A DNA stretch of 64,000 nt from assembly GCF_936916975.1 (NCBI RefSeq), contig NZ_CAKZGO010000006.1, positions 124,001-188,000 of the forward strand, given 5' to 3'. Numbering within the stretch: the stretch's first letter is position 1; every line of letters starts with the position of its first letter. Below the pieces are notes generated by a model. The model searched no databases, was not told the origin of the DNA, and worked only from the letters and a program-made list of their open reading frames with translations. This DNA is from an uncultured Dongia sp. (GTDB lineage Bacteria; Pseudomonadota; Alphaproteobacteria; Dongiales; Dongiaceae). A program made the position numbers and the translations under genes. Positions 1-64,000 of this stretch are shown here, one piece after another.

Positions 1-474
1 ATGCTGGTTGATGTCTGCGGCGTCGACTACCCGGACCGTGCGGCGCGTTTCGACGTCGTCTACAACCTGCTCAGCCTCACCAAGAATCAGCGCTGCCGGG
101 TGAAGGTCGCGATCGGCGAAGATGACGCGGTGCCGAGCGCGGTCGAAATCTATCCCGCGGCCGGTTGGTTTGAACGCGAAGCCTACGACATGTACGGCAT
201 CTTCTTCGATGGCAACCCGGACCTGCGCCGCATTCTCACCGATTACGGTTTCGAGGGGCACCCGTTCCGCAAGGATTTCCCACTCACCGGCTATGTCGAA
301 GTCCGCTACGACGAGACGCAGAAGCGGGTCATCTACGAACCGGTGAAGCTGGTGCAGGAATTCCGCTCGTTCGATTTCCTGTCACCGTGGGAAGGCATGC
401 TGCAGCCGCGGCCCGTGCTGCCGGGTGACGAAAAAGCCGGTGAAGCCGGCGCCCCGGCAGGGAAGACAAACTGA
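1..474 (+). CDS. nuoC: NADH-quinone oxidoreductase subunit C (5' end missing)
   Basis: Subunit C (30 kDa, peripheral arm) of proton-pumping complex I. The visible 157 residues carry the family signature around residues 58-100: [10 protein letters not shown], then [15 protein letters not shown] and the RKDFPLTGY segment that contacts subunit D. Family members are usually about 200 residues, so the ATG at base 1 is probably internal and the true start lies upstream of the window. The stop codon overlaps the nuoD start by one base (TGATG), which indicates translational coupling. The C-terminal tail is Ala/Gly-rich and probably disordered. nuoA and nuoB would be expected just upstream. Confidence 0.95.
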
Positions 475-1652
475 TGGCCGAAACGCATATCAAACCGATG
501 ACCATGAATTTCGGGCCGCAGCATCCTGCGGCTCACGGTGTTCTGCGCATGGTCATGGAGATGGACGGCGAAGTCGTGCGCCGGGTCGATCCGCATATCG
601 GCCTGCTGCACCGTGGCACCGAGAAGCTGATCGAATACAAGACCTATACGCAGGCCATTCCCTATTTCGACCGCCTCGATTACGTCAGCCCGATGTGCCA
701 GGAGCATGCCTTCGTGCTGGCCGTCGAGAAGTTGCTGGGTCTCGAAGTGCCGTTGCGCGGCCAGTATATCCGCGTGATGTTCGATGAAATCACCCGCATC
801 CTCAATCACCTGCTCAACATCCCGGCCTATGCCATGGATGTCGGCGCGATCACGCCGTTCCTGTGGGTGTTCGAGCAGCGCGAATTGCTGATGGAATTCT
901 ATGAGCGCGTGTCCGGTGCGCGGCTTCATGCGGCCTATTACCGCCCGGGCGGCGTGCATCAGGATCTGCCGGCGGGACTCCTTGATGATCTCTGGGCGTG
1001 GAGCGAGAAGTTCCCCAAAGTCGTCGACGACATGGAAGGCCTGCTCACCAACAACCGCATCTTCAAGCAGCGCCTGGTCGACGTTTGCCCGGTCACGGCG
1101 GAAGACGCCATTGCCTGGGGCTTCACCGGCCCCGTGCTGCGCGCGTCGGGTGTGCCGTGGGATCTCCGCAAGTCGCAGCCCTACATGGTCTATGACCGGA
1201 TGGAGTTCGACATTCCGGTCGGCAAGCATGGCGATTGTTATGACCGCTATCTGGTCCGCGTCGCCGAGATGCGTGAGAGCCTCAAGATCGTGCAGCAATG
1301 CATCAAGCAGATGCCTGGCGGGCCGGCGAGTTCGACCGACCACAAGGTCATGCCGCCCAGCCGCGGCGAGATGAAGCATTCGATGGAAGCCTTGATCCAT
1401 CACTTCAAACTCTACACCGAGGGCTATCACGTCCCGGCCGGCGAGACCTATACCGCCGTCGAAGCGCCTAAGGGCGAGTTCGGCGTCTATCTGGTGTCCG
1501 ACGGCACCAATAAGCCGCATCGCTGCAAAATCCGGGCACCCGGCTTCCCGCATCTCCAGGCCATGGATTTCCTTTGCAAGGGTTACATGCTGGCGGATTC
1601 GGTGGCGATCCTCGGCTCCCTCGACATTGTTTTCGGCGAGATCGACAGATGA
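474..1652 (+). CDS. nuoD: NADH-quinone oxidoreductase subunit D
   Basis: 49-kDa subunit D of complex I, homologous to the large subunit of NiFe hydrogenases; with subunit B it forms the quinone-binding pocket. At 392 residues it is normal length. The N-terminus has [14 protein letters not shown], whose histidine lies in the quinone site, followed by [14 protein letters not shown]. The C-terminus ends in the conserved DIVFGEIDR. It is a separate gene rather than a nuoCD fusion. The start ATG overlaps the nuoC stop by one base, and the stop overlaps the nuoE ATG by four bases. Confidence 0.98.
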
Positions 1653-2275
1653 GTGCTCCTTCAAACACCGACGTGGTCCAGCCGGACAGCTTCGCCTTCA
1701 CCGCGGAGAATCTGGAAGCAGCCAAGAAGATCATCGCGAAGTACCCCGATGGACGTCAGCCATCGGCGGTGATGCCGCTCCTCGATATGGCGCAGCGCCA
1801 GCATGGCTGGATCCCGCGCGCCGCGATGGACGTCATCGCCGGCATGCTCGATATGGCGCCGATCCGCGTCTATGAGGTCGCGACCTTCTATTCGATGTAC
1901 AATCTGAAGCCGGTCGGCAAATACCTCATCCAGGTCTGCCGCACGACGCCGTGCTGGCTGCGCGGGTCGGATTCGCTCTCCGGCTTTCTCCACAAGAAGC
2001 TCGGCGTCGGTTTCAAGGAAGTCACCAAGGACGGCATGTTCAGCGTCATGGAAGTCGAATGCCTCGGCGCCTGCTGCAATGCGCCGATGGTGCAGATCAA
2101 CGATGACTTCTACGAAGATCTGACGCCGGAATTGCTGGGCCAGGTGCTCGACGATCTGGCTGCCGGCAAGCAGCCGAAGAAGGGCCCGCAGAACGGCCGT
2201 CGCGGTTCGATGGCAGAAGGTGGCGCCACCACGCTCAAGGACATTCCCTTGACCTACGACATGGCGGGAGACTGA
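1649..2275 (+). CDS. nuoE: NADH-quinone oxidoreductase subunit E
   Basis: 24-kDa subunit E of the NADH-oxidising module of complex I; it carries the off-pathway [2Fe-2S] cluster N1a. Ligands are visible as Cys97 and Cys102 (C-x4-C) and Cys138 and Cys142 (C-x3-C, in ECLGACC). The 208-residue protein starts at the ATG overlapping the nuoD stop by four bases. A longer open frame upstream lies wholly inside nuoD and is not needed. The C-terminal 40 residues after the thioredoxin-like domain are Lys/Gly-rich and look like a lineage-specific tail. nuoF follows after three bases. Confidence 0.97.
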
Positions 2276-2278
2276 GCG

Positions 2279-3562
2279 ATGTTGCAGGATCAGGATCGCA
2301 TCTTCAAAAACATCTACTGCCAGGACGATTGGCGCCTGGCCGGCGCGCGCCGTCGCGGCATCTGGGACAACACCAAGGCGCTGCTCGACGTTGGTCCAGA
2401 CAAGATCATCGACGACATCAAGGCCTCCGAACTGCGCGGCCGCGGTGGCGCAGGTTTCCCGACCGGCATGAAATGGTCCTTCATGCCCAAGCAATCCGAC
2501 GGGCGTCCGTCCTACCTCGTCGTCAATGCCGACGAATCCGAGCCCGGCACCTGCAAGGATCGCGAGATCCTGCGCTTCGATCCGCATATGCTGATCGAAG
2601 GCTGCCTGATTGCCGGTTTCGCCATGCGCTGCGTCGCTGCCTATATCTACGTCCGCGGCGAGTTCTACCAGGAGGCGATGCACGTCCAGGCCGCGATCGA
2701 CGAGGCCTATGACGCCGGCCTCATCGGCAAGAACGCATCCGGCTCGGGCTACAATTTCGACGTCTTCCTGCATCGTGGCGCCGGCGCCTATATCTGCGGT
2801 GAAGAATCAGCACTCATCGAGAGCCTTGAGGGCAAGAAGGGTCAGCCGCGCCTGAAGCCGCCATTTCCGGCTGCCTGCGGTCTCTATGGTTCGCCGACCA
2901 CGGTCAACAATGTCGAGACCATCGCGGTCACGCCGACAATCCTGCGCCGCGGTCCGACCTGGTTTGCCGGTCTCGGCCGGCCCAAGAATGTCGGCACCAA
3001 GCTGTTCTGCGTGTCGGGCCATGTGAACAAGCCCTGCAACGTCGAAGAAGAGATGGGCATTCCACTGCGCGAGCTCATCGACAAGCATTGCGGCGGTGTG
3101 CGTGGTGGCTGGGACAATCTGCTGGCCGTCATCCCCGGCGGCTCGTCGGTCCCGATGCTGCCCAAGTCGATCTGCGACGACGTGCTGATGGATTTCGATT
3201 CGCTGCGCGCCGTTCAGTCGGGCCTTGGCACGGCGGCGGTCATCGTCATGGACAAGTCGACCGACCTCATCGAGGCGATCACGCGCTTTGCGCATTTCTA
3301 TATGCATGAGAGCTGCGGCCAGTGCACACCGTGCCGCGAGGGCACCGGCTGGATGTTCCGCATCATGACGCGTTTCGTGAAGGGCGATGCCGATCCTTCC
3401 GAGATCGACATGCTGCTGGAAATTTCGAAGCAGATCGAAGGTCACACGATCTGCGCACTCGGCGATGCCGCGGCATGGCCGATCCAAGGTTTGATGCGTC
3501 ATTTCCGTCCGGTGGTCGAGCAGCGCATGCGCGACTTCCGTGGCCGTCAAGCGGCCGAATAG
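2279..3562 (+). CDS. nuoF: NADH-quinone oxidoreductase subunit F
   Basis: 51-kDa subunit F of complex I: it binds NADH and FMN and passes electrons to the [4Fe-4S] cluster N3. The 427-residue protein shows the FMN/NADH glycine-rich loop [10 protein letters not shown] at residues 54-63, the second nucleotide motif [13 protein letters not shown], and the N3 ligands in [12 protein letters not shown] with the fourth Cys in HTICALGD. Length and motifs are canonical, so it should be active. It sits three bases after nuoE and 25 bases before nuoG in the same operon. Confidence 0.98.
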
Positions 3563-3587
3563 GGCTGGGGAGTAGGGATCCAAGATC

Positions 3588-5654
3588 ATGCCGAAGATGA
3601 CGATCGATGGTGTCGAGATCGAGGTGCCGGGCGGCATTACCGTCCTGCAGGCCTGCGAGCTCGCCGGCAAGGAAATCCCGCGCTTCTGCTATCACGAACG
3701 CCTGTCCGTGGCCGGCAATTGCCGCATGTGTCTCGTGGAGCAGGAAAAGGCGCCAAAGCCGGTGGCGAGCTGCGCCATGCCGGTCGCCGAAGGCATGGTG
3801 ATCAAGACCGATAGCCCGCTGGTGCAGAAGGCCCGCAAGGGCGTCATGGAATTCCTGCTGATCACCCATCCACTCGATTGCCCGATCTGCGATCAGGGCG
3901 GCGAATGCGATCTGCAGGACCAGGCCGTCGCTTTCGGCAAGAGCTTCTCGCGCTATCAGGAAGAGAAACGCGCCGTCACCGACAAGGATTTCGGCCCCCT
4001 GGTGCGGACCGAGATGACGCGCTGCATTCAATGCACGCGCTGCATCCGCTTTGCGACCGAAGTGGCCGGCGTCGAAGTGCTGGGCGCCACCTCGCGCGGC
4101 GAACACATGGAAGTCACGACCTATGTTGAAAAGGGCATAGCCTCGGAACTGTCCGGCAATCTCATCGATCTTTGCCCGGTCGGTGCGCTGACTTCGAAGC
4201 CCTACGCGTTCACCGCGCGCCCCTGGGAATTGACCAAGACGGAATCGATCGATGTGGCGGATGCGGTCGGCGTCAATATCCGCATCGATTCACGCGGTCG
4301 CGAAGTCCTGCGCGTGCTGCCGCGTCTCAATGAAGACGTGAACGAAGAATGGATGGCCGATAAGGGCCGTTTCTGGGTCGATGGCCTGAAGCGCCAACGC
4401 CTCGATCGTCCCTTCGTCCGTGAAAACGGCAAGCTCAAGCCCGCGAGCTGGGGTGAGGCGTTTGCCGCCATCGCTGCGCGCGTCAAAGGCGTTGACGGCA
4501 AGCGGATTGCCGCCATCGTCGGCGATCAATGCGATGCCGAAAGCATGTTCGCGCTCAAGGAATTGATGGCGTCGCTGGGGTCGCCCAACCTCGATTGCCG
4601 CCAGGATGGCGCAGCACTCGATGCCACCAACCGCGCCTCTTATCTTTTCAACAGCACGATTGCCGGCATTGACAAGGCCGATGTGATTTTGCTGGTCGGT
4701 ACCAATCCGCGCTGGGAAGCGCCGGTGCTGAACGCCCGTATCCGCAAGCGGCATCTCAAGGGCGGCCTCAAGGTCGCGAGCGTGGGCGCTGTCGGCGATC
4801 TCACCTATCCGGTGGAGATGCTGGGGGCAGGGGCCGAGACGCTGAGCCAGATTGCGTCGGGCGGTAACAGCTTCAGCGATGCGCTGAAGAATGCCAAGGC
4901 GCCGATGATCATCGTGGGCCAGGGTGTACTCACGCGTCCCGACGGCGCCGCGGTGCTTGGTCTGGCGCGCAAGGTGGCCGAGGCGGCCAATGTCGTGCGC
5001 GAGGGCTGGAACGGTTTCAACGTGCTGCAGACGGCTGCTGCTCGCGTCGGCGGCCTCGAACTCGGCTTCGTGCCGCAATCTGGCGGCCGTGATGTGAACG
5101 GCATCCTCGATGGTGCGCAGAAGGGCGAGATCGAGATCGTCTATCTGCTCGGTGCCGACGAGATCGATACCAACCGTCTGGGCTCCGCCTTTGTCATCTA
5201 TCAGGGTCATCACGGCGACCGTGGTGCCCATCGCGCCGACGTCGTCCTGCCCGGCGCCGCCTATACCGAGAAGGATGGCACCTATATGAACATCGAGGGC
5301 CGAGCCCAGCTGGGCCGCCTCGCGATCTTCCCGCCGGGCGATGCCAAGGCGGATTGGAGCATCCTGCGCGCACTGTCGGAATCGGTCGGCAAGAAGCTCG
5401 GCTTCGACACGATCGAACAATTGCGCCGCAAGCTCTATCAGGCCTTCCCGCGCTTCCAGCGTCTGGGGGCGATCGAGCCGGCTGCCTGGACGAGCTTCGG
5501 TGGCCAAGGCGAGGTCGGGCGCGACCAGTTCCGTCCCGCGATAGCCAATTACTACATGACCGACCCGATCAGCCGCGCCTCGGCGACGATGGCGCAGTGC
5601 ACCGAACGTTTCGTGCAGCCGGTTGCGGGCGGAAAGACGGGCACCCATGGCTGA
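3588..5654 (+). CDS. nuoG: NADH-quinone oxidoreductase subunit G
   Basis: 75-kDa subunit G, the largest peripheral-arm subunit, which carries the iron-sulfur relay from subunit F towards the quinone. The N-terminal ferredoxin domain has Cys ligands in RFCYHE, GNCRMC and ASCAMP (about residues 34-65). The middle [19 protein letters not shown] and [12 protein letters not shown] segments ligate the next clusters, and the remainder is a molybdopterin-oxidoreductase-like domain without cofactor. At 688 residues it matches the short alphaproteobacterial and mitochondrial form rather than the roughly 900-residue E. coli form. Its 3' end overlaps nuoH by eight bases. Confidence 0.98.
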
Positions 5655-6723
5655 GTTCTTCACATCGACCTTCGGGATTTATCTCGGCACCACCATCTTC
5701 ACGGTGCTGAAGATCGTTGCCATCATCCTGCCGCTGCTGTTGGCGGTTGCCTACCTGACCTTGGCCGAGCGCAAGATCATGGCGGCGATGCAGATCCGCC
5801 GCGGTCCGAACGTCGTCGGTCCCTTTGGCCTGCTGCAGCCGATTGCCGATGGCGTGAAGCTGCTGTTCAAGGAAACGATCATCCCGTCGGGCGCCAACCG
5901 TGTCGCCTTCATCGTGGCGCCGATGATCACTTTCGTGCTGTCGCTGATTTCCTGGGCGGTCATTCCGTTTGACGATGGCGTGGTGCTGGCCAACCTCAAT
6001 GTCGGCATTCTCTATCTCTTCGCCATCTCGTCGCTGGGCGTCTATGGCATCGTGCTCGCCGGCTGGGCATCGAATTCGAAATACCCGTTCCTTGGTGCCC
6101 TGCGGTCGGCTGCGCAGATGGTGTCCTACGAAGTCTCGATCGGCTTCGTGCTGGTGACGGTGCTGTTGTGCGTGGGCTCGCTCAACCTCAACGACATCGT
6201 CAGGGCGCAGGCCAATCTGTGGTTCTGCATCCCGCTGCTGCCGATGTTCATCGTGTTCTACATTTCCGGTCTTGCCGAAACCAACCGCCCGCCCTTCGAT
6301 CTGCCGGAAGCAGAATCGGAACTGGTCGCGGGCTACTTCTCGGAATACTCGGCCTTCACCTTCGCGCTGTTCTTCCTCGGCGAGTACGCCAATATCTGGA
6401 TGATGAGCGCCATGACGGCGATCCTGTTCCTCGGTGGTTGGCAGGCGCCGTTTGATATCGCGCCCTTCACCTGGATCCCCGGCTGGATCTGGTTCGCCGG
6501 CAAGGCCAGCTTCATCGCCTTCAGCTTTGTCTGGGTCCGCGCGACCTTCCCGCGCTATCGCTACGACCAGCTCATGCGCCTGGGCTGGAAAGTCTTCCTG
6601 CCGCTTTCTTTGATCATGGTAATCCTGACCGCGGGCGTTCTGCTCGCGACGGACAGCCTGCCGAAGAAGGGCACCGTCATGCCAGCCCCCGCGGTGGATA
6701 CCACCGCGCCGGCCAGCAATTGA
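5647..6723 (+). CDS. nuoH: NADH-quinone oxidoreductase subunit H
   Basis: Membrane subunit H, which links the quinone pocket to the proton-pumping arm. It has about eight membrane helices, with the conserved loop after helix 1 ([17 protein letters not shown], then [15 protein letters not shown]) and the acidic loop [20 protein letters not shown] chose the ATG giving [10 protein letters not shown] (358 residues), eight bases inside the nuoG 3' end. An in-frame ATG eight codons upstream lies deeper in nuoG and adds a charged stretch that does not look native. The C-terminal tail is Pro/Ala-rich. Confidence 0.97.
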
Positions 6724-6735
6724 GGAGCTGAACCC

Positions 6736-7224
6736 ATGTCCGCCATTAGCCGCACGCTCAACAGCTTCCTCCTCAAGGAACTGCTTTCCGGCATGGTCCT
6801 CACCTTCAGCTACCTGTTCAAGGAGAAGGTGACGATCAACTATCCCTATGAGAAGGGGCCGATCAGCCCGCGCTTCCGCGGTGAGCATGCGTTGCGCCGC
6901 TACGCCAACGGCGAAGAGCGCTGCATCGCCTGCAAGCTGTGCGAAGCGATCTGCCCGGCGCAGGCCATCACCATCGAGGCCGAGCCGCGCGATGACGGCA
7001 GCAGGCGGACGACGCGTTACGACATCGACATGACGAAATGCATCTATTGCGGCTTCTGCCAGGAAGCCTGCCCGGTCGATGCGATCGTCGAGGGACCGAA
7101 TTTCGAGTTTGCCACCGAGACTCGCGAGGAGCTGTTCTACAACAAGGACAAGCTGCTGCGGAACGGCGAGCGCTGGGAAGCGGAAATTGCCGGCAATATC
7201 GCCGCCGACGCGCCTTATCGTTGA
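6736..7224 (+). CDS. nuoI: NADH-quinone oxidoreductase subunit I
   Basis: Subunit I (TYKY), a two-[4Fe-4S] ferredoxin-like subunit carrying clusters N6a and N6b between subunits G and B. Both motifs are intact: [16 protein letters not shown] and [16 protein letters not shown], each C-x2-C-x2-C-x3-CP. The 162-residue length is standard for alphaproteobacteria. The start ATG lies 12 bases after nuoH and has a GAGG-type ribosome binding site. Confidence 0.98.
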
Positions 7225-7252
7225 TCGCGATAGGGTGGGGGAGAACAGCTAG

Positions 7253-7870
7253 ATGATCGTCGAGACCATCGCCTTTTATGTCTTTGCCGCAGTCGCCGTC
7301 GTATCGGCGCTGCTGGTGGTCGGCAACCGCAATCCGGTCTATTCGGTGCTGTTCCTGATTCTGACCTTCTTCAACGTCGCGGGCCTGTTCGTGCTGATCG
7401 GTGCCGAGTTCCTGGCGATGATGCTGGTCATCGTTTATGTCGGTGCCGTGGCCGTGCTGTTCCTTTTCGTCGTCATGATGCTCGACATCAATTTCGTCGA
7501 ACTGCGCCAGGGCTTCGTGCGCTATCTGCCGATCGGCGCTGTCGTGGGTGTCATCCTGGCCGCCGAGTTGATCTTTGTCGTCGGCAGCACGGCGCTGGGC
7601 ACCGCGACACCGGCTGCACCCACGCCGGCCATTGCCCAGGTCACCAATACCGAAGCACTCGGCAACATCATGTACACCCAGTATTTCTACCTGTTCCAGG
7701 TGTCCGGCCTCATCCTGCTGGTCGCGATGATGGGCGCCATTGTGCTGACACACCGCGAACGCGTCGGCGTCCGCCGCCAGCGTATTGCCGATCAGGTCGA
7801 CCGCAACCGTAGTTCGGTGCAGCTCACCAAGGTGAAGACCGGCGACGGCGCTTCAGGGGGTGTCAAATGA
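7253..7870 (+). CDS. nuoJ: NADH-quinone oxidoreductase subunit J
   Basis: Membrane subunit J, a small hydrophobic protein (205 residues) with about five membrane helices at the junction of complex I. Family features include the N-terminal [17 protein letters not shown] segment and the helix with [14 protein letters not shown], the site of the pi-bulge seen in structures. The stop overlaps the nuoK ATG by four bases (ATGA). The C-terminal tail is basic and cytoplasmic. Confidence 0.96.
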
Positions 7871-8178
7871 TGACGATCGGCATTCAGCATTACCTGACCC
7901 TGTCGGCGATCCTGTTCACGATCGGGATCTTCGGCATCTTCCTCAACCGCAAGAACGTCATCATCATTCTGATGTCGGTTGAATTGATGCTGCTCTCGGT
8001 CAACGTCAACCTCGTGGCGTTCTCCCATTTTCTCGGCGATCTCACCGGCCAGGTCTTTGCGATGCTGGTCCTCACGGTTGCCGCGGCTGAGGCCGCCATC
8101 GGCCTCGCCATCCTTGTGGTCTTCTTCCGGACTCGCGGCTCGATCGCCGTCGAGGACGTCAACATGATGAAGGGCTGA
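7867..8178 (+). CDS. nuoK: NADH-quinone oxidoreductase subunit K
   Basis: Membrane subunit K, homologous to MrpC, 103 residues with three membrane helices. The two conserved helix glutamates are present, in [11 protein letters not shown] and in the AEAAIGLAI stretch. Two consecutive ATG codons exist; the first overlaps the nuoJ stop (ATGA) and the second, three bases on, is equally plausible. nuoL begins one base after the stop. Confidence 0.97.
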
Positions 8179-8179
8179 C

Positions 8180-10135
8180 ATGACTCTCGACGTCGCCATC
8201 GTCGCCCTTCCGCTGCTGGGCGCTCTCATCGCCGGGATCGGCAATCGCCATATCGGCGATCATGCCGCGCAATGGATCACCTCCGGCCTCATGCTGGCCG
8301 TGATGGTCATTTCCTGGATCACTTTCTTCGACGTGACCGGTAGCGGCAACACGCGCACCACGGAACTGTTCACCTGGTTTGAGACCGGCAGCTTCCGCGC
8401 CGCTTGGGCGGTGCGCATCGATCAGCTGTCGGCCGTGATGCTGATCGTGGTGACGACCGTCTCCGCCATGGTCCATGTCTATTCCATCGGCTACATGCAT
8501 CACGACAAATCGGTGCCGCGGTTCATGGCCTATCTGTCGTTCTTCACCTTCTGCATGCTGATGCTGGTGACGGCCGACAATTTCATCCAGATGTTCTTCG
8601 GCTGGGAAGGAGTGGGCCTCAGCTCCTACCTCCTCATCGGCTTCTGGTATGACCGGCCGACCGCCAATGCGGCCGCCATCAAGGCGTTCCTGGTCAACCG
8701 CGTGGGCGATTTCGGCTTCGCGCTCGGCATTATGGGCGTCTATCTCGTCTTCAACACGGTTGAGTTCAAGCCGCTGTTCGACACGATCATCGCCGGCCAG
8801 ACGCCGCCGACCTTCAATTTCTTAGGCTATGAGGTCGACACGCTGACCGCGCTCTGCCTGCTGTTGTTCGTGGGCGCCATGGGCAAGTCGGCGCAGCTGT
8901 TCCTGCACACCTGGCTGCCGGACGCGATGGAAGGCCCGACGCCGGTGTCGGCCCTCATCCATGCGGCGACCATGGTGACCGCCGGCGTCTTCATGGTCTG
9001 CCGCCTGTCGCCGATGTTCGAATATGCGCCCTATGCCAAGGAAGTCGTGACCGTTGTCGGCGCCTCGACCGCCTTCTTCGCAGCGACGGTGGGCCTCACC
9101 CAGAACGACATCAAGCGGGTCATCGCCTATTCGACCTGTTCGCAGCTCGGCTACATGTTCTTTGCAGCTGGTGTCGGTGCCTATGGCGCCGCCATGTTCC
9201 ACCTCTTCACCCACGCCTTCTTCAAGGCGCTGCTGTTCCTGTGCGCGGGTTCGGTCATCCATGCGATGTCGGGCGAGCAGGACATGCGCAAGATGGGCGG
9301 CATCTACAAGCTCATTCCCACCACCTATACCTTGATGTGGATCGGCAACATCGCCCTGGCCGGTGTCGGTATTCCGGGCGTGTTCGGCTTTGCCGGCTTC
9401 TATTCCAAGGACAGCATCCTGGAATCGGCCTTCGCCGCGCATAGCAGTGTGGGCATGTACGCCTTCTGGCTTGGCATCATCGGTGCGGTGATGACGGCAT
9501 TCTATTCCTGGCGCCTCATTTACATGACCTTTCACAACAAGCCGCGCGCCTCGCATGACGTGATGCATCATGTCCATGAAAGCCCGTGGGTGATGCTGGC
9601 GCCGCTCTTCGTGTTGGCGGCGGGTGCCATCCTTACCGGCTTCGTCTGGCATGAGAGCTTTGTGGGCAGTGAGATGGAACATTTCTGGGGCCAGGCGATC
9701 CATTTCGCCTCAACCAACGAAGTGCCGCATCACGCCCATGATGTGCCGCTCTGGGTGAAGCTGCTGCCCTTGGCGGCCGGCCTCATCGGCATTCTCTTTG
9801 CAACCTATGCCTATCTCGTGCAGAAGGGTCTGCCCGCCGCAATCGCCGGTGCCCTCAAGCCGCTCTACCTGATGTCCTATAACAAGTGGTATTTCGACGA
9901 GCTCTATGACGCGATCTTCGTGAACCCGATCAAGGTCTTTGGCCGCTTCCTGTGGAAGAAGGGCGATGGGGCGATCGTCGATGGTGCCGTCGATGGATTT
10001 GCCTGGCTGACTGGCGAGTGGTTCGCCAAGCGGGCGAGCGCGCTGCAATCGGGCTATGTCTATCATTACGCCTTCGTCATGCTGATCGGCATCGTCGCCA
10101 TGGTCAGCTGGTACATCTTTGCCTTTGGTAAGTGA
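8180..10135 (+). CDS. nuoL: NADH-quinone oxidoreductase subunit L
   Basis: Distal antiporter-like proton pump of complex I, 651 residues with about 16 membrane helices. The proton-pumping core is recognisable by [19 protein letters not shown], by [21 protein letters not shown] and by the [16 protein letters not shown] segment. The C-terminal part contains the long lateral helix region and a final anchor helix. The start ATG lies one base after the nuoK stop, so expression is probably coupled. Confidence 0.97.
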
Positions 10136-10143
10136 GAGATTTG

Positions 10144-11664
10144 ATGAGCGGCAGCATGCCCATCCTCAGCCTGACGACCTTCCTGCCGCTTCTGGGCGCG
10201 GTGCTCATCCTTATCCTCAAGGGTGACGAGGGATCGGTCGCGCGCAACGCGCGTTACATCGCGCTGTGGACATCGCTCGTCACCTTTGCCGTTTCGCTGG
10301 TGATCTGGTTCCAGTTCGACCGGTCGTTCGTCGGCTTCCAGTTCGAGGAGAAGACGGCCTGGCTGCCGCTGCTCGGCATCAGCTATCACATGGGTGTCGA
10401 CGGTATCTCGATGACCTTCGTGATGCTCTCGACCCTGCTGACGCCGATCTGCATCCTGGCCAGCTGGGAAGCGATCGAGAAGCGGGTCAAGGAATACATG
10501 ATCGCCTTCCTCGGCCTCGAGACGCTGATGGTCGGCACCTTCTGTGCGCTTGATTTCGTCACCTTCTATATCTTCTTCGAAGCGGTCCTCATCCCGATGT
10601 ATCTAATCATCGGCATCTGGGGCGGGCCGCGGCGCGTCTATGCGTCGATCAAGTTCTTCCTGTTTACGCTGGCCGGTTCCGTGTTGATGCTGCTGGCGAT
10701 CCTTGCGATGTACAGCATCACTGGTACGGCCGACATTCCGGCGTTGATGGCCTATGGTTTCGATCCCGCCATCCAGAAATGGCTGTGGCTGGCGCTGTTC
10801 GCCTCCTTCGCAGTGAAGGTGCCGATGTGGCCGGTTCATACCTGGCTGCCGGACGCCCATGTCGAAGCGCCGACCGCGGGTTCGGTCATCCTGGCCGGTG
10901 TGCTGTTGAAGATGGGCGCCTATGGTTTCCTGCGCTTCTCCATCCCGATGCTGCCGGAGGCGTCCGCCTATTTCACGCCGTTGGTCTATGCCATGAGCGT
11001 GGTGGCGGTGATCTACACCTCGCTCATCGCGCTCGCACAGGAGGATATGAAGAAGCTCATCGCCTATTCCTCCGTGGCGCATATGGGCTTCGTGACCGCC
11101 GGCATCTTCTCGATGACCCAGGAAGGTCTCGAGGGCGCCTTGTTCCAGATGCTCTCCCACGGTGTCGTCTCGGGTGCGCTGTTCCTGTGCGTTGGCGTCA
11201 TCTATGACCGCCTGCATACCCGTGAGATTGCGCGTTACGGCGGCCTCGTGCACCGGATGCCGAAATACGCCGTGGTATTCATGATCTTCACTATGGCCTC
11301 GGTCGGTTTGCCGGGTACCAGCGGCTTCATCGGCGAGTTCCTGGTGATGGTCGGCGTGTTCAAGGACAACACCTGGGTGGCGCTGCTTATTGCGACCGGT
11401 GTGATCCTGGGTGCCGCCTACATGCTGTGGCTCTATCGCCGCATCATTTTCGGCGAGCTGGTCAAGGAAGATTTGAAGACCATGCTCGATCTTTCGTTGC
11501 GCGAGAAGGTGATCTTCGCGCCGCTCCTGCTGCTCGTGTTCTGGATGGGTATCTATCCGATCAGTTTCACCTCGATCTTCGGGCCGACGGTGACTGATTT
11601 CATCCAGGATTACGGCCCGCGCATGGAAGCGGTCGCGGCTGATCCCGCTGCGACAAATCCGTAA
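10144..11664 (+). CDS. nuoM: NADH-quinone oxidoreductase subunit M
   Basis: Second antiporter-like proton-pumping subunit of complex I, about 506 residues with 14 membrane helices. Diagnostic segments are [42 protein letters not shown] and [15 protein letters not shown] place the start at the ATG nine bases after the nuoL stop, preceded by AGTGAGAGA; a GTG twelve bases earlier overlapping nuoL and an ATG at 10156 are alternatives. nuoN follows after 18 bases. Confidence 0.96.
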
Positions 11665-11682
11665 GGCAAGGATAGTACTGCC

Positions 11683-13122
11683 ATGAATTCGTTCATCGAT
11701 CTCAACCTGGGTCTGGCCCGACCGGAGATCTTCCTGGCCATCGCCGCTTTGGCGCTGTTGGTCATCGGTGTGTCGCTGGGTGATCGCCACACGCGCCTCA
11801 TTGCCTGGGCGAGTGTTGCAGCACTTGTCATTGCTATCGTTCTGGCGATTTCAGATAAAGCGGATGGCCTGGCGTTCCATGGCCTGTTCATCGCGGATGA
11901 TTTTGCGTGCTATGCCAAGGTGCTGTCCTTTGGTGCGGCGGCGCTCGCCATCATCATGTCGCTGGACTACGCCGAGCGGGAAGGGATGGCGCGGTTCGAA
12001 TTGCCGCTGCTCATGCTGATGGCAACACTTGGCATGTCGCTGATGATCTCGGCCAATGACCTCATCTCGCTTTATGTCGGCTTGGAACTGCAGTCCTTGG
12101 CACTTTACGTCGTGGCCGCAATCAAGCGCGACACCATCAAATCGACCGAAGCAGGCCTGAAGTATTTCGTCCTGGGCGCCCTCAGTTCCGGCATGCTGCT
12201 CTATGGTTCGTCGCTCATCTACGGCTTTACGGGCTCGACCAGCTTCTCGGTCCTCGCTGCAACGCTTACCGGCGATGCCGGGCTCGGTCTCATCGTCGGT
12301 ATCGTGTTCCTGTGCGCGGGTCTCGCTTTCAAGATTTCGGCGGTGCCGTTCCATATGTGGACGCCGGACGTCTATGAAGGCGCGCCGACGCCGATCACGG
12401 CTTTCTTTGCAGCGGCGCCCAAAGTTGCTGCCATCACGCTCTTTGCCCGCGTCCTGGTCGGTCCCTTCGGCGACCTGGTCGGGCAATGGCAGCAGATCAT
12501 TGTCTTCATCTCCATCGCCTCGATGATTCTTGGCGCGGTCGCTGCGATCGGCCAGAAGAACATCAAACGCCTGATGGCTTACTCCTCGATCGGCAATGTC
12601 GGTTTCGCCCTGGTTGGTCTCGCCAGCGGCACGCAGGAAGGGGTCTCCGGCCTACTCATTTACATGGCGATCTATGTCGTCATGACGACCGGCACCTTCG
12701 CCGTGATCCTCGCCATGCGCCGTCGGGGCGAAGCGGTGGAACAGATCAGCGATCTCGCCGGCCTCAGCCGCTCGCAGCCGGGCCTTGCCTGGGCACTGGC
12801 GATCTTCATGTTCTCGATGGCCGGCATTCCGCCCTTCGCCGGCTTCTTTGGCAAGTGGTTCGTGTTCCTGGCGGCGATCCAGGCCGGGTTGAATGTCCTT
12901 GCCGTAATCGGCGTGCTCGCCAGCGTGGTGTCGGCGTTCTATTACATCCGCATCATCAAGGTGATGTTCTTCGACCAGCCGACCGAAGCCTTTGATCGGG
13001 TGACGCCAACCTTGCGGATCGTTCTGATCGCGACCGTTTTCGTCATCAGCCTGGGGTTCATCGCTGGCTCGCCGTTCTTTGATCTCTCGGCCAATGCCGC
13101 GAGCGTGCTCTTCGCGGAATGA
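11683..13122 (+). CDS. nuoN: NADH-quinone oxidoreductase subunit N
   Basis: Third antiporter-like subunit of complex I, 479 residues and about 14 membrane helices. Conserved segments include [17 protein letters not shown], the [18 protein letters not shown] loop and [16 protein letters not shown]. It is the last complex I gene here, so the visible run is nuoC to nuoN without inserted foreign genes. Its stop codon overlaps the start of birA by four bases (ATGA), which ties birA to the complex I transcript. Confidence 0.97.
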
Positions 13123-13856
13123 GTTTGATCTTCCGCGTCGAGACGGTTGCGGAAATCGACAGCACCAATGAAGAGCTGAAGCGCCGGGCGCTTGCCGGTG
13201 CGGAAGCCGGTGCCGTCTTGCGCGCGGGATTGCAAACCGCTGGGCGCGGCCGGCGCGGCCGCAATTGGGTTTCTGATCCAGGCAATCTCTACATGTCGCT
13301 TCTGTTGCGGCCGGTGAAGTCTCCCGCCGAAGCGGCGACCTTGGGATTTGTCGTTGCCATTGCCCTGGGGCGCCTGCTCCGCGCGGTGCTGCCAGTCTCG
13401 GTGCTGCACAAATGGCCGAACGACGTCCTCGTCGACGGCCGCAAGATCTCCGGCATCCTGCTGGAATCCGGCGGCATCACGGGCGGCAAGGTGGACTGGC
13501 TGGTATTGGGTATCGGGGTCAATCTGCGCCACCATCCGGCGGAGAGCCTGTATCCTACGACGGATCTGCTGGCTGCCGGAGGTCCAAATCTGACGCCGGA
13601 CCAGGCGATGGATCTGCTACTGGCGGAGTTCAGGCCGCTCTACGACATCTGGGAGCAGCAGGGTTTTGCCGCCTTGCGCGACGATTGGTTGGCGCAATGC
13701 ACCGGGCTCGGCGAGACGGTGCTGGCGCGTCTGGAACAAGAGGAAGTCACCGGCCGTTTCGATGACATCGATGCGGATGGGACCCTCATCATGGGCCTTG
13801 CCGACGGATCCAAGCGCCGGATCACCGCCGGTGATATCTTTGTCGCCCGCCACTAG
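13119..13856 (+). CDS. birA: Biotin--[acetyl-CoA-carboxylase] ligase
   Basis: Transfers biotin via biotinyl-5'-AMP to the carrier protein of biotin-dependent carboxylases. The catalytic domain begins almost at the N-terminus: [12 protein letters not shown], then the adenylate-binding loop [10 protein letters not shown] and [18 protein letters not shown]. At 245 residues it lacks the N-terminal winged helix of E. coli BirA, so it is a monofunctional ligase and not a repressor of biotin genes. It starts inside the nuoN stop codon; coaX follows after 30 bases. The nuoN-birA-coaX-rnj order recurs in alphaproteobacteria as far as I know. Confidence 0.95.
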
Positions 13857-13886
13857 AATGCGCGTCAAACCGCTGGGAAGAAGCTG

Positions 13887-14660
13887 ATGCTGCTCGCGAT
13901 CAACGCCAACAACACCAATGTGAAATTCTCCGTCTATGACGGTGCCAAAGCTGTTGGCGACTGGCGCATCAAGACCGAGGCTGGCCGTACCGCGGACCAA
14001 TATGTCGTGTGGCTAAATCAGCTGATGATCATGAAAGGCCTGTCATTGAAATCGATCGACGCCGCGATTATCGCGACCGTGGTGCCGCAATCGCTGTTTC
14101 ATCTCAACCTGCTGTGCGAGACGCATCTCGGCACCAAGCCGCTCGTGGTTGGCGATCCGTCGGTGAAGCTCGGTATCGAGGTCAAGATGGATATCCCGAT
14201 GTCGACCGTCGGCGCCGATCGCCTGGCCAACGCGGTAGGTGGCCATCTCACCTATCAGAAGCCACTGATCGTCGTCGATTTCGGGACAGCGACGACCTTC
14301 GACGTAGTCGACCAGGACGGCAACTATATCGGCGGCGCCATTGCTCCGGGCATCGTGCTCAGCGTCGAGATCCTGCACAGCGCCACCGCCATGCTGCCGC
14401 GCATCGTGGTCGAACGACCGGCGCGCGTGATCGGCAAGAGCACCACGGAGGCGATGCAGTCCGGCATCTTCTGGGGTTATGTCGGGCTGGTGGAGGGTAT
14501 GGTGCGTCGTATCTCGGACGAGTTCGGCGGCCCTCTTGATGTCGTGGCGACGGGTGGTCTTGCGCCATTATTCCACGGTCAGACACCCGTCATCACCCAT
14601 CTCGACCCGGACATCACCATGCGTGGTCTGGTCGAGATCTACCGCCGGAACCGCGTATGA
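13887..14660 (+). CDS. coaX: Type III pantothenate kinase, with altered first phosphate motif
   Basis: Likely catalyses the first step of coenzyme A synthesis, phosphorylating pantothenate (ASKHA fold). The second motif DFGTATTFDVV and the GADRLANAVGG segment, which contains a catalytic Asp, are intact. The 257-residue length is typical. The first phosphate motif, normally D-x-G-N-T, reads N6-A-N8-N9-T10 (INANNTN), so the usual Asp6 and Gly8 are both Asn. I do not know whether this is a lineage variant with preserved activity. It lies between birA and rnj; its stop overlaps the rnj ATG by four bases. Confidence 0.88.
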   Translation: MLLAINANNTNVKFSVYDGAKAVGDWRIKTEAGRTADQYVVWLNQLMIMKGLSLKSIDAAIIATVVPQSLFHLNLLCETHLGTKPLVVGDPSVKLGIEVKMDIPMSTVGADRLANAVGGHLTYQKPLIVVDFGTATTFDVVDQDGNYIGGAIAPGIVLSVEILHSATAMLPRIVVERPARVIGKSTTEAMQSGIFWGYVGLVEGMVRRISDEFGGPLDVVATGGLAPLFHGQTPVITHLDPDITMRGLVEIYRRNRV

Positions 14661-16324
14661 GCGATCCTTTCAAGCCAGGCCCCGACGAATTGCTGTTCCT
14701 GCCCCTGGGCGGATCCGGCGAAATCGGCATGAACCTCAATCTATACGGTCATGACGGCAAATGGCTGATGCTCGATCTCGGCATCTCCTTCGGCGATGAC
14801 AGCACGCCGGGCATCGACGTCGTCATGCCGAATCCACAATTCATTACCGAGCGCGCATCGGATCTTGTCGGCATCGTCCTCACTCATGCTCATGAGGATC
14901 ATATCGGCGCCGTGCCGTATCTGTGGTCGCGCCTGCGCTGTCCCCTTTATGCGACGCCGTTCACGGCCTCGGTGCTCAAGCGCAAGCTCGCGGAGGTCGG
15001 ATTGGAGAAGCAGGCGCCGATCACGATCATTCCCATGTCCGGCAGCCGCGATATCGGCCCGTTCAATGTCGAGCTCATTACGCTCACGCATTCGATCCCC
15101 GAGCCCAACGCCGTCGTCATCCGCACCAAGCATGGCGCAGTGCTGCATACCGGCGACTGGAAGCTCGACCCGGAGCCGCTGCTGGGAGAACCCACGGATG
15201 TCGCTGCGCTGCGGCGCCTCGGCGATGGCGGTGTTCTTGCCATGGTCTGCGATTCAACCAATGTCTTCGTCGAAGGCACGTCCGGTTCCGAAGCCGATGT
15301 GCGAGATTCGCTGATGGAGGTGGTGGGCGAGCTCAAGAACCGTGTCGCCGTAGGATGTTTTGCCAGCAATCTCGCCCGCGTCGAAACCATCGCGCGCGTT
15401 GCCGAAGCACATGGCCGCCATTGCGCGCTCATCGGCCGCTCTTTGTGGCGGATGCTGGAATCGGCGCAGGAGAACGGCTATCTCACCGATCTGCCCCGCT
15501 TCGTGACGGAGCACGACATCGGCTATTTTCCGCGCGAGAATATCCTGATGATCTGCACAGGTAGCCAAGGCGAACCACGCTCGGCGCTGACCCGCATTGC
15601 CCGCGGCGAACACCCGCAGATATCCCTGGAACCGGGCGACGCCGCAATCTTCTCCTCGCGCGTCATTCCCGGCAACGAGAATTCGATCAATCGGCTGCAC
15701 AACGATCTGACACGGCGCGGAGTCCAGATCATCACGGACCGCGACGAGGACGTGCACGTCTCCGGGCATCCGGCGCGCGATGAGCTGGCGGAGATGTACC
15801 ATATGGTCCGCCCGCGTATCGCCCTGCCGGTGCATGGCGAGTTGCGGCATATCAAGGAACATGTTGCTTTTGCCCGGGCATGCCAGGTGCCGGAAGCGCT
15901 GGCACCGGAAAACGGTACCCTCATTCGATTGGCGCCGGGACCTGCCGAGATCATCGCGCGGGTTCCCGCGGGACGCCTGGCGCTCGATGGCAAGGCCCTT
16001 GTCTCCGCCGATAGCGAGGCGATCCGTCATCGCCATCGCATGGGCTTCAATGGTGTCATCATGGGGTCGGTGGTGGTGGACCGCGCTGGCCGCTTACTTG
16101 CGCCGCCGCAGGTTTCCATCGACGGCCTGCTTGAGGGGGAGGAGGCGCTCAATGTCATTGCCAAGATCAGCAATGCGATCGACAGCGCCCTGGATGCCTT
16201 GCCGCACGCCAAGCGCGGCGATGATGCCGAAGTGAATGAAGCTGCGCGCCTCGCTGCACGTCGCTGGTTTCACAAGAACTACGACAAGAAGCCGGTGACC
16301 AAGATCCACGTCATCCGCGTGTAA
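14657..16324 (+). CDS. rnj: Ribonuclease J
   Basis: Metallo-beta-lactamase/beta-CASP nuclease with endoribonuclease and 5'-3' exoribonuclease activities for RNA processing and decay. The zinc motif THAHEDHIGAVPY is intact, later metal ligands follow (HTGDWKLD), and the beta-CASP region is recognisable through SRVIPGNE and HVSGHPARDEL. At 555 residues it is full length with its C-terminal domain. RNase J alongside coaX is common in alphaproteobacteria. The start overlaps the coaX stop by four bases. The 3' end overlaps the opposing membrane-protein gene by 14 bases. Confidence 0.95.
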   Translation: MSDPFKPGPDELLFLPLGGSGEIGMNLNLYGHDGKWLMLDLGISFGDDSTPGIDVVMPNPQFITERASDLVGIVLTHAHEDHIGAVPYLWSRLRCPLYATPFTASVLKRKLAEVGLEKQAPITIIPMSGSRDIGPFNVELITLTHSIPEPNAVVIRTKHGAVLHTGDWKLDPEPLLGEPTDVAALRRLGDGGVLAMVCDSTNVFVEGTSGSEADVRDSLMEVVGELKNRVAVGCFASNLARVETIARVAEAHGRHCALIGRSLWRMLESAQENGYLTDLPRFVTEHDIGYFPRENILMICTGSQGEPRSALTRIARGEHPQISLEPGDAAIFSSRVIPGNENSINRLHNDLTRRGVQIITDRDEDVHVSGHPARDELAEMYHMVRPRIALPVHGELRHIKEHVAFARACQVPEALAPENGTLIRLAPGPAEIIARVPAGRLALDGKALVSADSEAIRHRHRMGFNGVIMGSVVVDRAGRLLAPPQVSIDGLLEGEEALNVIAKISNAIDSALDALPHAKRGDDAEVNEAARLAARRWFHKNYDKKPVTKIHVIRV

Positions 16325-17672
16325 ATGACCGCTTCGCTCCGAACAGGTAGACGATCGGATCGGCCGGTAGAAGGGCTAACATTTCTGCCAGCAGGAATGG
16401 CGTGGCGAGCCAGCCGGAGGCAGCAAGGAACCGCAAGGCCTGCGCTTCGGTGAGGCCGGTGATCAGTACCAGGAAATCGATTGCGACCAGGGCGACCAGC
16501 AAAGTCAGGATCGCATATTTGCGCACATCGACAGCGCCGCGCTGGAAACCGATGGCAGTCAGCATCAAGGTGGCGATGACGATCAGGTGACTGCTGACCA
16601 GGACCGCGGTCCGCCCTTCCTGCCACAAGGTCACGGCGAATGGCGTGGCGAAGGGGGTTGCGCCGTCAATCACTTGCCAGCCGCCCATGAACGTCTCGAC
16701 CACAGCCCAGATCAGCAAGGAAGCGCCCAACATGACCTGGAAGAACCGCGCTCGGAATCCATAATGCCGGTTGATCCAGGCCGACAGGACGATCGCCCAG
16801 GTAAGGCCGACGGCGCTGTCGAGCAAAGAGAGAATCAACACCAGTGCCAAAGCGAAACCCCAGATCACGGCTTCCGGTACGGGCGGTTCCGCGCCGGGGT
16901 CGGCAGCGAGGACGAAGAGCGGCGCTATGCCGAGCGACAGGACGGCTGCCGCCAATAACATGGTCCCGTTGGTGAGGCCGCTTGGTCCAAGACCGAGCGA
17001 TGGCAAGGTAACCGCCAGAAACAGCGCCATCAGCAGGGAGACGATTGAGGTCGTGCTGTGCTCGCGCAACGTCCCGCCAATGAGAATCCCCGCCATGGCC
17101 AGACACGCGACCAGGAAGGGCAACGCCACCACGAGCAAGATGATCCTGGCATCGCTTTCGGCGCCAGGCACCTGCAGCACGTCGACCCAAACGCCAAAGG
17201 CGGCTTCCATTGCTGGTTGGGCCACAAAATGGGCGATGGCGATCCCGGCCAGCACAATCGCCGGAATCCATAGCCAAAGAAGGTTGATGCCGTGGCGATC
17301 GATGCAGGCGACCAGATGATCGATGAGGGCGATCAACGTGGCAGCAGCAGCAAGCCCCAGGCCAACCCACCCCAAGGCAGTCAAGACTGGGAAGAGGACC
17401 AGTGCCAGAATGATACCGGGGCCGACCAGCAAATCCCGCCGCGCAATGCTGCGAAAGGCGGGCAGGCGGTCGATGATCGTGGCGGGTACCAGGAGCGGAA
17501 AGGCCAAGGCCAACCAGGCGATCGCAACTGGCACTGGCTGCGGTGCGAGGTCCGGCCGCATGATCGGCAGGCAATCGGCGATCATCACGCCCAGACCGAC
17601 CGTCGCCAAGGCGATCTGGCGCAGGCGGGTCATCGCGTTGGTCGCTGGCTCGTCCGAAAGGGGATCCAACAT
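16311..17672 (-). CDS. Polytopic membrane protein of unknown function
   Basis: A 453-residue, strongly hydrophobic protein with roughly a dozen predicted membrane helices and short polar loops. I recognise no transporter or enzyme motif. The C-terminal part has a long amphipathic stretch and ends in a basic tail (FGAKRSFTRG). I chose the ATG giving MLDPLSDEPA because CCGGAG lies about eight bases upstream; a TTG 17 codons earlier would add a segment with no hydrophobic or conserved character. The gene runs against rnj with a 14-base tail-to-tail overlap. The opposite-strand frames here are low complexity, which supports this strand. Confidence 0.75.
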   Translation of the reverse strand: MLDPLSDEPATNAMTRLRQIALATVGLGVMIADCLPIMRPDLAPQPVPVAIAWLALAFPLLVPATIIDRLPAFRSIARRDLLVGPGIILALVLFPVLTALGWVGLGLAAAATLIALIDHLVACIDRHGINLLWLWIPAIVLAGIAIAHFVAQPAMEAAFGVWVDVLQVPGAESDARIILLVVALPFLVACLAMAGILIGGTLREHSTTSIVSLLMALFLAVTLPSLGLGPSGLTNGTMLLAAAVLSLGIAPLFVLAADPGAEPPVPEAVIWGFALALVLILSLLDSAVGLTWAIVLSAWINRHYGFRARFFQVMLGASLLIWAVVETFMGGWQVIDGATPFATPFAVTLWQEGRTAVLVSSHLIVIATLMLTAIGFQRGAVDVRKYAILTLLVALVAIDFLVLITGLTEAQALRFLAASGWLATPFLLAEMLALLPADPIVYLFGAKRSFTRG

Positions 17673-17782
17673 CCCGATATCTCCGGCTTCCTTGCCCGTG
17701 TGAAACCACGGCCAACTGTACAATCGAGATTCTCACCAGAGCGTTATTCGCCGTCCGGCCATCAAACTGCTAGACTGCAGCT

Positions 17783-18250
17783 ATGCTATCCGTCCCCAAC
17801 CAACGCCCCGTCACCGTCCGCGCTATCGCCCCATCCCGAGTCGCGATAGTTAGTATTGTGCCTATTATTCTTACCTGCTTCGCCGGGTCATTTCCAGCAG
17901 CGGCGGATATCGCGGTCACGCGCCGGGATTGCGATCGGCTGGTGAAGCATCAGCCCGCCCCCGGCGTCGAGTATCAACCCGGCGTCGATGTTCATGGCAG
18001 GCCCGTGGCGCCGGCCGATCTCGGCGGCGGCTATCAGATCAAGCCCCCCGAAACCATCGTCATCCCGATCGAGGTCCTGATCCAGGACCGCTTCAACATC
18101 CCCACCAATTCCGTCCTGTGGAACGCAAAGGCCCAGGTTGGCGTGGTGACCGTGAAAGGCGATCAGGTCTATTACGAAGGGCAGCTTCTCGGCGATCCGG
18201 AGACCGCCGCCCTCGAACAGCTCTGCCGCGAGCAGTTGCCACCCAAATAG
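17783..18250 (+). CDS. Conserved-looking secreted hypothetical protein
   Basis: A 155-residue protein of unknown function. A basic N-terminus is followed by a hydrophobic segment and a likely signal peptidase site (FPAAADIAV, about residues 38-44), so it is probably periplasmic. The mature part contains two Cys residues, at DCDRL and QLCRE near the ends, and could form a disulfide. It also has an [11 protein letters not shown] stretch that looks beta-rich. The frame is distinct from that of proS downstream. No family is recognised. It may share an upstream region with the divergent membrane-protein gene 110 bases away. Confidence 0.7.
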
Positions 18251-18381
18251 CCCCGCTATCGCCCCCCGTTATCGCCCGGGCGCTGGACAGTTGCCCCTGT
18301 GGACAGGAAGGGGGGCTTTGCCTAAAGTCCGCCGCCTATCCGATATCCCATCCACGTTCCTTTTTTCAGCAAGGCCTTTCC

Positions 18382-19698
18382 ATGCGTTCCAGCCAGTTTT
18401 TCATGCCGACCCTCCGGGAAAACCCCTCGGAAGCCCAGATCGTCTCGCATCGCCTGATGCTCCGTGCCGGGATGGTGCGGCAGGCCAGCGCAGGAATATA
18501 CTCCTGGTTGCCGATGGGTTTCAAGGTGCTGAAAAACATCGAACAGATTGTCCGCGAGGAGCAGGACCGGGCCGGCTGTCAGGAAGTCCTGATGCCGACC
18601 ATCCAGTCCGCCGATCTGTGGCGTGAAAGTGGCCGTTATGACGATTACGGCAAGGAGATGCTGCGCATCACCGACCGTCACGATCGCGAGATGCTGTATG
18701 GCCCGACCAATGAGGAACTGATCACCGAGATCTTCCGCAATTCGGCGAAGAGCTACCGTGACGTGCCGCAGATGCTCTATCACATCCAGTGGAAGTTCCG
18801 CGACGAAGTGCGCCCCCGTTTCGGGGTGATGCGCGGCCGCGAATTCCTGATGAAGGACGCCTACAGCTTCGACATCGACAAGGCCAGCGCCAAGCGTGCC
18901 TACAACAAGATGTTTGTGGCATATCTGCGCACCTTCGCCCGCATGGGGTTGCAGGCCATTCCGATGGCAGCTGACACCGGCCCGATCGGCGGCGATCTCA
19001 GCCACGAATTCATCATCCTTGCGGACACCGGGGAGAGCCAGGTGTTCTGCGACCGCAGCTTCATTGAGCGCGACGTGCTCTCGATGGATGTCGACTATAA
19101 TGCCGACCTCGAACCGATCGTGCAGCAATGGACGACCGATTACGCGGCCACTGACGAAAAGCATGACGCTGCCAAGTTCGGTGCACTCGCGAAGGACCGC
19201 CAGGTCGAGGCGCGCGGCATCGAAGTCGGCCACATCTTCTATTTCGGCACGAAATATTCCGACCCGCTGAAGGCCCAGGTACAAACCCAGGATGGTCAAT
19301 CCATCTCGGTACATATGGGCTCCTATGGCATCGGCGTGTCGCGACTGGTGGGTGGTATCATCGAAGCCAGTCATGACGACAAAGGCATCATCTGGCCGGA
19401 GAGTGTGGCGCCGTTCAAGGTGGGCCTGATCAATCTGAAGGCCGGCGACGCGGCCTCGACGGGTCTGGCCGACGACATCTATGCCAAGCTGCAGAAGGCT
19501 GGCGTCGAAGTGCTCTATGACGACCGCGATACCCGTGCCGGCGAGAAGTTCGCCGAGATGGACCTCATCGGTTTGCCGTGGCAGGTCGTCGTTGGTCCGC
19601 GCGGTGCCGTGAAGGGCGAGGTCGAGTTCAAGAACCGCAAGACCGGTGCCGTCGAAGCCATGTCTGCCGATGCGGCGCTGAAGAAGCTCGGCGCATGA
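18382..19698 (+). CDS. proS: Prolyl-tRNA synthetase
   Basis: Class II synthetase charging tRNA-Pro. At 438 residues it is the compact alphaproteobacterial form without the editing (INS) domain between motifs 2 and 3. Motif 1 is in the [17 protein letters not shown] region, motif 2 in [24 protein letters not shown], and motif 3 in [17 protein letters not shown] start at the ATG giving [10 protein letters not shown]; an upstream in-frame extension overlaps the preceding gene and has no synthetase similarity. Because the editing domain is absent, any mischarged Ala-tRNA-Pro would need a trans-acting factor. The stop overlaps the next ATG by four bases. Confidence 0.97.
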
Positions 19699-20942
19699 TC
19701 TTCTCGGCCTTCGAACGCCTGGTGGCGATGCGCTATTTGCGCGCGCGCCGCCAGGAAGGCTTCGTCTCCGTCATTGCCTTGTTCTCGCTGCTGGGCATCG
19801 GCCTCGGCGTCGCGACGCTGATCGTAGTGATGTCGGTGATGAACGGGTTTCGGGCCGAGCTGCTCGACCGAATCCTCGGTTTCAATGCGCATCTGTCGAT
19901 CAGCGCCAACGGCACGTCGATCTCGGATTTCGCCAAACTGACCGACAAGCTGCGCAGCCTGCCCAGTGTTGCGTCGGCGACGCCGATCGTCGAAGGCCAG
20001 GTCTTTCTCACCGGTGCCGACGGTGGCGTGGGTGCCGTGCTGCGCGGCGTGCGTCTGGAGGACATCAAGCTGAAGGCACTCATCGCCGACAGCATGGTGG
20101 CCGGAACATTGGATGGATTGCGCGATCGCGATGGCATCATCATCGGTTCTGCCATGGCGCGTGCCCTGCAGGCCGGCATCGGCACCGAGATCACCGCCAT
20201 TTCGCCCGATATCAACGTCACCATCGGCGGCGCCATCCCGCGCATGAAGACCTTTAAAGTGGTCGGAATCTTCAATGTCGGCATGTATCAGTACGACAAC
20301 ACCATCGCCTTCTCGACGCTGGAAATGGCACAGATCTATTTCAAGGTGCGGCAGGGGGCGACCAATATCGAGGTGATGGCCAAGGACATCAATGACCTGC
20401 CCCAGGCGAAGGACGAGATCATCGCAGCGATCGGACCGGGCTTTCATATCGGCGACTGGCAGGAAGCCAATCGCGACTTCTTCACCGCGGTCGAAGTGGA
20501 ACGCAATGTCATGTTTCTGATCTTGACACTCATCATCGTCGTGGCCGCCTTCAACATCATCAGCGGCCAGATCATGATGGTGAAGGACAAGGCGCGAAAC
20601 ATCGCCATCATGCGCACCATGGGGGCGACGCAAGGCATGATCCTGCGCATCTTCCTGCTGTCGGGCGCCAGCATCGGCATCGTTGGCACCATCTTCGGCT
20701 GCCTGCTCGGTGTCGCATTTGCTGCCAATATCGAAACCATCCGGCGTGGGTTGGAAAGCATCACCGGCACCAATCTCTTCAGCGAGACGATCTATTTCCT
20801 CTCCAAGCTGCCGGCGATCGTTGATCCCATGGAGGTCGTGCTGATCTCGACCATGTCTCTCGTGTTGACCTTGCTGGCCTCGATCTATCCCGCGTGGCGA
20901 GCGGCCCGCCTCGATCCGGTGGAGGCCCTCCGCTATGAGTAA
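19695..20942 (+). CDS. lolC: Lipoprotein-releasing ABC transporter permease (LolC/LolE/LolF type)
   Basis: Inner-membrane permease that extracts outer-membrane-sorted lipoproteins and passes them to LolA. The 415-residue protein has the family architecture: one N-terminal helix ([19 protein letters not shown]), a large periplasmic domain starting [12 protein letters not shown], then three C-terminal helices with the FtsX-like core ([13 protein letters not shown]). One permease gene with one lolD indicates a homodimeric complex, as expected where LolC and LolE are not separate. It starts in the proS stop (ATGA) and overlaps lolD by eight bases. Confidence 0.95.
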
Positions 20943-21651
20943 TGGGGTTATGAGTAAGGGCCACGCCAACAATGGCGATGTCGTCCTCGAGCTGAAGGGC
21001 ATTCGCCAGAGCTTCCCCCAGGCGGACGGCGTTCTCGAAGTCATCCGCAATGCCGATCTCACGTTGCGGCGCGGCGAGATGGTGGCGCTCATTGGTCCGT
21101 CGGGGTCTGGCAAGTCAACCCTCCTGCACATCACCGGTATGCTGGAAAAGGCCGTGGCCGGCGAGATCGTCATCGCTGGCAATGCCATGAAGGCGCTGGG
21201 CGATGACGCCAAGACGGCCGCGCGGCGCGACACGATGGGCTTCGTCTACCAGCACCATCATCTGCTGCCGGAATTCTCGGCGCTGGAAAACGTCATTATC
21301 CCGCAGATGATTGCCGGCAAGTCACGCAAGACGGCGACACCGCGGGCGAAGGAATTGCTGACCCGTGTCGGCCTCGGCAAGCGTCTCGATCACCGCCCGG
21401 GCAAACTGTCGGGCGGCGAGCAACAGCGCGTCGCCATCGCTCGGGCGTTGGCCAACGAGCCGAAAATCCTGCTGGCGGACGAACCGACCGGCAATCTGGA
21501 TCACCACACGGCCGAAGATGTGTTCGCGATGCTGCGCGACCTGGTGCGCGACTTCGGCGTGGCCGCTTTGATTGCCACGCACAATCTGGAAATTGCCGGT
21601 CGGATGGATCGGGTGGTGACGCTGCGAGACGGAGAACTCGTCGCTGGTTGA
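20935..21651 (+). CDS. lolD: Lipoprotein-releasing ABC transporter ATP-binding protein
   Basis: ATPase of the Lol exporter; hydrolysis drives lipoprotein release from the inner membrane. Walker A is GPSGSGKST, the Q-loop is [11 protein letters not shown], the ABC signature is [15 protein letters not shown] and Walker B is [12 protein letters not shown], all intact in 238 residues. Two starts are possible (residues 1 and 6); the first overlaps lolC by eight bases. It is the last gene of the proS-lolC-lolD run. No terminator hairpin is visible before the next promoter region. Confidence 0.96.
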
Positions 21652-21673
21652 CGCCTTTTGGGCGGTCTTGGTG

Positions 21674-21718
21674 TCGTCACGCGGTTGACCCGAAAGTGTC
21701 ATGAAACACCGCTATAGC
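21674..21718 (+). promoter_or_regulatory. PhoB-box-like repeats and -10 before the first PhoX-family gene
   Basis: Three 11-bp units lie in helical phase: TCGTCACGCGG at 21674, TTGACCCGAAA at 21685 and GTGTCATGAAA at 21696. They resemble the PhoB half-site (CTGTCATAAAT). A TATAGC -10-like element sits at 21713. The last unit plus the -10 region closely resembles the corresponding region upstream of the second PhoX-family gene. Assignment to PhoB is inference from spacing and consensus. Confidence 0.5.
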
Positions 21719-21752
21719 GCCATGATCGCTCAGACAACAGGAGGCTCACGCG

Positions 21753-23705
21753 ATGACTGATCGTCATTACCGCATGCCGGTAACCATCAACAACGAAGAC
21801 GACAACCACCCGTCCAATCCCAGCGCCGGTCCCACGATGACCGACCTCATCGCCCAGCGCGTCTCGCGCCGCACGGCCCTGAAAGGTCTGCTCGCGAGTG
21901 CGGCCCTCGGTGCCATCGGTGTCGGCACCGGCGCCCTTCGCCCGGCCCAGGCCGCGATGGGCCTGAGCTTTACTGAGATTCCCCACGCCTTTGACGAGAA
22001 CCTGCATATTCCGGCAGGCTACACGGCCAACCCGTTCCTGCGTTGGGGTGAGCCGATCATCGCCGGCGCGCCGGACTTCGACGCTGCGACGCGCGATGCC
22101 GCCGCCCAGGCGCAGCAATTCGGCTACAATTGCGATTTCGTGCATTTCGTGCCGCTGCCGGAAGGCTCGAACGCCAGCGATCATGGCCTGCTCGTGGTCA
22201 ACCACGAATACACCGATGCGCATATGATCTTCGCGGGCTTTGCCGACGGGAAGGCAGCGCTTGCCGCGACAACAGCAGAAATGGCGGCCTATGAACAGGC
22301 AGGCCATGGCCTCAGCGTCGTCGAGGTGAAGAAAGAGGCGACAGGTTGGACGCTGGTGAAGGACAGCAAGCTCAACCGCCGCATCACGCTGGCCACGGAA
22401 TTCGAGCTGGTTGGCCCGGTTGCCGGCCATGATCGCGTGAAGACCTCGGCCGATGCCAGCGGCACGAAGGTGTTCGGCACAATGAACAATTGCGCCGGCG
22501 GTTGGACGCCCTGGGGCACCATCCTGTCGGCGGAAGAGAACACCCACCAGTATTTCGGTGGCGATCCCAGCAGCACCGCCGAGGCCGCCAATGCCAAGCG
22601 CATGGGTATCAAGGGCGAGCCCTCCTATGCCTGGGGCAAGTTCGACGACCGCTTCGATGTTTCAAAAGAACCCAACGAGCCCAACCGCTTCGGCTGGATC
22701 ATCGAGGTCGATCCCTATGACCCGGCGTCGAAGCCGGTGAAGCATACGGCGCTCGGCCGCTTCAAACATGAAGCTGCGACCACGGTGATCAACAGCGACG
22801 GCCGTCTCGTGGTCTATACCGGTGACGATGAGCGTTTCGAGTATATCTACAAGTTCGTGAGCACCGGCACTTTCGACGCCGCCAAAGGCCGCGCCAATTC
22901 GGCGCTGCTCGACGACGGCACCTTGTTCGTGGCCAAGCTCGACGCCGAGGGCAAGGTGACCTGGATGCCGCTCGTGCATGGCGAAGGCGAACTGACCGAG
23001 GCCAACGGTTTCAAGAGTCAGGCGGACGTCCTCATCGAAGCGCGCCGCGCCAGCGATCTGTTGAAGGCCACCAAGATGGATCGGCCGGAAGACATCGAGA
23101 CCAGTGACAAAACCGGCAAGGTCTACGTCGTCCTCACCAAGAACGACAAGCGCAAGGCCGACCAAGTTGACGCCGCCAATACGCGCGCCGAAAACAAATG
23201 GGGCCATATCGTCGAAATGGTACCGCCGATGGTCGACGGCAAGGCGGACCATGCCGCCACCAGCTTCACCTGGAGCGCCTTCATCCAGGCCGGCAACCCG
23301 GCCGACACAGCTCAAGGCGCTGCCTATGGTGGTGCGGTCACGGATGCCGGCTGGTTTGCCAATCCCGACAACGTTGCATTCGACGCAAACGGCCGCTTGT
23401 GGATCTCGACCGATGGCTTTCCTGATCATGGCGTGCATGACGGTCTCTGGGTGACCGAGACCGAAGGCGAGGGGCGGGCGATCACGCGTCACTTCCTCGG
23501 CTGCCCGCGTGGTGCCGAACTCTGCGGCCCGGCGTTCACGCCGGATGGAAAGACGCTGTTCGTGGCGGTCCAGCATCCGGGCGACGAGGATGGCAGCAAC
23601 TTCGCCAATCCCACGACGCGCTGGCCGGACTTCAAGGACGGTGTGCCGCCGCGGCCGACCGTGGTTGCCATCACCAAGGATGACGGCGGCGATATCGGCG
23701 CCTGA
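21753..23705 (+). CDS. PhoX-family (DUF839) protein, Tat-exported
   Basis: Member of the PhoX/DUF839 family, which includes periplasmic calcium-dependent alkaline phosphatases. The twin-arginine signal is at residues 37-48 (VSRRTALKGLL) followed by a hydrophobic segment, so it is folded before export. The family core is present: NCAGGWTPWGTILSAEE, KMDRPEDIE and AFTPDGKTLFVAVQHPG. The start has a good Shine-Dalgarno (GGAGG 9 bases upstream). At 650 residues it fits the family. PhoB-like boxes precede it and a rho-independent terminator follows. Substrate specificity (phosphatase versus other phosphoesterase) cannot be read from sequence alone. Confidence 0.9.
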   Translation: MTDRHYRMPVTINNEDDNHPSNPSAGPTMTDLIAQRVSRRTALKGLLASAALGAIGVGTGALRPAQAAMGLSFTEIPHAFDENLHIPAGYTANPFLRWGEPIIAGAPDFDAATRDAAAQAQQFGYNCDFVHFVPLPEGSNASDHGLLVVNHEYTDAHMIFAGFADGKAALAATTAEMAAYEQAGHGLSVVEVKKEATGWTLVKDSKLNRRITLATEFELVGPVAGHDRVKTSADASGTKVFGTMNNCAGGWTPWGTILSAEENTHQYFGGDPSSTAEAANAKRMGIKGEPSYAWGKFDDRFDVSKEPNEPNRFGWIIEVDPYDPASKPVKHTALGRFKHEAATTVINSDGRLVVYTGDDERFEYIYKFVSTGTFDAAKGRANSALLDDGTLFVAKLDAEGKVTWMPLVHGEGELTEANGFKSQADVLIEARRASDLLKATKMDRPEDIETSDKTGKVYVVLTKNDKRKADQVDAANTRAENKWGHIVEMVPPMVDGKADHAATSFTWSAFIQAGNPADTAQGAAYGGAVTDAGWFANPDNVAFDANGRLWISTDGFPDHGVHDGLWVTETEGEGRAITRHFLGCPRGAELCGPAFTPDGKTLFVAVQHPGDEDGSNFANPTTRWPDFKDGVPPRPTVVAITKDDGGDIGA

Positions 23706-23730
23706 TCTTCGGGTAAGCTGACTCGATCAA

Positions 23731-23765
23731 AGCCCGGCTGAGCTCCTCTCAGCCGGGCTTTTCTA
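23731..23765 (+). terminator. Rho-independent terminator after the first PhoX-family gene
   Basis: An 11-bp perfect stem, AGCCCGGCTGA against TCAGCCGGGCT, with a 7-base loop is followed by TTTCT. It lies 25 bases after the stop codon. It separates the two PhoX-family genes, so the second one needs its own promoter. Confidence 0.88.
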
Positions 23766-23775
23766 TACGTTACAG

Positions 23776-23819
23776 CTGTCATCGATCCTTCACAAATCCG
23801 GCCCGCGGCCGTCACGGAC
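23776..23819 (+). promoter_or_regulatory. PhoB-box-like repeats before the second PhoX-family gene
   Basis: 11-bp units in phase are CTGTCATCGAT (23776), CCTTCACAAAT (23787), a degenerate unit at 23798, and CCGTCACGGAC (23809). The first two form a close match to a tandem PhoB box. A GCTATCT stretch just downstream is a possible -10, arranged as in the upstream paralogue. PhoB control is inferred, not shown. Confidence 0.6.
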
Positions 23820-23860
23820 CAGCGCTATCTGGAGCCTCCCATTTAAAGGAGGAGGCTTCG

Positions 23861-25756
23861 ATGCTTGATTCGACCAAGACTGAATCGATACCCACTTATG
23901 CCGATCTGATTGCCGCGCGCTTTTCCCGCCGCGCGATGCTATTGGGCGCCGCTGGCGCTGCCGCGGCGTCAGCCTTTACGTTGCGCATTCCGAGTGCCGG
24001 TGCCGCGACGACTGGCTCGACCTTGACTTTCCCGGAACTCACCAAGATCTATGACGAAACGCATCATGTGGCCGAAGGCTACAACGCCGATATTCTGGTA
24101 CGGTGGGGCGAAGCGATCATTGCCGGCGGCAAGGATCTTGATGCAGCCAACCAGAACGCCGCCGAGCAGGCGAAGCAGTTCGGTTACAATTGCGACTTCA
24201 TAGGCTACCTGCCGCTGCCTTTGGGTTCGGACAGCAGCGAACACGGTTTGCTCTGTGTGAACAACGAATATCCCGATCCGCACATCATGTTTCCCGGCAT
24301 GACTGAGGATGACGCCGCCAAAACCATGACGCCGGACCAGATCAAGGCGATCTTCCAATCCTGGGGTCATTCGATCGTCGAAGTGAAGAAGGAAGGTGGC
24401 AAGTGGCAGATCGTGAAGGGCGGCGAGTTTAATCGCCGCATCACCGGCACGACAGAGATTGCCATCTCCGGCCCGGCCGCCGGTCACAAGCTGTTGCAGA
24501 CGTCGGCTGACCCGACTGGCACCAAAGTCTATGGCACCGGTTACAACTGCTCCGGCGGTGTCACGCCCTGGGGCACGATCCTCACCTGTGAAGAGGGCCT
24601 CTCGGATACCTTCGGTGGTGATCCGGCCAAGGCGACCGACCCCAAGCTGCTTGAGCGCTATGGTTATGATGGGTCCGATTTTTACGGCTTCGCCCGGGTA
24701 GAGGATCGTCTTCAACTCGACAAGGAGCCCAATGAATCCAACCGCTTTGATTGGGTGGTCGAGATCGATCCCTATGCCCCGAACGAGGCGCCGGTAAAGC
24801 GCACCGCTCTCGGCCGCTTTGGCCATGAAGCGGCCACTTGCGTCGTCAGTGCCGATGGCCGTGTCGTGGTCTATACCGGTGACGACGACTATTTCGAATA
24901 CATCTATCGCTTTGTCAGTTCGGCCAAGTTCGATCCGGCCGATCGCGCGGCCAACAAGAACCTGCTCGACGATGGCACGCTCTCAGTCGCGAAATTTGCG
25001 GATGACGGTACGCTGAGCTGGATCCCGCTCATTCACGGCCAGAACGGGCTCACGGCTGAGAACGGCTTTGCCGATCAGGCGGAGGTTCTGATCAAGACGC
25101 GGCTTGCTGGTGACATCCTCGGTGCCACCAAGATGGACCGTCCTGAGGATATCGAGCCCAATCCCGTGACTGGCCGCGTCTACGCGGTGATGACCAAGAA
25201 CAAGAAACGCACGCCGGAAGAAGTCGACGCAGCGAACCCACGCCCCGACAACCAATATGGCCATATCCTGGAAATGGTGCCGCCGGGCGAAGGCAAGAAC
25301 ACCGAGCATACCGCCGACACTTTCAAATGGGACGTGTTCCTGCTGGCCGGCAATCCAGCGAAGCCGGAGGAGGGGGCGAAATACAACGCCGGGATCAGCG
25401 CCAATGGCTGGTTCGCAGCGCCCGACAACATCGCCTTCGATCCCAAGGGCCGCATCTGGATCGCCAGCGACGGCGCCAATGATTTCGACATCGCTGATGG
25501 TCTTTATGGCGCGGACACGGTTGGCGACGGTCGCGCCCTGCCGCGGTTCTTCTTTGCCTGCCCGACAGGTGCCGAATTGTGCGGCCCAGCGTTTACGCCG
25601 GACGGAAAGACGCTGTTCGTCTCGGTCCAGCATCCGGCCGAGAATTCGGAAAACCTCGACAAGCTCACCACGCGCTGGCCGGATTTCGGCGAAAGCCTGC
25701 CGCGCCCCTCGGTCGTCGCCATCACCAAGCAGGATGGTGGCGAGATCGGCAGCTGA
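23861..25756 (+). CDS. PhoX-family (DUF839) protein, Tat-exported, paralogue of preceding gene
   Basis: A 631-residue second PhoX-family protein arranged in tandem with the first. The Tat signal is at residues 21-35 (FSRRAMLLGAAG). Core motifs parallel the first copy: NCSGGVTPWGTILTCEE, KMDRPEDIEPN and FTPDGKTLFVSVQHP. A strong ribosome binding site (AAGGAGGAGG) precedes the ATG. The copies have diverged clearly through most of the protein, so the duplication is old or the second copy was acquired, and they may differ in substrate. PhoB-like boxes upstream point to phosphate-starvation control. Confidence 0.9.
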   Translation: MLDSTKTESIPTYADLIAARFSRRAMLLGAAGAAAASAFTLRIPSAGAATTGSTLTFPELTKIYDETHHVAEGYNADILVRWGEAIIAGGKDLDAANQNAAEQAKQFGYNCDFIGYLPLPLGSDSSEHGLLCVNNEYPDPHIMFPGMTEDDAAKTMTPDQIKAIFQSWGHSIVEVKKEGGKWQIVKGGEFNRRITGTTEIAISGPAAGHKLLQTSADPTGTKVYGTGYNCSGGVTPWGTILTCEEGLSDTFGGDPAKATDPKLLERYGYDGSDFYGFARVEDRLQLDKEPNESNRFDWVVEIDPYAPNEAPVKRTALGRFGHEAATCVVSADGRVVVYTGDDDYFEYIYRFVSSAKFDPADRAANKNLLDDGTLSVAKFADDGTLSWIPLIHGQNGLTAENGFADQAEVLIKTRLAGDILGATKMDRPEDIEPNPVTGRVYAVMTKNKKRTPEEVDAANPRPDNQYGHILEMVPPGEGKNTEHTADTFKWDVFLLAGNPAKPEEGAKYNAGISANGWFAAPDNIAFDPKGRIWIASDGANDFDIADGLYGADTVGDGRALPRFFFACPTGAELCGPAFTPDGKTLFVSVQHPAENSENLDKLTTRWPDFGESLPRPSVVAITKQDGGEIGS

Positions 25757-25777
25757 TGCCCGGCGTGCTTCCTGCGG

Positions 25778-25799
25778 CCGTCATGGATATGTCATGGGG
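25778..25799 (+). promoter_or_regulatory. Candidate PhoB box before an unknown gene
   Basis: CCGTCATGGAT and ATGTCATGGGG form an 11-bp-spaced direct repeat with the GTCAT core of PhoB sites. It lies 146 bases ahead of the unknown gene at 25924. No convincing -10 element is visible at the expected distance, so this is weaker than the two upstream cases. Confidence 0.4.
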
Positions 25800-25855
25800 C
25801 TGCAAGGAGCGCGCAACGGGAATCGGCGAAGTTGATTTCCAGAGAGGGTGCCCGG

Positions 25856-25890
25856 CCCCAACGGCAAATCTGCAAGGTTTGCCGTTGGGG
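25856..25890 (+). other. Perfect 13-bp hairpin in the leader of the unknown gene
   Basis: CCCCAACGGCAAA pairs perfectly with TTTGCCGTTGGGG around a 9-base loop. There is no U-tract after it on either strand, so it does not look like an ordinary rho-independent terminator. It lies 100 bases after the second PhoX-family stop and 33 bases before the next start. It could be a 3' mRNA end stabiliser, a weak terminator or a leader element. Confidence 0.6.
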
Positions 25891-25923
25891 CTGGAGCATC
25901 GCAGGATTTAGGGAGACGCCGCC

Positions 25924-26637
25924 ATGACCGTGCACGCGACAGTCACCGGGATTGAGAACAAATCGGTCAGTCCGGCCATCGGCCTGTCGCCGGGCCTTCC
26001 GGAAATCGTTGCCTTGCGCCGCGACCGCTGGTTCGACGGGCCGGAATCGACGCCCACGATCAGCCTGTCGGCCCAAGTCGTCTTGGCCGATCACGATGCC
26101 GATCTTGCTTGGCAGCGCTTGGCGCGCCAGCGCCTCGGAATCGGCATGGCGCTGGTCGATGTCGCCAACGGGCTCGCTTACGCCGTTGACGTGGGGCCTG
26201 AGATTTTCCTCTATCGCGTCGTCGCCGCCCGCGAATTGCAGCGCCATCTGGGCCTAGCGGCCTTGATCTCATCGGGTGAAGTGGCCGCAGCGCGCTTTGC
26301 GGCCAATGGCATCCTGGAATGGGTGCCGGTCACGACCGCTGCCGATGTCGGCCAGGTTCGCCAGGAGGCACTGCGCCTGGGCGCCACGCCGCTGCGCCAG
26401 ATTTTCGCGCTGTCACCGCTGCGCACCGAAGGTGGCCTACGCATGGTGTCGACCGGCGGCAAGGAGCCGCTAACCCTCGACCTCACTCCGCCCAATATCG
26501 GTCATCACCGCTATCCGCAGGCGCGCCGCTTTGCCTGGGCGGAGCAGGATGCGCCGATGAGCTACGGTTTTGGTGCTCCAGCGGCGGAGCAGATGCCGAC
26601 CGGCCTTGCCGCCTTATTTTCCGAACCCTGGCAATAA
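25924..26637 (+). CDS. Protein of unknown function in the putative Pho block
   Basis: A 237-residue soluble protein without signal peptide or membrane helices. I recognise no family. The composition is mixed alpha/beta, with a segment rich in Leu/Arg/Ala (DLAWQRLARQRLGIGMALVDVANGL) in the first half and a basic, His-containing region (NIGHHRYPQARRF) near the C-terminus. The ATG follows GGGAGACGCC, an acceptable ribosome binding site. Position behind two PhoX-family genes and a GTCAT repeat suggests a role during phosphate limitation; this is inference from context only. A rho-independent terminator lies 100 bases downstream. Confidence 0.7.
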   Translation: MTVHATVTGIENKSVSPAIGLSPGLPEIVALRRDRWFDGPESTPTISLSAQVVLADHDADLAWQRLARQRLGIGMALVDVANGLAYAVDVGPEIFLYRVVAARELQRHLGLAALISSGEVAAARFAANGILEWVPVTTAADVGQVRQEALRLGATPLRQIFALSPLRTEGGLRMVSTGGKEPLTLDLTPPNIGHHRYPQARRFAWAEQDAPMSYGFGAPAAEQMPTGLAALFSEPWQ

Positions 26638-26736
26638 ACCGCGCTAATCCATTCTTCTCCTTCATTTCCCGTCCCGGAAACCTGTCCGGGTCATACCGAG
26701 GTTGTCCCCCGAACGATCGGTCTCGGTTTCACTTGG

Positions 26737-26770
26737 GCCCTCCGTCCTGTCAACGGAGGGCTTTTTCTTT
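26737..26770 (+). terminator. Rho-independent terminator upstream of dnaE
   Basis: A 9-bp stem GCCCTCCGT / ACGGAGGGC with a 7-base loop is followed directly by TTTTTCTTT. It ends the transcript of the unknown gene and isolates dnaE. Confidence 0.9.
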
Positions 26771-26832
26771 GCCCCGGCGGAGTCGCTCGCCTAGAGTCCG
26801 GCAGACCCATCCACGACTCCGCTGATAACCAC

Positions 26833-29800
26833 ATGTCGCACGCTGACTTTGTCCATTTGCGCGTCCATTCCGCCTATTCGCTCTCGGAAGGCGCCATCAA
26901 GAACAAGCAGCTGGTCGATCTCTGCCGCCGCAACCACATGCCGGCCGTTGCGGTTACCGATACCGGCAATCTGTTCGGGGCGATGGAGTTTTCCGGCCTC
27001 GCCAAGGATGCCGGCATTCAGCCGATCATCGGCTGCCAGCTGGGCCTCGCCCGTGAACGCGATCCGCATCAGACACAGATCCCGGCGCCTGACCAGATCG
27101 TCCTGCTGGCACAGAACGAGATCGGCTACGGCCATCTCTCCAAGCTGTCCAGCGATGCATATCTAAAGAACGAGCCGGGTACATCGCCGCAGGTTTCCTT
27201 CGCCGATCTCGCCCTTCATACCGACGGCCTCATCGCACTCTCGGGCGGCACGAAGGGTCTCGTCGGCCGATTGCTGCTGGAGGGCCAGGACGCCGCAGCG
27301 GAACAGGCGCTGATCCGTCTCGCTGAACTCTTTCCAGGGCGCTTCTATGTCGAGTTGATGCGCCATGGCCTCGAAGAAGAGGCCCGCATCGAGGAAAGCC
27401 TGATCAACCTCGCTTATGCGCACAAGCTGCCGCTGGTCGCTACCAATGATGTTTATTTTAGCGATGAGGGCATGTATCTCGCCCATGACGCGCTGCTGTG
27501 CATCGCCGGTGCGACCTATGTGGTCGAGACCAACCGCCGCAAGGTGACGCGCGAACATCGCTTCAAATCCGGCGCAGAAATGAAGGCGCTATTTGCCGAT
27601 CTGCCCGAAGCGATCGACAACACGCTGGCCATCGCCAAGCGCTGCGCTTACATGCCGCCGGCGCGCAAGCCAATCCTGCCGGCCTTTTCCGACGGCAAGA
27701 GCGAGGACGACGTGTTGCGCGAGATGGCGCGCAAGGGTCTCGACGAACGCCTGCAGGGCATGGACGTCACCGGCGACGCCGCCAAACCCTATTACGACCG
27801 CCTCGATTTTGAGCTGGGTGTCATCATTCAGATGGGTTTCCCCGGCTACTTCCTGATCGTTGCCGAGTTCATCCAATGGGCCAAGGCAGAAGGCATTCCG
27901 GTCGGTCCCGGCCGTGGTTCCGGTGCAGGCTCCGTCGTCGCCTGGGCATTGACCATCACGGATCTCGACCCCTTGCGCTGGGGATTGCTGTTCGAACGCT
28001 TCCTCAATCCCGAGCGCGTCTCGATGCCCGATTTCGATATCGATTTCTGCCAGGACCGCCGCGAAGAGGTGATCCGTCACGTGCAGGAACGTTACGGCCG
28101 CGACAAGGTCGGGCAGATCATCACCTTCGGTAAGCTGCAGGCCCGCGCCGCGGTCCGCGATGTCGGCCGTGTGCTGCAGATGCCCTACGGCCAGATCGAT
28201 CGCCTGTCAAAGCTCATCCCGAACAACCCGGCCAATCCGGTCACGCTCAAGGAAGCCATTGAGGGCGAGCGGCAGTTGCGCAACGCGATGGATGAGGACC
28301 CCAGCGTCAAGCGGCTGATGGAAATCGCCCAGAAGCTGGAAGGCCTCTATCGCCACGCCTCGACCCATGCGGCCGGCGTCGTCATCGGCGACCGTGCGCT
28401 CGATGAACTGGTCCCGATGTACCGTGATCCGCGCTCGGACATGCCGGTCACCCAGTTCAACATGAAGGATGTCGAGAAGGCTGGCCTGGTGAAGTTCGAC
28501 TTCCTCGGCTTGAAGACACTTTCCGTCCTGCGCACCGCCGACATGCTGCTCCGGAAGCGCGGCATTGAACTCGACATCGATCATTTGCCGCTGGATGACG
28601 CCAACACCTTCGAGATGCTGGCACGCGGCGATTCAACCGGCGTGTTCCAGCTGGAAAGTTCCGGCATGCGCGACGTCCTGCGCAAGCTGAAGGCCGACAG
28701 ATTCGAAGACATCATCGCGGTCGTGGCGCTCTATCGCCCCGGCCCGATGGACAACATCCCAAAATACATCAACTGCAAGCACGGGCGTGAAGCGCCGGAT
28801 TACCTGCATCCTTCGCTGGAGGGTATCCTCAAGGAAACCTTCGGCATCATGATCTATCAGGAACAGGTGATGCAGATCGCCCAGGTCCTGTCCGGCTATT
28901 CCCTCGGCAGCGCCGATCTCTTGCGCCGCGCCATGGGCAAGAAGATCAAGGAGGAGATGGAGGCGCAGCGCAAACTGTTCGTCGACGGCGCGGTCGAGCG
29001 CAAGGTCAATGCCGACAAGGCCGCCGAGATCTTCGACCAGGTCAACAAATTCGCCGGCTATGGCTTCAATAAAAGCCATGCCGCAGCCTACGCGCTGGTG
29101 GCCTATCAGACCGCCTGGCTGAAGGCGAATTATCCGGTCGAGTTCTTCGCGGCGTCGATGACCTACGATATGGGCAATACCGACAAGCTCAACCTCTTCA
29201 GGCAGGAACTCAATCGTCTCGGCATCAAGCTGCTGCAGCCGGATGTCAACAAATCGGAACCGACCTTCGTGGTCGAGAGCCAAGTCGATGGGACGCTTGC
29301 CGTGCGCTACGCCTTGGGTGCGGTGAAGAATGTCGGCATGGGCCCGGTGCAAGGCATGGTCAGGGCGCGCGAAGAAGGCGGTCCGTTCAAGAGTCTCGAG
29401 GATTTCTGCGAACGCATCGACCCGAAGGGTCTCAATAAACGGCAGGTCGAAAACCTGGTGCTGGCCGGCGCCTTCGACAGCATCAATGCCAACCGCCATC
29501 AGGTGCATGAGAGCGTCGAGCAGATGCTGCGCCAGGCCCAGGCGACTTTTGAATCACGCGGCAGCAATCAGTCCAGCATGTTTGCGGAGACAACGCAGGT
29601 GCGGCTGACCTTGCCGCCTGTGCCGGATTGGCTGCCGATGGAACGCCTGCAGCATGAGTTTGCGGCGATCGGCTTCTATCTTTCGGCTCACCCTCTGGAT
29701 TCTTACGGCGCCAGCCTGAAGCGGCTCGACGTCATCTCTTTCGCCGATCTGCCGCAATGGCTGAAGGCCAAGGGCGCCAGCCGCGCACGTGTCGCGGGCC

Positions 29801-30267
29801 TCGTCGTCGGCAAGCAGGAGCGTACCTCCGCCAAGGGCAACCGTTTTGCCTTCATCCAGCTGACTGATGCCAGCGGCATGTATGAAGCGACCATATTCTC
29901 GGAGCGCCTGACCGCGGCGCGCGAGATGCTGGAGCCGGGCAGGGCGCTGTTGCTCAATGTCGATTGCCGCCAGGATGAAGAGGGCGGCCTGCGCCTGATG
30001 GTGAACGAGGTCAGCAGCCTCGATCAAGCCGCGGCGGCCACGGCCGCCGGCCTCAAGATTTTCCTCAAAGATCCGGGGCCGGTGGAATCTATCCGCCAGA
30101 TCCTCGGCAAGGCCGGACGTGGCCGCGGGCGGATCGAACTCGTGCTCGATATTCCCGAACAGCGGCGTGAAGTCGACATCACGCTTCAGGACCGGATCGC
30201 GGTGTCTCCGGCTGTGCGCGGCGCCATCCGCGCGATCCCCGGCGTGGCCGAGGTGATGGATACGTAG
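26833..30267 (+). CDS. dnaE: DNA polymerase III subunit alpha
   Basis: Catalytic subunit of the replicative polymerase. At 1144 residues it is a DnaE1-type enzyme. The N-terminal PHP domain begins FVHLRVHSAYSLSEGA. The catalytic aspartates are in PDFDIDFCQ (Asp400 and Asp402 of the first pair). The palm/fingers region contains GPMDNIPKYI and the tandem HhH motif lies in the FAGYGFNKSHAAAYALVAYQ area. An OB-fold follows near the C-terminus (ARVAGLVVG). No strong Shine-Dalgarno precedes the ATG. It is monocistronic: a terminator lies upstream and a convergent gene downstream. Confidence 0.98.
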   Translation: MSHADFVHLRVHSAYSLSEGAIKNKQLVDLCRRNHMPAVAVTDTGNLFGAMEFSGLAKDAGIQPIIGCQLGLARERDPHQTQIPAPDQIVLLAQNEIGYGHLSKLSSDAYLKNEPGTSPQVSFADLALHTDGLIALSGGTKGLVGRLLLEGQDAAAEQALIRLAELFPGRFYVELMRHGLEEEARIEESLINLAYAHKLPLVATNDVYFSDEGMYLAHDALLCIAGATYVVETNRRKVTREHRFKSGAEMKALFADLPEAIDNTLAIAKRCAYMPPARKPILPAFSDGKSEDDVLREMARKGLDERLQGMDVTGDAAKPYYDRLDFELGVIIQMGFPGYFLIVAEFIQWAKAEGIPVGPGRGSGAGSVVAWALTITDLDPLRWGLLFERFLNPERVSMPDFDIDFCQDRREEVIRHVQERYGRDKVGQIITFGKLQARAAVRDVGRVLQMPYGQIDRLSKLIPNNPANPVTLKEAIEGERQLRNAMDEDPSVKRLMEIAQKLEGLYRHASTHAAGVVIGDRALDELVPMYRDPRSDMPVTQFNMKDVEKAGLVKFDFLGLKTLSVLRTADMLLRKRGIELDIDHLPLDDANTFEMLARGDSTGVFQLESSGMRDVLRKLKADRFEDIIAVVALYRPGPMDNIPKYINCKHGREAPDYLHPSLEGILKETFGIMIYQEQVMQIAQVLSGYSLGSADLLRRAMGKKIKEEMEAQRKLFVDGAVERKVNADKAAEIFDQVNKFAGYGFNKSHAAAYALVAYQTAWLKANYPVEFFAASMTYDMGNTDKLNLFRQELNRLGIKLLQPDVNKSEPTFVVESQVDGTLAVRYALGAVKNVGMGPVQGMVRAREEGGPFKSLEDFCERIDPKGLNKRQVENLVLAGAFDSINANRHQVHESVEQMLRQAQATFESRGSNQSSMFAETTQVRLTLPPVPDWLPMERLQHEFAAIGFYLSAHPLDSYGASLKRLDVISFADLPQWLKAKGASRARVAGLVVGKQERTSAKGNRFAFIQLTDASGMYEATIFSERLTAAREMLEPGRALLLNVDCRQDEEGGLRLMVNEVSSLDQAAAATAAGLKIFLKDPGPVESIRQILGKAGRGRGRIELVLDIPEQRREVDITLQDRIAVSPAVRGAIRAIPGVAEVMDT

Positions 30268-30279
30268 GGCCAAAGTCCA

Positions 30280-30756
30280 TCAGCCATGCTGGTGAGCCGC
30301 CGTATCCGGCACGGTGAACGTCACCGTCTTTCCGAGATAGACGCCATGCTCCGGCCCCGCGAGTTCGATCAGCAGTTTATGGGAGCCGCTTGGCAAGCCG
30401 ACCACGACGATGGTGCCGACATTGTTGAACTCGGCCCAGCGCCAAGGCAGGTCGTCGACCGTGACGTGGAGGTGCCCCACCCGCGGTGAGACGTCGGTGG
30501 CGGCTTCACCCAGCACCGGCAGGATCTTGAGATTCTCGACGCGATAGGGGATCAGCACGGCGCCCCGTGCCAGCGGGCCTGGCAGCGGTGCCTCGACCGT
30601 TAGCGTTGGCGCGGGTTCATTGGCGACGGGCAGTAGAGACGGGGTGCTGCTCTGGGCAAAGGCGCAGGAAATGAGATAGGCGCCCTCGGTAAAAGCGGCC
30701 AGGCCGATGACGATGCCGATCGCGATGGCGGCGGATGTCCTGATGATTCTGGTCAT
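30280..30756 (-). CDS. DUF6130-type secreted protein
   Basis: A 158-residue protein with an N-terminal signal sequence or membrane anchor (IIRTSAAIAIGIVIGLAAF) and a C-terminal domain of the type annotated DUF6130: VGHLHVTVDDLPWRW, then GLPSGSHKLLIELAGP and a Thr/Val-rich beta strand before a His-containing tail (TAAHQHG). The fold looks like an immunoglobulin-type beta sandwich. I place the start at the ATG with AGGAGA eight bases upstream instead of one nine codons earlier. It follows the cytochrome P460 gene by 27 bases in one likely operon. The biochemical role is unknown. Confidence 0.78.
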   Translation of the reverse strand: MTRIIRTSAAIAIGIVIGLAAFTEGAYLISCAFAQSSTPSLLPVANEPAPTLTVEAPLPGPLARGAVLIPYRVENLKILPVLGEAATDVSPRVGHLHVTVDDLPWRWAEFNNVGTIVVVGLPSGSHKLLIELAGPEHGVYLGKTVTFTVPDTAAHQHG

Positions 30757-30783
30757 GTCATCTCTCCTTTGATGTGTGCGCAA

Positions 30784-31311
30784 TCACGGGGCGTAGTGAT
30801 TGAAGACGAAGTCGCGTGATTTGGTGGCCTGATGGCAGGCATGGCAGGTGTTGTGCACCTTCTCGTCAGCCGGCTTGCCATCGTTGAAATGCGCATAGCC
30901 CCAGCCATCGGTCGCGGCGTACTTCTTTGAATCCTTCACCATGAACTGCACGCCATTCTTGGGGTGCACGGCGACATAGGATTGGGCCTGTCCAAACGCC
31001 GCCTCACTTTCCGGCAACGGCTCATAGTCCCAAGCCAGCCGCGCAATGATGGTGCCGTCGGGGAAGGGCAGCTTGCCCGACCGGTAAGCGTCGATCGCCA
31101 CGTCATTACCGAGGATGGCGCGGAGATCGTTGAGCTTGCCTTCCTCATGAGCAACCGAGATCAATCGCCAGTCGCGATAGCCGTCGGGCAGCTTGATGCC
31201 GAAGACCGGGGCAACCTGGCCCTCGTCCTCCCCGGCGGCAGGTGCCAAATAGGCCGCCGCGCCGGCGAGCGCGATGATGGCGGCGAATATGCCGGCAAGC
31301 CGTTTCATCAT
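30784..31311 (-). CDS. Cytochrome P460 family protein, periplasmic
   Basis: A 175-residue protein with an N-terminal signal peptide (residues 1-27, cleavage near PAAGED) and one c-type heme site, Cys156 and Cys159 with His160 in CHACH. The KDSKKYAATDGWGYAHF segment and the heme site near the C-terminus are typical of cytochromes P460. In characterised members the heme is cross-linked to a lysine and oxidises hydroxylamine; whether this one does so is unknown, and many homologues are of unknown role. The ribosome binding site is AAGGAGACAC before ATGATG. It leads a two-gene operon with the DUF6130 gene. Confidence 0.85.
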   Translation of the reverse strand: MMKRLAGIFAAIIALAGAAAYLAPAAGEDEGQVAPVFGIKLPDGYRDWRLISVAHEEGKLNDLRAILGNDVAIDAYRSGKLPFPDGTIIARLAWDYEPLPESEAAFGQAQSYVAVHPKNGVQFMVKDSKKYAATDGWGYAHFNDGKPADEKVHNTCHACHQATKSRDFVFNHYAP

Positions 31312-31602
31312 GTGTCTCCTTCAGAGTGGCTTCAGGTCAGATAGTAACATCGTGTCCGCTTAGATCGTGTACGATGTATATAGGCCGCATCAACCAAAAT
31401 CAACCATCTCCGATAGAATTATTCACTGTCCTCCCGGGCCGGAAGGAAGACCGGCTCCCTCAGGATCGCGAGCGTTGGCGGTCCCTTCTGGTCGGCCGGG
31501 TGCCGGCCATATTGCGAACCTGGTAATTCCGGATGTGCAGGCGAAAAAATAATTCAGAGTCAATGGGATGGCTCTTCGGCATCAGCGCCGGTTCGTATTG
31601 TG
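31312..31602 (-). other. Intergenic region upstream of the P460 operon
   Basis: 291 bases without a convincing gene. It holds the P460 promoter described separately and the 3' flank of the outer-membrane protein gene. Two short plus-strand open frames exist, but they overlap each other and lack a good ribosome binding site or protein-like composition. I see no terminator hairpin. Confidence 0.6.
31364..31403 (-). promoter_or_regulatory. Promoter and candidate operator of the P460 operon
   Basis: On the minus strand a TTGATT -35 (31398-31403) and TATACA -10 (31375-31380) are 17 bases apart. Immediately downstream, over the expected start site, is ATCGT-GT-ACGAT (31364-31375), a short palindrome. 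Part of it (ATCGTGT) recurs at 31349. The layout suits repressor binding. No regulator gene is adjacent. Confidence 0.45.
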
Positions 31603-32391
31603 TCACTTGAACGTGTCGAACCGATAGGTGAGGCCAATCATCGCCATATGGCTGGAAAGATCGACCGAACTGTCGATATCGCCTGGGTTGGCGGGTGAGT
31701 CCGGGTTGATGACACGCGTGCGCGTATTCACATTGCCGAAATCGGTAAAGGAATATTGCGCGGCGACCGACCAGTTCTTGCCGATGGCATACTCGCTGCC
31801 AAGGCCCACGACATAGCCGAACTGCGTTTCAGAATCCGAACTGTGGCCGTCCGCGCCGGTGCCAAGATTGTCCGAGAAATCGGTTTCCACCTTGATCCGG
31901 CTGAGGGCAGGGCCGGCCATGAAGTAAACCAGCCAATTGTCCTGCGCCCACCCGATGCGGGGGCGCAATGTTGCCATCCAGTCGGCCTGCACCCGCTGCG
32001 TCATCCTGAATTTCGAGGTTGGAACACTGATCCATGTCTGACTGCTGCGGCGCGTTTCGTCCCAAGATAGTAAGTCGCCGGTGGCACCGATGCCGAGAAC
32101 GAGATTGCCGATCTGGTGCGAATAGCCCGCTTGCAGGCTGGCCGACCAATCCCAATCAGTCGGGCTTCCCTTCCCGGCATCCTGAACCTGGTCAAGGTCG
32201 CTGGCGGCGCTGAAATAGGTGTTGGGGTCGTTTACGCCCTCGGCTTCGGTCTCGGGTGTCAGGACGCCGCCGCCGGCCAGGGCGCTGATACTGACCCCGG
32301 ACCAATCGATCTCGGAAGCGGATTGCGCCGCGGCCTGGACCGAACTCAAGCCGACAAAGCAGCTTGCGAGTAAAATTACCTTCCGAATCAT
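31603..32391 (-). CDS. Outer-membrane beta-barrel protein (OmpA/OmpW-like porin)
   Basis: A 262-residue protein with a cleaved signal peptide (SSVQAAAQ, residues 16-23) and alternating polar/hydrophobic strands characteristic of an eight-stranded barrel: SLQAGYSHQIGNLVLGI, LRPRIGWAQDNWLVYFMAG, EYAIGKNWSVAAQYSF and a C-terminal strand MIGLTYRF. The end FDTFK differs from the usual terminal Phe by two extra residues. Such proteins in alphaproteobacteria resemble Omp25/Omp31 surface antigens. The open frame continues upstream antisense to rpsB and tsf, but the signal peptide fixes the start here. A candidate promoter lies 37-65 bases upstream. Confidence 0.87.
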   Translation of the reverse strand: MIRKVILLASCFVGLSSVQAAAQSASEIDWSGVSISALAGGGVLTPETEAEGVNDPNTYFSAASDLDQVQDAGKGSPTDWDWSASLQAGYSHQIGNLVLGIGATGDLLSWDETRRSSQTWISVPTSKFRMTQRVQADWMATLRPRIGWAQDNWLVYFMAGPALSRIKVETDFSDNLGTGADGHSSDSETQFGYVVGLGSEYAIGKNWSVAAQYSFTDFGNVNTRTRVINPDSPANPGDIDSSVDLSSHMAMIGLTYRFDTFK

Positions 32392-32427
32392 CCAGTTAGT
32401 CCCCCACCCCCTAGCATCCCAGGGAAA

Positions 32428-32456
32428 TTCATATAAAGGCAAACTGTCCTGGTCAA
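32428..32456 (-). promoter_or_regulatory. Candidate promoter of the outer-membrane protein gene
   Basis: On the minus strand TTGACC (32451-32456) and TATGAA (32428-32433) are separated by 17 bases. The expected start site is about 30 bases from the ATG at 32391. Confidence 0.45.
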
Positions 32457-32486
32457 GTCTCTCCCGCCGCGGTCCCTGGCCAACCC

Positions 32487-32640
32487 TTGCCATTCCCGCC
32501 AGAACCCTGTACCAAACGCCCGTTAAAAACCGCATGCGGGTTCGCGCGCGGGTGGGGAGACATCCCGCTCGCTTCGCTCCGGTGGTCCAGTTTTTGGGCC
32601 GCAAAACCCGCAGAGGCTCAACCGGAAAAGGACTTTTGAC
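32487..32640 (+). promoter_or_regulatory. rpsB leader with weak promoter candidate
   Basis: TTGCCA at 32487 and TACCAA at 32510 are a poor -35/-10 pair 17 bases apart. The following 125 bases are GC-rich and self-complementary in places (for example CGCATGCGGGTTCGCGCGCG). Ribosomal protein leaders often mediate autoregulation, but I cannot assign a known S2-binding motif here. A GGAAAAGGA ribosome binding site precedes the ATG. Confidence 0.3.
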
Positions 32641-33423
32641 ATGGCGCTGCCAGTATTCAGCATGCGCCAGCTCTTGGAAGCTGGCGTTCACTTTGGTCAC
32701 CACACCCGTCGTTGGAACCCGCAGATGGCTCCCTATCTGTTCGGCGTCCGCAATGGCGTGCATATCATCAACCTCGAATTCACTGCCCCGATGCTCGAGC
32801 AGGCGATCAAGACCGTGCGCGATGTCGCTGCGGCCGGTGGTCGTGTCCTGTTCGTGGGCACCAAGCGCGCTGCCGCCGACAAGGTCGCGGAAGCTGCCAA
32901 GCGTTGCGGCCAGTATTACGTCAACCATCGTTGGCTGGGCGGCATGCTCTCCAACTGGAAGACCATCTCGCAGTCGATCAAGCGCTTGCGCGAAATCGAA
33001 GAGAAGCTCTCGACCAACACCGTTGGTCTGACCAAGAAAGAGCTCCTCATGATGACCCGCGACCGCGACAAGCTTGAGCGTGCGCTCGGCGGCATCAAGG
33101 ACATGGGCGGCCAGCCCGACATCCTCGTCATCATCGACACCAACAAGGAATCGCTCGCGGTGAAGGAAGCCAACAAGCTTGGCATTCCGATCGTGGCCGT
33201 CCTTGATTCCAACTCCTCGCCGGAAGGCATCAATTTCCCGGTCCCGGGCAATGACGATGCGATCCGCGCGATCTCGCTCTATTGCGACCTGTTCTCGGGC
33301 GCCGTGCTCGACGGTCTGCAGCAGGAAGCGATCTCTTCGGGCGCCGATATCGGCGAATCCGAAGAGCTGCCGGCGGAACAGCTCCCGGTCGCCGAAGGCG
33401 CCGAGAACACCGCTTCGGCCTAA
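32641..33423 (+). CDS. rpsB: 30S ribosomal protein S2
   Basis: Small-subunit ribosomal protein S2, which bridges the head and body near S1. The 260-residue protein starts [22 protein letters not shown] and has [24 protein letters not shown] and [16 protein letters not shown], all hallmarks of S2. The C-terminal 30 residues are acidic and Ala/Glu-rich, as in other alphaproteobacteria. rpsB opens the classic rpsB-tsf-pyrH-frr order; tsf follows after 108 bases. Confidence 0.99.
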
Positions 33424-33531
33424 GACGTTCTGGCGTTGAATGGGGTTCGGGGCGCGCTTGAAAGCCCCGGACCCCATTGCCACATTCAAACACCACCTGA
33501 AGATACCGAATTTAGACGGAAGGAAGAGACC

Positions 33532-34452
33532 ATGGCCGAGATCACTGCTGCGCTCGTGAAAGAGCTGCGCGAAGCCTCTGGCGCCGGCATGATGGACTGC
33601 AAGAAGGCGCTGGCCGAGAACAATGGCGACGTCGAAGCGTCGATCGACTGGTTGCGCAAGAAGGGCCTTGCCGCCGCTGCCAAGAAGGCCGGCCGCGTCG
33701 CCGCCGAAGGTCTGGTCGGCGCTGTTGCCGATGGCAAGACCGGTGCGCTGGTCGAAGTGAATTCCGAAACCGATTTCGTCGCCCGTAACGAGCAGTTCCA
33801 GGGCTTGGTGTCCGCTGCTGCGAAGGCGGCACTCGCTCATGGCGATGTCGAGGCCCTGAAGGCTTCCAAGCATCCGGACGGTGGCACCATCGCCGAGAAG
33901 GTTACCAACCTGGTGGCCACCATCGGCGAAAACATGAACGTCCGCCGCTCGGTCCGCCTGTCGGTGCCGAATGGTGTGGTGGCATCTTACGTTCACAATG
34001 CCGCCGCCCCCGGCATGGGCAAGATCGGCGTTCTGGTGGCGCTGGAATCGACCGGCGATGCGGCAAAGCTGCAGGCCCTGGGCAAGCAGATCGCCATGCA
34101 TGTGGCTGCCGCCAACCCGCAATCGCTGAGCATCGACCAGGTCGATCCGGCCCTGTTGGAGCGCGAGCGTTCGGTCCTGGCCGAACAGGCCCGCGCCTCG
34201 GGCAAGGCGGAAGAGATCATCGGCAAGATGGTCGAAGGCCGCCTGCGCAAGTATTACGAAGATATCGTGCTGCTTGAGCAGCTTTACGTCATCGACGGCG
34301 AAAGCCGCGTGAAGCAGGTAGTGGAAAAGGCCGCCAAGGAAATCGGCGCCCCGGTGAAGCTCGTGGCTTTTGCGCGCATGGCGCTGGGCGAGGGCATCGA
34401 GAAGGAAGAAAAGGACTTCGCGTCCGAGGTTGCGGCCCAGCTCCGGGCTTAA
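33532..34452 (+). CDS. tsf: Elongation factor Ts
   Basis: Guanine nucleotide exchange factor of EF-Tu. The UBA-like N-terminal domain starts [26 protein letters not shown], followed by the signature [13 protein letters not shown] at about residue 80. At 306 residues it is normal length. I start at the ATG preceded by AAGGAAGAG; an upstream in-frame extension covers only the intergenic region. The C-terminal domain includes [10 protein letters not shown] and ends in basic and acidic helices. Confidence 0.98.
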
Positions 34453-34494
34453 ATCGACGCTTCGGTGGCTGCTTCCAGCACCGCCGAATCGGGG

Positions 34495-34500
34495 TATAGT
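34495..34500 (+). promoter_or_regulatory. Possible -10 element of a pyrH promoter
   Basis: TATAGT lies in the 154-base gap between tsf and pyrH, about 105 bases before the pyrH ATG. No good -35 is visible (TTCCAG 17 bases upstream). An imperfect GC-rich hairpin lies just before it (34470-34488). pyrH-frr may thus have its own promoter as well as read-through from rpsB. Confidence 0.3.
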
Positions 34501-34606
34501 TCGGCGGGCGTTGCTGCTCCCTAACGGGACAGAGCTGCGCTCGCCAACCGCCTAGCTTTCCTCAGGGGGCCGGGCGACGATCACAAACGAGGCGGGAGTA
34601 TTGCGA

Positions 34607-35419
34607 ATGTCCAATGCAGGTGCATCGTCGACGGGCGCAACAGCTGATCATCCCGCCGTCGCACATGCGCCATCGACCGCGCCCTCCGGCCTCCTCTACA
34701 AGCGCGTCCTTCTGAAGATTTCCGGCGAAGCCCTTATGGGTCAGCGCGACTATGGCCTGGAACCGGCGACGGTCAACCGTGTCGCCAAGGAAGTGCAGGC
34801 CGTCCATGCCCTGGGCGTCGAATGCTGCCTCGTCATCGGCGGCGGCAACATCTTCCGTGGGATTGCCGGCGCTTCCGAGGGCATGCAGCGCGCCTCGGCC
34901 GATTACATGGGGATGCTGGCCACCATCATGAACGCGCTGGCCATGCAGAACGCCCTCGAACAATTGGGTGTCGACACCCGCGTCCTGTCAGCCATTCCGA
35001 TGCAATCCGTGTGCGAGCCCTATATCCGCCGCCGCGCCGTTCGCCATTTGGAAAAGCGCCGCATCGTGATTTTTGCGGCCGGCACCGGCAACCCCTATTT
35101 CACGACCGATACGGCCGCCGCCTTGCGTGCCTCGGAAATGGGCTGCCAGGCTTTGCTGAAGGGTACCAAGGTCGATGGCGTCTACAGCGCCGATCCCAAG
35201 GTGCACAAGGATGCCGAGCGCTATCAACAACTCAGTCACCAGGATGTCCTGTCGCGTGACCTCAAGGTCATGGACGCCACTGCCATCGCGCTGGCGCGTG
35301 ACAATGGTATTCCGATCATCGTCTTTTCGATCCATTCGCCGGGCATGTTCGCCGAGGTCCTGCAGGATCGTGGCCGCTTCACGGTGATCGGCAATCGGCA
35401 TGAAAAATTGTCGGCTTGA
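34607..35419 (+). CDS. pyrH: Uridylate kinase, with N-terminal extension
   Basis: Hexameric UMP kinase making UDP from UMP and ATP. The core begins [15 protein letters not shown] at about residue 32 and includes [10 protein letters not shown], the uridine-binding region, and [10 protein letters not shown]. The predicted 270 residues exceed the usual 240 because of an Ala/Ser/Thr-rich N-terminus of about 30 residues. The ATG chosen has GGGAG eight bases upstream, which supports the extension; a TTG two codons earlier is also possible. Confidence 0.97.
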
Positions 35420-35455
35420 AGTACGTTCGGGCTAATCGCGAAAAGAGGGTTTCCC

Positions 35456-36013
35456 ATGAGTGATCCGCGCTTGGAAGATTTCAGACGTCGTATGGATGGG
35501 GCGATCGAAGCGTTGCGCAAGGAGTTCGGCGGTCTGCGCACCGGCCGCGCCTCGGCCAGCCTGCTCGACCCGGTCCAAGTCAGCGCTTACGGCAACAACA
35601 TGCCGCTCAACCAGGTCGGCACGGTAAGCGTGCCGGAGCCGCGCATGATCTCGGTCCAAGTCTGGGACAAGAGCATGGTCGGTGCCGTCGAGAAGGCGAT
35701 CCGCGATTCCGGCCTCGGCCTCAACCCGGCGGCCGACGGCAGCACCGTTCGTGTGCCGCTCCCCGAATTGTCGCAGGAGCGCCGCCAGGAACTGACCAAG
35801 GTTGCCCATAAATACGCCGAACATGGTCGTGTAGCCGTGCGCAATGTGCGCCGCGACGGCATGGATTTCCTGAAGAAGCAGGAAAAGGACCACAAGATCA
35901 CCGAGGACGAGCATAAGAAGCTCGCCGATCTGATGCAGAAGCTCACCGATGAGCATGTGAAGAAGGTCGACGAAACCTTGGCGATCAAGGAAAGGGAAAT
36001 CCTGCAGGTCTGA
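35456..36013 (+). CDS. frr: Ribosome recycling factor
   Basis: With EF-G, splits the post-termination ribosome. The 185-residue protein shows the three-helix-bundle/hinge arrangement: [23 protein letters not shown] at the N-terminus, the beta domain [21 protein letters not shown], and the long C-terminal helix with [10 protein letters not shown] and [14 protein letters not shown]. The ATG has GAGGG nearby upstream. uppS begins one base after the stop. Confidence 0.99.
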
Positions 36014-36014
36014 T

Positions 36015-36788
36015 GTGAGCCAGCCGCGCCTCATAGCCGAGCCCGCTGCGGGCGGCGATCCAGCACTGCGCGTTGCCAACGGGGCAGGGCGTCCGCCGCG
36101 TCATGTTGCCATCATCATGGATGGGAACGGCCGTTGGGCGCGCGCGCGCGGCCTGCCGCGGACAGTGGGACATAACAGCGGCGCCGAGGCTGTCCGCCAG
36201 GCTGTGAAGGGCGCTGTCGCTTGCGGTGTCGAATACCTCACCTTGTTTGGCTTTTCGTCGGAGAACTGGAAACGCCCGGCGGCGGAAATCGACGATTTGA
36301 TGGGGCTATTGAAGCTCTATCTGCGGCGCGAGATCGAGGAACTGCATCAGAACGGCGTCCGGGTCCAGATCATCGGCGACCGCTCCCGTCTCGGGGCGGA
36401 CGTGGTGAAACTGATCGAGGCGGCCGAAGTCCGTACCGCCGCGAACCAGCGCCTCACCCTCACCATCGCGCTGAGCTACGGCGCCCGAGCTGAGATCTTG
36501 TTGGCGGCCAAGCGCATGGCGGACGCGTTGCAGCAGGGCGATCTCAAGCTGGAGGATGTCGACGAGGAACGCTTTGGCGGCTTCCTGCTGACCGCCGGCA
36601 TGCCGGACCCCGATCTCCTCATCCGCACCAGTGGCGAGAAGCGCATCAGCAACTTCCTGCTGTGGCAATGCGCCTATGCGGAGTTCATTTTTGTCGACAA
36701 GCACTGGCCGGATTTCGGCCAGGATGATCTGAAATCCGCCATCACGGAATTCCTCGGTCGGAGCCGGCGCTATGGCGCCGCCGAGTAG
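36015..36788 (+). CDS. uppS: Undecaprenyl diphosphate synthase
   Basis: cis-Prenyltransferase making the C55 carrier lipid for peptidoglycan and other cell-envelope glycans. Catalytic Asp36 lies in MDGNGRWARARG, followed by GHNSGAEAV, TLFGFSSENWKRP and, near the C-terminus, PDPDLLIRTSGEKRISNFLLWQ. Reading starts at GTG directly after the frr stop (TGATGTG), giving 257 residues with a non-conserved N-terminus of about 28 residues. The 3' end overlaps cdsA by 17 bases, a sign of translational coupling in isoprenoid and lipid synthesis. Confidence 0.96.
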   Translation: MSQPRLIAEPAAGGDPALRVANGAGRPPRHVAIIMDGNGRWARARGLPRTVGHNSGAEAVRQAVKGAVACGVEYLTLFGFSSENWKRPAAEIDDLMGLLKLYLRREIEELHQNGVRVQIIGDRSRLGADVVKLIEAAEVRTAANQRLTLTIALSYGARAEILLAAKRMADALQQGDLKLEDVDEERFGGFLLTAGMPDPDLLIRTSGEKRISNFLLWQCAYAEFIFVDKHWPDFGQDDLKSAITEFLGRSRRYGAAE

Positions 36789-37674
36789 CGCCACGACCAC
36801 CAAGAAGCCCAGCAATCTGGCGGTCAGGATCATATCGGCCTTGGTCCTGATCCCGATCGTGCTCGCGGTCGGCTATCTCGGCCATCCCTGGTTCGATCTG
36901 TTCGTCATTCTGTTCGCGGGCGTCATGGCCTGGGAATGGGCGCGCATCGCCGGACGCAAGCGGGATCCGCTCGATCCCAGCCCCGCGGCAAGGATCGCGG
37001 TGAGCGATACTGCGCCAGCGAGCCTCCTGGTTATCGGCGTCGTCGTAGCCGCCCTCGTTCTCGATCGCTTCCCAGAAGCGATCCCAGCGCTTTTGCCGAG
37101 CTGGGCCTTAATCCTGGTCGGCACCTCCGTCACTATCCTTGCCACTTGGCCGGCCCACGGGCGAAGGTCGCTTTGGTTTGGGCTCGGCGTGCTCTATGTC
37201 GCCACACCTGCCATGGCCATGCTCTGGGTCCGGGACGATCCGGCGACCGGGCAGGGCGTCATGACCCTCGTCTGGATCCTGGCTTTGGTCATCGCCACTG
37301 ATACCGGCGCCTATGCCGCCGGACGGTCGATCGGTGGGCCGAAACTGGCGCCGCGCATCTCGCCCAACAAGACCTGGGCGGGATTGCTGGGCGGAATGGC
37401 CTCGGCAGCCCTGGTTGGGTTGGTTTTCGGGCTTTTGTTGCACCTGCCAAGCGTTTGGAAATTAATGATTTTGAGCAGCGGGCTGGCTGTGATAGAGCAG
37501 GTCGGCGACCTTCTCGAATCCGCCTTCAAACGGCGCTTTGGCATGAAGGACAGCAGCCATATAATCCCGGGGCATGGGGGCGTGCTTGACCGGGTGGATG
37601 GGCTGCTCGCGGTATCGGTTGCCGTGGCGGCGTTGGACTATTTTGGCGAAGGTAGTGTGCTCTCATGGTTATGA
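36772..37674 (+). CDS. cdsA: Phosphatidate cytidylyltransferase
   Basis: Integral membrane enzyme producing CDP-diacylglycerol, the precursor of all major phospholipids. About seven to eight membrane helices in 300 residues. The C-terminal signature is intact: TDTGAYAAGRSIGGPKLAPRISPNKTWAG, and then DLLESAFKRRFGMKDSSHIIPGHGGVLDRVDG. It starts within the uppS 3' end and overlaps dxr by ten bases. The first 20 residues are Ser/Thr/Lys-rich and cytoplasmic. Confidence 0.97.
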   Translation: MAPPSSATTTKKPSNLAVRIISALVLIPIVLAVGYLGHPWFDLFVILFAGVMAWEWARIAGRKRDPLDPSPAARIAVSDTAPASLLVIGVVVAALVLDRFPEAIPALLPSWALILVGTSVTILATWPAHGRRSLWFGLGVLYVATPAMAMLWVRDDPATGQGVMTLVWILALVIATDTGAYAAGRSIGGPKLAPRISPNKTWAGLLGGMASAALVGLVFGLLLHLPSVWKLMILSSGLAVIEQVGDLLESAFKRRFGMKDSSHIIPGHGGVLDRVDGLLAVSVAVAALDYFGEGSVLSWL

Positions 37675-38882
37675 GCAGAACGGTGACGGAGCTGCGCGCT
37701 CCCAAGGTTGAGCCCCGCAGTGTCACGGTCCTGGGCTGTACCGGCTCGGTCGGCTGCAACACCATCGACATGATCGAGCGCAGCCCGGGCGCCTACCGGG
37801 TCGAGGCGCTGACTGCCCACAACAACGTCAACCTCCTCATCGAGCAGGCCAAGCGCCTGAAGCCGCGCTTCGTCGTCAGCGGCAATCCGGACAATTACGA
37901 CACCCTGAAGGCCGGTCTTGCCGGCACGGGGATCGAGATCGCCGCCGGCCGTGCCGCTGTCATCGAAGCGGCGCAGCGTCCAGCCGAATGGGTCATGGCC
38001 TCAATCGTCGGTGCCGCCGGCCTTGAACCGACCCTCGCCGCTGTGCGCCGTGGTGCTCTCATCGGCCTCGCCAACAAGGAAACGCTGGTCTGCGCCGGCA
38101 GCCTGATGATGAAGGAGGTGGCCAAACACAAGGCCACCATGCTGCCGGTCGATTCCGAGCATTCCGCCATTTTCCAGGTATTCGATTTCGACCGCGTCGA
38201 GGCGATCGAGAAGATCATTCTCACCGCCTCGGGTGGCCCGTTCCGCACCAAGACGGTCGAGGAAATGTCGGCCATGACGCCGGCCCAGGCCGTCGCCCAT
38301 CCCAATTGGTCGATGGGTGCCAAGATCTCGGTCGATTCCGCCAGCATGATGAACAAGGGCCTGGAGCTCATCGAGGCCTATCACCTGTTTGGCCTACCCG
38401 AGGACCAGATCGAGATCCTGGTCCACCCGCAATCGGTCATTCATTCCATGGTCGCCTATCGCGATGGGTCGGTGCTGGCACAATTGGGCACCCCTGACAT
38501 GCGCACGCCGATCGCTTTTGCCTTGGGCTGGCCCAATCGGATCGAGGCGCCGTCGGCGCGTCTGGACTTCGCCAAGGTTGCGCAGTTCACCTTTGAAGCC
38601 CCTGATCCTGTGAGATTTCCGGCACTGCGCCTGGCGCGCGCCGCTCTCAAGGCCGGTGGCCGTGCCCCGACCATTCTCAACGCCGCGAACGAAATTGCCG
38701 TGGCGGCATTCCTGGAAGGTGGTATCCGTTTCACCGATATCGCCGCCGTGGTCGAGGCGGTACTGGAATCAATGCCAGCCGGGTCGCTCGCCAGCATCGA
38801 TGATGTACTGGAAACCGATGGGGAGGCGCGCATTGCCGCGAAATCCCAGGTCGCCGCGCGGCGCAAGAACAGCAGTCACTAA
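37665..38882 (+). CDS. dxr: 1-deoxy-D-xylulose 5-phosphate reductoisomerase
   Basis: Second step of the MEP isoprenoid pathway, converting DXP to MEP with NADPH and a divalent metal. The NADPH motif reads VTVLGCTGSVGCNTIDMI near residue 22; metal and substrate ligands are in PVDSEHSAIFQ, LTASGGPFR, VDSASMMNKGLE and the MNKGLELIEA helix. At 405 residues it is full length. Two ATGs (residues 1 and 3) are possible. It lies between cdsA and rseP, an arrangement common in proteobacteria. Confidence 0.97.
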   Translation: MVMSRTVTELRAPKVEPRSVTVLGCTGSVGCNTIDMIERSPGAYRVEALTAHNNVNLLIEQAKRLKPRFVVSGNPDNYDTLKAGLAGTGIEIAAGRAAVIEAAQRPAEWVMASIVGAAGLEPTLAAVRRGALIGLANKETLVCAGSLMMKEVAKHKATMLPVDSEHSAIFQVFDFDRVEAIEKIILTASGGPFRTKTVEEMSAMTPAQAVAHPNWSMGAKISVDSASMMNKGLELIEAYHLFGLPEDQIEILVHPQSVIHSMVAYRDGSVLAQLGTPDMRTPIAFALGWPNRIEAPSARLDFAKVAQFTFEAPDPVRFPALRLARAALKAGGRAPTILNAANEIAVAAFLEGGIRFTDIAAVVEAVLESMPAGSLASIDDVLETDGEARIAAKSQVAARRKNSSH

Positions 38883-38944
38883 CCGAGCGGTCGTCACAAT
38901 CGGCCGACAGAATACGGCCTAGGGAATAGGGAAGCGGAACTGGC

Positions 38945-40081
38945 ATGGATATCGTCGCGGAAATCTCGCGCAACGGCTTTTGGTTCCTGGTTCTGCTGAC
39001 ACCGCTGGTGTTCATCCATGAGCTCGGCCATTTCCTGGTCGCCCGTCTGTGCGGCGTCCGGGTTGAGGTGTTCTCGATTGGCTTCGGCCGCGAACTGTTT
39101 GGTTTTACCGACCGCCACGGCACCCGCTGGAAGTTCAGCCTGCTGCCGCTGGGTGGTTATGTCCGGATGTTCGGCCAGGCGCCCAATGAGCTGGAAGGTG
39201 GCGTCAAGCCGGCGCCCATGTCGCCTGAGGACAAGGCTGTCTCCTTTATGCACAAGAGTGTCGGCCGTCGCGCAGCCATCGTAGCGGCCGGTCCGGCTGC
39301 TAATTTCATCTTCGCCATCATCGTTGCCGCAGGCGTCTTCGGTATCGTCGGAAAGGAATTCACCTCACCCGTGATCGACGAAGTCCGCGCGGGCTCCGCG
39401 GCGGCTGAGGCGGGCCTCCTGCCGGGTGACAAAATTCTCGCTCTCAACGGCCGTGGGATCACGGCGTTTGAGGAAGTTGCTGACTTCATTCTCGTCAATC
39501 TTGACCAGCCGATGGAGCTGACAGTCGAGCGTAACGGTGCCCAGATGACGGTGGCCGCCCGCCCCAAAATCGTGGTTCGGCAAGACCTTCTTGGCAAGGA
39601 AGTACGAACCGCTCTGCTCGGAATCGGTAGCAATCACCGCGGGCCGGTCGTCAAGCTCGGGCCTATCGACGCCGTGGGCGAGGCGGTGAACTACACCTAT
39701 ACGAAGACGGGAGATATGCTCCGGGGGCTCTGGCAGATGGTGTCCGGGGTGCGGCCGGCGAGCGAAATCGGCGGCGTTCTGCGCATAGCGACGGTCTCAG
39801 GTGCTGTTGCTGAGGTCAGCTTCTACCAGCTCACCTTCCTCGCCATTCTGCTCTCGATCAATCTTGGGCTTATTAATCTTTTCCCGGTGCCGATGCTGGA
39901 TGGGGGGCATTTGGCCTATTACGCCGTCGAGGCCGCGCGCGGCCGTCCGCTCAGTGAGGGCGCCCAGGAATGGGGGCTAAAAATCGGCCTCGCCATGGTA
40001 CTTAGCCTCATGTTATTTGCCACATGGAACGACTTGGTTTATCTGAAAGTCGTCGATTATTTCCGTTCGCTTTTCACCTGA
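38945..40081 (+). CDS. rseP: Site-2 zinc metalloprotease RseP family
   Basis: Intramembrane protease that cleaves anti-sigma factors and remnant signal peptides. Zinc ligands His25 and His29 with catalytic Glu26 lie in VFIHELGHF of the first helix, and the third ligand Asp is in FPVPMLDGGHL near the C-terminus. One PDZ domain (AEAGLLPGDKILALNGRGI) sits between them. At 378 residues it is shorter than E. coli RseP (450), as usual for the single-PDZ alphaproteobacterial form. bamA follows after four bases. Confidence 0.96.
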   Translation: MDIVAEISRNGFWFLVLLTPLVFIHELGHFLVARLCGVRVEVFSIGFGRELFGFTDRHGTRWKFSLLPLGGYVRMFGQAPNELEGGVKPAPMSPEDKAVSFMHKSVGRRAAIVAAGPAANFIFAIIVAAGVFGIVGKEFTSPVIDEVRAGSAAAEAGLLPGDKILALNGRGITAFEEVADFILVNLDQPMELTVERNGAQMTVAARPKIVVRQDLLGKEVRTALLGIGSNHRGPVVKLGPIDAVGEAVNYTYTKTGDMLRGLWQMVSGVRPASEIGGVLRIATVSGAVAEVSFYQLTFLAILLSINLGLINLFPVPMLDGGHLAYYAVEAARGRPLSEGAQEWGLKIGLAMVLSLMLFATWNDLVYLKVVDYFRSLFT

Positions 40082-40085
40082 TCGG

Positions 40086-42458
40086 ATGATGCGTAAAATG
40101 GCTTTTTTGCGTACGCTGCTTTGCGCCCCAATGGCGATTGCCAGGATGTTTCGGCCTCGCCAGTGGCTTTGCAGCACGTTGATGGCGGCCGTTTTGCTGC
40201 TGCCGATGCTGGGCTTGGCGTCACAGCAGGTTTTGGCCCAGTCGATCAGTTCGGGCGACCCGATTCAGGAAATCCGTATCGAGGGTAGCCAGCGAATCGA
40301 GCCGGACACTGTCCGTAGTTACATGGCGATCAATCCAGGCGATGCCTTCGACGCCAAGGCGATCGACAAGGCCCTCAAGAACCTGTTTGCGACCGGCCTG
40401 TTCGCCGACGTCAATTTCCGCCGCGAAGGCGGTTCGCTGATTGTGCAGGTAACGGAAAATCCGATCATCAACCGTATCGCCTTTGAAGGTAACGATCGGC
40501 TGGATGACGAACAACTGCAGAGCGAAATCCAGCTGCGTCCTCGCGTTGTCTATACTCAGGCGCGTGTGCAATCGGACGTCAAGCGCCTGCTCGATCTCTA
40601 CCGTCGCAATGGCCGGTTCGCTGCCACCGTTGATCCCAAGGTCATCAAGCTTGATCAGAACCGCGTCGATCTGGTCTTTGAGATCAATGAAGGCGACACC
40701 ACCGAAATCGAGCGTATCGATTTCGTCGGCAACAAAGTCTTCGATGACGACGATCTACGCGACGTGATCATCACGCGCGAAAGCGCATTCTATCGCTTTC
40801 TCTCGACCAGTGACACCTATGACCCCGACCGCCTGACGGTCGACAAGGAAAATCTCCGCAAGTACTACCTCTCAGAAGGTTACGCAGATTTCCGCGTCAT
40901 CTCCGCGGTTGCTGAATTGTCACCGGACCAGGAGGCCTTCTTCATCACCTTCACGGTGGAAGAGGGCGAGCGCTATAAGCTTGGCAAGGTCGACATCACA
41001 TCGTCACTGAAGGACCTCGACCCGGAATCGCTTTGGGGTGACGTGCTGACTGCCGAGGGTGATTGGTACAACGCCACGCTGGTCGACAAGTCGGTGCAGG
41101 CCATTGCCGACCGTGTCGGCAGCTTGGGCTATGCCTTCGTTGACGTCCGGCCACGTATCAAGCGCGATGCCGAGAACCATGTCCTGACCCTGACCTATGA
41201 CATCCAGGAAGGGCCGAAGGTCTACGTCGAGCGCATCGAAATCACCGGCAACATCCGCACCCAGGACAAGGTGATCCGTCGCGAATTCCGCCTGGCGGAA
41301 GGCGACGCCTTCTCGACCGCCAAGATGAAGCGCACCGAGCAGCGCCTGCGCAATCTGGGCTTCTTCGAGGCAGTCGATATCCAGACGACGCCGGGCAGCG
41401 CGCCGGACAAGACGGTCATCAAGGTGAAGGTGGCGGAACAGTCCACTGGCGAACTGACCTTCGGCGCCGGCTTCTCGACCCAGGACGGCCCGCTTGGCAA
41501 CATTGGTGTCCGCGAACGCAATCTGCTTGGCAAAGGTCAGGATCTGCGTGCCAACTTCACCTTATCAGGCAAGCGCTCGACGGTAGATGCGAGCTTCACG
41601 GATCCGTATTTCATGGACAAGGATCTGTCGGCGGGCGTCGATCTCTTCCACCGCCGCTACAACGACGTCCGTGGCGACAACTACGATCTTTCGCAGACTG
41701 GTTTCGGCCTGCGCATGGGTTATGAGCTCACTGAGTACCTGCGCCAGACCCTGGGCTACCGCCTCAGCGTCGACAAGATTTCGGACGTCGATGACGACCT
41801 GTCGGAAGCGATCAGGGACGAGAAGGGCTACACCGTCCGCTCAACCCTGAGTTCCGATCTCATGTATGATCGACGCGACAATGCAAACGACCCCCGTAGC
41901 GGCTATTTCCTCAGTCTGTCGAACGATTTCATCGGCGCGGGCGGTGAAGTCACGGCGTTGCAGACGCTTGTTCGCGGTGGCTATTTCTACCCAGTCAATG
42001 ACGATGTCTCGATCGGCTTCTCGGCCGAGGCCGGCCAAATTAAGCCGCTATTTGGCGACCATTTGCGCGTGACCGACGCGTTCACGCTGGGTGGTCAGAA
42101 TCTGCGTGGTTTCGAGACTTCCGGTGTCGGCCCGCGCGATGCCGATACCAATGACTCGCTGGGTGGCCAATACCTGTTCGATGGCACGATTCAGGCGAGC
42201 TTCCCGATCGGCCTGCCTGAAGAATTCAATGTCCGCGGGCGCGCCTTCACCGATTTCGGCATTCTGACCGGCACCGACCTCGACAACGATGTCGACGTTG
42301 ACGTCGATGATGATCAGAGCCTGCGTGCCTCGGCGGGTATTGGCCTCACCTGGGTTTCGCCGTTCGGGCCGATCGCCGTCGACCTTGCCTACCCGCTCAT
42401 GAAAGAAAGCTACGACAACACGGAATATTTCCGGTTCAGCGTCGGCACGTCTTTCTAG
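40086..42458 (+). CDS. bamA: Outer membrane protein assembly factor BamA
   Basis: Central component of the machine that inserts beta-barrel proteins into the outer membrane. A signal peptide (cleavage near VLAQSI, residues 50-53) is followed by five POTRA domains, the last ending about residue 450, and a 16-stranded barrel that ends in the expected terminal Phe (FRFSVGTSF). At 790 residues it is typical. The N-terminus is long; an ATG at residue 21 (MFRPRQW) would give a more ordinary signal peptide. The gene lies between rseP and skp. Confidence 0.97.
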   Translation: MMRKMAFLRTLLCAPMAIARMFRPRQWLCSTLMAAVLLLPMLGLASQQVLAQSISSGDPIQEIRIEGSQRIEPDTVRSYMAINPGDAFDAKAIDKALKNLFATGLFADVNFRREGGSLIVQVTENPIINRIAFEGNDRLDDEQLQSEIQLRPRVVYTQARVQSDVKRLLDLYRRNGRFAATVDPKVIKLDQNRVDLVFEINEGDTTEIERIDFVGNKVFDDDDLRDVIITRESAFYRFLSTSDTYDPDRLTVDKENLRKYYLSEGYADFRVISAVAELSPDQEAFFITFTVEEGERYKLGKVDITSSLKDLDPESLWGDVLTAEGDWYNATLVDKSVQAIADRVGSLGYAFVDVRPRIKRDAENHVLTLTYDIQEGPKVYVERIEITGNIRTQDKVIRREFRLAEGDAFSTAKMKRTEQRLRNLGFFEAVDIQTTPGSAPDKTVIKVKVAEQSTGELTFGAGFSTQDGPLGNIGVRERNLLGKGQDLRANFTLSGKRSTVDASFTDPYFMDKDLSAGVDLFHRRYNDVRGDNYDLSQTGFGLRMGYELTEYLRQTLGYRLSVDKISDVDDDLSEAIRDEKGYTVRSTLSSDLMYDRRDNANDPRSGYFLSLSNDFIGAGGEVTALQTLVRGGYFYPVNDDVSIGFSAEAGQIKPLFGDHLRVTDAFTLGGQNLRGFETSGVGPRDADTNDSLGGQYLFDGTIQASFPIGLPEEFNVRGRAFTDFGILTGTDLDNDVDVDVDDDQSLRASAGIGLTWVSPFGPIAVDLAYPLMKESYDNTEYFRFSVGTSF

Positions 42459-42485
42459 GTTTCAACCGTTTCGTTTAGTGGAGTT

Positions 42486-43064
42486 ATGCGCGTGTTCAAA
42501 TTCCGATTGATGACGAAGGCCGCGATGGCCTTAGGCCTGGCGATGGTCGTCATGGCGCCAATCCAGCCGACGCTGGCCCAAGAAGCGGCCCCTGCGGCCG
42601 CCCCGATTCCGGTTGCGATCGGTATCGTCAATGTCCAGACCGTGGTGGCGAAGTCGACAGCCGGCCAGTCGCTGAAGAAGCAGGCCGATGCCCGCCGCAA
42701 GCAGAACCAGACCGAGATCCTGGCCGAAGAAAAGAAGCTGCGCACTGAGAACGATCAGCTCAATGCCCAGCGTGCGACCTTGGCGCCCGCTGAATTCGCC
42801 CAGAAGCAGCAGGCGTTCCAGCAAAAGCTCAATGCCTGGCGCCAGGGTGCCGAGCAGAAGCAGAAGGCGTTCGAAGGTGCCTACAACAAGGCGCAGAAAC
42901 AGATCTTCGAGACCCTGCAGAAGGTGATCGGCGAAATCGCCGTCCAGAAGCGACTGACCCTGGTTCTTAACAAATCCGTGGTAATCGTCAGTGCCCAGGC
43001 CTGGGACATCAGCGATTCCGCTCTGACACAGCTCAATAAGGTCCTGCCCGCCGTCAAGATGTAA
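42486..43064 (+). CDS. skp: Periplasmic chaperone Skp/OmpH family
   Basis: Trimeric chaperone that carries unfolded outer-membrane proteins to BamA. The signal peptide ends near PTLAQEA (residue 32). The mature protein starts with the beta strand IGIVNVQTVVAKS, then long charged coiled-coil arms rich in Lys/Gln/Glu (residues 65-145), and returns to a short strand LTLVLNKSVVIV. At 192 residues it fits the family. It follows bamA by 27 bases. lpxD, expected next in this neighbourhood, is absent. Confidence 0.93.
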   Translation: MRVFKFRLMTKAAMALGLAMVVMAPIQPTLAQEAAPAAAPIPVAIGIVNVQTVVAKSTAGQSLKKQADARRKQNQTEILAEEKKLRTENDQLNAQRATLAPAEFAQKQQAFQQKLNAWRQGAEQKQKAFEGAYNKAQKQIFETLQKVIGEIAVQKRLTLVLNKSVVIVSAQAWDISDSALTQLNKVLPAVKM

Positions 43065-43158
43065 CACGGCAGTCGATCGAACAGGGCCGCGCGGCGCCGG
43101 ATTGGCTGCGCTGTCAGGGTAGAACCAGTCAACGGATTGCGGAACAAAGGGAAGCTGA

Positions 43159-43620
43159 ATGGCGGAGGAATTGCCGACAGGAGGGGTCATCGATATTGCG
43201 GCGATCATGCGCATGATCCCGCACCGTTATCCGTTCCTGTTGATTGATCGTGTCATCGATGTCGTGTCGGGCGAAAGCGCCACTGGCATCAAGAACGTGA
43301 CCGTCAACGAACCGTTTTTCCCAGGGCATTTTCCCGGGGCACCTGTCATGCCGGGTGTCCTCATCGTCGAAGCGATGGCACAGACCGCAGCCGTCATCGC
43401 CGTTCACGCCCTGGGCTCCGAGGCCGAGGGCAAGATCGTTCTGTTCATGAGCATTGATGATTGCCGGTTCCGCCGGCCGGTGACGCCGGGTGACCAGCTG
43501 CGCCTGGAGGTCAAGAAGGACCGCGCCCGTGGTCCGGTCTGGCGCTTCATCGGTGTGGCCAAGGTCGATGGCCAGGTGGTGGCCGAGGCGACCTTCGCCG
43601 CCATGATCCGCGACCGCTAG
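43159..43620 (+). CDS. fabZ: 3-hydroxyacyl-[acyl-carrier-protein] dehydratase FabZ
   Basis: Hot-dog-fold dehydratase of fatty acid elongation. Catalytic His57 and Glu71 lie in [14 protein letters not shown] and LIVEAMAQ, and the N-terminal [14 protein letters not shown] is standard. The 153-residue protein is normal. In most proteobacteria fabZ is flanked by lpxD and lpxA; here it follows skp directly after 94 bases and is followed by an unrelated convergent gene. It overlaps azlD tail to tail by four bases. Confidence 0.97.
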
Positions 43621-43949
43621 GCGCCGATCAGCCAGCGCGCCAGGAAGAACGCCGCCATGCCGATGAGAATGGTCGGCATCAGCTTCTGCCATTTCCAGCT
43701 CACCACAGCGGCGACCACGGCGCCGACCAGATAGGGATTTCGCCAGGTCAGCTGGATGTCGCCCTCGCTCGGATACAGCACGGCCGGGACGATGATCGCG
43801 GTCAGCACGGCCACCGGCACAAAGGCCAGCGCCCGCTCGACCAGCGGCGGAAAGCGCACATGATCGGCAAACAGATAGACCGGCCAGCGGATGGCGAGGT
43901 TGATGACCGCCATGCCGCCGATCATCAGTGCGATCTCAAGTTCACTCAT
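43617..43949 (-). CDS. azlD: Branched-chain amino acid exporter small subunit AzlD
   Basis: Small partner (110 residues, four membrane helices) of the AzlCD/LIV-E exporter family. The motif VINLAIRWPVYLFA and the central FVPVAVLTAIIVPAVLYP stretch are family-like. The start ATG overlaps the azlC stop by four bases, so the two are co-translated. Upstream residues in the same frame have no membrane character and are not needed. Export substrate (Leu/Ile/Val or azaleucine) is inferred from the family. Confidence 0.9.
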   Translation of the reverse strand: MSELEIALMIGGMAVINLAIRWPVYLFADHVRFPPLVERALAFVPVAVLTAIIVPAVLYPSEGDIQLTWRNPYLVGAVVAAVVSWKWQKLMPTILIGMAAFFLARWLIGA

Positions 43950-44692
43950 GGCAGCACCCGCTCCCCACGATTCCTTCGGCGCGTCCACTCCTGCAAAGCC
44001 AAGCCGGCGAGGATACCGGCAAATCCACCCAGCATCAGGCCGAGCTTATAGGGCAAGCCGTTGCCGAGTGTTGCCACCAGCCCCGCGACGATGGCTGCGA
44101 CCCAATACGGGCGCGAGCGCAAGGCCGGCATGACGATGCCAATGAAGGTCACCGCCATCGCGAACTCCAGACCCCAATGTTTGATCTCTTCAAATTCGGT
44201 GGCGAGCACGATCCCGATATAGGTCCAGAACTGCCAGTTCAGATACATGCCAAGGCAAGAGGCCAGATAGTACCAATGCGCCTGCGGACCGCGCCCCTCA
44301 ACCCGGTAGCGCCGCTCCATGATCGCAAATGTCTCGTCGGTCAGCCACGCCGCAAGCCAGAAACGCCAGCCGTGACCCAGGCTGCGGACATGATCGACCA
44401 AGGTCGCGGCATAGAGCAGGTGCCGCAGATTGAGGATCAGGGTCGCCAGCCAGATCACGCCGAGTGGCGAGCCGGAGCCGAGCAGCAGAATGGCGATGAA
44501 CTGTGCCGAGCCCGAAAAGACGAACAGCGACATGCTCATGACGGCCAGCGGTGACAGGCCGGCACCGGTCGCCAGCGTGCCGAAAATGACGCCGAAGGGT
44601 ATCGCCGAAATCATCAGCGGCAGAGTCGCCACCAGACCGCGCCCGAACTCTGCCCGTGCGCCCGGCGTGGCGCTCATCGCAAAATCACTCAT
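43946..44692 (-). CDS. azlC: Branched-chain amino acid exporter large subunit AzlC
   Basis: Membrane permease of the AzlC family, 248 residues and about seven helices. Diagnostic motifs are FSGSAQFIAI and LNLRHLLYAATL, then WLTDETFA. I start at MSDFAMSATPG, four bases after the MocR gene ends; a longer frame upstream runs into the 3' part of that gene and has no transporter character. azlD overlaps by four bases. The pair is thus downstream of, and probably controlled by, the MocR-type regulator. Confidence 0.92.
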   Translation of the reverse strand: MSDFAMSATPGARAEFGRGLVATLPLMISAIPFGVIFGTLATGAGLSPLAVMSMSLFVFSGSAQFIAILLLGSGSPLGVIWLATLILNLRHLLYAATLVDHVRSLGHGWRFWLAAWLTDETFAIMERRYRVEGRGPQAHWYYLASCLGMYLNWQFWTYIGIVLATEFEEIKHWGLEFAMAVTFIGIVMPALRSRPYWVAAIVAGLVATLGNGLPYKLGLMLGGFAGILAGLALQEWTRRRNRGERVLP

Positions 44693-44696
44693 CAGA

Positions 44697-46094
44697 TCAC
44701 ACGATGCCGTAGGAACCGCCGGGGCGGGTGCGGAGGATATCGGCGACGCGATGCAGGGCGTTTTCCAGGATGCGCCGATCGGCTGGCGCGCACAGGCACA
44801 GGCGCACGCCGTTGGGTGCGTTGCGAGTGAGCGAGAAGATTGTGGCCGGTGACACGCCGACACCCTTCAGCCGCGCCTGCAGGGCAAAGCCGTCCGCGGT
44901 CCAGGGTTCCTGCAGCTTCAGCCAGATATGATAGCTCGATTCATCACCGCAGATTTCGACGTCACTGAGGATGCGGCGCGCCATGCGCTGGCGGGCGATG
45001 GCTTCGATGCGGTGCGCTTCGGCAAGGTCCATGCCGGTGCCGTCTTCCACCCAGTCGGCCGCGATCTCGGCGGTGAGGGGTGCCGCCATCCACGTCGTTG
45101 AACGCACGACCTGGGCGAACATGTCGAGGGCGCCTTCGGGGATGGCGAGGTATCCCACGCGCAATCCCGGTGCCATGGATTTGGAGACGCTGGTGAAGTA
45201 ATGCCCCAGTTCCGGCGCATGCGCCGAGAGGGGCTCGATGCTGCGTGTGCCGAGCAGGAAGCCATAGACGTCGTCCTCGACGATCTTGACGCCGTGCTTG
45301 CGCGCGACCTCGGCAAGCGCCCGTCGGCGCTCGACCGAGACGACGATGCCGGTCGGGTTGTGCATGTTGACGACGCAATAGAACGCCTTGGGGCGCAGAT
45401 TGATACAGGCCGCTTCAAAGGCTTCGACATCGACGCCGTCGGAATCCATCTGCACGCCATGCAGCCGGATGCGCAGAAAGTCCGCGAGGCGCCGCAGGCC
45501 CGGATAGGTGACACATTCCGTAACAACCACATCACCAGGTTCGGTGATCGCACCCAGGGCAGCCGTCATCGCATGCTGGCCGCCGGCGGTAACAATCACG
45601 CGCTCCGCGGGCACCGGATAGCGCTGCTCGCTCAACCACTGAGCGCCGGCCGCGCGGTGACGCGGCATGCCGACGTGATGGTGATAATCCAAGAGTGAAT
45701 CTATTCCCGGCCGCGCAGCGATCCGCTGCAGCGCATTGGACAGCAGCGCATCATTGGCGCGCGGCGTCGGGAAGTTGATGGAGAGGTCGACGAAGCCACC
45801 TTCTTCGATCTCGACTTCGCGCTCGACCGGCATCTCTGGCCTGCGGCGCACATCCGGACGCACGAAGGTGCCGCGCCCGACCTCGCCGCCGATGAGGCCG
45901 CGGCGCTCGGCTTCGGCATAAGCGCGCGTCACTGTGCCGACCGTGACGCCCAGGCGAAAGGCGAGTTCACGATGCGTCGGCAGCCTCGTTCCGGGTGCCA
46001 TGCGTTGCTGACGAATGTCATCGGACAGCGCATCGGCGATCGCGAGATAGCGCGGTCCTGGAAAAATGGAAAGATCGGGCTGCCAGTTTGTCAT
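44697..46094 (-). CDS. MocR-type regulator (GntR helix-turn-helix fused to aminotransferase-like domain)
   Basis: A 465-residue regulator with an N-terminal winged helix (residues 10-78: GTRLPTHRELAFRLGVTVGTVTRAY) and a class I aminotransferase-like domain that binds PLP; the Schiff-base lysine is Lys305 in SVSKSMAPGLRVGY. Family members sense amino acid- or PLP-linked ligands. It is first in an operon with azlC and azlD, so it probably controls that exporter. The start ATG chosen gives MTNWQPDLSI. A -35 TTGACA and weak -10 lie so close that the mRNA may be leaderless. Confidence 0.9.
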   Translation of the reverse strand: MTNWQPDLSIFPGPRYLAIADALSDDIRQQRMAPGTRLPTHRELAFRLGVTVGTVTRAYAEAERRGLIGGEVGRGTFVRPDVRRRPEMPVEREVEIEEGGFVDLSINFPTPRANDALLSNALQRIAARPGIDSLLDYHHHVGMPRHRAAGAQWLSEQRYPVPAERVIVTAGGQHAMTAALGAITEPGDVVVTECVTYPGLRRLADFLRIRLHGVQMDSDGVDVEAFEAACINLRPKAFYCVVNMHNPTGIVVSVERRRALAEVARKHGVKIVEDDVYGFLLGTRSIEPLSAHAPELGHYFTSVSKSMAPGLRVGYLAIPEGALDMFAQVVRSTTWMAAPLTAEIAADWVEDGTGMDLAEAHRIEAIARQRMARRILSDVEICGDESSYHIWLKLQEPWTADGFALQARLKGVGVSPATIFSLTRNAPNGVRLCLCAPADRRILENALHRVADILRTRPGGSYGIV

Positions 46095-46206
46095 GGTGAC
46101 AATGTATCGATTGACTTGGATCGTTGTCAAAACAATTATGCCAGCGCGGGTACAATATAGAACAATGTACCGGATGCAGCCAAATATGACAGAAGGATTG
46201 TCCAAA
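46095..46206. promoter_or_regulatory. Divergent promoter region with ACAAT repeats
   Basis: For the MocR gene: TTGACA (46125-46130, minus strand) and TACATT (46101-46106) with 18 bases between. The predicted start falls on the ATG at 46094. ACAATGTAT (46099-46107) and ACAATGTAC (46162-46170) form a direct repeat, with further ACAAT copies at 46132 and 46152. The first copy overlaps the -10, as expected for autoregulation by a MocR protein. For the rightward gene no clear promoter is seen; TTGACT at 46111 is a weak -35. Confidence 0.5.
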
Positions 46207-46434
46207 ATGTCTCGATACAAGTCGCCACCCATGAGTAGTGGTTCTCTCTTCGGCCGACCTAAATCCCACGACGAAGCCACCGCTCCGCGCTTCGTCGTGA
46301 CCTTTCTCCTCGATTGCCTGGAGACTTACCGTCAGCGTAAGGCCTTGGCGGCCCTTGATGACCACATGCTGAAAGATATCGGCCTGACCCGCTGCGACGT
46401 CGACGCTGAAGTTTCGCGCCCATTCTGGCGATGA
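46207..46434 (+). CDS. DUF1127 small protein
   Basis: A 75-residue protein with the DUF1127 (YjiS-like) domain at the C-terminus: RQRKALAALDDHMLKDIGLTR. Such small Arg-rich proteins are common in alphaproteobacteria; some act in RNA turnover or phosphate and carbon regulation, but the role here is unknown. The ATG follows AAGGA by nine bases. An in-frame ATG upstream lacks a ribosome binding site. The gene is divergent from the MocR gene and 36 bases before the PhzF-family gene. Confidence 0.85.
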   Translation: MSRYKSPPMSSGSLFGRPKSHDEATAPRFVVTFLLDCLETYRQRKALAALDDHMLKDIGLTRCDVDAEVSRPFWR

Positions 46435-46470
46435 CGATGAGCGCTTGAGGGCGATCTGGAGTGCTGGAAA

Positions 46471-47274
46471 ATGAAACACCCGATTTATCAGGTAGACGCC
46501 TTCACCGACAAACCATTCGCCGGGAATCCGGCTGGGGTGATGCCGCTCAAGACCTGGCTACCTGACCAGCAACTCCAATCGATCGCTGCCGAGATGAATC
46601 TGGCCGAAACCGCCTTCTTCGTGCCGAACGCGGGCGGCTATCACCTGCGTTGGTTTACCCCGACGGTCGAGGTCAAGCTGTGCGGCCACGCCACCTTGGC
46701 CTCGGCCTTCGTGCTTAATCGTCGGATCGATCCGACGATTAAGGAGATGCGCTTCGACAGCCTGTCCGGCCCGCTGCATGTGCGCGTCGATGGCGACCGC
46801 TTCGAACTCGATTTCCCGGTGTTGAGCCATGAAGCCAATACCGATGCGACGATGCCCGCGCGCATCGCAAAGGCGATTGGCCAGCAACCCGTCGATGTCG
46901 TCGTCAGTGCGGTTTACGATTCCTATCTCGCACGTCTTGCCGATGTCGCCTCGGTACGCGCGGCGGTACCTAATTTCGCCGCCATCGAGGCGCTCGGTCG
47001 CGACCTCATTATCACCGCCGATGGCCAAGGGGAGGGCGTTGATTTCGTCAGCCGTTTCTTTGCACCCCTCCATGGCATTCCGGAAGACCCGGTGACCGGC
47101 TCATCGCATTGTGTCCTGGCGCCTTACTGGGCAAAGCTCACCGGAAAGCAGCGATTCCACGCCCGCCAGGTCTCCCGCCGGGGTGGCGATTTGTGGCTGA
47201 GCCTTGCTGGCGACCGGCTCAAAATCGCCGGTTATGCGGTCTGCGTGCTGGCCGGAGAAATCGAATTAAATTAA
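46471..47274 (+). CDS. PhzF family isomerase
   Basis: Diaminopimelate-epimerase-like fold of the PhzF superfamily, 267 residues. Catalytic Glu is in NLAETAFFV (about residue 47); other signatures are KLCGHATLASAF and the C-terminal EDPVTGSSHCVLAPYW. PhzF proper isomerises a phenazine precursor, but no phenazine genes are nearby and most homologues have unknown substrates. It follows the DUF1127 gene and may share its transcript. The protein starts KHPIYQVDAF, which is standard. Confidence 0.92.
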   Translation: MKHPIYQVDAFTDKPFAGNPAGVMPLKTWLPDQQLQSIAAEMNLAETAFFVPNAGGYHLRWFTPTVEVKLCGHATLASAFVLNRRIDPTIKEMRFDSLSGPLHVRVDGDRFELDFPVLSHEANTDATMPARIAKAIGQQPVDVVVSAVYDSYLARLADVASVRAAVPNFAAIEALGRDLIITADGQGEGVDFVSRFFAPLHGIPEDPVTGSSHCVLAPYWAKLTGKQRFHARQVSRRGGDLWLSLAGDRLKIAGYAVCVLAGEIELN

Positions 47275-47453
47275 TGTGTTAACTCTGCGCATCGCGGCCA
47301 ACCGGACCGCCTTGCGACGCCTGCCGCTCTTGCACCGCCGAAGGCTTTGCGCTAATAGCCCTTGCCCAAGCGGTCATGCCAACTGGTCCTGCTGACCACA
47401 CGGCTTTTATCGGCTTGGGGAACAGCCCCCAGTTTTGCCGAGCCGAGCCCTTC

Positions 47454-48602
47454 ATGACCAGCGCGCCCACGAATAACGCCGGTGAAAAGTTCCTGCTGCC
47501 CGCGGGGCTGGGCGATGGCCTGCCGCCGGAAGCGGGCTTTGAAGCCGCCATCGTCGAACACCTGTTGGCGAGCTTCGCCCGCTGGGGTTACGAGCGTGTG
47601 AAGCCGCCGCTCATCGAATTCGAAGACTCGCTCCTCGCCGGCCCGGGCGAAGCCATGGCCGCCCACACCTTCCGCCTGATGGATCCGGTCTCGCAGCGCA
47701 TGATGGGTCTGCGTGCTGACATGACGCCGCAGGTTGGCCGCATTGCCGCCTCGCGCCTGCAGAACGCGCCGCGCCCCTTGCGCCTCTCTTATGCCGGCCA
47801 GGTCCTTCGCTTGAAGGGCGAACAGATGCGCCCGGAACGCCAATTGGGCCAGGTCGGTGTCGAGCTGATCGGCGCCGAAGGGGCCGCTGCCGACGCCGAG
47901 GTCGTACTGCTGGCGGTTGAGGCGCTGACAGCGCTGGGCGTGCCGGGTCTCGCCGTCGATCTCAACGTGCCACGCCTGGCGCCGAGCATCCTCCAGGACC
48001 TGCCGCCGCAACGCCGCGCTGACCTCATCGCCGCCCTCGACCGCAAGGACACCGCCAAGGTTGCCGAACTCGCCGGCGACCAAGCCAAGCTGCTGCAGGG
48101 CTTGCTGCGTGCGGTCGGGCCGGTTGAAACAGCGTTGCCGGTGCTGGAAAGCCTGGCGCTGCCGAGCCAAGGTGCGGAGGTGCGGGCCAATCTCGCCGCT
48201 GCCATCGCGCTCATCCGAAAATCGGCGCCGGATCTCACCCTCACCATCGACGCCACGGACCATCGCGGCTTCGAATATCACAGCGGCATTGCCTTCACCT
48301 TTCTCGGCCGCGGGGTGCGCGGCGAGTTCGGCCGCGGCGGCCGCTATGTAAACCATGCGGGCGAGGCGGCGACCGGCTTCTCGCTCTATCTCGACACCTT
48401 GCTCAATACCTTGCCGATGCCGGCGGGACCGAAGCGAGTCTTCGTACCCTTCGGTGCTGAAGCGACGGCAGCCATCAAGCTGCGCGAAGAGGGCTGGGTG
48501 ACGGTGCAGGGACTTCACGCTGCCGACCCAAGTGCCGAAGCAAAGCGTCTGCACTGCTCTCATTTTCTGCAGGATGGCCGTCCCACGGCTACCGGCAACT
48601 GA
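47454..48602 (+). CDS. hisZ: ATP phosphoribosyltransferase regulatory subunit HisZ
   Basis: Histidyl-tRNA-synthetase-like protein without charging activity that completes and regulates short-form HisG in the first step of histidine synthesis. Residues 15-110 resemble the HisRS catalytic core: LPAGLGDGLPPEAGFE, MDPVSQRMMGLRADMTPQVGRIAA and LRLSYAGQVLR. At 382 residues it fits HisZ, and it has no C-terminal anticodon-binding domain. I start at MTSAPTNNAG. An upstream frame of 26 residues is not conserved-looking. hisG is not in the window. purA follows after 16 bases, a known HisZ neighbour. Confidence 0.9.
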   Translation: MTSAPTNNAGEKFLLPAGLGDGLPPEAGFEAAIVEHLLASFARWGYERVKPPLIEFEDSLLAGPGEAMAAHTFRLMDPVSQRMMGLRADMTPQVGRIAASRLQNAPRPLRLSYAGQVLRLKGEQMRPERQLGQVGVELIGAEGAAADAEVVLLAVEALTALGVPGLAVDLNVPRLAPSILQDLPPQRRADLIAALDRKDTAKVAELAGDQAKLLQGLLRAVGPVETALPVLESLALPSQGAEVRANLAAAIALIRKSAPDLTLTIDATDHRGFEYHSGIAFTFLGRGVRGEFGRGGRYVNHAGEAATGFSLYLDTLLNTLPMPAGPKRVFVPFGAEATAAIKLREEGWVTVQGLHAADPSAEAKRLHCSHFLQDGRPTATGN

Positions 48603-48618
48603 TCTCTAGAGGAATATC

Positions 48619-49914
48619 ATGGCCAATGTAGCGGTAATCGGCTCGCAATGGGGCGACGAGGGCAAGGGCAAGATCGTCGATTGGCTCAGTGAGCGCGCCG
48701 ATGTCGTCGTGCGCTTCCAGGGCGGGCACAATGCCGGCCACACGCTGGTCATTGGGGGCGTCGTCTACAAGCTCTCGCTGCTGCCCTCGGGCATCGTGCG
48801 GCCGGGCAAGCTCTCCGTCATCGGCAATGGCGTCGTCGTCGATCCCTGGCATCTGGTGAAGGAGATGGAAGGCCTGCGCGGGCAGGGTGTAGCCATCTCG
48901 CCGGACAATCTGGTCGTCGCCGAAAACGCGGCCCTCATCCTGCCGCTCCACAGCCAGCTCGATCTGCTGCGCGAGGGTGCTGCTGAAGGCACAGCCAAGA
49001 TCGGCACCACCGGCCGCGGCATCGGCCCGGCCTATGAAGACAAGGTGGCGCGCCGCGCCATTCGTGTCTGCGACCTTGCTGACAGCAAGGGCCTCGATGC
49101 CAAGGTCGAGAATTTGCTGCGCCACCACAATGCGCTGCTCAAAGGCATGGGCGCCCAGCCGGTCGACGGTGCTGAATTGCTGGCAAAGCTCCGCGCCATC
49201 GCACCGCAGATCGCTCCCTTCGTGAAGCCGGTCTGGGAAATGCTCGACACTGCGCGGCGTCGTGGCGACCGCATCCTGTTCGAAGGCGCCCAGGGTGTCA
49301 TGCTCGACATCGATCATGGCACCTATCCCTACGTCACCTCGTCCAACACCGTGACAGGGCAGGCGGCGACCGGCTCCGGCCTTGGGCCATCGGCCATCGG
49401 CTATGTGCTCGGTATTACCAAGGCCTATACGACGCGCGTCGGCTCCGGTCCGTTCCCGAGCGAACTCACGGACGAGATCGGTCAGCTGCTGGGCGAGCGC
49501 GGGCGTGAATTTGGCACCGTCACCGGCCGCAAGCGCCGCTGCGGCTGGTTCGATGCCGCCCTCGTGCGTCGCGCCGCCAAAGTTTCCGGCATCAGCGGTA
49601 TTGCGCTCACCAAGCTCGACGTGCTCGACGGCATGAAGGAATTGAAGATCTGCACGGGCTATGAGATCGACGGCAAGCCTTACGCCTATCTGCCGGCTGC
49701 ATCCGATCTGCAGGCGCGCGCCAAGCCCGTCTACGAGACTCTCGAAGGCTGGTCTGAATCGACACAAGGAGCTCGCTCCTGGGCACAACTCCCGGCGACC
49801 GCGATCAAATATGTCCGCCGTGTCGAGGAGTTGATCGAAGCCCCGGTGGCGCTGCTTTCAACCAGCCCGGAGCGCGACGACACCATCCTGGTGACCGATC
49901 CCTTCGCGGATTGA
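48619..49914 (+). CDS. purA: Adenylosuccinate synthetase
   Basis: GTP-dependent enzyme joining IMP and aspartate in AMP synthesis. The GTP-binding loop [16 protein letters not shown] holds catalytic Asp13, and His41 is in GGHNAGHT. The IMP-binding [13 protein letters not shown] and the C-terminal [12 protein letters not shown] segment are present. At 431 residues it is complete. The gene is downstream of hisZ. It abuts the convergent MFS gene with no intervening base. Confidence 0.98.
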
Positions 49915-51114
49915 TCAGCGCGGCTTTGCCAGCAGCGTCGCTGCGAGGGAGGCGAGGGCGAGCAGGATGATGACGGCGCCATAGATATAAGTAGAAACGG
50001 GCAGCCCGAGATGGGGTGCCGCTATGCCGATCAGGATGACGGGCAAGCTGAACGCCAGATAGCTCTGCACATAAAAGGCGGCGAGCAATCCTGCGCGTTG
50101 ATGCAGTTCGGCCAGCGGCATGATGCTGCGCGAAGCGCCGAAGAATCCGGCGCCCAATCCCAGTCCAGCGATGATCGTGCCCAACAGCATCAGCGGCGCC
50201 ATCTGCTCATGCACACCGGCAAGAGTGACGGCAACACCGCCCATAAGCGCGATCGCGGCCACGATGATGATTCGCCGCGCCGGCCATTGCCGGACCAGCA
50301 GCACGGCCACTGCACCGCTCAGCGTCAGCGATGCGACGATGCCGCCACCCAGCAAAGGCGAGGTGAGCCCCGTTGCAACCCGGAACAGTGAAGGCATCAG
50401 AGACAAATAGAACCCACCCAGTGCCCAGGAGGCAATATTGACCGGCGTCGCCATCAGCAGGGGCAGGCGTGCTTGCGGCGGCACCGCGACATGCGGCTTC
50501 AGCGAAGCCCAGGCACCCGGCTGCGCGCTCGCTGTTTCCGGCATCTGCCAAACAACCAGAGCCAGGCTTACGAAGAGTACCAGCAGGATGACGTAGATGA
50601 GTTGCATCGGCGCCGGACCGTAGGCGACCAGCCCGCTGGTCACCAAGGCACCCAGCGCCATGCCGAGGAACGGCGTGATGCTGTTGATCATCGGTCCCTT
50701 GGCGCGATTGGTGTCGAGTACGGTGGCGCTGAGAGTGCTAGTGAGGGCGCCGGTCGCCAAGCCCTGAACCGCGCGTGCGGCGATAAGCCAGCTTGCTGAT
50801 TCGGCCTCGATGAACAGCACCATGCCGGCGGCGCTGAGGAGGAGTGCCACCGAGATGACCGGACGCCGGCCGATGTAGTCCGACAGTGCGCCCACTGTGA
50901 GCAGCGAGAACAGCAGGCAGATCGCATAGACCGAAAAGATGATGGTGAGCACCAATGGCGAGATGGCCCACGCTTCCTGATAGAGCCGGTAGAGTGGGGT
51001 CGGCGCACTCGACCCGGCCAGGATGGCCGCAAGGCTGATCGCCGCGAAGACCGTCATTGCGGGTGGGCGTGATAGCAGGCGGATCGGCTGCGTGGCGGCA
51101 AGGTCGCTGGACAT
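49915..51114 (-). CDS. MFS transporter
   Basis: A 399-residue Major Facilitator Superfamily protein with about twelve membrane helices. The cytoplasmic loop 2-3 motif reads GALSDYIGRRPV, as expected for drug/H+ antiporters and sugar transporters alike. The substrate is unknown; the association with a TetR regulator and a MaoC hydratase suggests efflux of a hydrophobic acid or drug. I start at MSSDLAATQP with GAAGGG five bases upstream; an ATG four codons earlier is possible. It is the third gene of the TetR-MaoC-MFS set after a 64-base gap, and its stop abuts purA. Confidence 0.88.
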   Translation of the reverse strand: MSSDLAATQPIRLLSRPPAMTVFAAISLAAILAGSSAPTPLYRLYQEAWAISPLVLTIIFSVYAICLLFSLLTVGALSDYIGRRPVISVALLLSAAGMVLFIEAESASWLIAARAVQGLATGALTSTLSATVLDTNRAKGPMINSITPFLGMALGALVTSGLVAYGPAPMQLIYVILLVLFVSLALVVWQMPETASAQPGAWASLKPHVAVPPQARLPLLMATPVNIASWALGGFYLSLMPSLFRVATGLTSPLLGGGIVASLTLSGAVAVLLVRQWPARRIIIVAAIALMGGVAVTLAGVHEQMAPLMLLGTIIAGLGLGAGFFGASRSIMPLAELHQRAGLLAAFYVQSYLAFSLPVILIGIAAPHLGLPVSTYIYGAVIILLALASLAATLLAKPR

Positions 51115-51178
51115 GATGCCCTTCATTCTTTCAGGCTGAGAAATAGCATTGGCAGCTCGTCGATCGGGTCTTGAAGGC

Positions 51179-51634
51179 CTAGCCCGGATTCCGCTTCGGC
51201 ACGACCAGCTTCGAGGTGAGGATCTGCACGATGTCGCCGTGCTGGTTGCGCGTTTCGCTGCGCATAATTGCCATGCCGCGTTCGGGACGGGAGCGGGATG
51301 GCTTGATCTCGAGGATCTCGCTGGTGACCTGCAGGATATCGCCGGGCCGCGTCGCCTGCGGCCAGGTGATCTCGCCGCCACCACCGATCAGCCCGCCAGC
51401 AATGCCCGGGCGTGTGGTCGCCAGCAATTTCATCGTGATGGCCGCCGTATGCCACCCGCTGGCGGCGAGGCCGCCGAAGAACGTCTCCTTGGCTGCCGCA
51501 TCATCGAGGTGAAATGGCTGCGGGTCGAATTGCTGTGCGAACGCCTTGATCTGTGTCGCATCCAGCGTGTGTGTGTCGCTGGTGAATTTCTGACCTACCG
51601 ACAGGTCTTCCAGGAACAATCCGATTTCGGTCAT
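51179..51634 (-). CDS. MaoC-like acyl dehydratase
   Basis: A 151-residue hot-dog-fold protein of the MaoC/(R)-specific enoyl-CoA hydratase type. The catalytic pair Asp37 and His42 is in QQFDPQPFHLD. The region AASGWHTAAITMKL and GEITWPQATRPGDILQV are also characteristic. It probably hydrates or dehydrates a CoA-linked acyl compound. It overlaps the TetR gene by four bases (ATGA), so it is part of that operon and divergent from a thiolase, which hints at shared CoA-ester metabolism. Confidence 0.88.
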   Translation of the reverse strand: MTEIGLFLEDLSVGQKFTSDTHTLDATQIKAFAQQFDPQPFHLDDAAAKETFFGGLAASGWHTAAITMKLLATTRPGIAGGLIGGGGEITWPQATRPGDILQVTSEILEIKPSRSRPERGMAIMRSETRNQHGDIVQILTSKLVVPKRNPG

Positions 51635-52203
51635 GCTGTGCTCCGGGGCAAGGACGCGGCGACCGCGTGCAGGATTTCCTTGGACAAGGCCGGGTCATCG
51701 ACCGCGCGCGCCAGCACCACGCCGCCGACCATGCTGGCAAAATAGGCCAGCGCACGTTCCTGTTTGACGGCCTTGGTCTTGCCCGGCAACAGACCGGCGA
51801 GCGTCGCGATCACGTTCCTGAACCCGGCGGTGACCGCACTGCGCACCGCGGGCGCCTGGCGCGCAACCTCCGGCCCCAGCGCTGCCATCAAACAGCCTTG
51901 GCCGGGATGATCACGATGGGCCGTCGACAGGTAGGTCTTGGTCAATGCCGTCAGCGGATCTCCTGAGCGCTCGATTGCCTTGACCCAGCCGGCCACCGTG
52001 TCAGCCGACGCCTTGGCGCAAGCCTCCGCCATCAGCCCATCCTTGCCGGCAAATTGCGCATAGAAGCCGCCATGGGTAAGGCCGGCGCTCTTCATCAGAT
52101 CGGCAATGCCGATGCCGTCGAAACCGCGCTCGCGAAACAACTGCGCCGCGATCTCGACCACCCGGGCACGGTTCTCGACCGCTTGTTCTCGGCTGACCTT
52201 CAA
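51631..52203 (-). CDS. TetR/AcrR family transcriptional repressor
   Basis: A 190-residue regulator. The N-terminal helix-turn-helix covers residues 10-55: AAQLFRERGFDGIGIADLMKSAGLTHGGFYAQF, typical of TetR family proteins; the C-terminal ligand domain belongs to the TetR_C type with GCLMAALGPE. I start at TTG giving LKVSREQ, because GGAGAG sits immediately upstream, instead of an ATG 21 codons earlier that lies in promoter and operator DNA. An 18-bp palindrome lies upstream. It is co-transcribed with the MaoC gene. Confidence 0.9.
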   Translation of the reverse strand: MKVSREQAVENRARVVEIAAQLFRERGFDGIGIADLMKSAGLTHGGFYAQFAGKDGLMAEACAKASADTVAGWVKAIERSGDPLTALTKTYLSTAHRDHPGQGCLMAALGPEVARQAPAVRSAVTAGFRNVIATLAGLLPGKTKAVKQERALAYFASMVGGVVLARAVDDPALSKEILHAVAASLPRSTA

Positions 52204-52231
52204 TCTTCTCTCCGGGTTAATACTTCTATCC

Positions 52232-52266
52232 TTGACAATATATATGACGATCATCATATCGTTCAA
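52232..52266. promoter_or_regulatory. Divergent promoters with an 18-bp TetR-type operator
   Basis: ATATGA-CGATCA-TCATAT at 52242-52259 is a palindrome with 16 of 18 positions symmetric. For the thiolase, TTGACA (52232-52237) has a weak -10 CATATC at 52255. For the TetR gene, TTGAAC (52261-52266, minus strand) and TATATT (52237-52242) are spaced 18 bases. The operator covers both promoter cores, as expected for simultaneous repression of both directions. Confidence 0.65.
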
Positions 52267-52308
52267 TATCCATATGCTTCGGTACGAAAGAAATTAACGG
52301 ATTCCGCC

Positions 52309-53496
52309 ATGAGCACTGCCGATCCTGTCGTCATCGTCGCTGCGACGCGCACCCCGCTTGGACGTTTCCAGGGTGATCTCTCGGGGCTGACTGCCACCGC
52401 CTTGGGGGCCCTTGTCATCCGCGCCGCGCTGGGGCGGGCCGGCTTGGCACCAGAGCGGGTCGACGAGGTGCTGTTCGGCTGCGTTCTGCCTGCAGGCCTG
52501 GGACAGGCCCCGGCGCGACAGGCGTCCAAGGGCGCCGGCTTGCCTGATGCAGTTGGGGCGACCACCGTCAACAAAGTCTGCGGGTCGGGCATGAAAGCTA
52601 CCATGCTGGCCCATGATCTCATCCTCGCCGGGTCCGCCAGCATTGCCGTCTCGGGTGGCATGGAATCGATGTCGAACGCGCCCTATCTGCTGGCCAAGGC
52701 GCGCGGCGGTTACCGGGTCGGACACGACCGCGTGCTCGATCACATGATGCTGGACGGTCTCGAAGACGCCTATGAGCAAGGCAGGTCGATGGGCGATTTT
52801 GGCGAGGCCGCCGCTGCCGCCTATCAATTCACCCGCGCCGATCAGGATGCCTATGCGATGGAGACATTGCAGCGGGCGCGTTCCGCTATCGAAGGTGGGG
52901 CGTTCAAGGCGGAGATCACGCCGGTCTCCGTGCCGGCCAAGGGTGGCGACAGGCTCATCGAGCATGACGAGCATGCGATGAAGGTCTCGCCGGACAAGAT
53001 CCCGTCATTGCGGCCGGCGTTCCGGGCGGATGGCACGATCACCGCCGCGAGTTCGTCGGCCAATGCCGATGGCGCGGCGGCACTCGTGCTCGCCCGCCGC
53101 TCAGTGGCGGAACGTGAAAACCTGCCCGTTCTCGCCGAGATCAGGGCCCACGCGACCCATGCGCAGGAGCCGGCCTGGTACACCACGGCGCCGATCCCGG
53201 CCATTCGCAAGGTGTTGGACAAGATGGGATGGAGAGTGGGCGATGTCGATCTGTTCGAGATCAACGAGGCCTTCGCCGTCGTCGCCATGGCGGCGCAGCG
53301 CGACCTCGCCATCCCACGCGAGCGTCTCAACATCCATGGCGGTGCTTGCGCGCTGGGCCACCCGATCGGTGCCACCGGCGCGCGATTGATCGTGACCTTG
53401 CTGCATGCCTTGCAGCATCATGGCCTCAAGCGTGGTGTTGCCGCTCTTTGCATTGGCGGCGGTGAAGCTACTGCGATTGCGATCGAGCGGCCCTAA
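52309..53496 (+). CDS. Acetyl-CoA acetyltransferase (thiolase)
   Basis: A 395-residue thiolase II. Nucleophile Cys91 is in VNKVCGSGMKA, His351 in ALGHPIGATGAR, and the second Cys (about 381) in LCIGGGEATA, so all catalytic residues are intact. It either condenses acetyl-CoA or cleaves acetoacetyl-CoA; direction cannot be read from sequence. It is divergent from the TetR-MaoC operon and likely shares the operator. An upstream in-frame extension overlaps the TetR gene and is not real. The stop overlaps the convergent lyase gene by four bases. Confidence 0.95.
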   Translation: MSTADPVVIVAATRTPLGRFQGDLSGLTATALGALVIRAALGRAGLAPERVDEVLFGCVLPAGLGQAPARQASKGAGLPDAVGATTVNKVCGSGMKATMLAHDLILAGSASIAVSGGMESMSNAPYLLAKARGGYRVGHDRVLDHMMLDGLEDAYEQGRSMGDFGEAAAAAYQFTRADQDAYAMETLQRARSAIEGGAFKAEITPVSVPAKGGDRLIEHDEHAMKVSPDKIPSLRPAFRADGTITAASSSANADGAAALVLARRSVAERENLPVLAEIRAHATHAQEPAWYTTAPIPAIRKVLDKMGWRVGDVDLFEINEAFAVVAMAAQRDLAIPRERLNIHGGACALGHPIGATGARLIVTLLHALQHHGLKRGVAALCIGGGEATAIAIERP

Positions 53497-54923
53497 CTAG
53501 CCTTGTAGATCTCCGCGCGGAAGGTCGCTGCAAGCGCGCCCAGATCCGGACCGAACACGCGCGATGCCGTCATCGGCGGAAAATTCGCGCGGATCATCTC
53601 GAGCGTTGCCTGCAGGGCAGGGGGTGCTGCCCGGTCGGTCATATGAAACGCCTGCGACGCGACGGCGCCGAGCATGGCAAGCGCCGCTTCCAGGCAAATG
53701 CCGACTTCTTCCTGTGCCTTCCAGGCAAGCCCGGTCATCGGTGCCACATCATTCTGTCCGAAGCCGCCCGCCTCGCTGCCGGGCAGGAAGGTGCGCTGTG
53801 CCGCACGCCGCGCCTGCTCAGCATAGCCCACCTGCACGAAGCCGACGATGCCGATATAGGCCTCATCCGCGCCCTGCAGCTGGTCCGGCAAGAGCGAATA
53901 GCGCCCATCCAGCAGCTTGGTGTTCTGCCGCTCGGCCAGGATGCACAGATCAACACAGGCCGCCGCCAGATTGTCGAGTGCCGGATAGGCGCGCGCATTG
54001 TGATAGCCGCCATTGCTGTAGACACGGCCCAACGGATGCGCGGCATCGGGCCGCAGAAAGACCGGGTTGTCGGTGACAGATTGCAATGAGGATTGCGCAA
54101 TTTCCTCGGCCTGCGCTACAGCGCGGCGCAGCTGTCCGAGGACCCGCGGCAGGATGCGATAGGAAACCGGTGCCTGATATGGCCGGCGCTCTGTAGCGCC
54201 ACCCTGCAGCAGGCTACGTAGCCGATGCAACGCTGCTGCTTCATATGGGTCACCCCAGAGATCCTCGAATGCCGCGTCATAGGCTTCGAGCGGCGCCTTG
54301 ATCGCCTCGGCCGATAGCGCAAACACACGTTCGGCAAGCTCCAATCGCCGCCGCATGGCGATAGCGGCATCAGCGATGAGCGCACTGGCCGCGGGCGAGC
54401 CGTTGATCAGCGACAACGCATCCTTCTCGCCCAAGGGAAATTTCTCAGCGAGTTCGATAATCAGCGGCGCCATCCACAGGATTTCGCCAGCACCTCCTTG
54501 ACCCGCGATCGAAACCTTCGGCAGATCGCCGCCGCCGAGCAGACCGGCCACCGCTTCAGCGAGAGCCGGCGTCACCGCCGCATGGCCCTCAATGAAATTG
54601 GCGAGGCGCGAGAGAATGATGCCGCGCGCCACGCGTTCCGGCGCTGCCGGACCGAAGGCGACTGCAGCACTGCGCGGCGGCCGTTGCGCGTGCTGGCGCC
54701 GTGCCTCGCCGGTATAGCGTTTGTTGGCGTGCTGGCCGTATCCGCTGGTAACGCCGTAGATCGTCACATTGGGGTCGGCATCCAGGAGATGCATGAAGGC
54801 GCGGCGGGCTTCCGTCATCTGCGCCAGTGCGCCAGCGCCCAGCCGGACGGCTTGTTTTTCCCAGGCCACGCGCCGATAGGCATCCAAGGTGATATCCGCG
54901 CGCGTGTTCAATTCCAGCGACAT
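53493..54923 (-). CDS. Aromatic ammonia-lyase (HAL/PAL) family homologue lacking the MIO triad
   Basis: A 476-residue protein clearly of the histidine/phenylalanine ammonia-lyase fold: YGVTSGYG at 56-63 with its catalytic Tyr, LINGSPAASALIAD near 172, SVTDNPVFL near 282, and ALDNLAAACVDL near 315. However, the position of the Ala-Ser-Gly triad that cyclises to the MIO cofactor reads GQGGAGEILW (141-150), so Ala145-Gly146-Glu147 with no Ser. The second catalytic Tyr region, normally YSLR, reads APVSYR (251-256). The usual chemistry seems impossible; it may be a pseudoenzyme or have different chemistry. GAGG precedes the ATG. Confidence 0.85.
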   Translation of the reverse strand: MSLELNTRADITLDAYRRVAWEKQAVRLGAGALAQMTEARRAFMHLLDADPNVTIYGVTSGYGQHANKRYTGEARRQHAQRPPRSAAVAFGPAAPERVARGIILSRLANFIEGHAAVTPALAEAVAGLLGGGDLPKVSIAGQGGAGEILWMAPLIIELAEKFPLGEKDALSLINGSPAASALIADAAIAMRRRLELAERVFALSAEAIKAPLEAYDAAFEDLWGDPYEAAALHRLRSLLQGGATERRPYQAPVSYRILPRVLGQLRRAVAQAEEIAQSSLQSVTDNPVFLRPDAAHPLGRVYSNGGYHNARAYPALDNLAAACVDLCILAERQNTKLLDGRYSLLPDQLQGADEAYIGIVGFVQVGYAEQARRAAQRTFLPGSEAGGFGQNDVAPMTGLAWKAQEEVGICLEAALAMLGAVASQAFHMTDRAAPPALQATLEMIRANFPPMTASRVFGPDLGALAATFRAEIYKAS

Positions 54924-55074
54924 GAAGGTGCCTCGTTAATGGGACAATCCCTTTTAGGTGATTCCCCTCGGGAAATCCCCTCTGGAAATTTGGGGGTGGA
55001 TCGCCAAATCCGGCACGGTCTTGCCGGCCACGTCCGCCGAGCGCATGCTTCGCCCGGCAAAGAAGGAGGCAGGC
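54924..55074 (+). other. Divergent upstream region of the lyase homologue and hydrolase genes
   Basis: 151 bases between two divergent starts. It contains A/T-rich blocks (for example TCCCTTTTAGG) and GC-rich palindromic stretches, but no convincing -35/-10 pair in either direction. No gene is visible here. Confidence 0.4.
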
Positions 55075-56118
55075 ATGAGCATCCCGGTCTATTTCGCCAC
55101 CAACCGCAACAAGATCGAAAGCCCGGTGCCCAACAATTTCGGCACCGATTTCAACGTCGACGGCGCACTGGTTTTCGGTCGGGCGGTCCTGAAATCAGTT
55201 GCCGATGAAAGCGAGCTCGGCAATTCCAACCTCTCCATCGACGCGCTGAGCCCGGATGATTTCTCTCCCACATTGCGTCAGGCAATCGTGGGGCAGGGCG
55301 CCGACCATCTCCTCATCTATCTCCACGGCTTCGACTATCGCTTCCGCGAAACCGTGATGCGGGCCGGTTTCCTCAGTGACTGGTATCGCCGCGGCAAGCC
55401 GTCCGTGGCATCGACAATCATCGCCTTCAGCTGGCCATCGCTGGGCAGCCTCAATCTCGACGCCTATCGCACCGATTATCGCAATGCCGCTGCTTCCGCC
55501 GGCGCCTTCCGCCGCTTCCTCACGCGATTGCTGCCGCTGCTGCAGGAATACCGTGCAGCAAAGGCCACGCGCCGCGTCAGCTTGATGGCGCATAGCATGG
55601 GCAACCACTTCCTCCATGCCGGCCTCACGGCCGCCATCGGGACGGCGCCCGGGCAATTCGCCACGGCGAGCTTCGCGGGCCTCATCGACCAACTATTCCT
55701 CGTCGCCTCGGATGAGGATGCCGATGCGCTCTCCAGCCCCGGCGGCCTGCGCTGGACCCCGGACATCGCCGGCCATGTGGCGCTCTATTACAACAACCAG
55801 GATATCCCGCTGAAGACGATCAGCCGGCCGATCCACGGCGTCGGGCGCTTGGGGGTCGACGGTCCGGCAGACAAGCCAAGCTTTCGCACCCGCAATATCA
55901 GTTTCATCAATTGCTCGGCGGCCAATCCAGAACTGAAACCGCGCAGCCGGCAGGCCAATCCACCGCGCCTCGATCCGCAATGGCACCAGTACTATCGCCT
56001 GGTGCCGGAGGTAAGGAACGATATCTGCGGCGTGATGTTGGGTCGCGATGGTGCAGGGCTGCCCAACCGGACCTATCGCCGGACCGAGAACTTCTATCGC
56101 CTTGATCTGGCTAAATAA
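55075..56118 (+). CDS. DUF900 family alpha/beta hydrolase
   Basis: A 347-residue predicted esterase of the DUF900 type. Visible elements are the oxyanion-side strand LLIYLHGFDYRF (around residues 79-90), the nucleophile elbow AHSMGNHF with Ser174, an acid in the VASDEDAD strand, and a His-containing C-terminal region. There is no signal peptide, so it is probably cytoplasmic. The ATG has AGAAGGAGG five bases upstream. An upstream extension of 39 codons is not needed. The substrate is unknown. A hairpin follows the stop codon. Confidence 0.82.
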   Translation: MSIPVYFATNRNKIESPVPNNFGTDFNVDGALVFGRAVLKSVADESELGNSNLSIDALSPDDFSPTLRQAIVGQGADHLLIYLHGFDYRFRETVMRAGFLSDWYRRGKPSVASTIIAFSWPSLGSLNLDAYRTDYRNAAASAGAFRRFLTRLLPLLQEYRAAKATRRVSLMAHSMGNHFLHAGLTAAIGTAPGQFATASFAGLIDQLFLVASDEDADALSSPGGLRWTPDIAGHVALYYNNQDIPLKTISRPIHGVGRLGVDGPADKPSFRTRNISFINCSAANPELKPRSRQANPPRLDPQWHQYYRLVPEVRNDICGVMLGRDGAGLPNRTYRRTENFYRLDLAK

Positions 56119-56137
56119 CCTGCCGATCAGGCGGGTT
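56117..56137 (+). terminator. Weak candidate terminator hairpin after the DUF900 gene
   Basis: AACCTGCC and GGCGGGTT form an 8-bp stem with one G-U pair and a 5-base loop, starting at the stop codon. The following GGTTC has a poor U-tract, so termination may be weak. Confidence 0.4.
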
Positions 56138-56210
56138 GGTTCAGGAAAATCACGTGGGTGCCGGCGCGGCCAAGGCTATAAGGTAGCGCTCAATTCTGTG
56201 GGAGAGTCGC

Positions 56211-56687
56211 ATGTCCGTTCGAACGCCGGTTGCCGCCTTGATCCTGGCTGCGGGCTTGGTGTCCGTGCCGCTCGCGGCTCAGGCGGAGGGTGGCGTCAAT
56301 GTCGGCGTCCTCGACTGCCATGTCAGCGGCAGCGTCGGCTATCTGGTCGGTTCGAACAAGACGCTGGCCTGTGTGTTCAAGCGGGCGGACGGCACGCGCG
56401 AAGACTATCGCGGCGAGATCGATCGCTACGGTCTCGATATCGGCTTCACGCGCGAGACGCGCATGTTCTGGGGTGTCGTGGCGCCCGGCAATGTGGCGCG
56501 CGGTGCGCTGGCCGGCACCTATGGTGGTGCCGGCGCGGATGTCGCAGCGGGCCTCGGCGTCGGCGCCAATGCGCTGTTCGGTGGCGGCAACAACCAGATC
56601 GCGCTGCAGCCGGTCAGCGTCAGTGGCAGCATCGGTGTCAACGTGGCAGCCGGTGTCACCAAGGTCACGTTGGCGCCCGGCAAGTAA
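56211..56687 (+). CDS. DUF992 family secreted protein
   Basis: A 158-residue protein with a signal peptide (cleavage near AAQAEG, residues 22-27). The mature part matches DUF992: VGVLDCHVSGSVGYLVGSNKTLACVFKR with two Cys residues likely disulfide-bonded, then GLDIGFTRETRMFWGVVAP and a Gly/Ala-rich C-terminal half. The fold seems beta-rich and periplasmic. Function is unknown; DUF992 proteins are common in alphaproteobacteria. GGGAG precedes the ATG. It has no obvious functional link with its neighbours. Confidence 0.88.
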   Translation: MSVRTPVAALILAAGLVSVPLAAQAEGGVNVGVLDCHVSGSVGYLVGSNKTLACVFKRADGTREDYRGEIDRYGLDIGFTRETRMFWGVVAPGNVARGALAGTYGGAGADVAAGLGVGANALFGGGNNQIALQPVSVSGSIGVNVAAGVTKVTLAPGK

Positions 56688-56760
56688 ACAGGCGCAACGA
56701 CCGCAGCTTGCGCTGTCGCAAATCTGACGCCATCTTCTCCCGCCAGCGCAGGGAGACAGC

Positions 56761-57354
56761 ATGCCCATACAGGCCCTCATCATCATCGCCCATCCGGGCA
56801 ATGCCAGCTTCAGCCACGCCATGGCCGATGCCGCGCGCGAAACGCTCACCACGCACGGCGCCACCGTGATCGCCCATGATCTTTACGCCGAGCAGTTCAA
56901 CCCGGTGCAGCCGACCGGCGAGGCCGGCAACACGGCTTCAGCGGATCCGCTCGTCGAACAGCATTGCGCCGATCTCCAGGCCGCCGATCTCATCCTGATC
57001 TTCCATCCCAATTGGTGGGGCCAGCCGCCAGCCATCCTGAAAGGCTGGATCGACCGCGTGCTCCGCCTCGACACCGCTTATGGCTATCCGCCCGGCACCG
57101 GCTATGAAGGTGTGCCCATCGGCCTGCTGAAAGCTCGCGCGGCCTTCGTCTTCAACACCTCGAATACGCCACCCGAGCGGGAACGCGACACCTTCGGCGA
57201 CCCACTCCAGGACATCTGGACCCGCTGCGTCTTTCCGCTCTGCGGCGTGGAGGATGTCACGCGCCGCATGTACGGGCCGATGTCCGGCAGCACGTTCGAC
57301 CAGCGTGCGGGGTGGCTGGAGGAGGTGAGAGGCTTGGCCAGAAGCAAGCTGTGA
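56761..57354 (+). CDS. NAD(P)H dehydrogenase (quinone), flavodoxin-like fold
   Basis: A 197-residue flavoprotein of the NQO1/KefF/MdaB group. The flavin phosphate loop reads IIIAHPGNASFSHAM, and HPNWWGQPPAILKGWIDRV with the following glycine-rich GTGYEG are family signatures. It probably reduces quinones or nitroaromatics with NAD(P)H by two electrons, limiting radical formation; actual substrate unknown. It is cytoplasmic, with no signal peptide. It is 73 bases after the DUF992 gene and probably expressed on its own. Confidence 0.9.
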   Translation: MPIQALIIIAHPGNASFSHAMADAARETLTTHGATVIAHDLYAEQFNPVQPTGEAGNTASADPLVEQHCADLQAADLILIFHPNWWGQPPAILKGWIDRVLRLDTAYGYPPGTGYEGVPIGLLKARAAFVFNTSNTPPERERDTFGDPLQDIWTRCVFPLCGVEDVTRRMYGPMSGSTFDQRAGWLEEVRGLARSKL

Positions 57355-57498
57355 CTGAAAGGTCTGATCGTCCCTAACCCCTTATTAACCACTCCGGCAT
57401 CAAAACTGCATTGAACTTGTTGGACCGCCCGGACTCCGAATCTGGGGCGGCAGTTTTTGCCTGGAATCAGGCCCCGGGATCTGGAGCGGTTGGGCGTC

Positions 57499-59532
57499 AT
57501 GGCGGTGTTGAGCGTCAAGGAAGCGGTGGAACTGGGCGAGCGCTACGAGATTGCGCCGAGCCAGCGGCTGCCTGCCTTCGACAGCGGCATGGCCGAGGCC
57601 TATGTGGCGACAGACCGGGTCGACCCGGCGACCAAGGTCTTCTGCCTGGTCTCGCCAGGCCATCTCGCCATCCGCGGGCTGACCATCGCGCCGGCACGTA
57701 ATGCCGCCGGTGCCTATCTCATGTGGCCGGTGGCGTCGGGCATCGTTGATTGGCCGGTTGGCATCGATGGTGGCGAGGTGCTGTGGGGCCGGCGGCCGGC
57801 CTTCATCTATGCGATTCCCGCCGGCGAGAGGCTGGTCGGCGCCAATGGGCAGATGCCGCAGATGTCGGAATCGCAGCTCATCAAATCGTTCATTCAGCCG
57901 GCCATCCATCTGCTGCGCGATCTCATCCTGGTGGGTTGCCCGCACCGCGCCATCCGGCCGCAGAATCTTTTTTATCAGAGCGGCAATTCCGGCGATCTAA
58001 TGTTCGGCGAGTGCCTGGCCTCGCCGCCCGGGACCGCGCAGCCGGTGGCCTGCGAGACGGTGGACAATGCGATTTCCGATCCTGTCGGTCGCGGCGTGGG
58101 TTCGGTCGCCGACGATCTCTATGCGATCGGCGCCACGGCGCTCATGCTCTATCTGGGCCGCGATCCGGTCAGTCAGTCGACGGACGAGCAGATCATCAAC
58201 GCCAAGATCAACATGGGGTCGTTCTCGACCTTGGCCGGTGGCGAGAAACTGGCGCCAAGCCTGGCCGAGATGTTCCGTGGCCTGCTGTGCGACAAGGTCG
58301 CCGACCGCTGGACCATCAAGCATCTCGAAGGCTGGATGACCGGCGCCCATTTCAACCCGACCTTGCCCAGCATTCCGCAGCGCGCGACGCGGCCGTTGAA
58401 ATTCTGCGGTGGTGAATATCTCAACAAGCCGGCGCTGGCCCATGCCATGTCGCATCACTGGAACGAAGCCATGGTGCTGCTGACCGGCGGTGATTTCGAC
58501 AACTGGTTCAAGCGTGGCTTCGGTGACGAAAAGGCGGGCGACAAGATGCTGCGCGTGACCGGTCTCGCCAACGCCTATGGCCCGGCCTCCGGCATCCGCG
58601 ACCGCACCGTGTCGCGCTATATCATCCTGATGGGCGGTCATCTGCCGCTCTGCTACAAGGACATCCGCACCAGCCTGATGGGCATGGGCTCGATGCTGTC
58701 GCATTATTTCGAACGTTCCGAGAAGGTGCAGCAGATCGCCGAGATGATGCAGGCGCGTCTGCCCCATGCCTGGCTCGAGGAACAGGCCAATCTGCGTCCC
58801 GATCAGATGCAGCTGCGCCGCGCCTTGGAGATGATCGACAAGGTCATCGACCGGCAGGGGCCCGGCTATGGCATCGAGCGTGTGCTCTATGAGCTTGATC
58901 GCGGCACCCCCTGTAAATCGGCGCTGATCGCCGATTACTATGTGTTCACCTCGGTCGATCTGTTACCGGCCATCGATGCAGCCATTCCAGGGGCGCCCCA
59001 CGGCACGCTGCCCATGGACCGGCATATCGCCGCCTTCATTGCCGTCAACATGAAGCGCTCGATGGATAACGAGCTGCTCGGCCTTGCCAACAAGACCGAC
59101 GATATCGGCTATCGCACGGCGATCCTGCGCCTCATCGCCATCGTGCAGCGGGTCCATCAGAATTATGAACTGCCGCGCCTGGCGCAGGTGATTGTCGAGA
59201 TGCTGGAACCGGTCATCTTGGCATTCCACAACAGCGGCATGCGCGATCACATCCGCAGCGAGATCGAGAAACACGCCAAAGGCTGCCGCTTCGACGAGAT
59301 GCTGCTGCTCCTTGACCAAGACGGTGCCTTGCGCCGGGCCGATAATGACGGCTTCGCCCACGCCGTGCAGGAATTTGCCAATCTGGAGCGCGGCCGTTCC
59401 TGGCTCGCCAATGGCGGCCTCACCGAAATAACGCGCGTGCGCGGCATCGCCCAGCGCGCCGCGGCGATCACGGCGGCACTCTTCAGCAGCACGTGCGTCG
59501 CTGCCTACGGCGTCTACGCCGTGTTATTCTGA
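57499..59532 (+). CDS. Degenerate protein kinase-like membrane-anchored protein (pseudokinase)
   Basis: A 677-residue protein. Residues 15-290 resemble a bacterial Ser/Thr kinase: the catalytic loop position reads HRAIRPQN (149-156), where the Asp of HRDxKPxN is Ala, the DFG position reads MFG (168-170), and no VAIK lysine or glycine-rich loop can be placed. The DDLYAIGAT motif (205-213) of the C-lobe is conserved. Residues 300-640 are mostly helical and of unknown family. The last 24 residues form one membrane helix. A small membrane protein follows 18 bases downstream. I start at the ATG giving MAVLSVKEAV. Confidence 0.82.
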   Translation: MAVLSVKEAVELGERYEIAPSQRLPAFDSGMAEAYVATDRVDPATKVFCLVSPGHLAIRGLTIAPARNAAGAYLMWPVASGIVDWPVGIDGGEVLWGRRPAFIYAIPAGERLVGANGQMPQMSESQLIKSFIQPAIHLLRDLILVGCPHRAIRPQNLFYQSGNSGDLMFGECLASPPGTAQPVACETVDNAISDPVGRGVGSVADDLYAIGATALMLYLGRDPVSQSTDEQIINAKINMGSFSTLAGGEKLAPSLAEMFRGLLCDKVADRWTIKHLEGWMTGAHFNPTLPSIPQRATRPLKFCGGEYLNKPALAHAMSHHWNEAMVLLTGGDFDNWFKRGFGDEKAGDKMLRVTGLANAYGPASGIRDRTVSRYIILMGGHLPLCYKDIRTSLMGMGSMLSHYFERSEKVQQIAEMMQARLPHAWLEEQANLRPDQMQLRRALEMIDKVIDRQGPGYGIERVLYELDRGTPCKSALIADYYVFTSVDLLPAIDAAIPGAPHGTLPMDRHIAAFIAVNMKRSMDNELLGLANKTDDIGYRTAILRLIAIVQRVHQNYELPRLAQVIVEMLEPVILAFHNSGMRDHIRSEIEKHAKGCRFDEMLLLLDQDGALRRADNDGFAHAVQEFANLERGRSWLANGGLTEITRVRGIAQRAAAITAALFSSTCVAAYGVYAVLF

Positions 59533-59550
59533 TGGAAAGGAGGGGGACAG

Positions 59551-60051
59551 GTGGCCAGCAATAGCGACGCGAACGTCAAGGCATCCGGTCTTGGTGTGAA
59601 GCCCTGGGTCCTCATCACGCCGGTCCTGCTCATCGGCCTGGTGTTCTTGCCGAGCAGTGCCGTGATCGCCGCAGGCATGTTGCCGACGATCGTCGCGCGC
59701 GTGGTAGACACGTCCCCCGGCCACCGGCTCTCACTTACCGTGGCGTCGTTCAATTTTGTCGGCTGTCTCTATTTCCTCAATCGCATCTGGGCGCTTGGTC
59801 ACAGTGTCAGTGATATTCCGATCGTGCTCGGTGACAGCTTCGGCTGGCTCGCGGCCCTGGTCGGCGCCGGCATGGGTTGGGTTGTCTTCGGCAGCATGCC
59901 GTCCATCATCGCCCAAATCGCCCGCACCCAGACCGCCGTGCGTCTGCGCCGCATCACCGGCGATCAGGACCGCCTGGTCAAGGAATGGGGCGAATCCGTC
60001 CGCGGCATCTACGGCGTGCAAGTGGCGGTGAAGGAAGAGGGCGAGGAGTAA
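59551..60051 (+). CDS. Small membrane protein paired with the pseudokinase
   Basis: A 166-residue protein starting at GTG with a strong AAAGGAGG upstream. Three hydrophobic stretches appear at about residues 20-45, 62-85 and 95-115, followed by a cytoplasmic basic/acidic tail ending KEEGEE. I recognise no family. It lies 18 bases behind the pseudokinase gene, so they are co-transcribed and may form a complex; the pseudokinase has its own C-terminal membrane helix. No function can be assigned. Confidence 0.75.
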   Translation: MASNSDANVKASGLGVKPWVLITPVLLIGLVFLPSSAVIAAGMLPTIVARVVDTSPGHRLSLTVASFNFVGCLYFLNRIWALGHSVSDIPIVLGDSFGWLAALVGAGMGWVVFGSMPSIIAQIARTQTAVRLRRITGDQDRLVKEWGESVRGIYGVQVAVKEEGEE

Positions 60052-60411
60052 AGTAGCTGCGGCCGGCCAGCCTCACTCCAAATCGTCATGGTCGGCGAAG
60101 GCCGACCACCCACGAGTTACTTTCCGTTACTCGAAGAAATCCTCATCGCTCCGCGCCAGTCCAATCAGCCCACTCGGTTTGGGTTCGTTAGTTTTGTGAG
60201 CAATAGATCTATGCAAGCCGCAGTCTAGCTGAGGCAAACAATGGAATTCTGCGCAAGTATCAGGATTTTCGAGTGCGGCCTCTCTCTAGTATGAAAATCC
60301 TAATCGCAATTCGGAAAGAATGGAGCTCAGCCCGGCTCGTGGACCAAGATTTGACGGCGACTGCCCTCTCCCCTAGCGTTGGAACAACTCATAGGGGAAA
60401 TGAGGTTGGGG
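60052..60411 (+). other. Gene-free stretch with REP-like palindrome and protease promoter
   Basis: 360 bases without a gene. The left part has a REP-like palindrome (described separately). The right part contains TTGACG at 60351 and TAGCGT at 60374, 17 bases apart, as a promoter candidate for the protease. Between them the DNA is A/T-richer than the surroundings and holds no open frame with a ribosome binding site. Confidence 0.6.
60082..60120 (+). repeat. REP-like intergenic palindrome
   Basis: ATCGTCAT followed by GGTCGGC-GAAG-GCCGACC (60090-60107) and ACCCACGAG resembles the widespread alphaproteobacterial palindrome with the frame CGTCATGG...CCATCCACGA. Only one copy lies in this window, so repetition elsewhere in the genome is inferred from general knowledge of such elements. 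Confidence 0.5.
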
Positions 60412-61956
60412 ATGTTCAGTTTGCGCGCTTGTGCGGTACTGCTTCTGCCTATTGTGCTCGGGGGGTGCTGGGAAGCAGTGGTGATCGATCTGGGTGGTCG
60501 TCTAGTAATCGCCGGCGTCGCAGCCATTGCCGACGCGGCCACGGATGACAGCCCAAGCACACCGTCAGCGTCAAATGCCACTGCGGCGCCGGACAAATAC
60601 TGCCTGAAGGGACGTAGCGCGCAGGGCTATCAGGCGCGCAACGGCAAATGCGAGACTGGCGATCAGGCGATTACTTCGGCCCAGTATTATGCGCCCAATA
60701 TTGATCGGCAGAAGCTGGCGGCGAGCGTCGAAGCAGCTACCTACTGCCATGATTCAAAGCTGCGCATTGCTTACACGGCCGCCAGCGGCGCCTGCCGCAA
60801 CGCCGACGTCAAGATTAGCAAGGGTGAATACGATGCGCAGCGTGCGGCGCGTGAGGCGGAGAAAAACAAGCCAGTGATTCTGTCGGCATTCTGCTCGCCG
60901 GCCGCCGATACGACTCCCTATGAAGCGTTGGATGGAAAGTGCGCGGCAGGGCATCGCAAGATCAGCGAGGAGCAATATCGGCATGATAAGGCCGATATTC
61001 ATAACGCCCTAGCGAAGGGCGAACTATATTGTCTAGATCAGAAATTTGGCCTGGCCTATCAGGCAAAGAATGGCCCGTGCGTCGGATCTGACCGCCGCGT
61101 CTCGCGGGCCGAGTTTGACGATATTCGGACAAAATCCGAGCCAACGAAGAAGCAGGTAGCTGACAAGAGCCCGCCTATACCTTCTGGCAAACAAGAAGCG
61201 GCCCAAAAGAAAGATCCACCAGCACAGATTAAGTCACCAGTTCAGGAAGCGGCTATGGCACCGGTATTGCCCGGAAAGAAAGCCGAGCCGGTGATCGCGG
61301 CGCCTGCCCAACCGGTCGAGCCCGTCTTCAGCCTGCCGCCTATACCGACTTCGGCCAAGCCGACCCAGAGCGGGACAATGTTCTTCGTCAACCAAGACGG
61401 CTACGCGATCACGAATCACCACGTTGTAGAAGGTTGCAAGTGGATCGCCTATCCCGCCGAGGACGGGATGCGGCCCGGGCTGGTGCTAGATTCTGACGCA
61501 GATATCGATTTGGCGCTCATTCGCACAGAGTTAATCGACACCCCGAGTGCACGCTTGGCAAAGGACACGCCTGAGGTTGGTTCGCCATCGTATGTTGTGG
61601 GCTATCCGTTGCTCGGGACGCTGCTCGATATCAACATCACTGATGGGATCGTCGCATCGCTTAAAGGGCCGGGAGGCCATCCGCGCTATCTGCAGACGAC
61701 CGCTCCTATGCAGCATGGGAACTCCGGCGGTCCCGTCTTTGGCGAAGATGGGGCAGTCATTGGCGTGGCAGTTGGCCGCATTGAAGAAGACGCCAGTCAG
61801 AATGTGAACTTCGCGATCAAAACCTCGGAACTGTTGGTATTTCTCTCCGAAAACAAGTTGGCGCCACATTTTCAAACTTCGTCGAAGACAAAGAAGCCTC
61901 AGCAGATAGTGAAGGCGGCGCAGGAGTTTGTGTTTCCGTTGTTGTGCATGAACTGA
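60412..61956 (+). CDS. Lipoprotein trypsin-like serine protease with four Cys-x15-Cys repeats
   Basis: A 514-residue protein. A signal sequence ending in lipobox IVLGGC (Cys19) predicts lipid anchoring. Four repeats of about 32 residues each hold two Cys separated by exactly 15 residues (64/80, 112/128, 161/177, 207/223), a GxC motif and an acidic/aromatic tail. A Pro/Lys-rich linker (240-315) leads to a protease domain with His337 in TNHHV, Asp366 in DIDLALI and Ser438 in GNSGGP. No PDZ is seen. Start: ATG with GAGG five bases upstream. The C-terminal tail ends LLCMN. Confidence 0.85.
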
Positions 61957-62017
61957 GTAGATCGGGCGCCGCTATTCATGCCCTCGCATTAGCCCGCTAT
62001 ATCGCGCAGAGAAGTAG

Positions 62018-62917
62018 TCAGTTCTTAGGTGTCAAGAAGTAGATGGGAGTTAGAGGTAGGCGCGCCCTTGCTGAATCGCTGAGATGCGCGAAGTGCTGCG
62101 TCCATAGATCGAATAGCCTTTCAGAGTCGATCAAAGTGATCTGACGTCTTTCCTGTGAACGTGCAAAATCTTCGGCATCACGAGTGAAGCCGGCAGTAGA
62201 AACGAATAGGCCCACATCGTGGTCATTGACGATAGCCAAGAACGACTTCAGCCCATCTTTATCGACCTTTTGCGCGACCCTCTTAACCTGTACTTTGATC
62301 CGAGGTGGTTTTGCGCCGAGTGGATCAGTGTAGGCGATAATGTCGACACCGCCGTCCTTACCGGGCGGGGATACCCAAGACACATGATAACCCATAGCCC
62401 GCAAGAGATCCGCAACAAGATCCTGAAACTCGTAGGGTGGCATATTGCTCAAATGCCGTGATATCTCGGCCCATGCTTGCTCTTCTGCTTGCTCGAAGGT
62501 TATCGCTGCCGAACTTGATTCATTTGGCCCATCGTCAGAAGGAACGGTGTCACTATCTTCCTTACTAGGTTGGCTAGCTTTCCAAACACGATAAAGGCGT
62601 ACGGCTTCCTTGTAGAAGGCTTCTGGGTCCCTGAACGCCTTGTAGGCGCTTAATCCAGCGTCTGTGGCAAACCAAGTCCCCTTATGCTTCGTCAGCCAGC
62701 CCGCCTTGGAACAATCAACTGTGGCAAATCTTACGATTTTTTCGAATCTGCGAGCTCCTGTTGACTCGTAGGTTCCTGCTTCATATTCGCTCAGCGTTAC
62801 TGCATCGACGAGCTGCTGCAGTGCTACCCGCGCCGGCAGGCCATCGGGGTGCTTTTCTAAGATCGCAAACAGCGCGCGAAGAAGTTCTCCGGTTCTTCTG
62901 CGGGTGATTTCTGCCAT
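62018..62917 (-). CDS. Mrr-type restriction endonuclease family protein
   Basis: A 299-residue protein. The N-terminal winged-helix Mrr_N domain (residues 1-95) includes RRFEKIVRFATVDCSKAGW. The C-terminal Mrr_cat nuclease domain (155-275) has Glu163, Asp192 in GKDGGVDIIAY and the QVK motif (210-212), giving a complete PD-(D/E)xK site. Mrr enzymes cleave methylated DNA; this one may do so or act in DNA stress. No methyltransferase is adjacent. I start at the ATG with GGGAG nine bases upstream. The gene has lower GC than its surroundings, which suggests horizontal transfer. Confidence 0.9.
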   Translation of the reverse strand: MAEITRRRTGELLRALFAILEKHPDGLPARVALQQLVDAVTLSEYEAGTYESTGARRFEKIVRFATVDCSKAGWLTKHKGTWFATDAGLSAYKAFRDPEAFYKEAVRLYRVWKASQPSKEDSDTVPSDDGPNESSSAAITFEQAEEQAWAEISRHLSNMPPYEFQDLVADLLRAMGYHVSWVSPPGKDGGVDIIAYTDPLGAKPPRIKVQVKRVAQKVDKDGLKSFLAIVNDHDVGLFVSTAGFTRDAEDFARSQERRQITLIDSERLFDLWTQHFAHLSDSARARLPLTPIYFLTPKN

Positions 62918-63226
62918 GTTTGATTGCTCCCTGATGCGTATATGCAATCTAAACTTACCCAGGTATAGCTCGGGGAGCAACGAGGACGATTCCGTATGTT
63001 TCGTCGAGAATCCTAAAGTTGGCCGCGGCGTTAGCTTTTTATGCCGATTAGACAGTGAGGCAATGCGATGCTGCAGTCGCTAAAGGCACTCAGTCACGCT
63101 CAGATCGTGATCTCCACCTGAAGTGGAGACGTCGATGGAAGCGCTACTTACCTCACTCCAACTAAAAACCCGCCCTCGGTATCGAGGGCGGGTTGATGTC
63201 AGTCTAAAACTATATCCATCGACGCT
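62918..63226 (-). other. Gene-free region between the Mrr gene and rpoH
   Basis: 309 bases. It contains the Mrr leader, a perfect 7-bp hairpin (TCTCCAC-CTGAA-GTGGAGA, 63111-63129), and the rpoH terminator. No open frame with coding character is visible. The plus-strand frame at 63123 is a shadow of rpoH. Confidence 0.6.
63163..63194 (-). terminator. Rho-independent terminator of rpoH
   Basis: On the minus strand a perfect 12-bp stem, AACCCGCCCTCG with CGAGGGCGGGTT around a 4-base loop, is followed by TTTTTAG. It lies 33 bases after the rpoH stop and is bipartite enough to act weakly on the plus strand too. Confidence 0.9.
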
Positions 63227-64000
63227 TTACGCCATCTCGCCGATCAGCTTCTGGTCGATCGCCTGTTTGCGGATCGCGCGTTGGATCTTGTCGAAGGCGC
63301 GAACCTCAATCTGGCGGACGCGTTCGCGGCTGATGCCGAACTCGGTCGAGAGATCCTCTAGCGTGGTCGGCTCATCTTTGAGGCGGCGCTCGACCAGGAT
63401 CTTGCGCTCGCGCGGGGTGAGCGAAAGCATCGCCTTGTCGAGCAGTTTTTTCCGCATGCCGAATTCCTGGTCGTCGGCGACGCGGGTTTCCTGGCTCTCG
63501 GTCTCGTCGACCAGCCAATCCTGCCACTCGCCCTCGCCATCGATGCGCAAGGGGGCGTTCAGTGAATGATCCGGCGCCATGAGGCGACGGTTCATGTTGA
63601 TCACGTCCTCTTCCGAGACCTTTAGGCGCGTCGCCACTTCGGTGACGTTCTCCGGCGTCATGTCGCCTTCTTCCAGCGCCTTGATCTGGCCTTTGACGCG
63701 GCGCAGGTTGAAGAACAGCTTCTTCTGCGACGCGGTCGTGCCGATCTTCACCAGCGACCATGAATGCAGGATGTATTCCTGGATGGCCGCGCGAATCCAC
63801 CACATGGCATAGGTGGCCAGGCGGAAGCCGCGGTCCGGATCGAAGCGCTTCACGGCCTGCATCAGGCCGACATTGCCCTCGGAGATGACTTCAGACATGG
63901 GCAGGCCATAGCCGCGATAGCCCATGGCGATCTTTGCCACGAGCCGCAGATGGCTGGTCACCATGCGGTGTGCCGCTTCCGGGTCCTGATGTTCTTCCCA
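63227..64000 (-). CDS. rpoH: RNA polymerase sigma-32 factor (5' end cut by window)
   Basis: Heat-shock sigma factor. About 257 C-terminal residues are visible out of roughly 295. Region 2 includes GLMQAVKRFDPDRGFRLATYAMWWIRAAIQEYI, and the RpoH box QKKLFFNLRR is present and distinguishes it from RpoD and RpoS. Region 4 ends with SLTPRERKILVERRLKDE and ISRERVRQIEVRAFDKIQRA. The frame stays open to base 64000, where the start lies beyond the window. A terminator follows the gene. The neighbouring accessory genes are on the other side of that terminator. Confidence 0.96.
   Translation of the reverse strand, partial: WEEHQDPEAAHRMVTSHLRLVAKIAMGYRGYGLPMSEVISEGNVGLMQAVKRFDPDRGFRLATYAMWWIRAAIQEYILHSWSLVKIGTTASQKKLFFNLRRVKGQIKALEEGDMTPENVTEVATRLKVSEEDVINMNRRLMAPDHSLNAPLRIDGEGEWQDWLVDETESQETRVADDQEFGMRKKLLDKAMLSLTPRERKILVERRLKDEPTTLEDLSTEFGISRERVRQIEVRAFDKIQRAIRKQAIDQKLIGEMA

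Follow-up and report, generated by a model that had tools for sequence, protein, structure and literature searches.

A conserved pseudokinase and membrane protein gene pair of Alphaproteobacteria as a candidate non-catalytic complex of the inner membrane

Many eukaryotic pseudokinases regulate active kinases or phosphatases allosterically. Bacterial pseudokinases are recognised yet hardly studied, and a 2025 review describes seven bacterial families of unknown function (PMC12599244). As described there, EssB/YukC is a membrane-anchored, non-catalytic part of the type VII secretion machinery of Firmicutes with degraded kinase motifs, and the pseudokinase domain of MviN (ActPs3) in Actinobacteria is membrane-associated and recruits another protein. 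The CP1 pseudokinases are portrayed in the same review as free of membrane segments.

Here, we describe a gene for a pseudokinase, K, and the gene for its membrane protein partner, M, in a window of 64,000 nucleotides (the whole stretch of DNA analysed) from an uncultured Dongia sp. The features discussed are collected in Table 1. The closest named relative of the window is a Dongia mobilis MAG (85% identity). No recognised description of the K family was found in listings of the literature, where it may be mentioned without a name, for example in a published 42-family classification. The K frame starts with ATG, and an in-frame TTG at 57457 would extend the protein to 691 aa. The short gap between the two genes and the strong ribosome binding site of M, both pointed out in the preliminary description, are confirmed.

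Table 1. Features of the K-M locus; positions are those of the window, residue numbers those of K
Feature	Positions	Strand	Basis or remark
K, pseudokinase of 677 aa with a kinase-like domain, a helical region and a probable C-terminal membrane anchor	57499..59532	+	
Kinase-like domain, about residues 1-299	57499..58395	+	family profile against solved kinases
beta3 stretch VFCLV (47-51), Val51 where the VAIK Lys is expected	57637..57651	+	
Catalytic loop HRAIRPQN (149-156), Ala151 at the place of the catalytic Asp, Asn156 retained	57943..57966	+	
MFG (168-170), just before the DFG equivalent	58000..58008	+	
DFG equivalent Glu-Cys-Leu (171-173)	58009..58017	+	alignment with active relatives
Helix-F motif DDLYAIGAT (205-213), structural Asp206 retained	58111..58137	+	
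Post-kinase region, residues 300-640	58396..59418	+	no significant Pfam match
Conserved patch GYGIERVLYELDRGTPCKS (456-474)	58864..58920	+	conservation in 76 homologs
Hydrophobic C-terminus (659-677), probable anchor, borderline hydropathy	59473..59529	+	
AGGAGG ribosome binding site of M	59538..59543	+	7 bases 5' of GTG
M, membrane protein partner of 166 aa, GTG start, 18 bases after K	59551..60051	+	
rpoH, convergent with K-M, runs off the window	63227..64000	-	rpoH_proteo 325.8 bits, cut-off 323.1

Judged by profile homology, K is a kinase-related protein. On its own it scores 13.8 bits (E=0.039) against Pfam Pkinase (PF00069), under the curated cut-off of 31.7. A family profile built from 43 homologs finds solved kinases in the PDB, with a best E of 3.1e-13 and 1260 distinct sequences at E<=1; the best 60 of these 1260 matches align within profile positions 58-312. 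Pkinase is matched at E<=0.1 by 37 of the 43 profile members (best 8.8e-12). The kinase fold proposed in the preliminary description is thus supported by homology; the AlphaFold model of K, made from an input of two sequences (the window protein and L031), has a pLDDT of 31.5. Against NCBIfam models, the kinase stretch of K reaches 29.7 bits for the class IV lanthionine synthetase LanL (cut-off 650) and 12.2 bits for MAD6 (cut-off 460).

Among the matches listed for 299 genomes of the phylum, sorted by E, those covering most of the K profile are all from the class Alphaproteobacteria. Outside this class but within the phylum, three kinases that are active to judge by their motifs (L080, L081 and L082) match the profile with E of 5.6e-29 to 7.2e-33; unlike K, they have retained HRDIKPGN, DFG and the beta3 Lys. 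The post-kinase stretch of K weakly matches L081 (E 1.8e-7) and L080 (1.4e-5) in a search of four targets, and residues 450-640 have no match in any of the three. The simplest reading of these sequences is that K descended from an active kinase of this sort. On L082, the K-related active kinase is clustered with PP2C, FHA, AAA+ ATPase and FGE-sulfatase-type genes (3298-12112). Phages yielded no relative of K, and short-pattern scans of viral contigs for M and for one K homolog were negative.

K shares with canonical Hanks-type Ser/Thr kinases (PF00069; BRSK2, MAPKAPK2 and PknB in the PDB) the His and Asn of the catalytic loop, the helix-F Asp and the helix-I Arg. Residues were counted in 76 homologs, i.e. 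44 plus 32 added ones, two of them from Azospirillum; the added homologs are segments of at least 200 residues at E<=1e-60, some that were split by contig ends or not fetched being omitted. His149 is kept in 67, Asn156 in 72, Asp206 in all 76 and Arg270 in 75, and we take the roles of these four residues to be those they have in kinases. The C-lobe motif DDLYAIGAT is retained, as the preliminary description stated. Unlike canonical kinases, the K family lacks the catalytic Asp and the beta3 Lys, has mostly Glu/Asp-Cys-x at the place of DFG and does not keep the Glu of APE. At position 151, Asp is found in none of the 76 (A 37, S 12, N 9, G 8, others), so that the loss read from the HRAIRPQN loop extends to the whole family. 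The VAIK Lys was likewise correctly described as lost: position 51, at or next to which the Lys of the active relatives falls, holds Lys in one homolog and Arg in none. That one homolog is L125, from genome G020.

The third defect that had been proposed, an MFG in which the Asp of DFG is missing, does not stand. Both hmmalign and MAFFT place the DFG Asp of all three active relatives on residue 171; the GDFG of two of them aligns with G170-E171-C172-L173, and the third fits with A for G. The same register is seen in four out of five printed alignments with PDB kinases (BRSK2 and MAPKAPK2, twice each), MK3 alone giving 168-170. MFG, three residues too early, is ruled out as the DFG site. Position 171 is acidic in 64 of the 76 homologs (E 36, D 28, P 7, Q 5); in the window protein it is Glu, and the Phe and Gly of DFG are both lost. 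The homologs L031, L032 and L033 have Asp here, so the Glu of the window may be recent. Glu186 was considered as the APE Glu and ruled out, since the alignment puts that Glu at 194, which is not conserved (D 18, E 7 of 76). Compared with the active relatives, K lacks about 8 residues of the activation segment.

K was called triple-defective; two catalytic residues are indeed lost, and the third site is altered with its metal-binding position mostly still acidic. The beta3 Lys, the HRD Asp and the DFG Asp of active Ser/Thr kinases are all missing from the window K. With the catalytic Asp and the beta3 Lys absent, K should not phosphorylate, which supports its reading as a pseudokinase, and phosphotransfer has very probably been lost. 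To judge from the alignments, both metal-binding positions (156 and 171) mostly remain in the family.

By defining residues, as these are given in the review, K fits none of four described families. In the GLW pseudokinases of Proteobacteria, GLW replaces HRD, whereas no K homolog has Gly at 149. ActPs2 combines beta3 Lys to Arg with HRD Asp to Asn, substitutions present at 51 and 151 in 0 and 9 of the 76 K homologs; DLHK retains the catalytic Asp that K has lost throughout. ActPs3, to which MviN belongs, has a loop of the Lsidhpsr type in place of HRAIRPQN and is also defined by a deletion in the activation loop; the activation segment of K is shorter by comparison with its active relatives. 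In its proposed mode, K is most like EssB/YukC or MviN, with no ground in these descriptions to file it with either. The likeness to EssB/YukC lies in membrane attachment, degraded motifs and a non-catalytic role, which for K is a proposal; unlike EssB/YukC as described, K has a long post-kinase region and the partner M. No type VII secretion genes were seen among the window neighbours scanned.

The strongest signal specific to the K family lies beyond the kinase domain, in a patch at residues 456-474 with the pattern G456-x-G-x-E-R-x-x-Y-...-C-x-S474. Here Tyr464 is kept in 76, Cys472 in 75, Ser474 in 74, Glu460 in 71 and Arg461 in 70 of the 76 homologs. The preliminary description spoke of an unknown helical region after the kinase domain; residues 300-640 indeed have no significant Pfam match, but the helices appear solely in the low-confidence model of K. 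A Pfam scan and a profile search against the PDB found no catalytic domain in these residues, and their internal repeats reach only E of about 0.1-0.2 outside overlapping stretches. The hydrophobic C-terminus that had been read as a single membrane helix is present, but its strength is borderline: the best 19-residue hydropathy mean of the window K, at 659-677, is 1.68. No stretch above 1.7 occurs in four Dongia-clade K proteins, against at least one somewhere in the other 40 of 44. From its sequence, the C-terminal helix is a probable membrane anchor. Among four congeners, dN/dS (simple Nei-Gojobori) lies between 0.13 and 0.39 for K and between 0.24 and 0.61 for M, with dS of 0.64-0.87. Both genes are thus under purifying selection and are not decaying.

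K and M form a conserved gene pair, though not an absolute one. The same 190 genomes of the class were surveyed for both, K at E<=1e-30 and M at E<=1e-3. K is found in 67 (as a single match in 59) and M in 70; all 67 K genomes encode M, and in 63 it is the gene next to K. There are 69 adjacent same-strand K-M pairs, with a gap between profile matches of -3 to 191 bases (median 31). The four K genomes without adjacency (G112, G151, G031 and G171) are 63-81% complete. M occurs without K in G032 (completeness 84) and G046 (75), and as a weak match (6e-5) in G004, where the frame was judged spurious and rejected. Second K copies without an adjoining M are present in G135, G096 and G128. Extra lone copies of M number three each in G014 and G147 (L089-L094) and one in G122; in G014 and G147, one copy per genome lies in a stretch where the gene finder made no call, and no common K or other kinase partner was seen near the copies. 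The expectation that the pair would be conserved in other genomes is thus borne out, and the idea that the two genes never co-occur elsewhere fails. Nor is the locus peculiar to this genome: the two genes are an old pair, under selection and present in many alphaproteobacterial families.

The protein distances of K and M are correlated after removal of the purA distances (partial r 0.42, 0 of 2000 permutations, n=32) or the rpoH distances (partial r 0.38, 6 of 2000 permutations, n=26), values that may be inflated because purA and rpoH are probably slower genes. We regard this correlation as support for the pairing, not as proof. By hydropathy, M has a single strong hydrophobic stretch at about 13-50 as well as two that are weaker. 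Its positive charges (K+R per sequence, 45 sequences) average 4.5 at the N-end, 2.4 in the first loop, 1.0 in the second loop and 5.5 at the C-end, which suggests that both ends lie in the cytoplasm. The AlphaFold model of M has a pLDDT of 46.2.

From these data we infer the binding, topology, anchoring, docking, client and pathway of the pair as follows. K and M may form a two-protein docking complex of the inner membrane in which K works without phosphotransfer, a reading to which we give a probability of just under one half (about 0.48). The kinase fold and the following 340 residues of K would lie in the cytoplasm, with the C-terminal helix and M tying them to the membrane; M itself probably has both ends on the cytoplasmic side. 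Docking surfaces for a cytosolic client would be provided by the altered kinase cleft and by the G-x-G-x-E-R-x-x-Y...C-x-S patch, and a metal or a ligand may still be bound in the cleft. The docking complex is supported by the relation of K to kinases, its residue losses, the pairing with M, the distance correlation, selection, and the 42 of 67 K genomes in which no other Pkinase match was found. Against it count the imperfect pairing and the borderline anchor in the clade of the window. Moreover, the retention of Asn156 and of an acid at 171 is more in keeping with the binding of a metal or a nucleotide than with pure scaffolding, and the DFG register at 171 makes docking less likely while favouring the two alternatives that follow.

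K could be another kind of enzyme, with a kinase cleft re-used as in SidJ and SelO or with an active site at the Glu/Arg/Tyr/Cys/Ser patch. The mostly kept metal-binding positions and the nearly invariant patch agree with this, but the beta3 Lys and the catalytic Asp are gone from practically the whole family, and residues 300-640 contain no detected catalytic domain. SidJ, as described in the review, re-uses the ATP-binding Lys along with the metal-binding Asp (PMC12599244). We consider such an enzyme unlikely. The same metal-site residues, together with a membrane partner in every K genome, would suit a sensor whose cleft takes up a metal-nucleotide, a lipid or a metabolite as ligand and which signals via M. 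The loss of the beta3 Lys and the little extracytoplasmic sequence predicted in M speak against it and make a sensor rather improbable.

Whether K regulates an active Ser/Thr kinase or phosphatase allosterically bears on the kinase content of its carriers. With K's own match set aside (hand count), another Pkinase match at E<=1e-10 is found in 25 of 67 K genomes versus 29 of 123 genomes without K; in the genome of the window, the single such match is a fragment at the edge of a contig. At E<=1e-3, 11 of 20 chosen genomes have matches besides K, four have K only and five have none. One active relative outside the class adjoins PP2C and FHA genes. These observations would agree with a regulator, but the 42 carriers that have no other match, congeners G037 and G165 included, make K unlikely to exist for regulating a kinase, at a threshold that can miss divergent kinases, as it mostly misses K itself. 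PP2C was found in only three of the eight K genomes among 21 searched, and the genome scans gave no clear tie of K to active kinases or PP2C. Allosteric regulation is thus distinctly improbable.

It is very unlikely that K-M is part of a secretion apparatus. EssB/YukC is of the same general kind, a membrane pseudokinase with a non-catalytic role according to the review, and a second K copy adjoins TssA/TssM-type genes in G135 (L130) and their homologs in G469 (L131). However, such neighbours are missing in the same-genus G470 and G471 (L132, L133) and beside the second copy of G096, and the main copy adjoins rpoH even in small genomes (e.g. G101, 2.0 Mb; G115, 1.9 Mb). A link to type VI secretion was treated as coincidence, two of four same-genus genomes having these neighbours. 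A decaying, functionless kinase, compatible with the two lost catalytic residues and the altered DFG, is refuted as far as sequence allows by the dN/dS of K, the near-invariant residues across 76 homologs, the conserved partner and the lack of internal stops among the matches listed.

It is a tentative possibility that many Alphaproteobacteria share K-M as a core membrane machine that has not been described before. Its kinase lineage would have lost phosphotransfer early, kept its metal site, become tied to M and been inherited at the purA-rpoH locus, also in small genomes with no other detected Hanks-type kinase; its housekeeping task there would be carried out through docking, or through a new reaction, via the cleft or the unique C-terminal region. 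The family, found in 67 of 190 class genomes, has a constant partner and in many cases a constant locus, and is present in cultivable Azospirillum. As many carriers have no other detected Hanks-type kinase, a K deletion would probe the role of a kinase fold where kinase signalling is absent.

The locus was compared in 45 cases, some cut by contig ends and some second copies. In 30 of them, purA is upstream at a distance of at most 1.1 kb and on the same strand; rpoH, a core gene of heat-shock control, is downstream and convergent in 26 (at most 1.1 kb away in 23), and neither was found in eight. The chromosomal position of the pair is an old one. Family models confirmed the order serC-serA-hisZ-purA-K-M-rpoH on L058, with hisZ below its own cut-off, and an RluA-type gene past rpoH on L033. 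The adjacency to rpoH may be mere inherited gene order. In Azospirillum thermophilum (NZ_CP029356), the order is hisZ, purA, DEW08_RS23880 (K), DEW08_RS23885 (M, annotated as hypothetical) and rpoH. This K has the loop HGAIRPTN and ECV at the DFG place, and its public name 'serine/threonine protein kinase' is probably wrong.

In the window, purA lies 7.5 kb and hisZ 8.8 kb upstream of K, and rpoH 3.7 kb downstream. We read this arrangement as the ancestral K-M locus loosened by insertions. The genes on the purA side include those of a DUF900 hydrolase, a DUF992 protein and a flavodoxin-fold protein. The interval between M and rpoH encodes, at 60379-62980, a trypsin-like protease, preceded by Cys-containing repeats recognised by eye, and an Mrr-type endonuclease.
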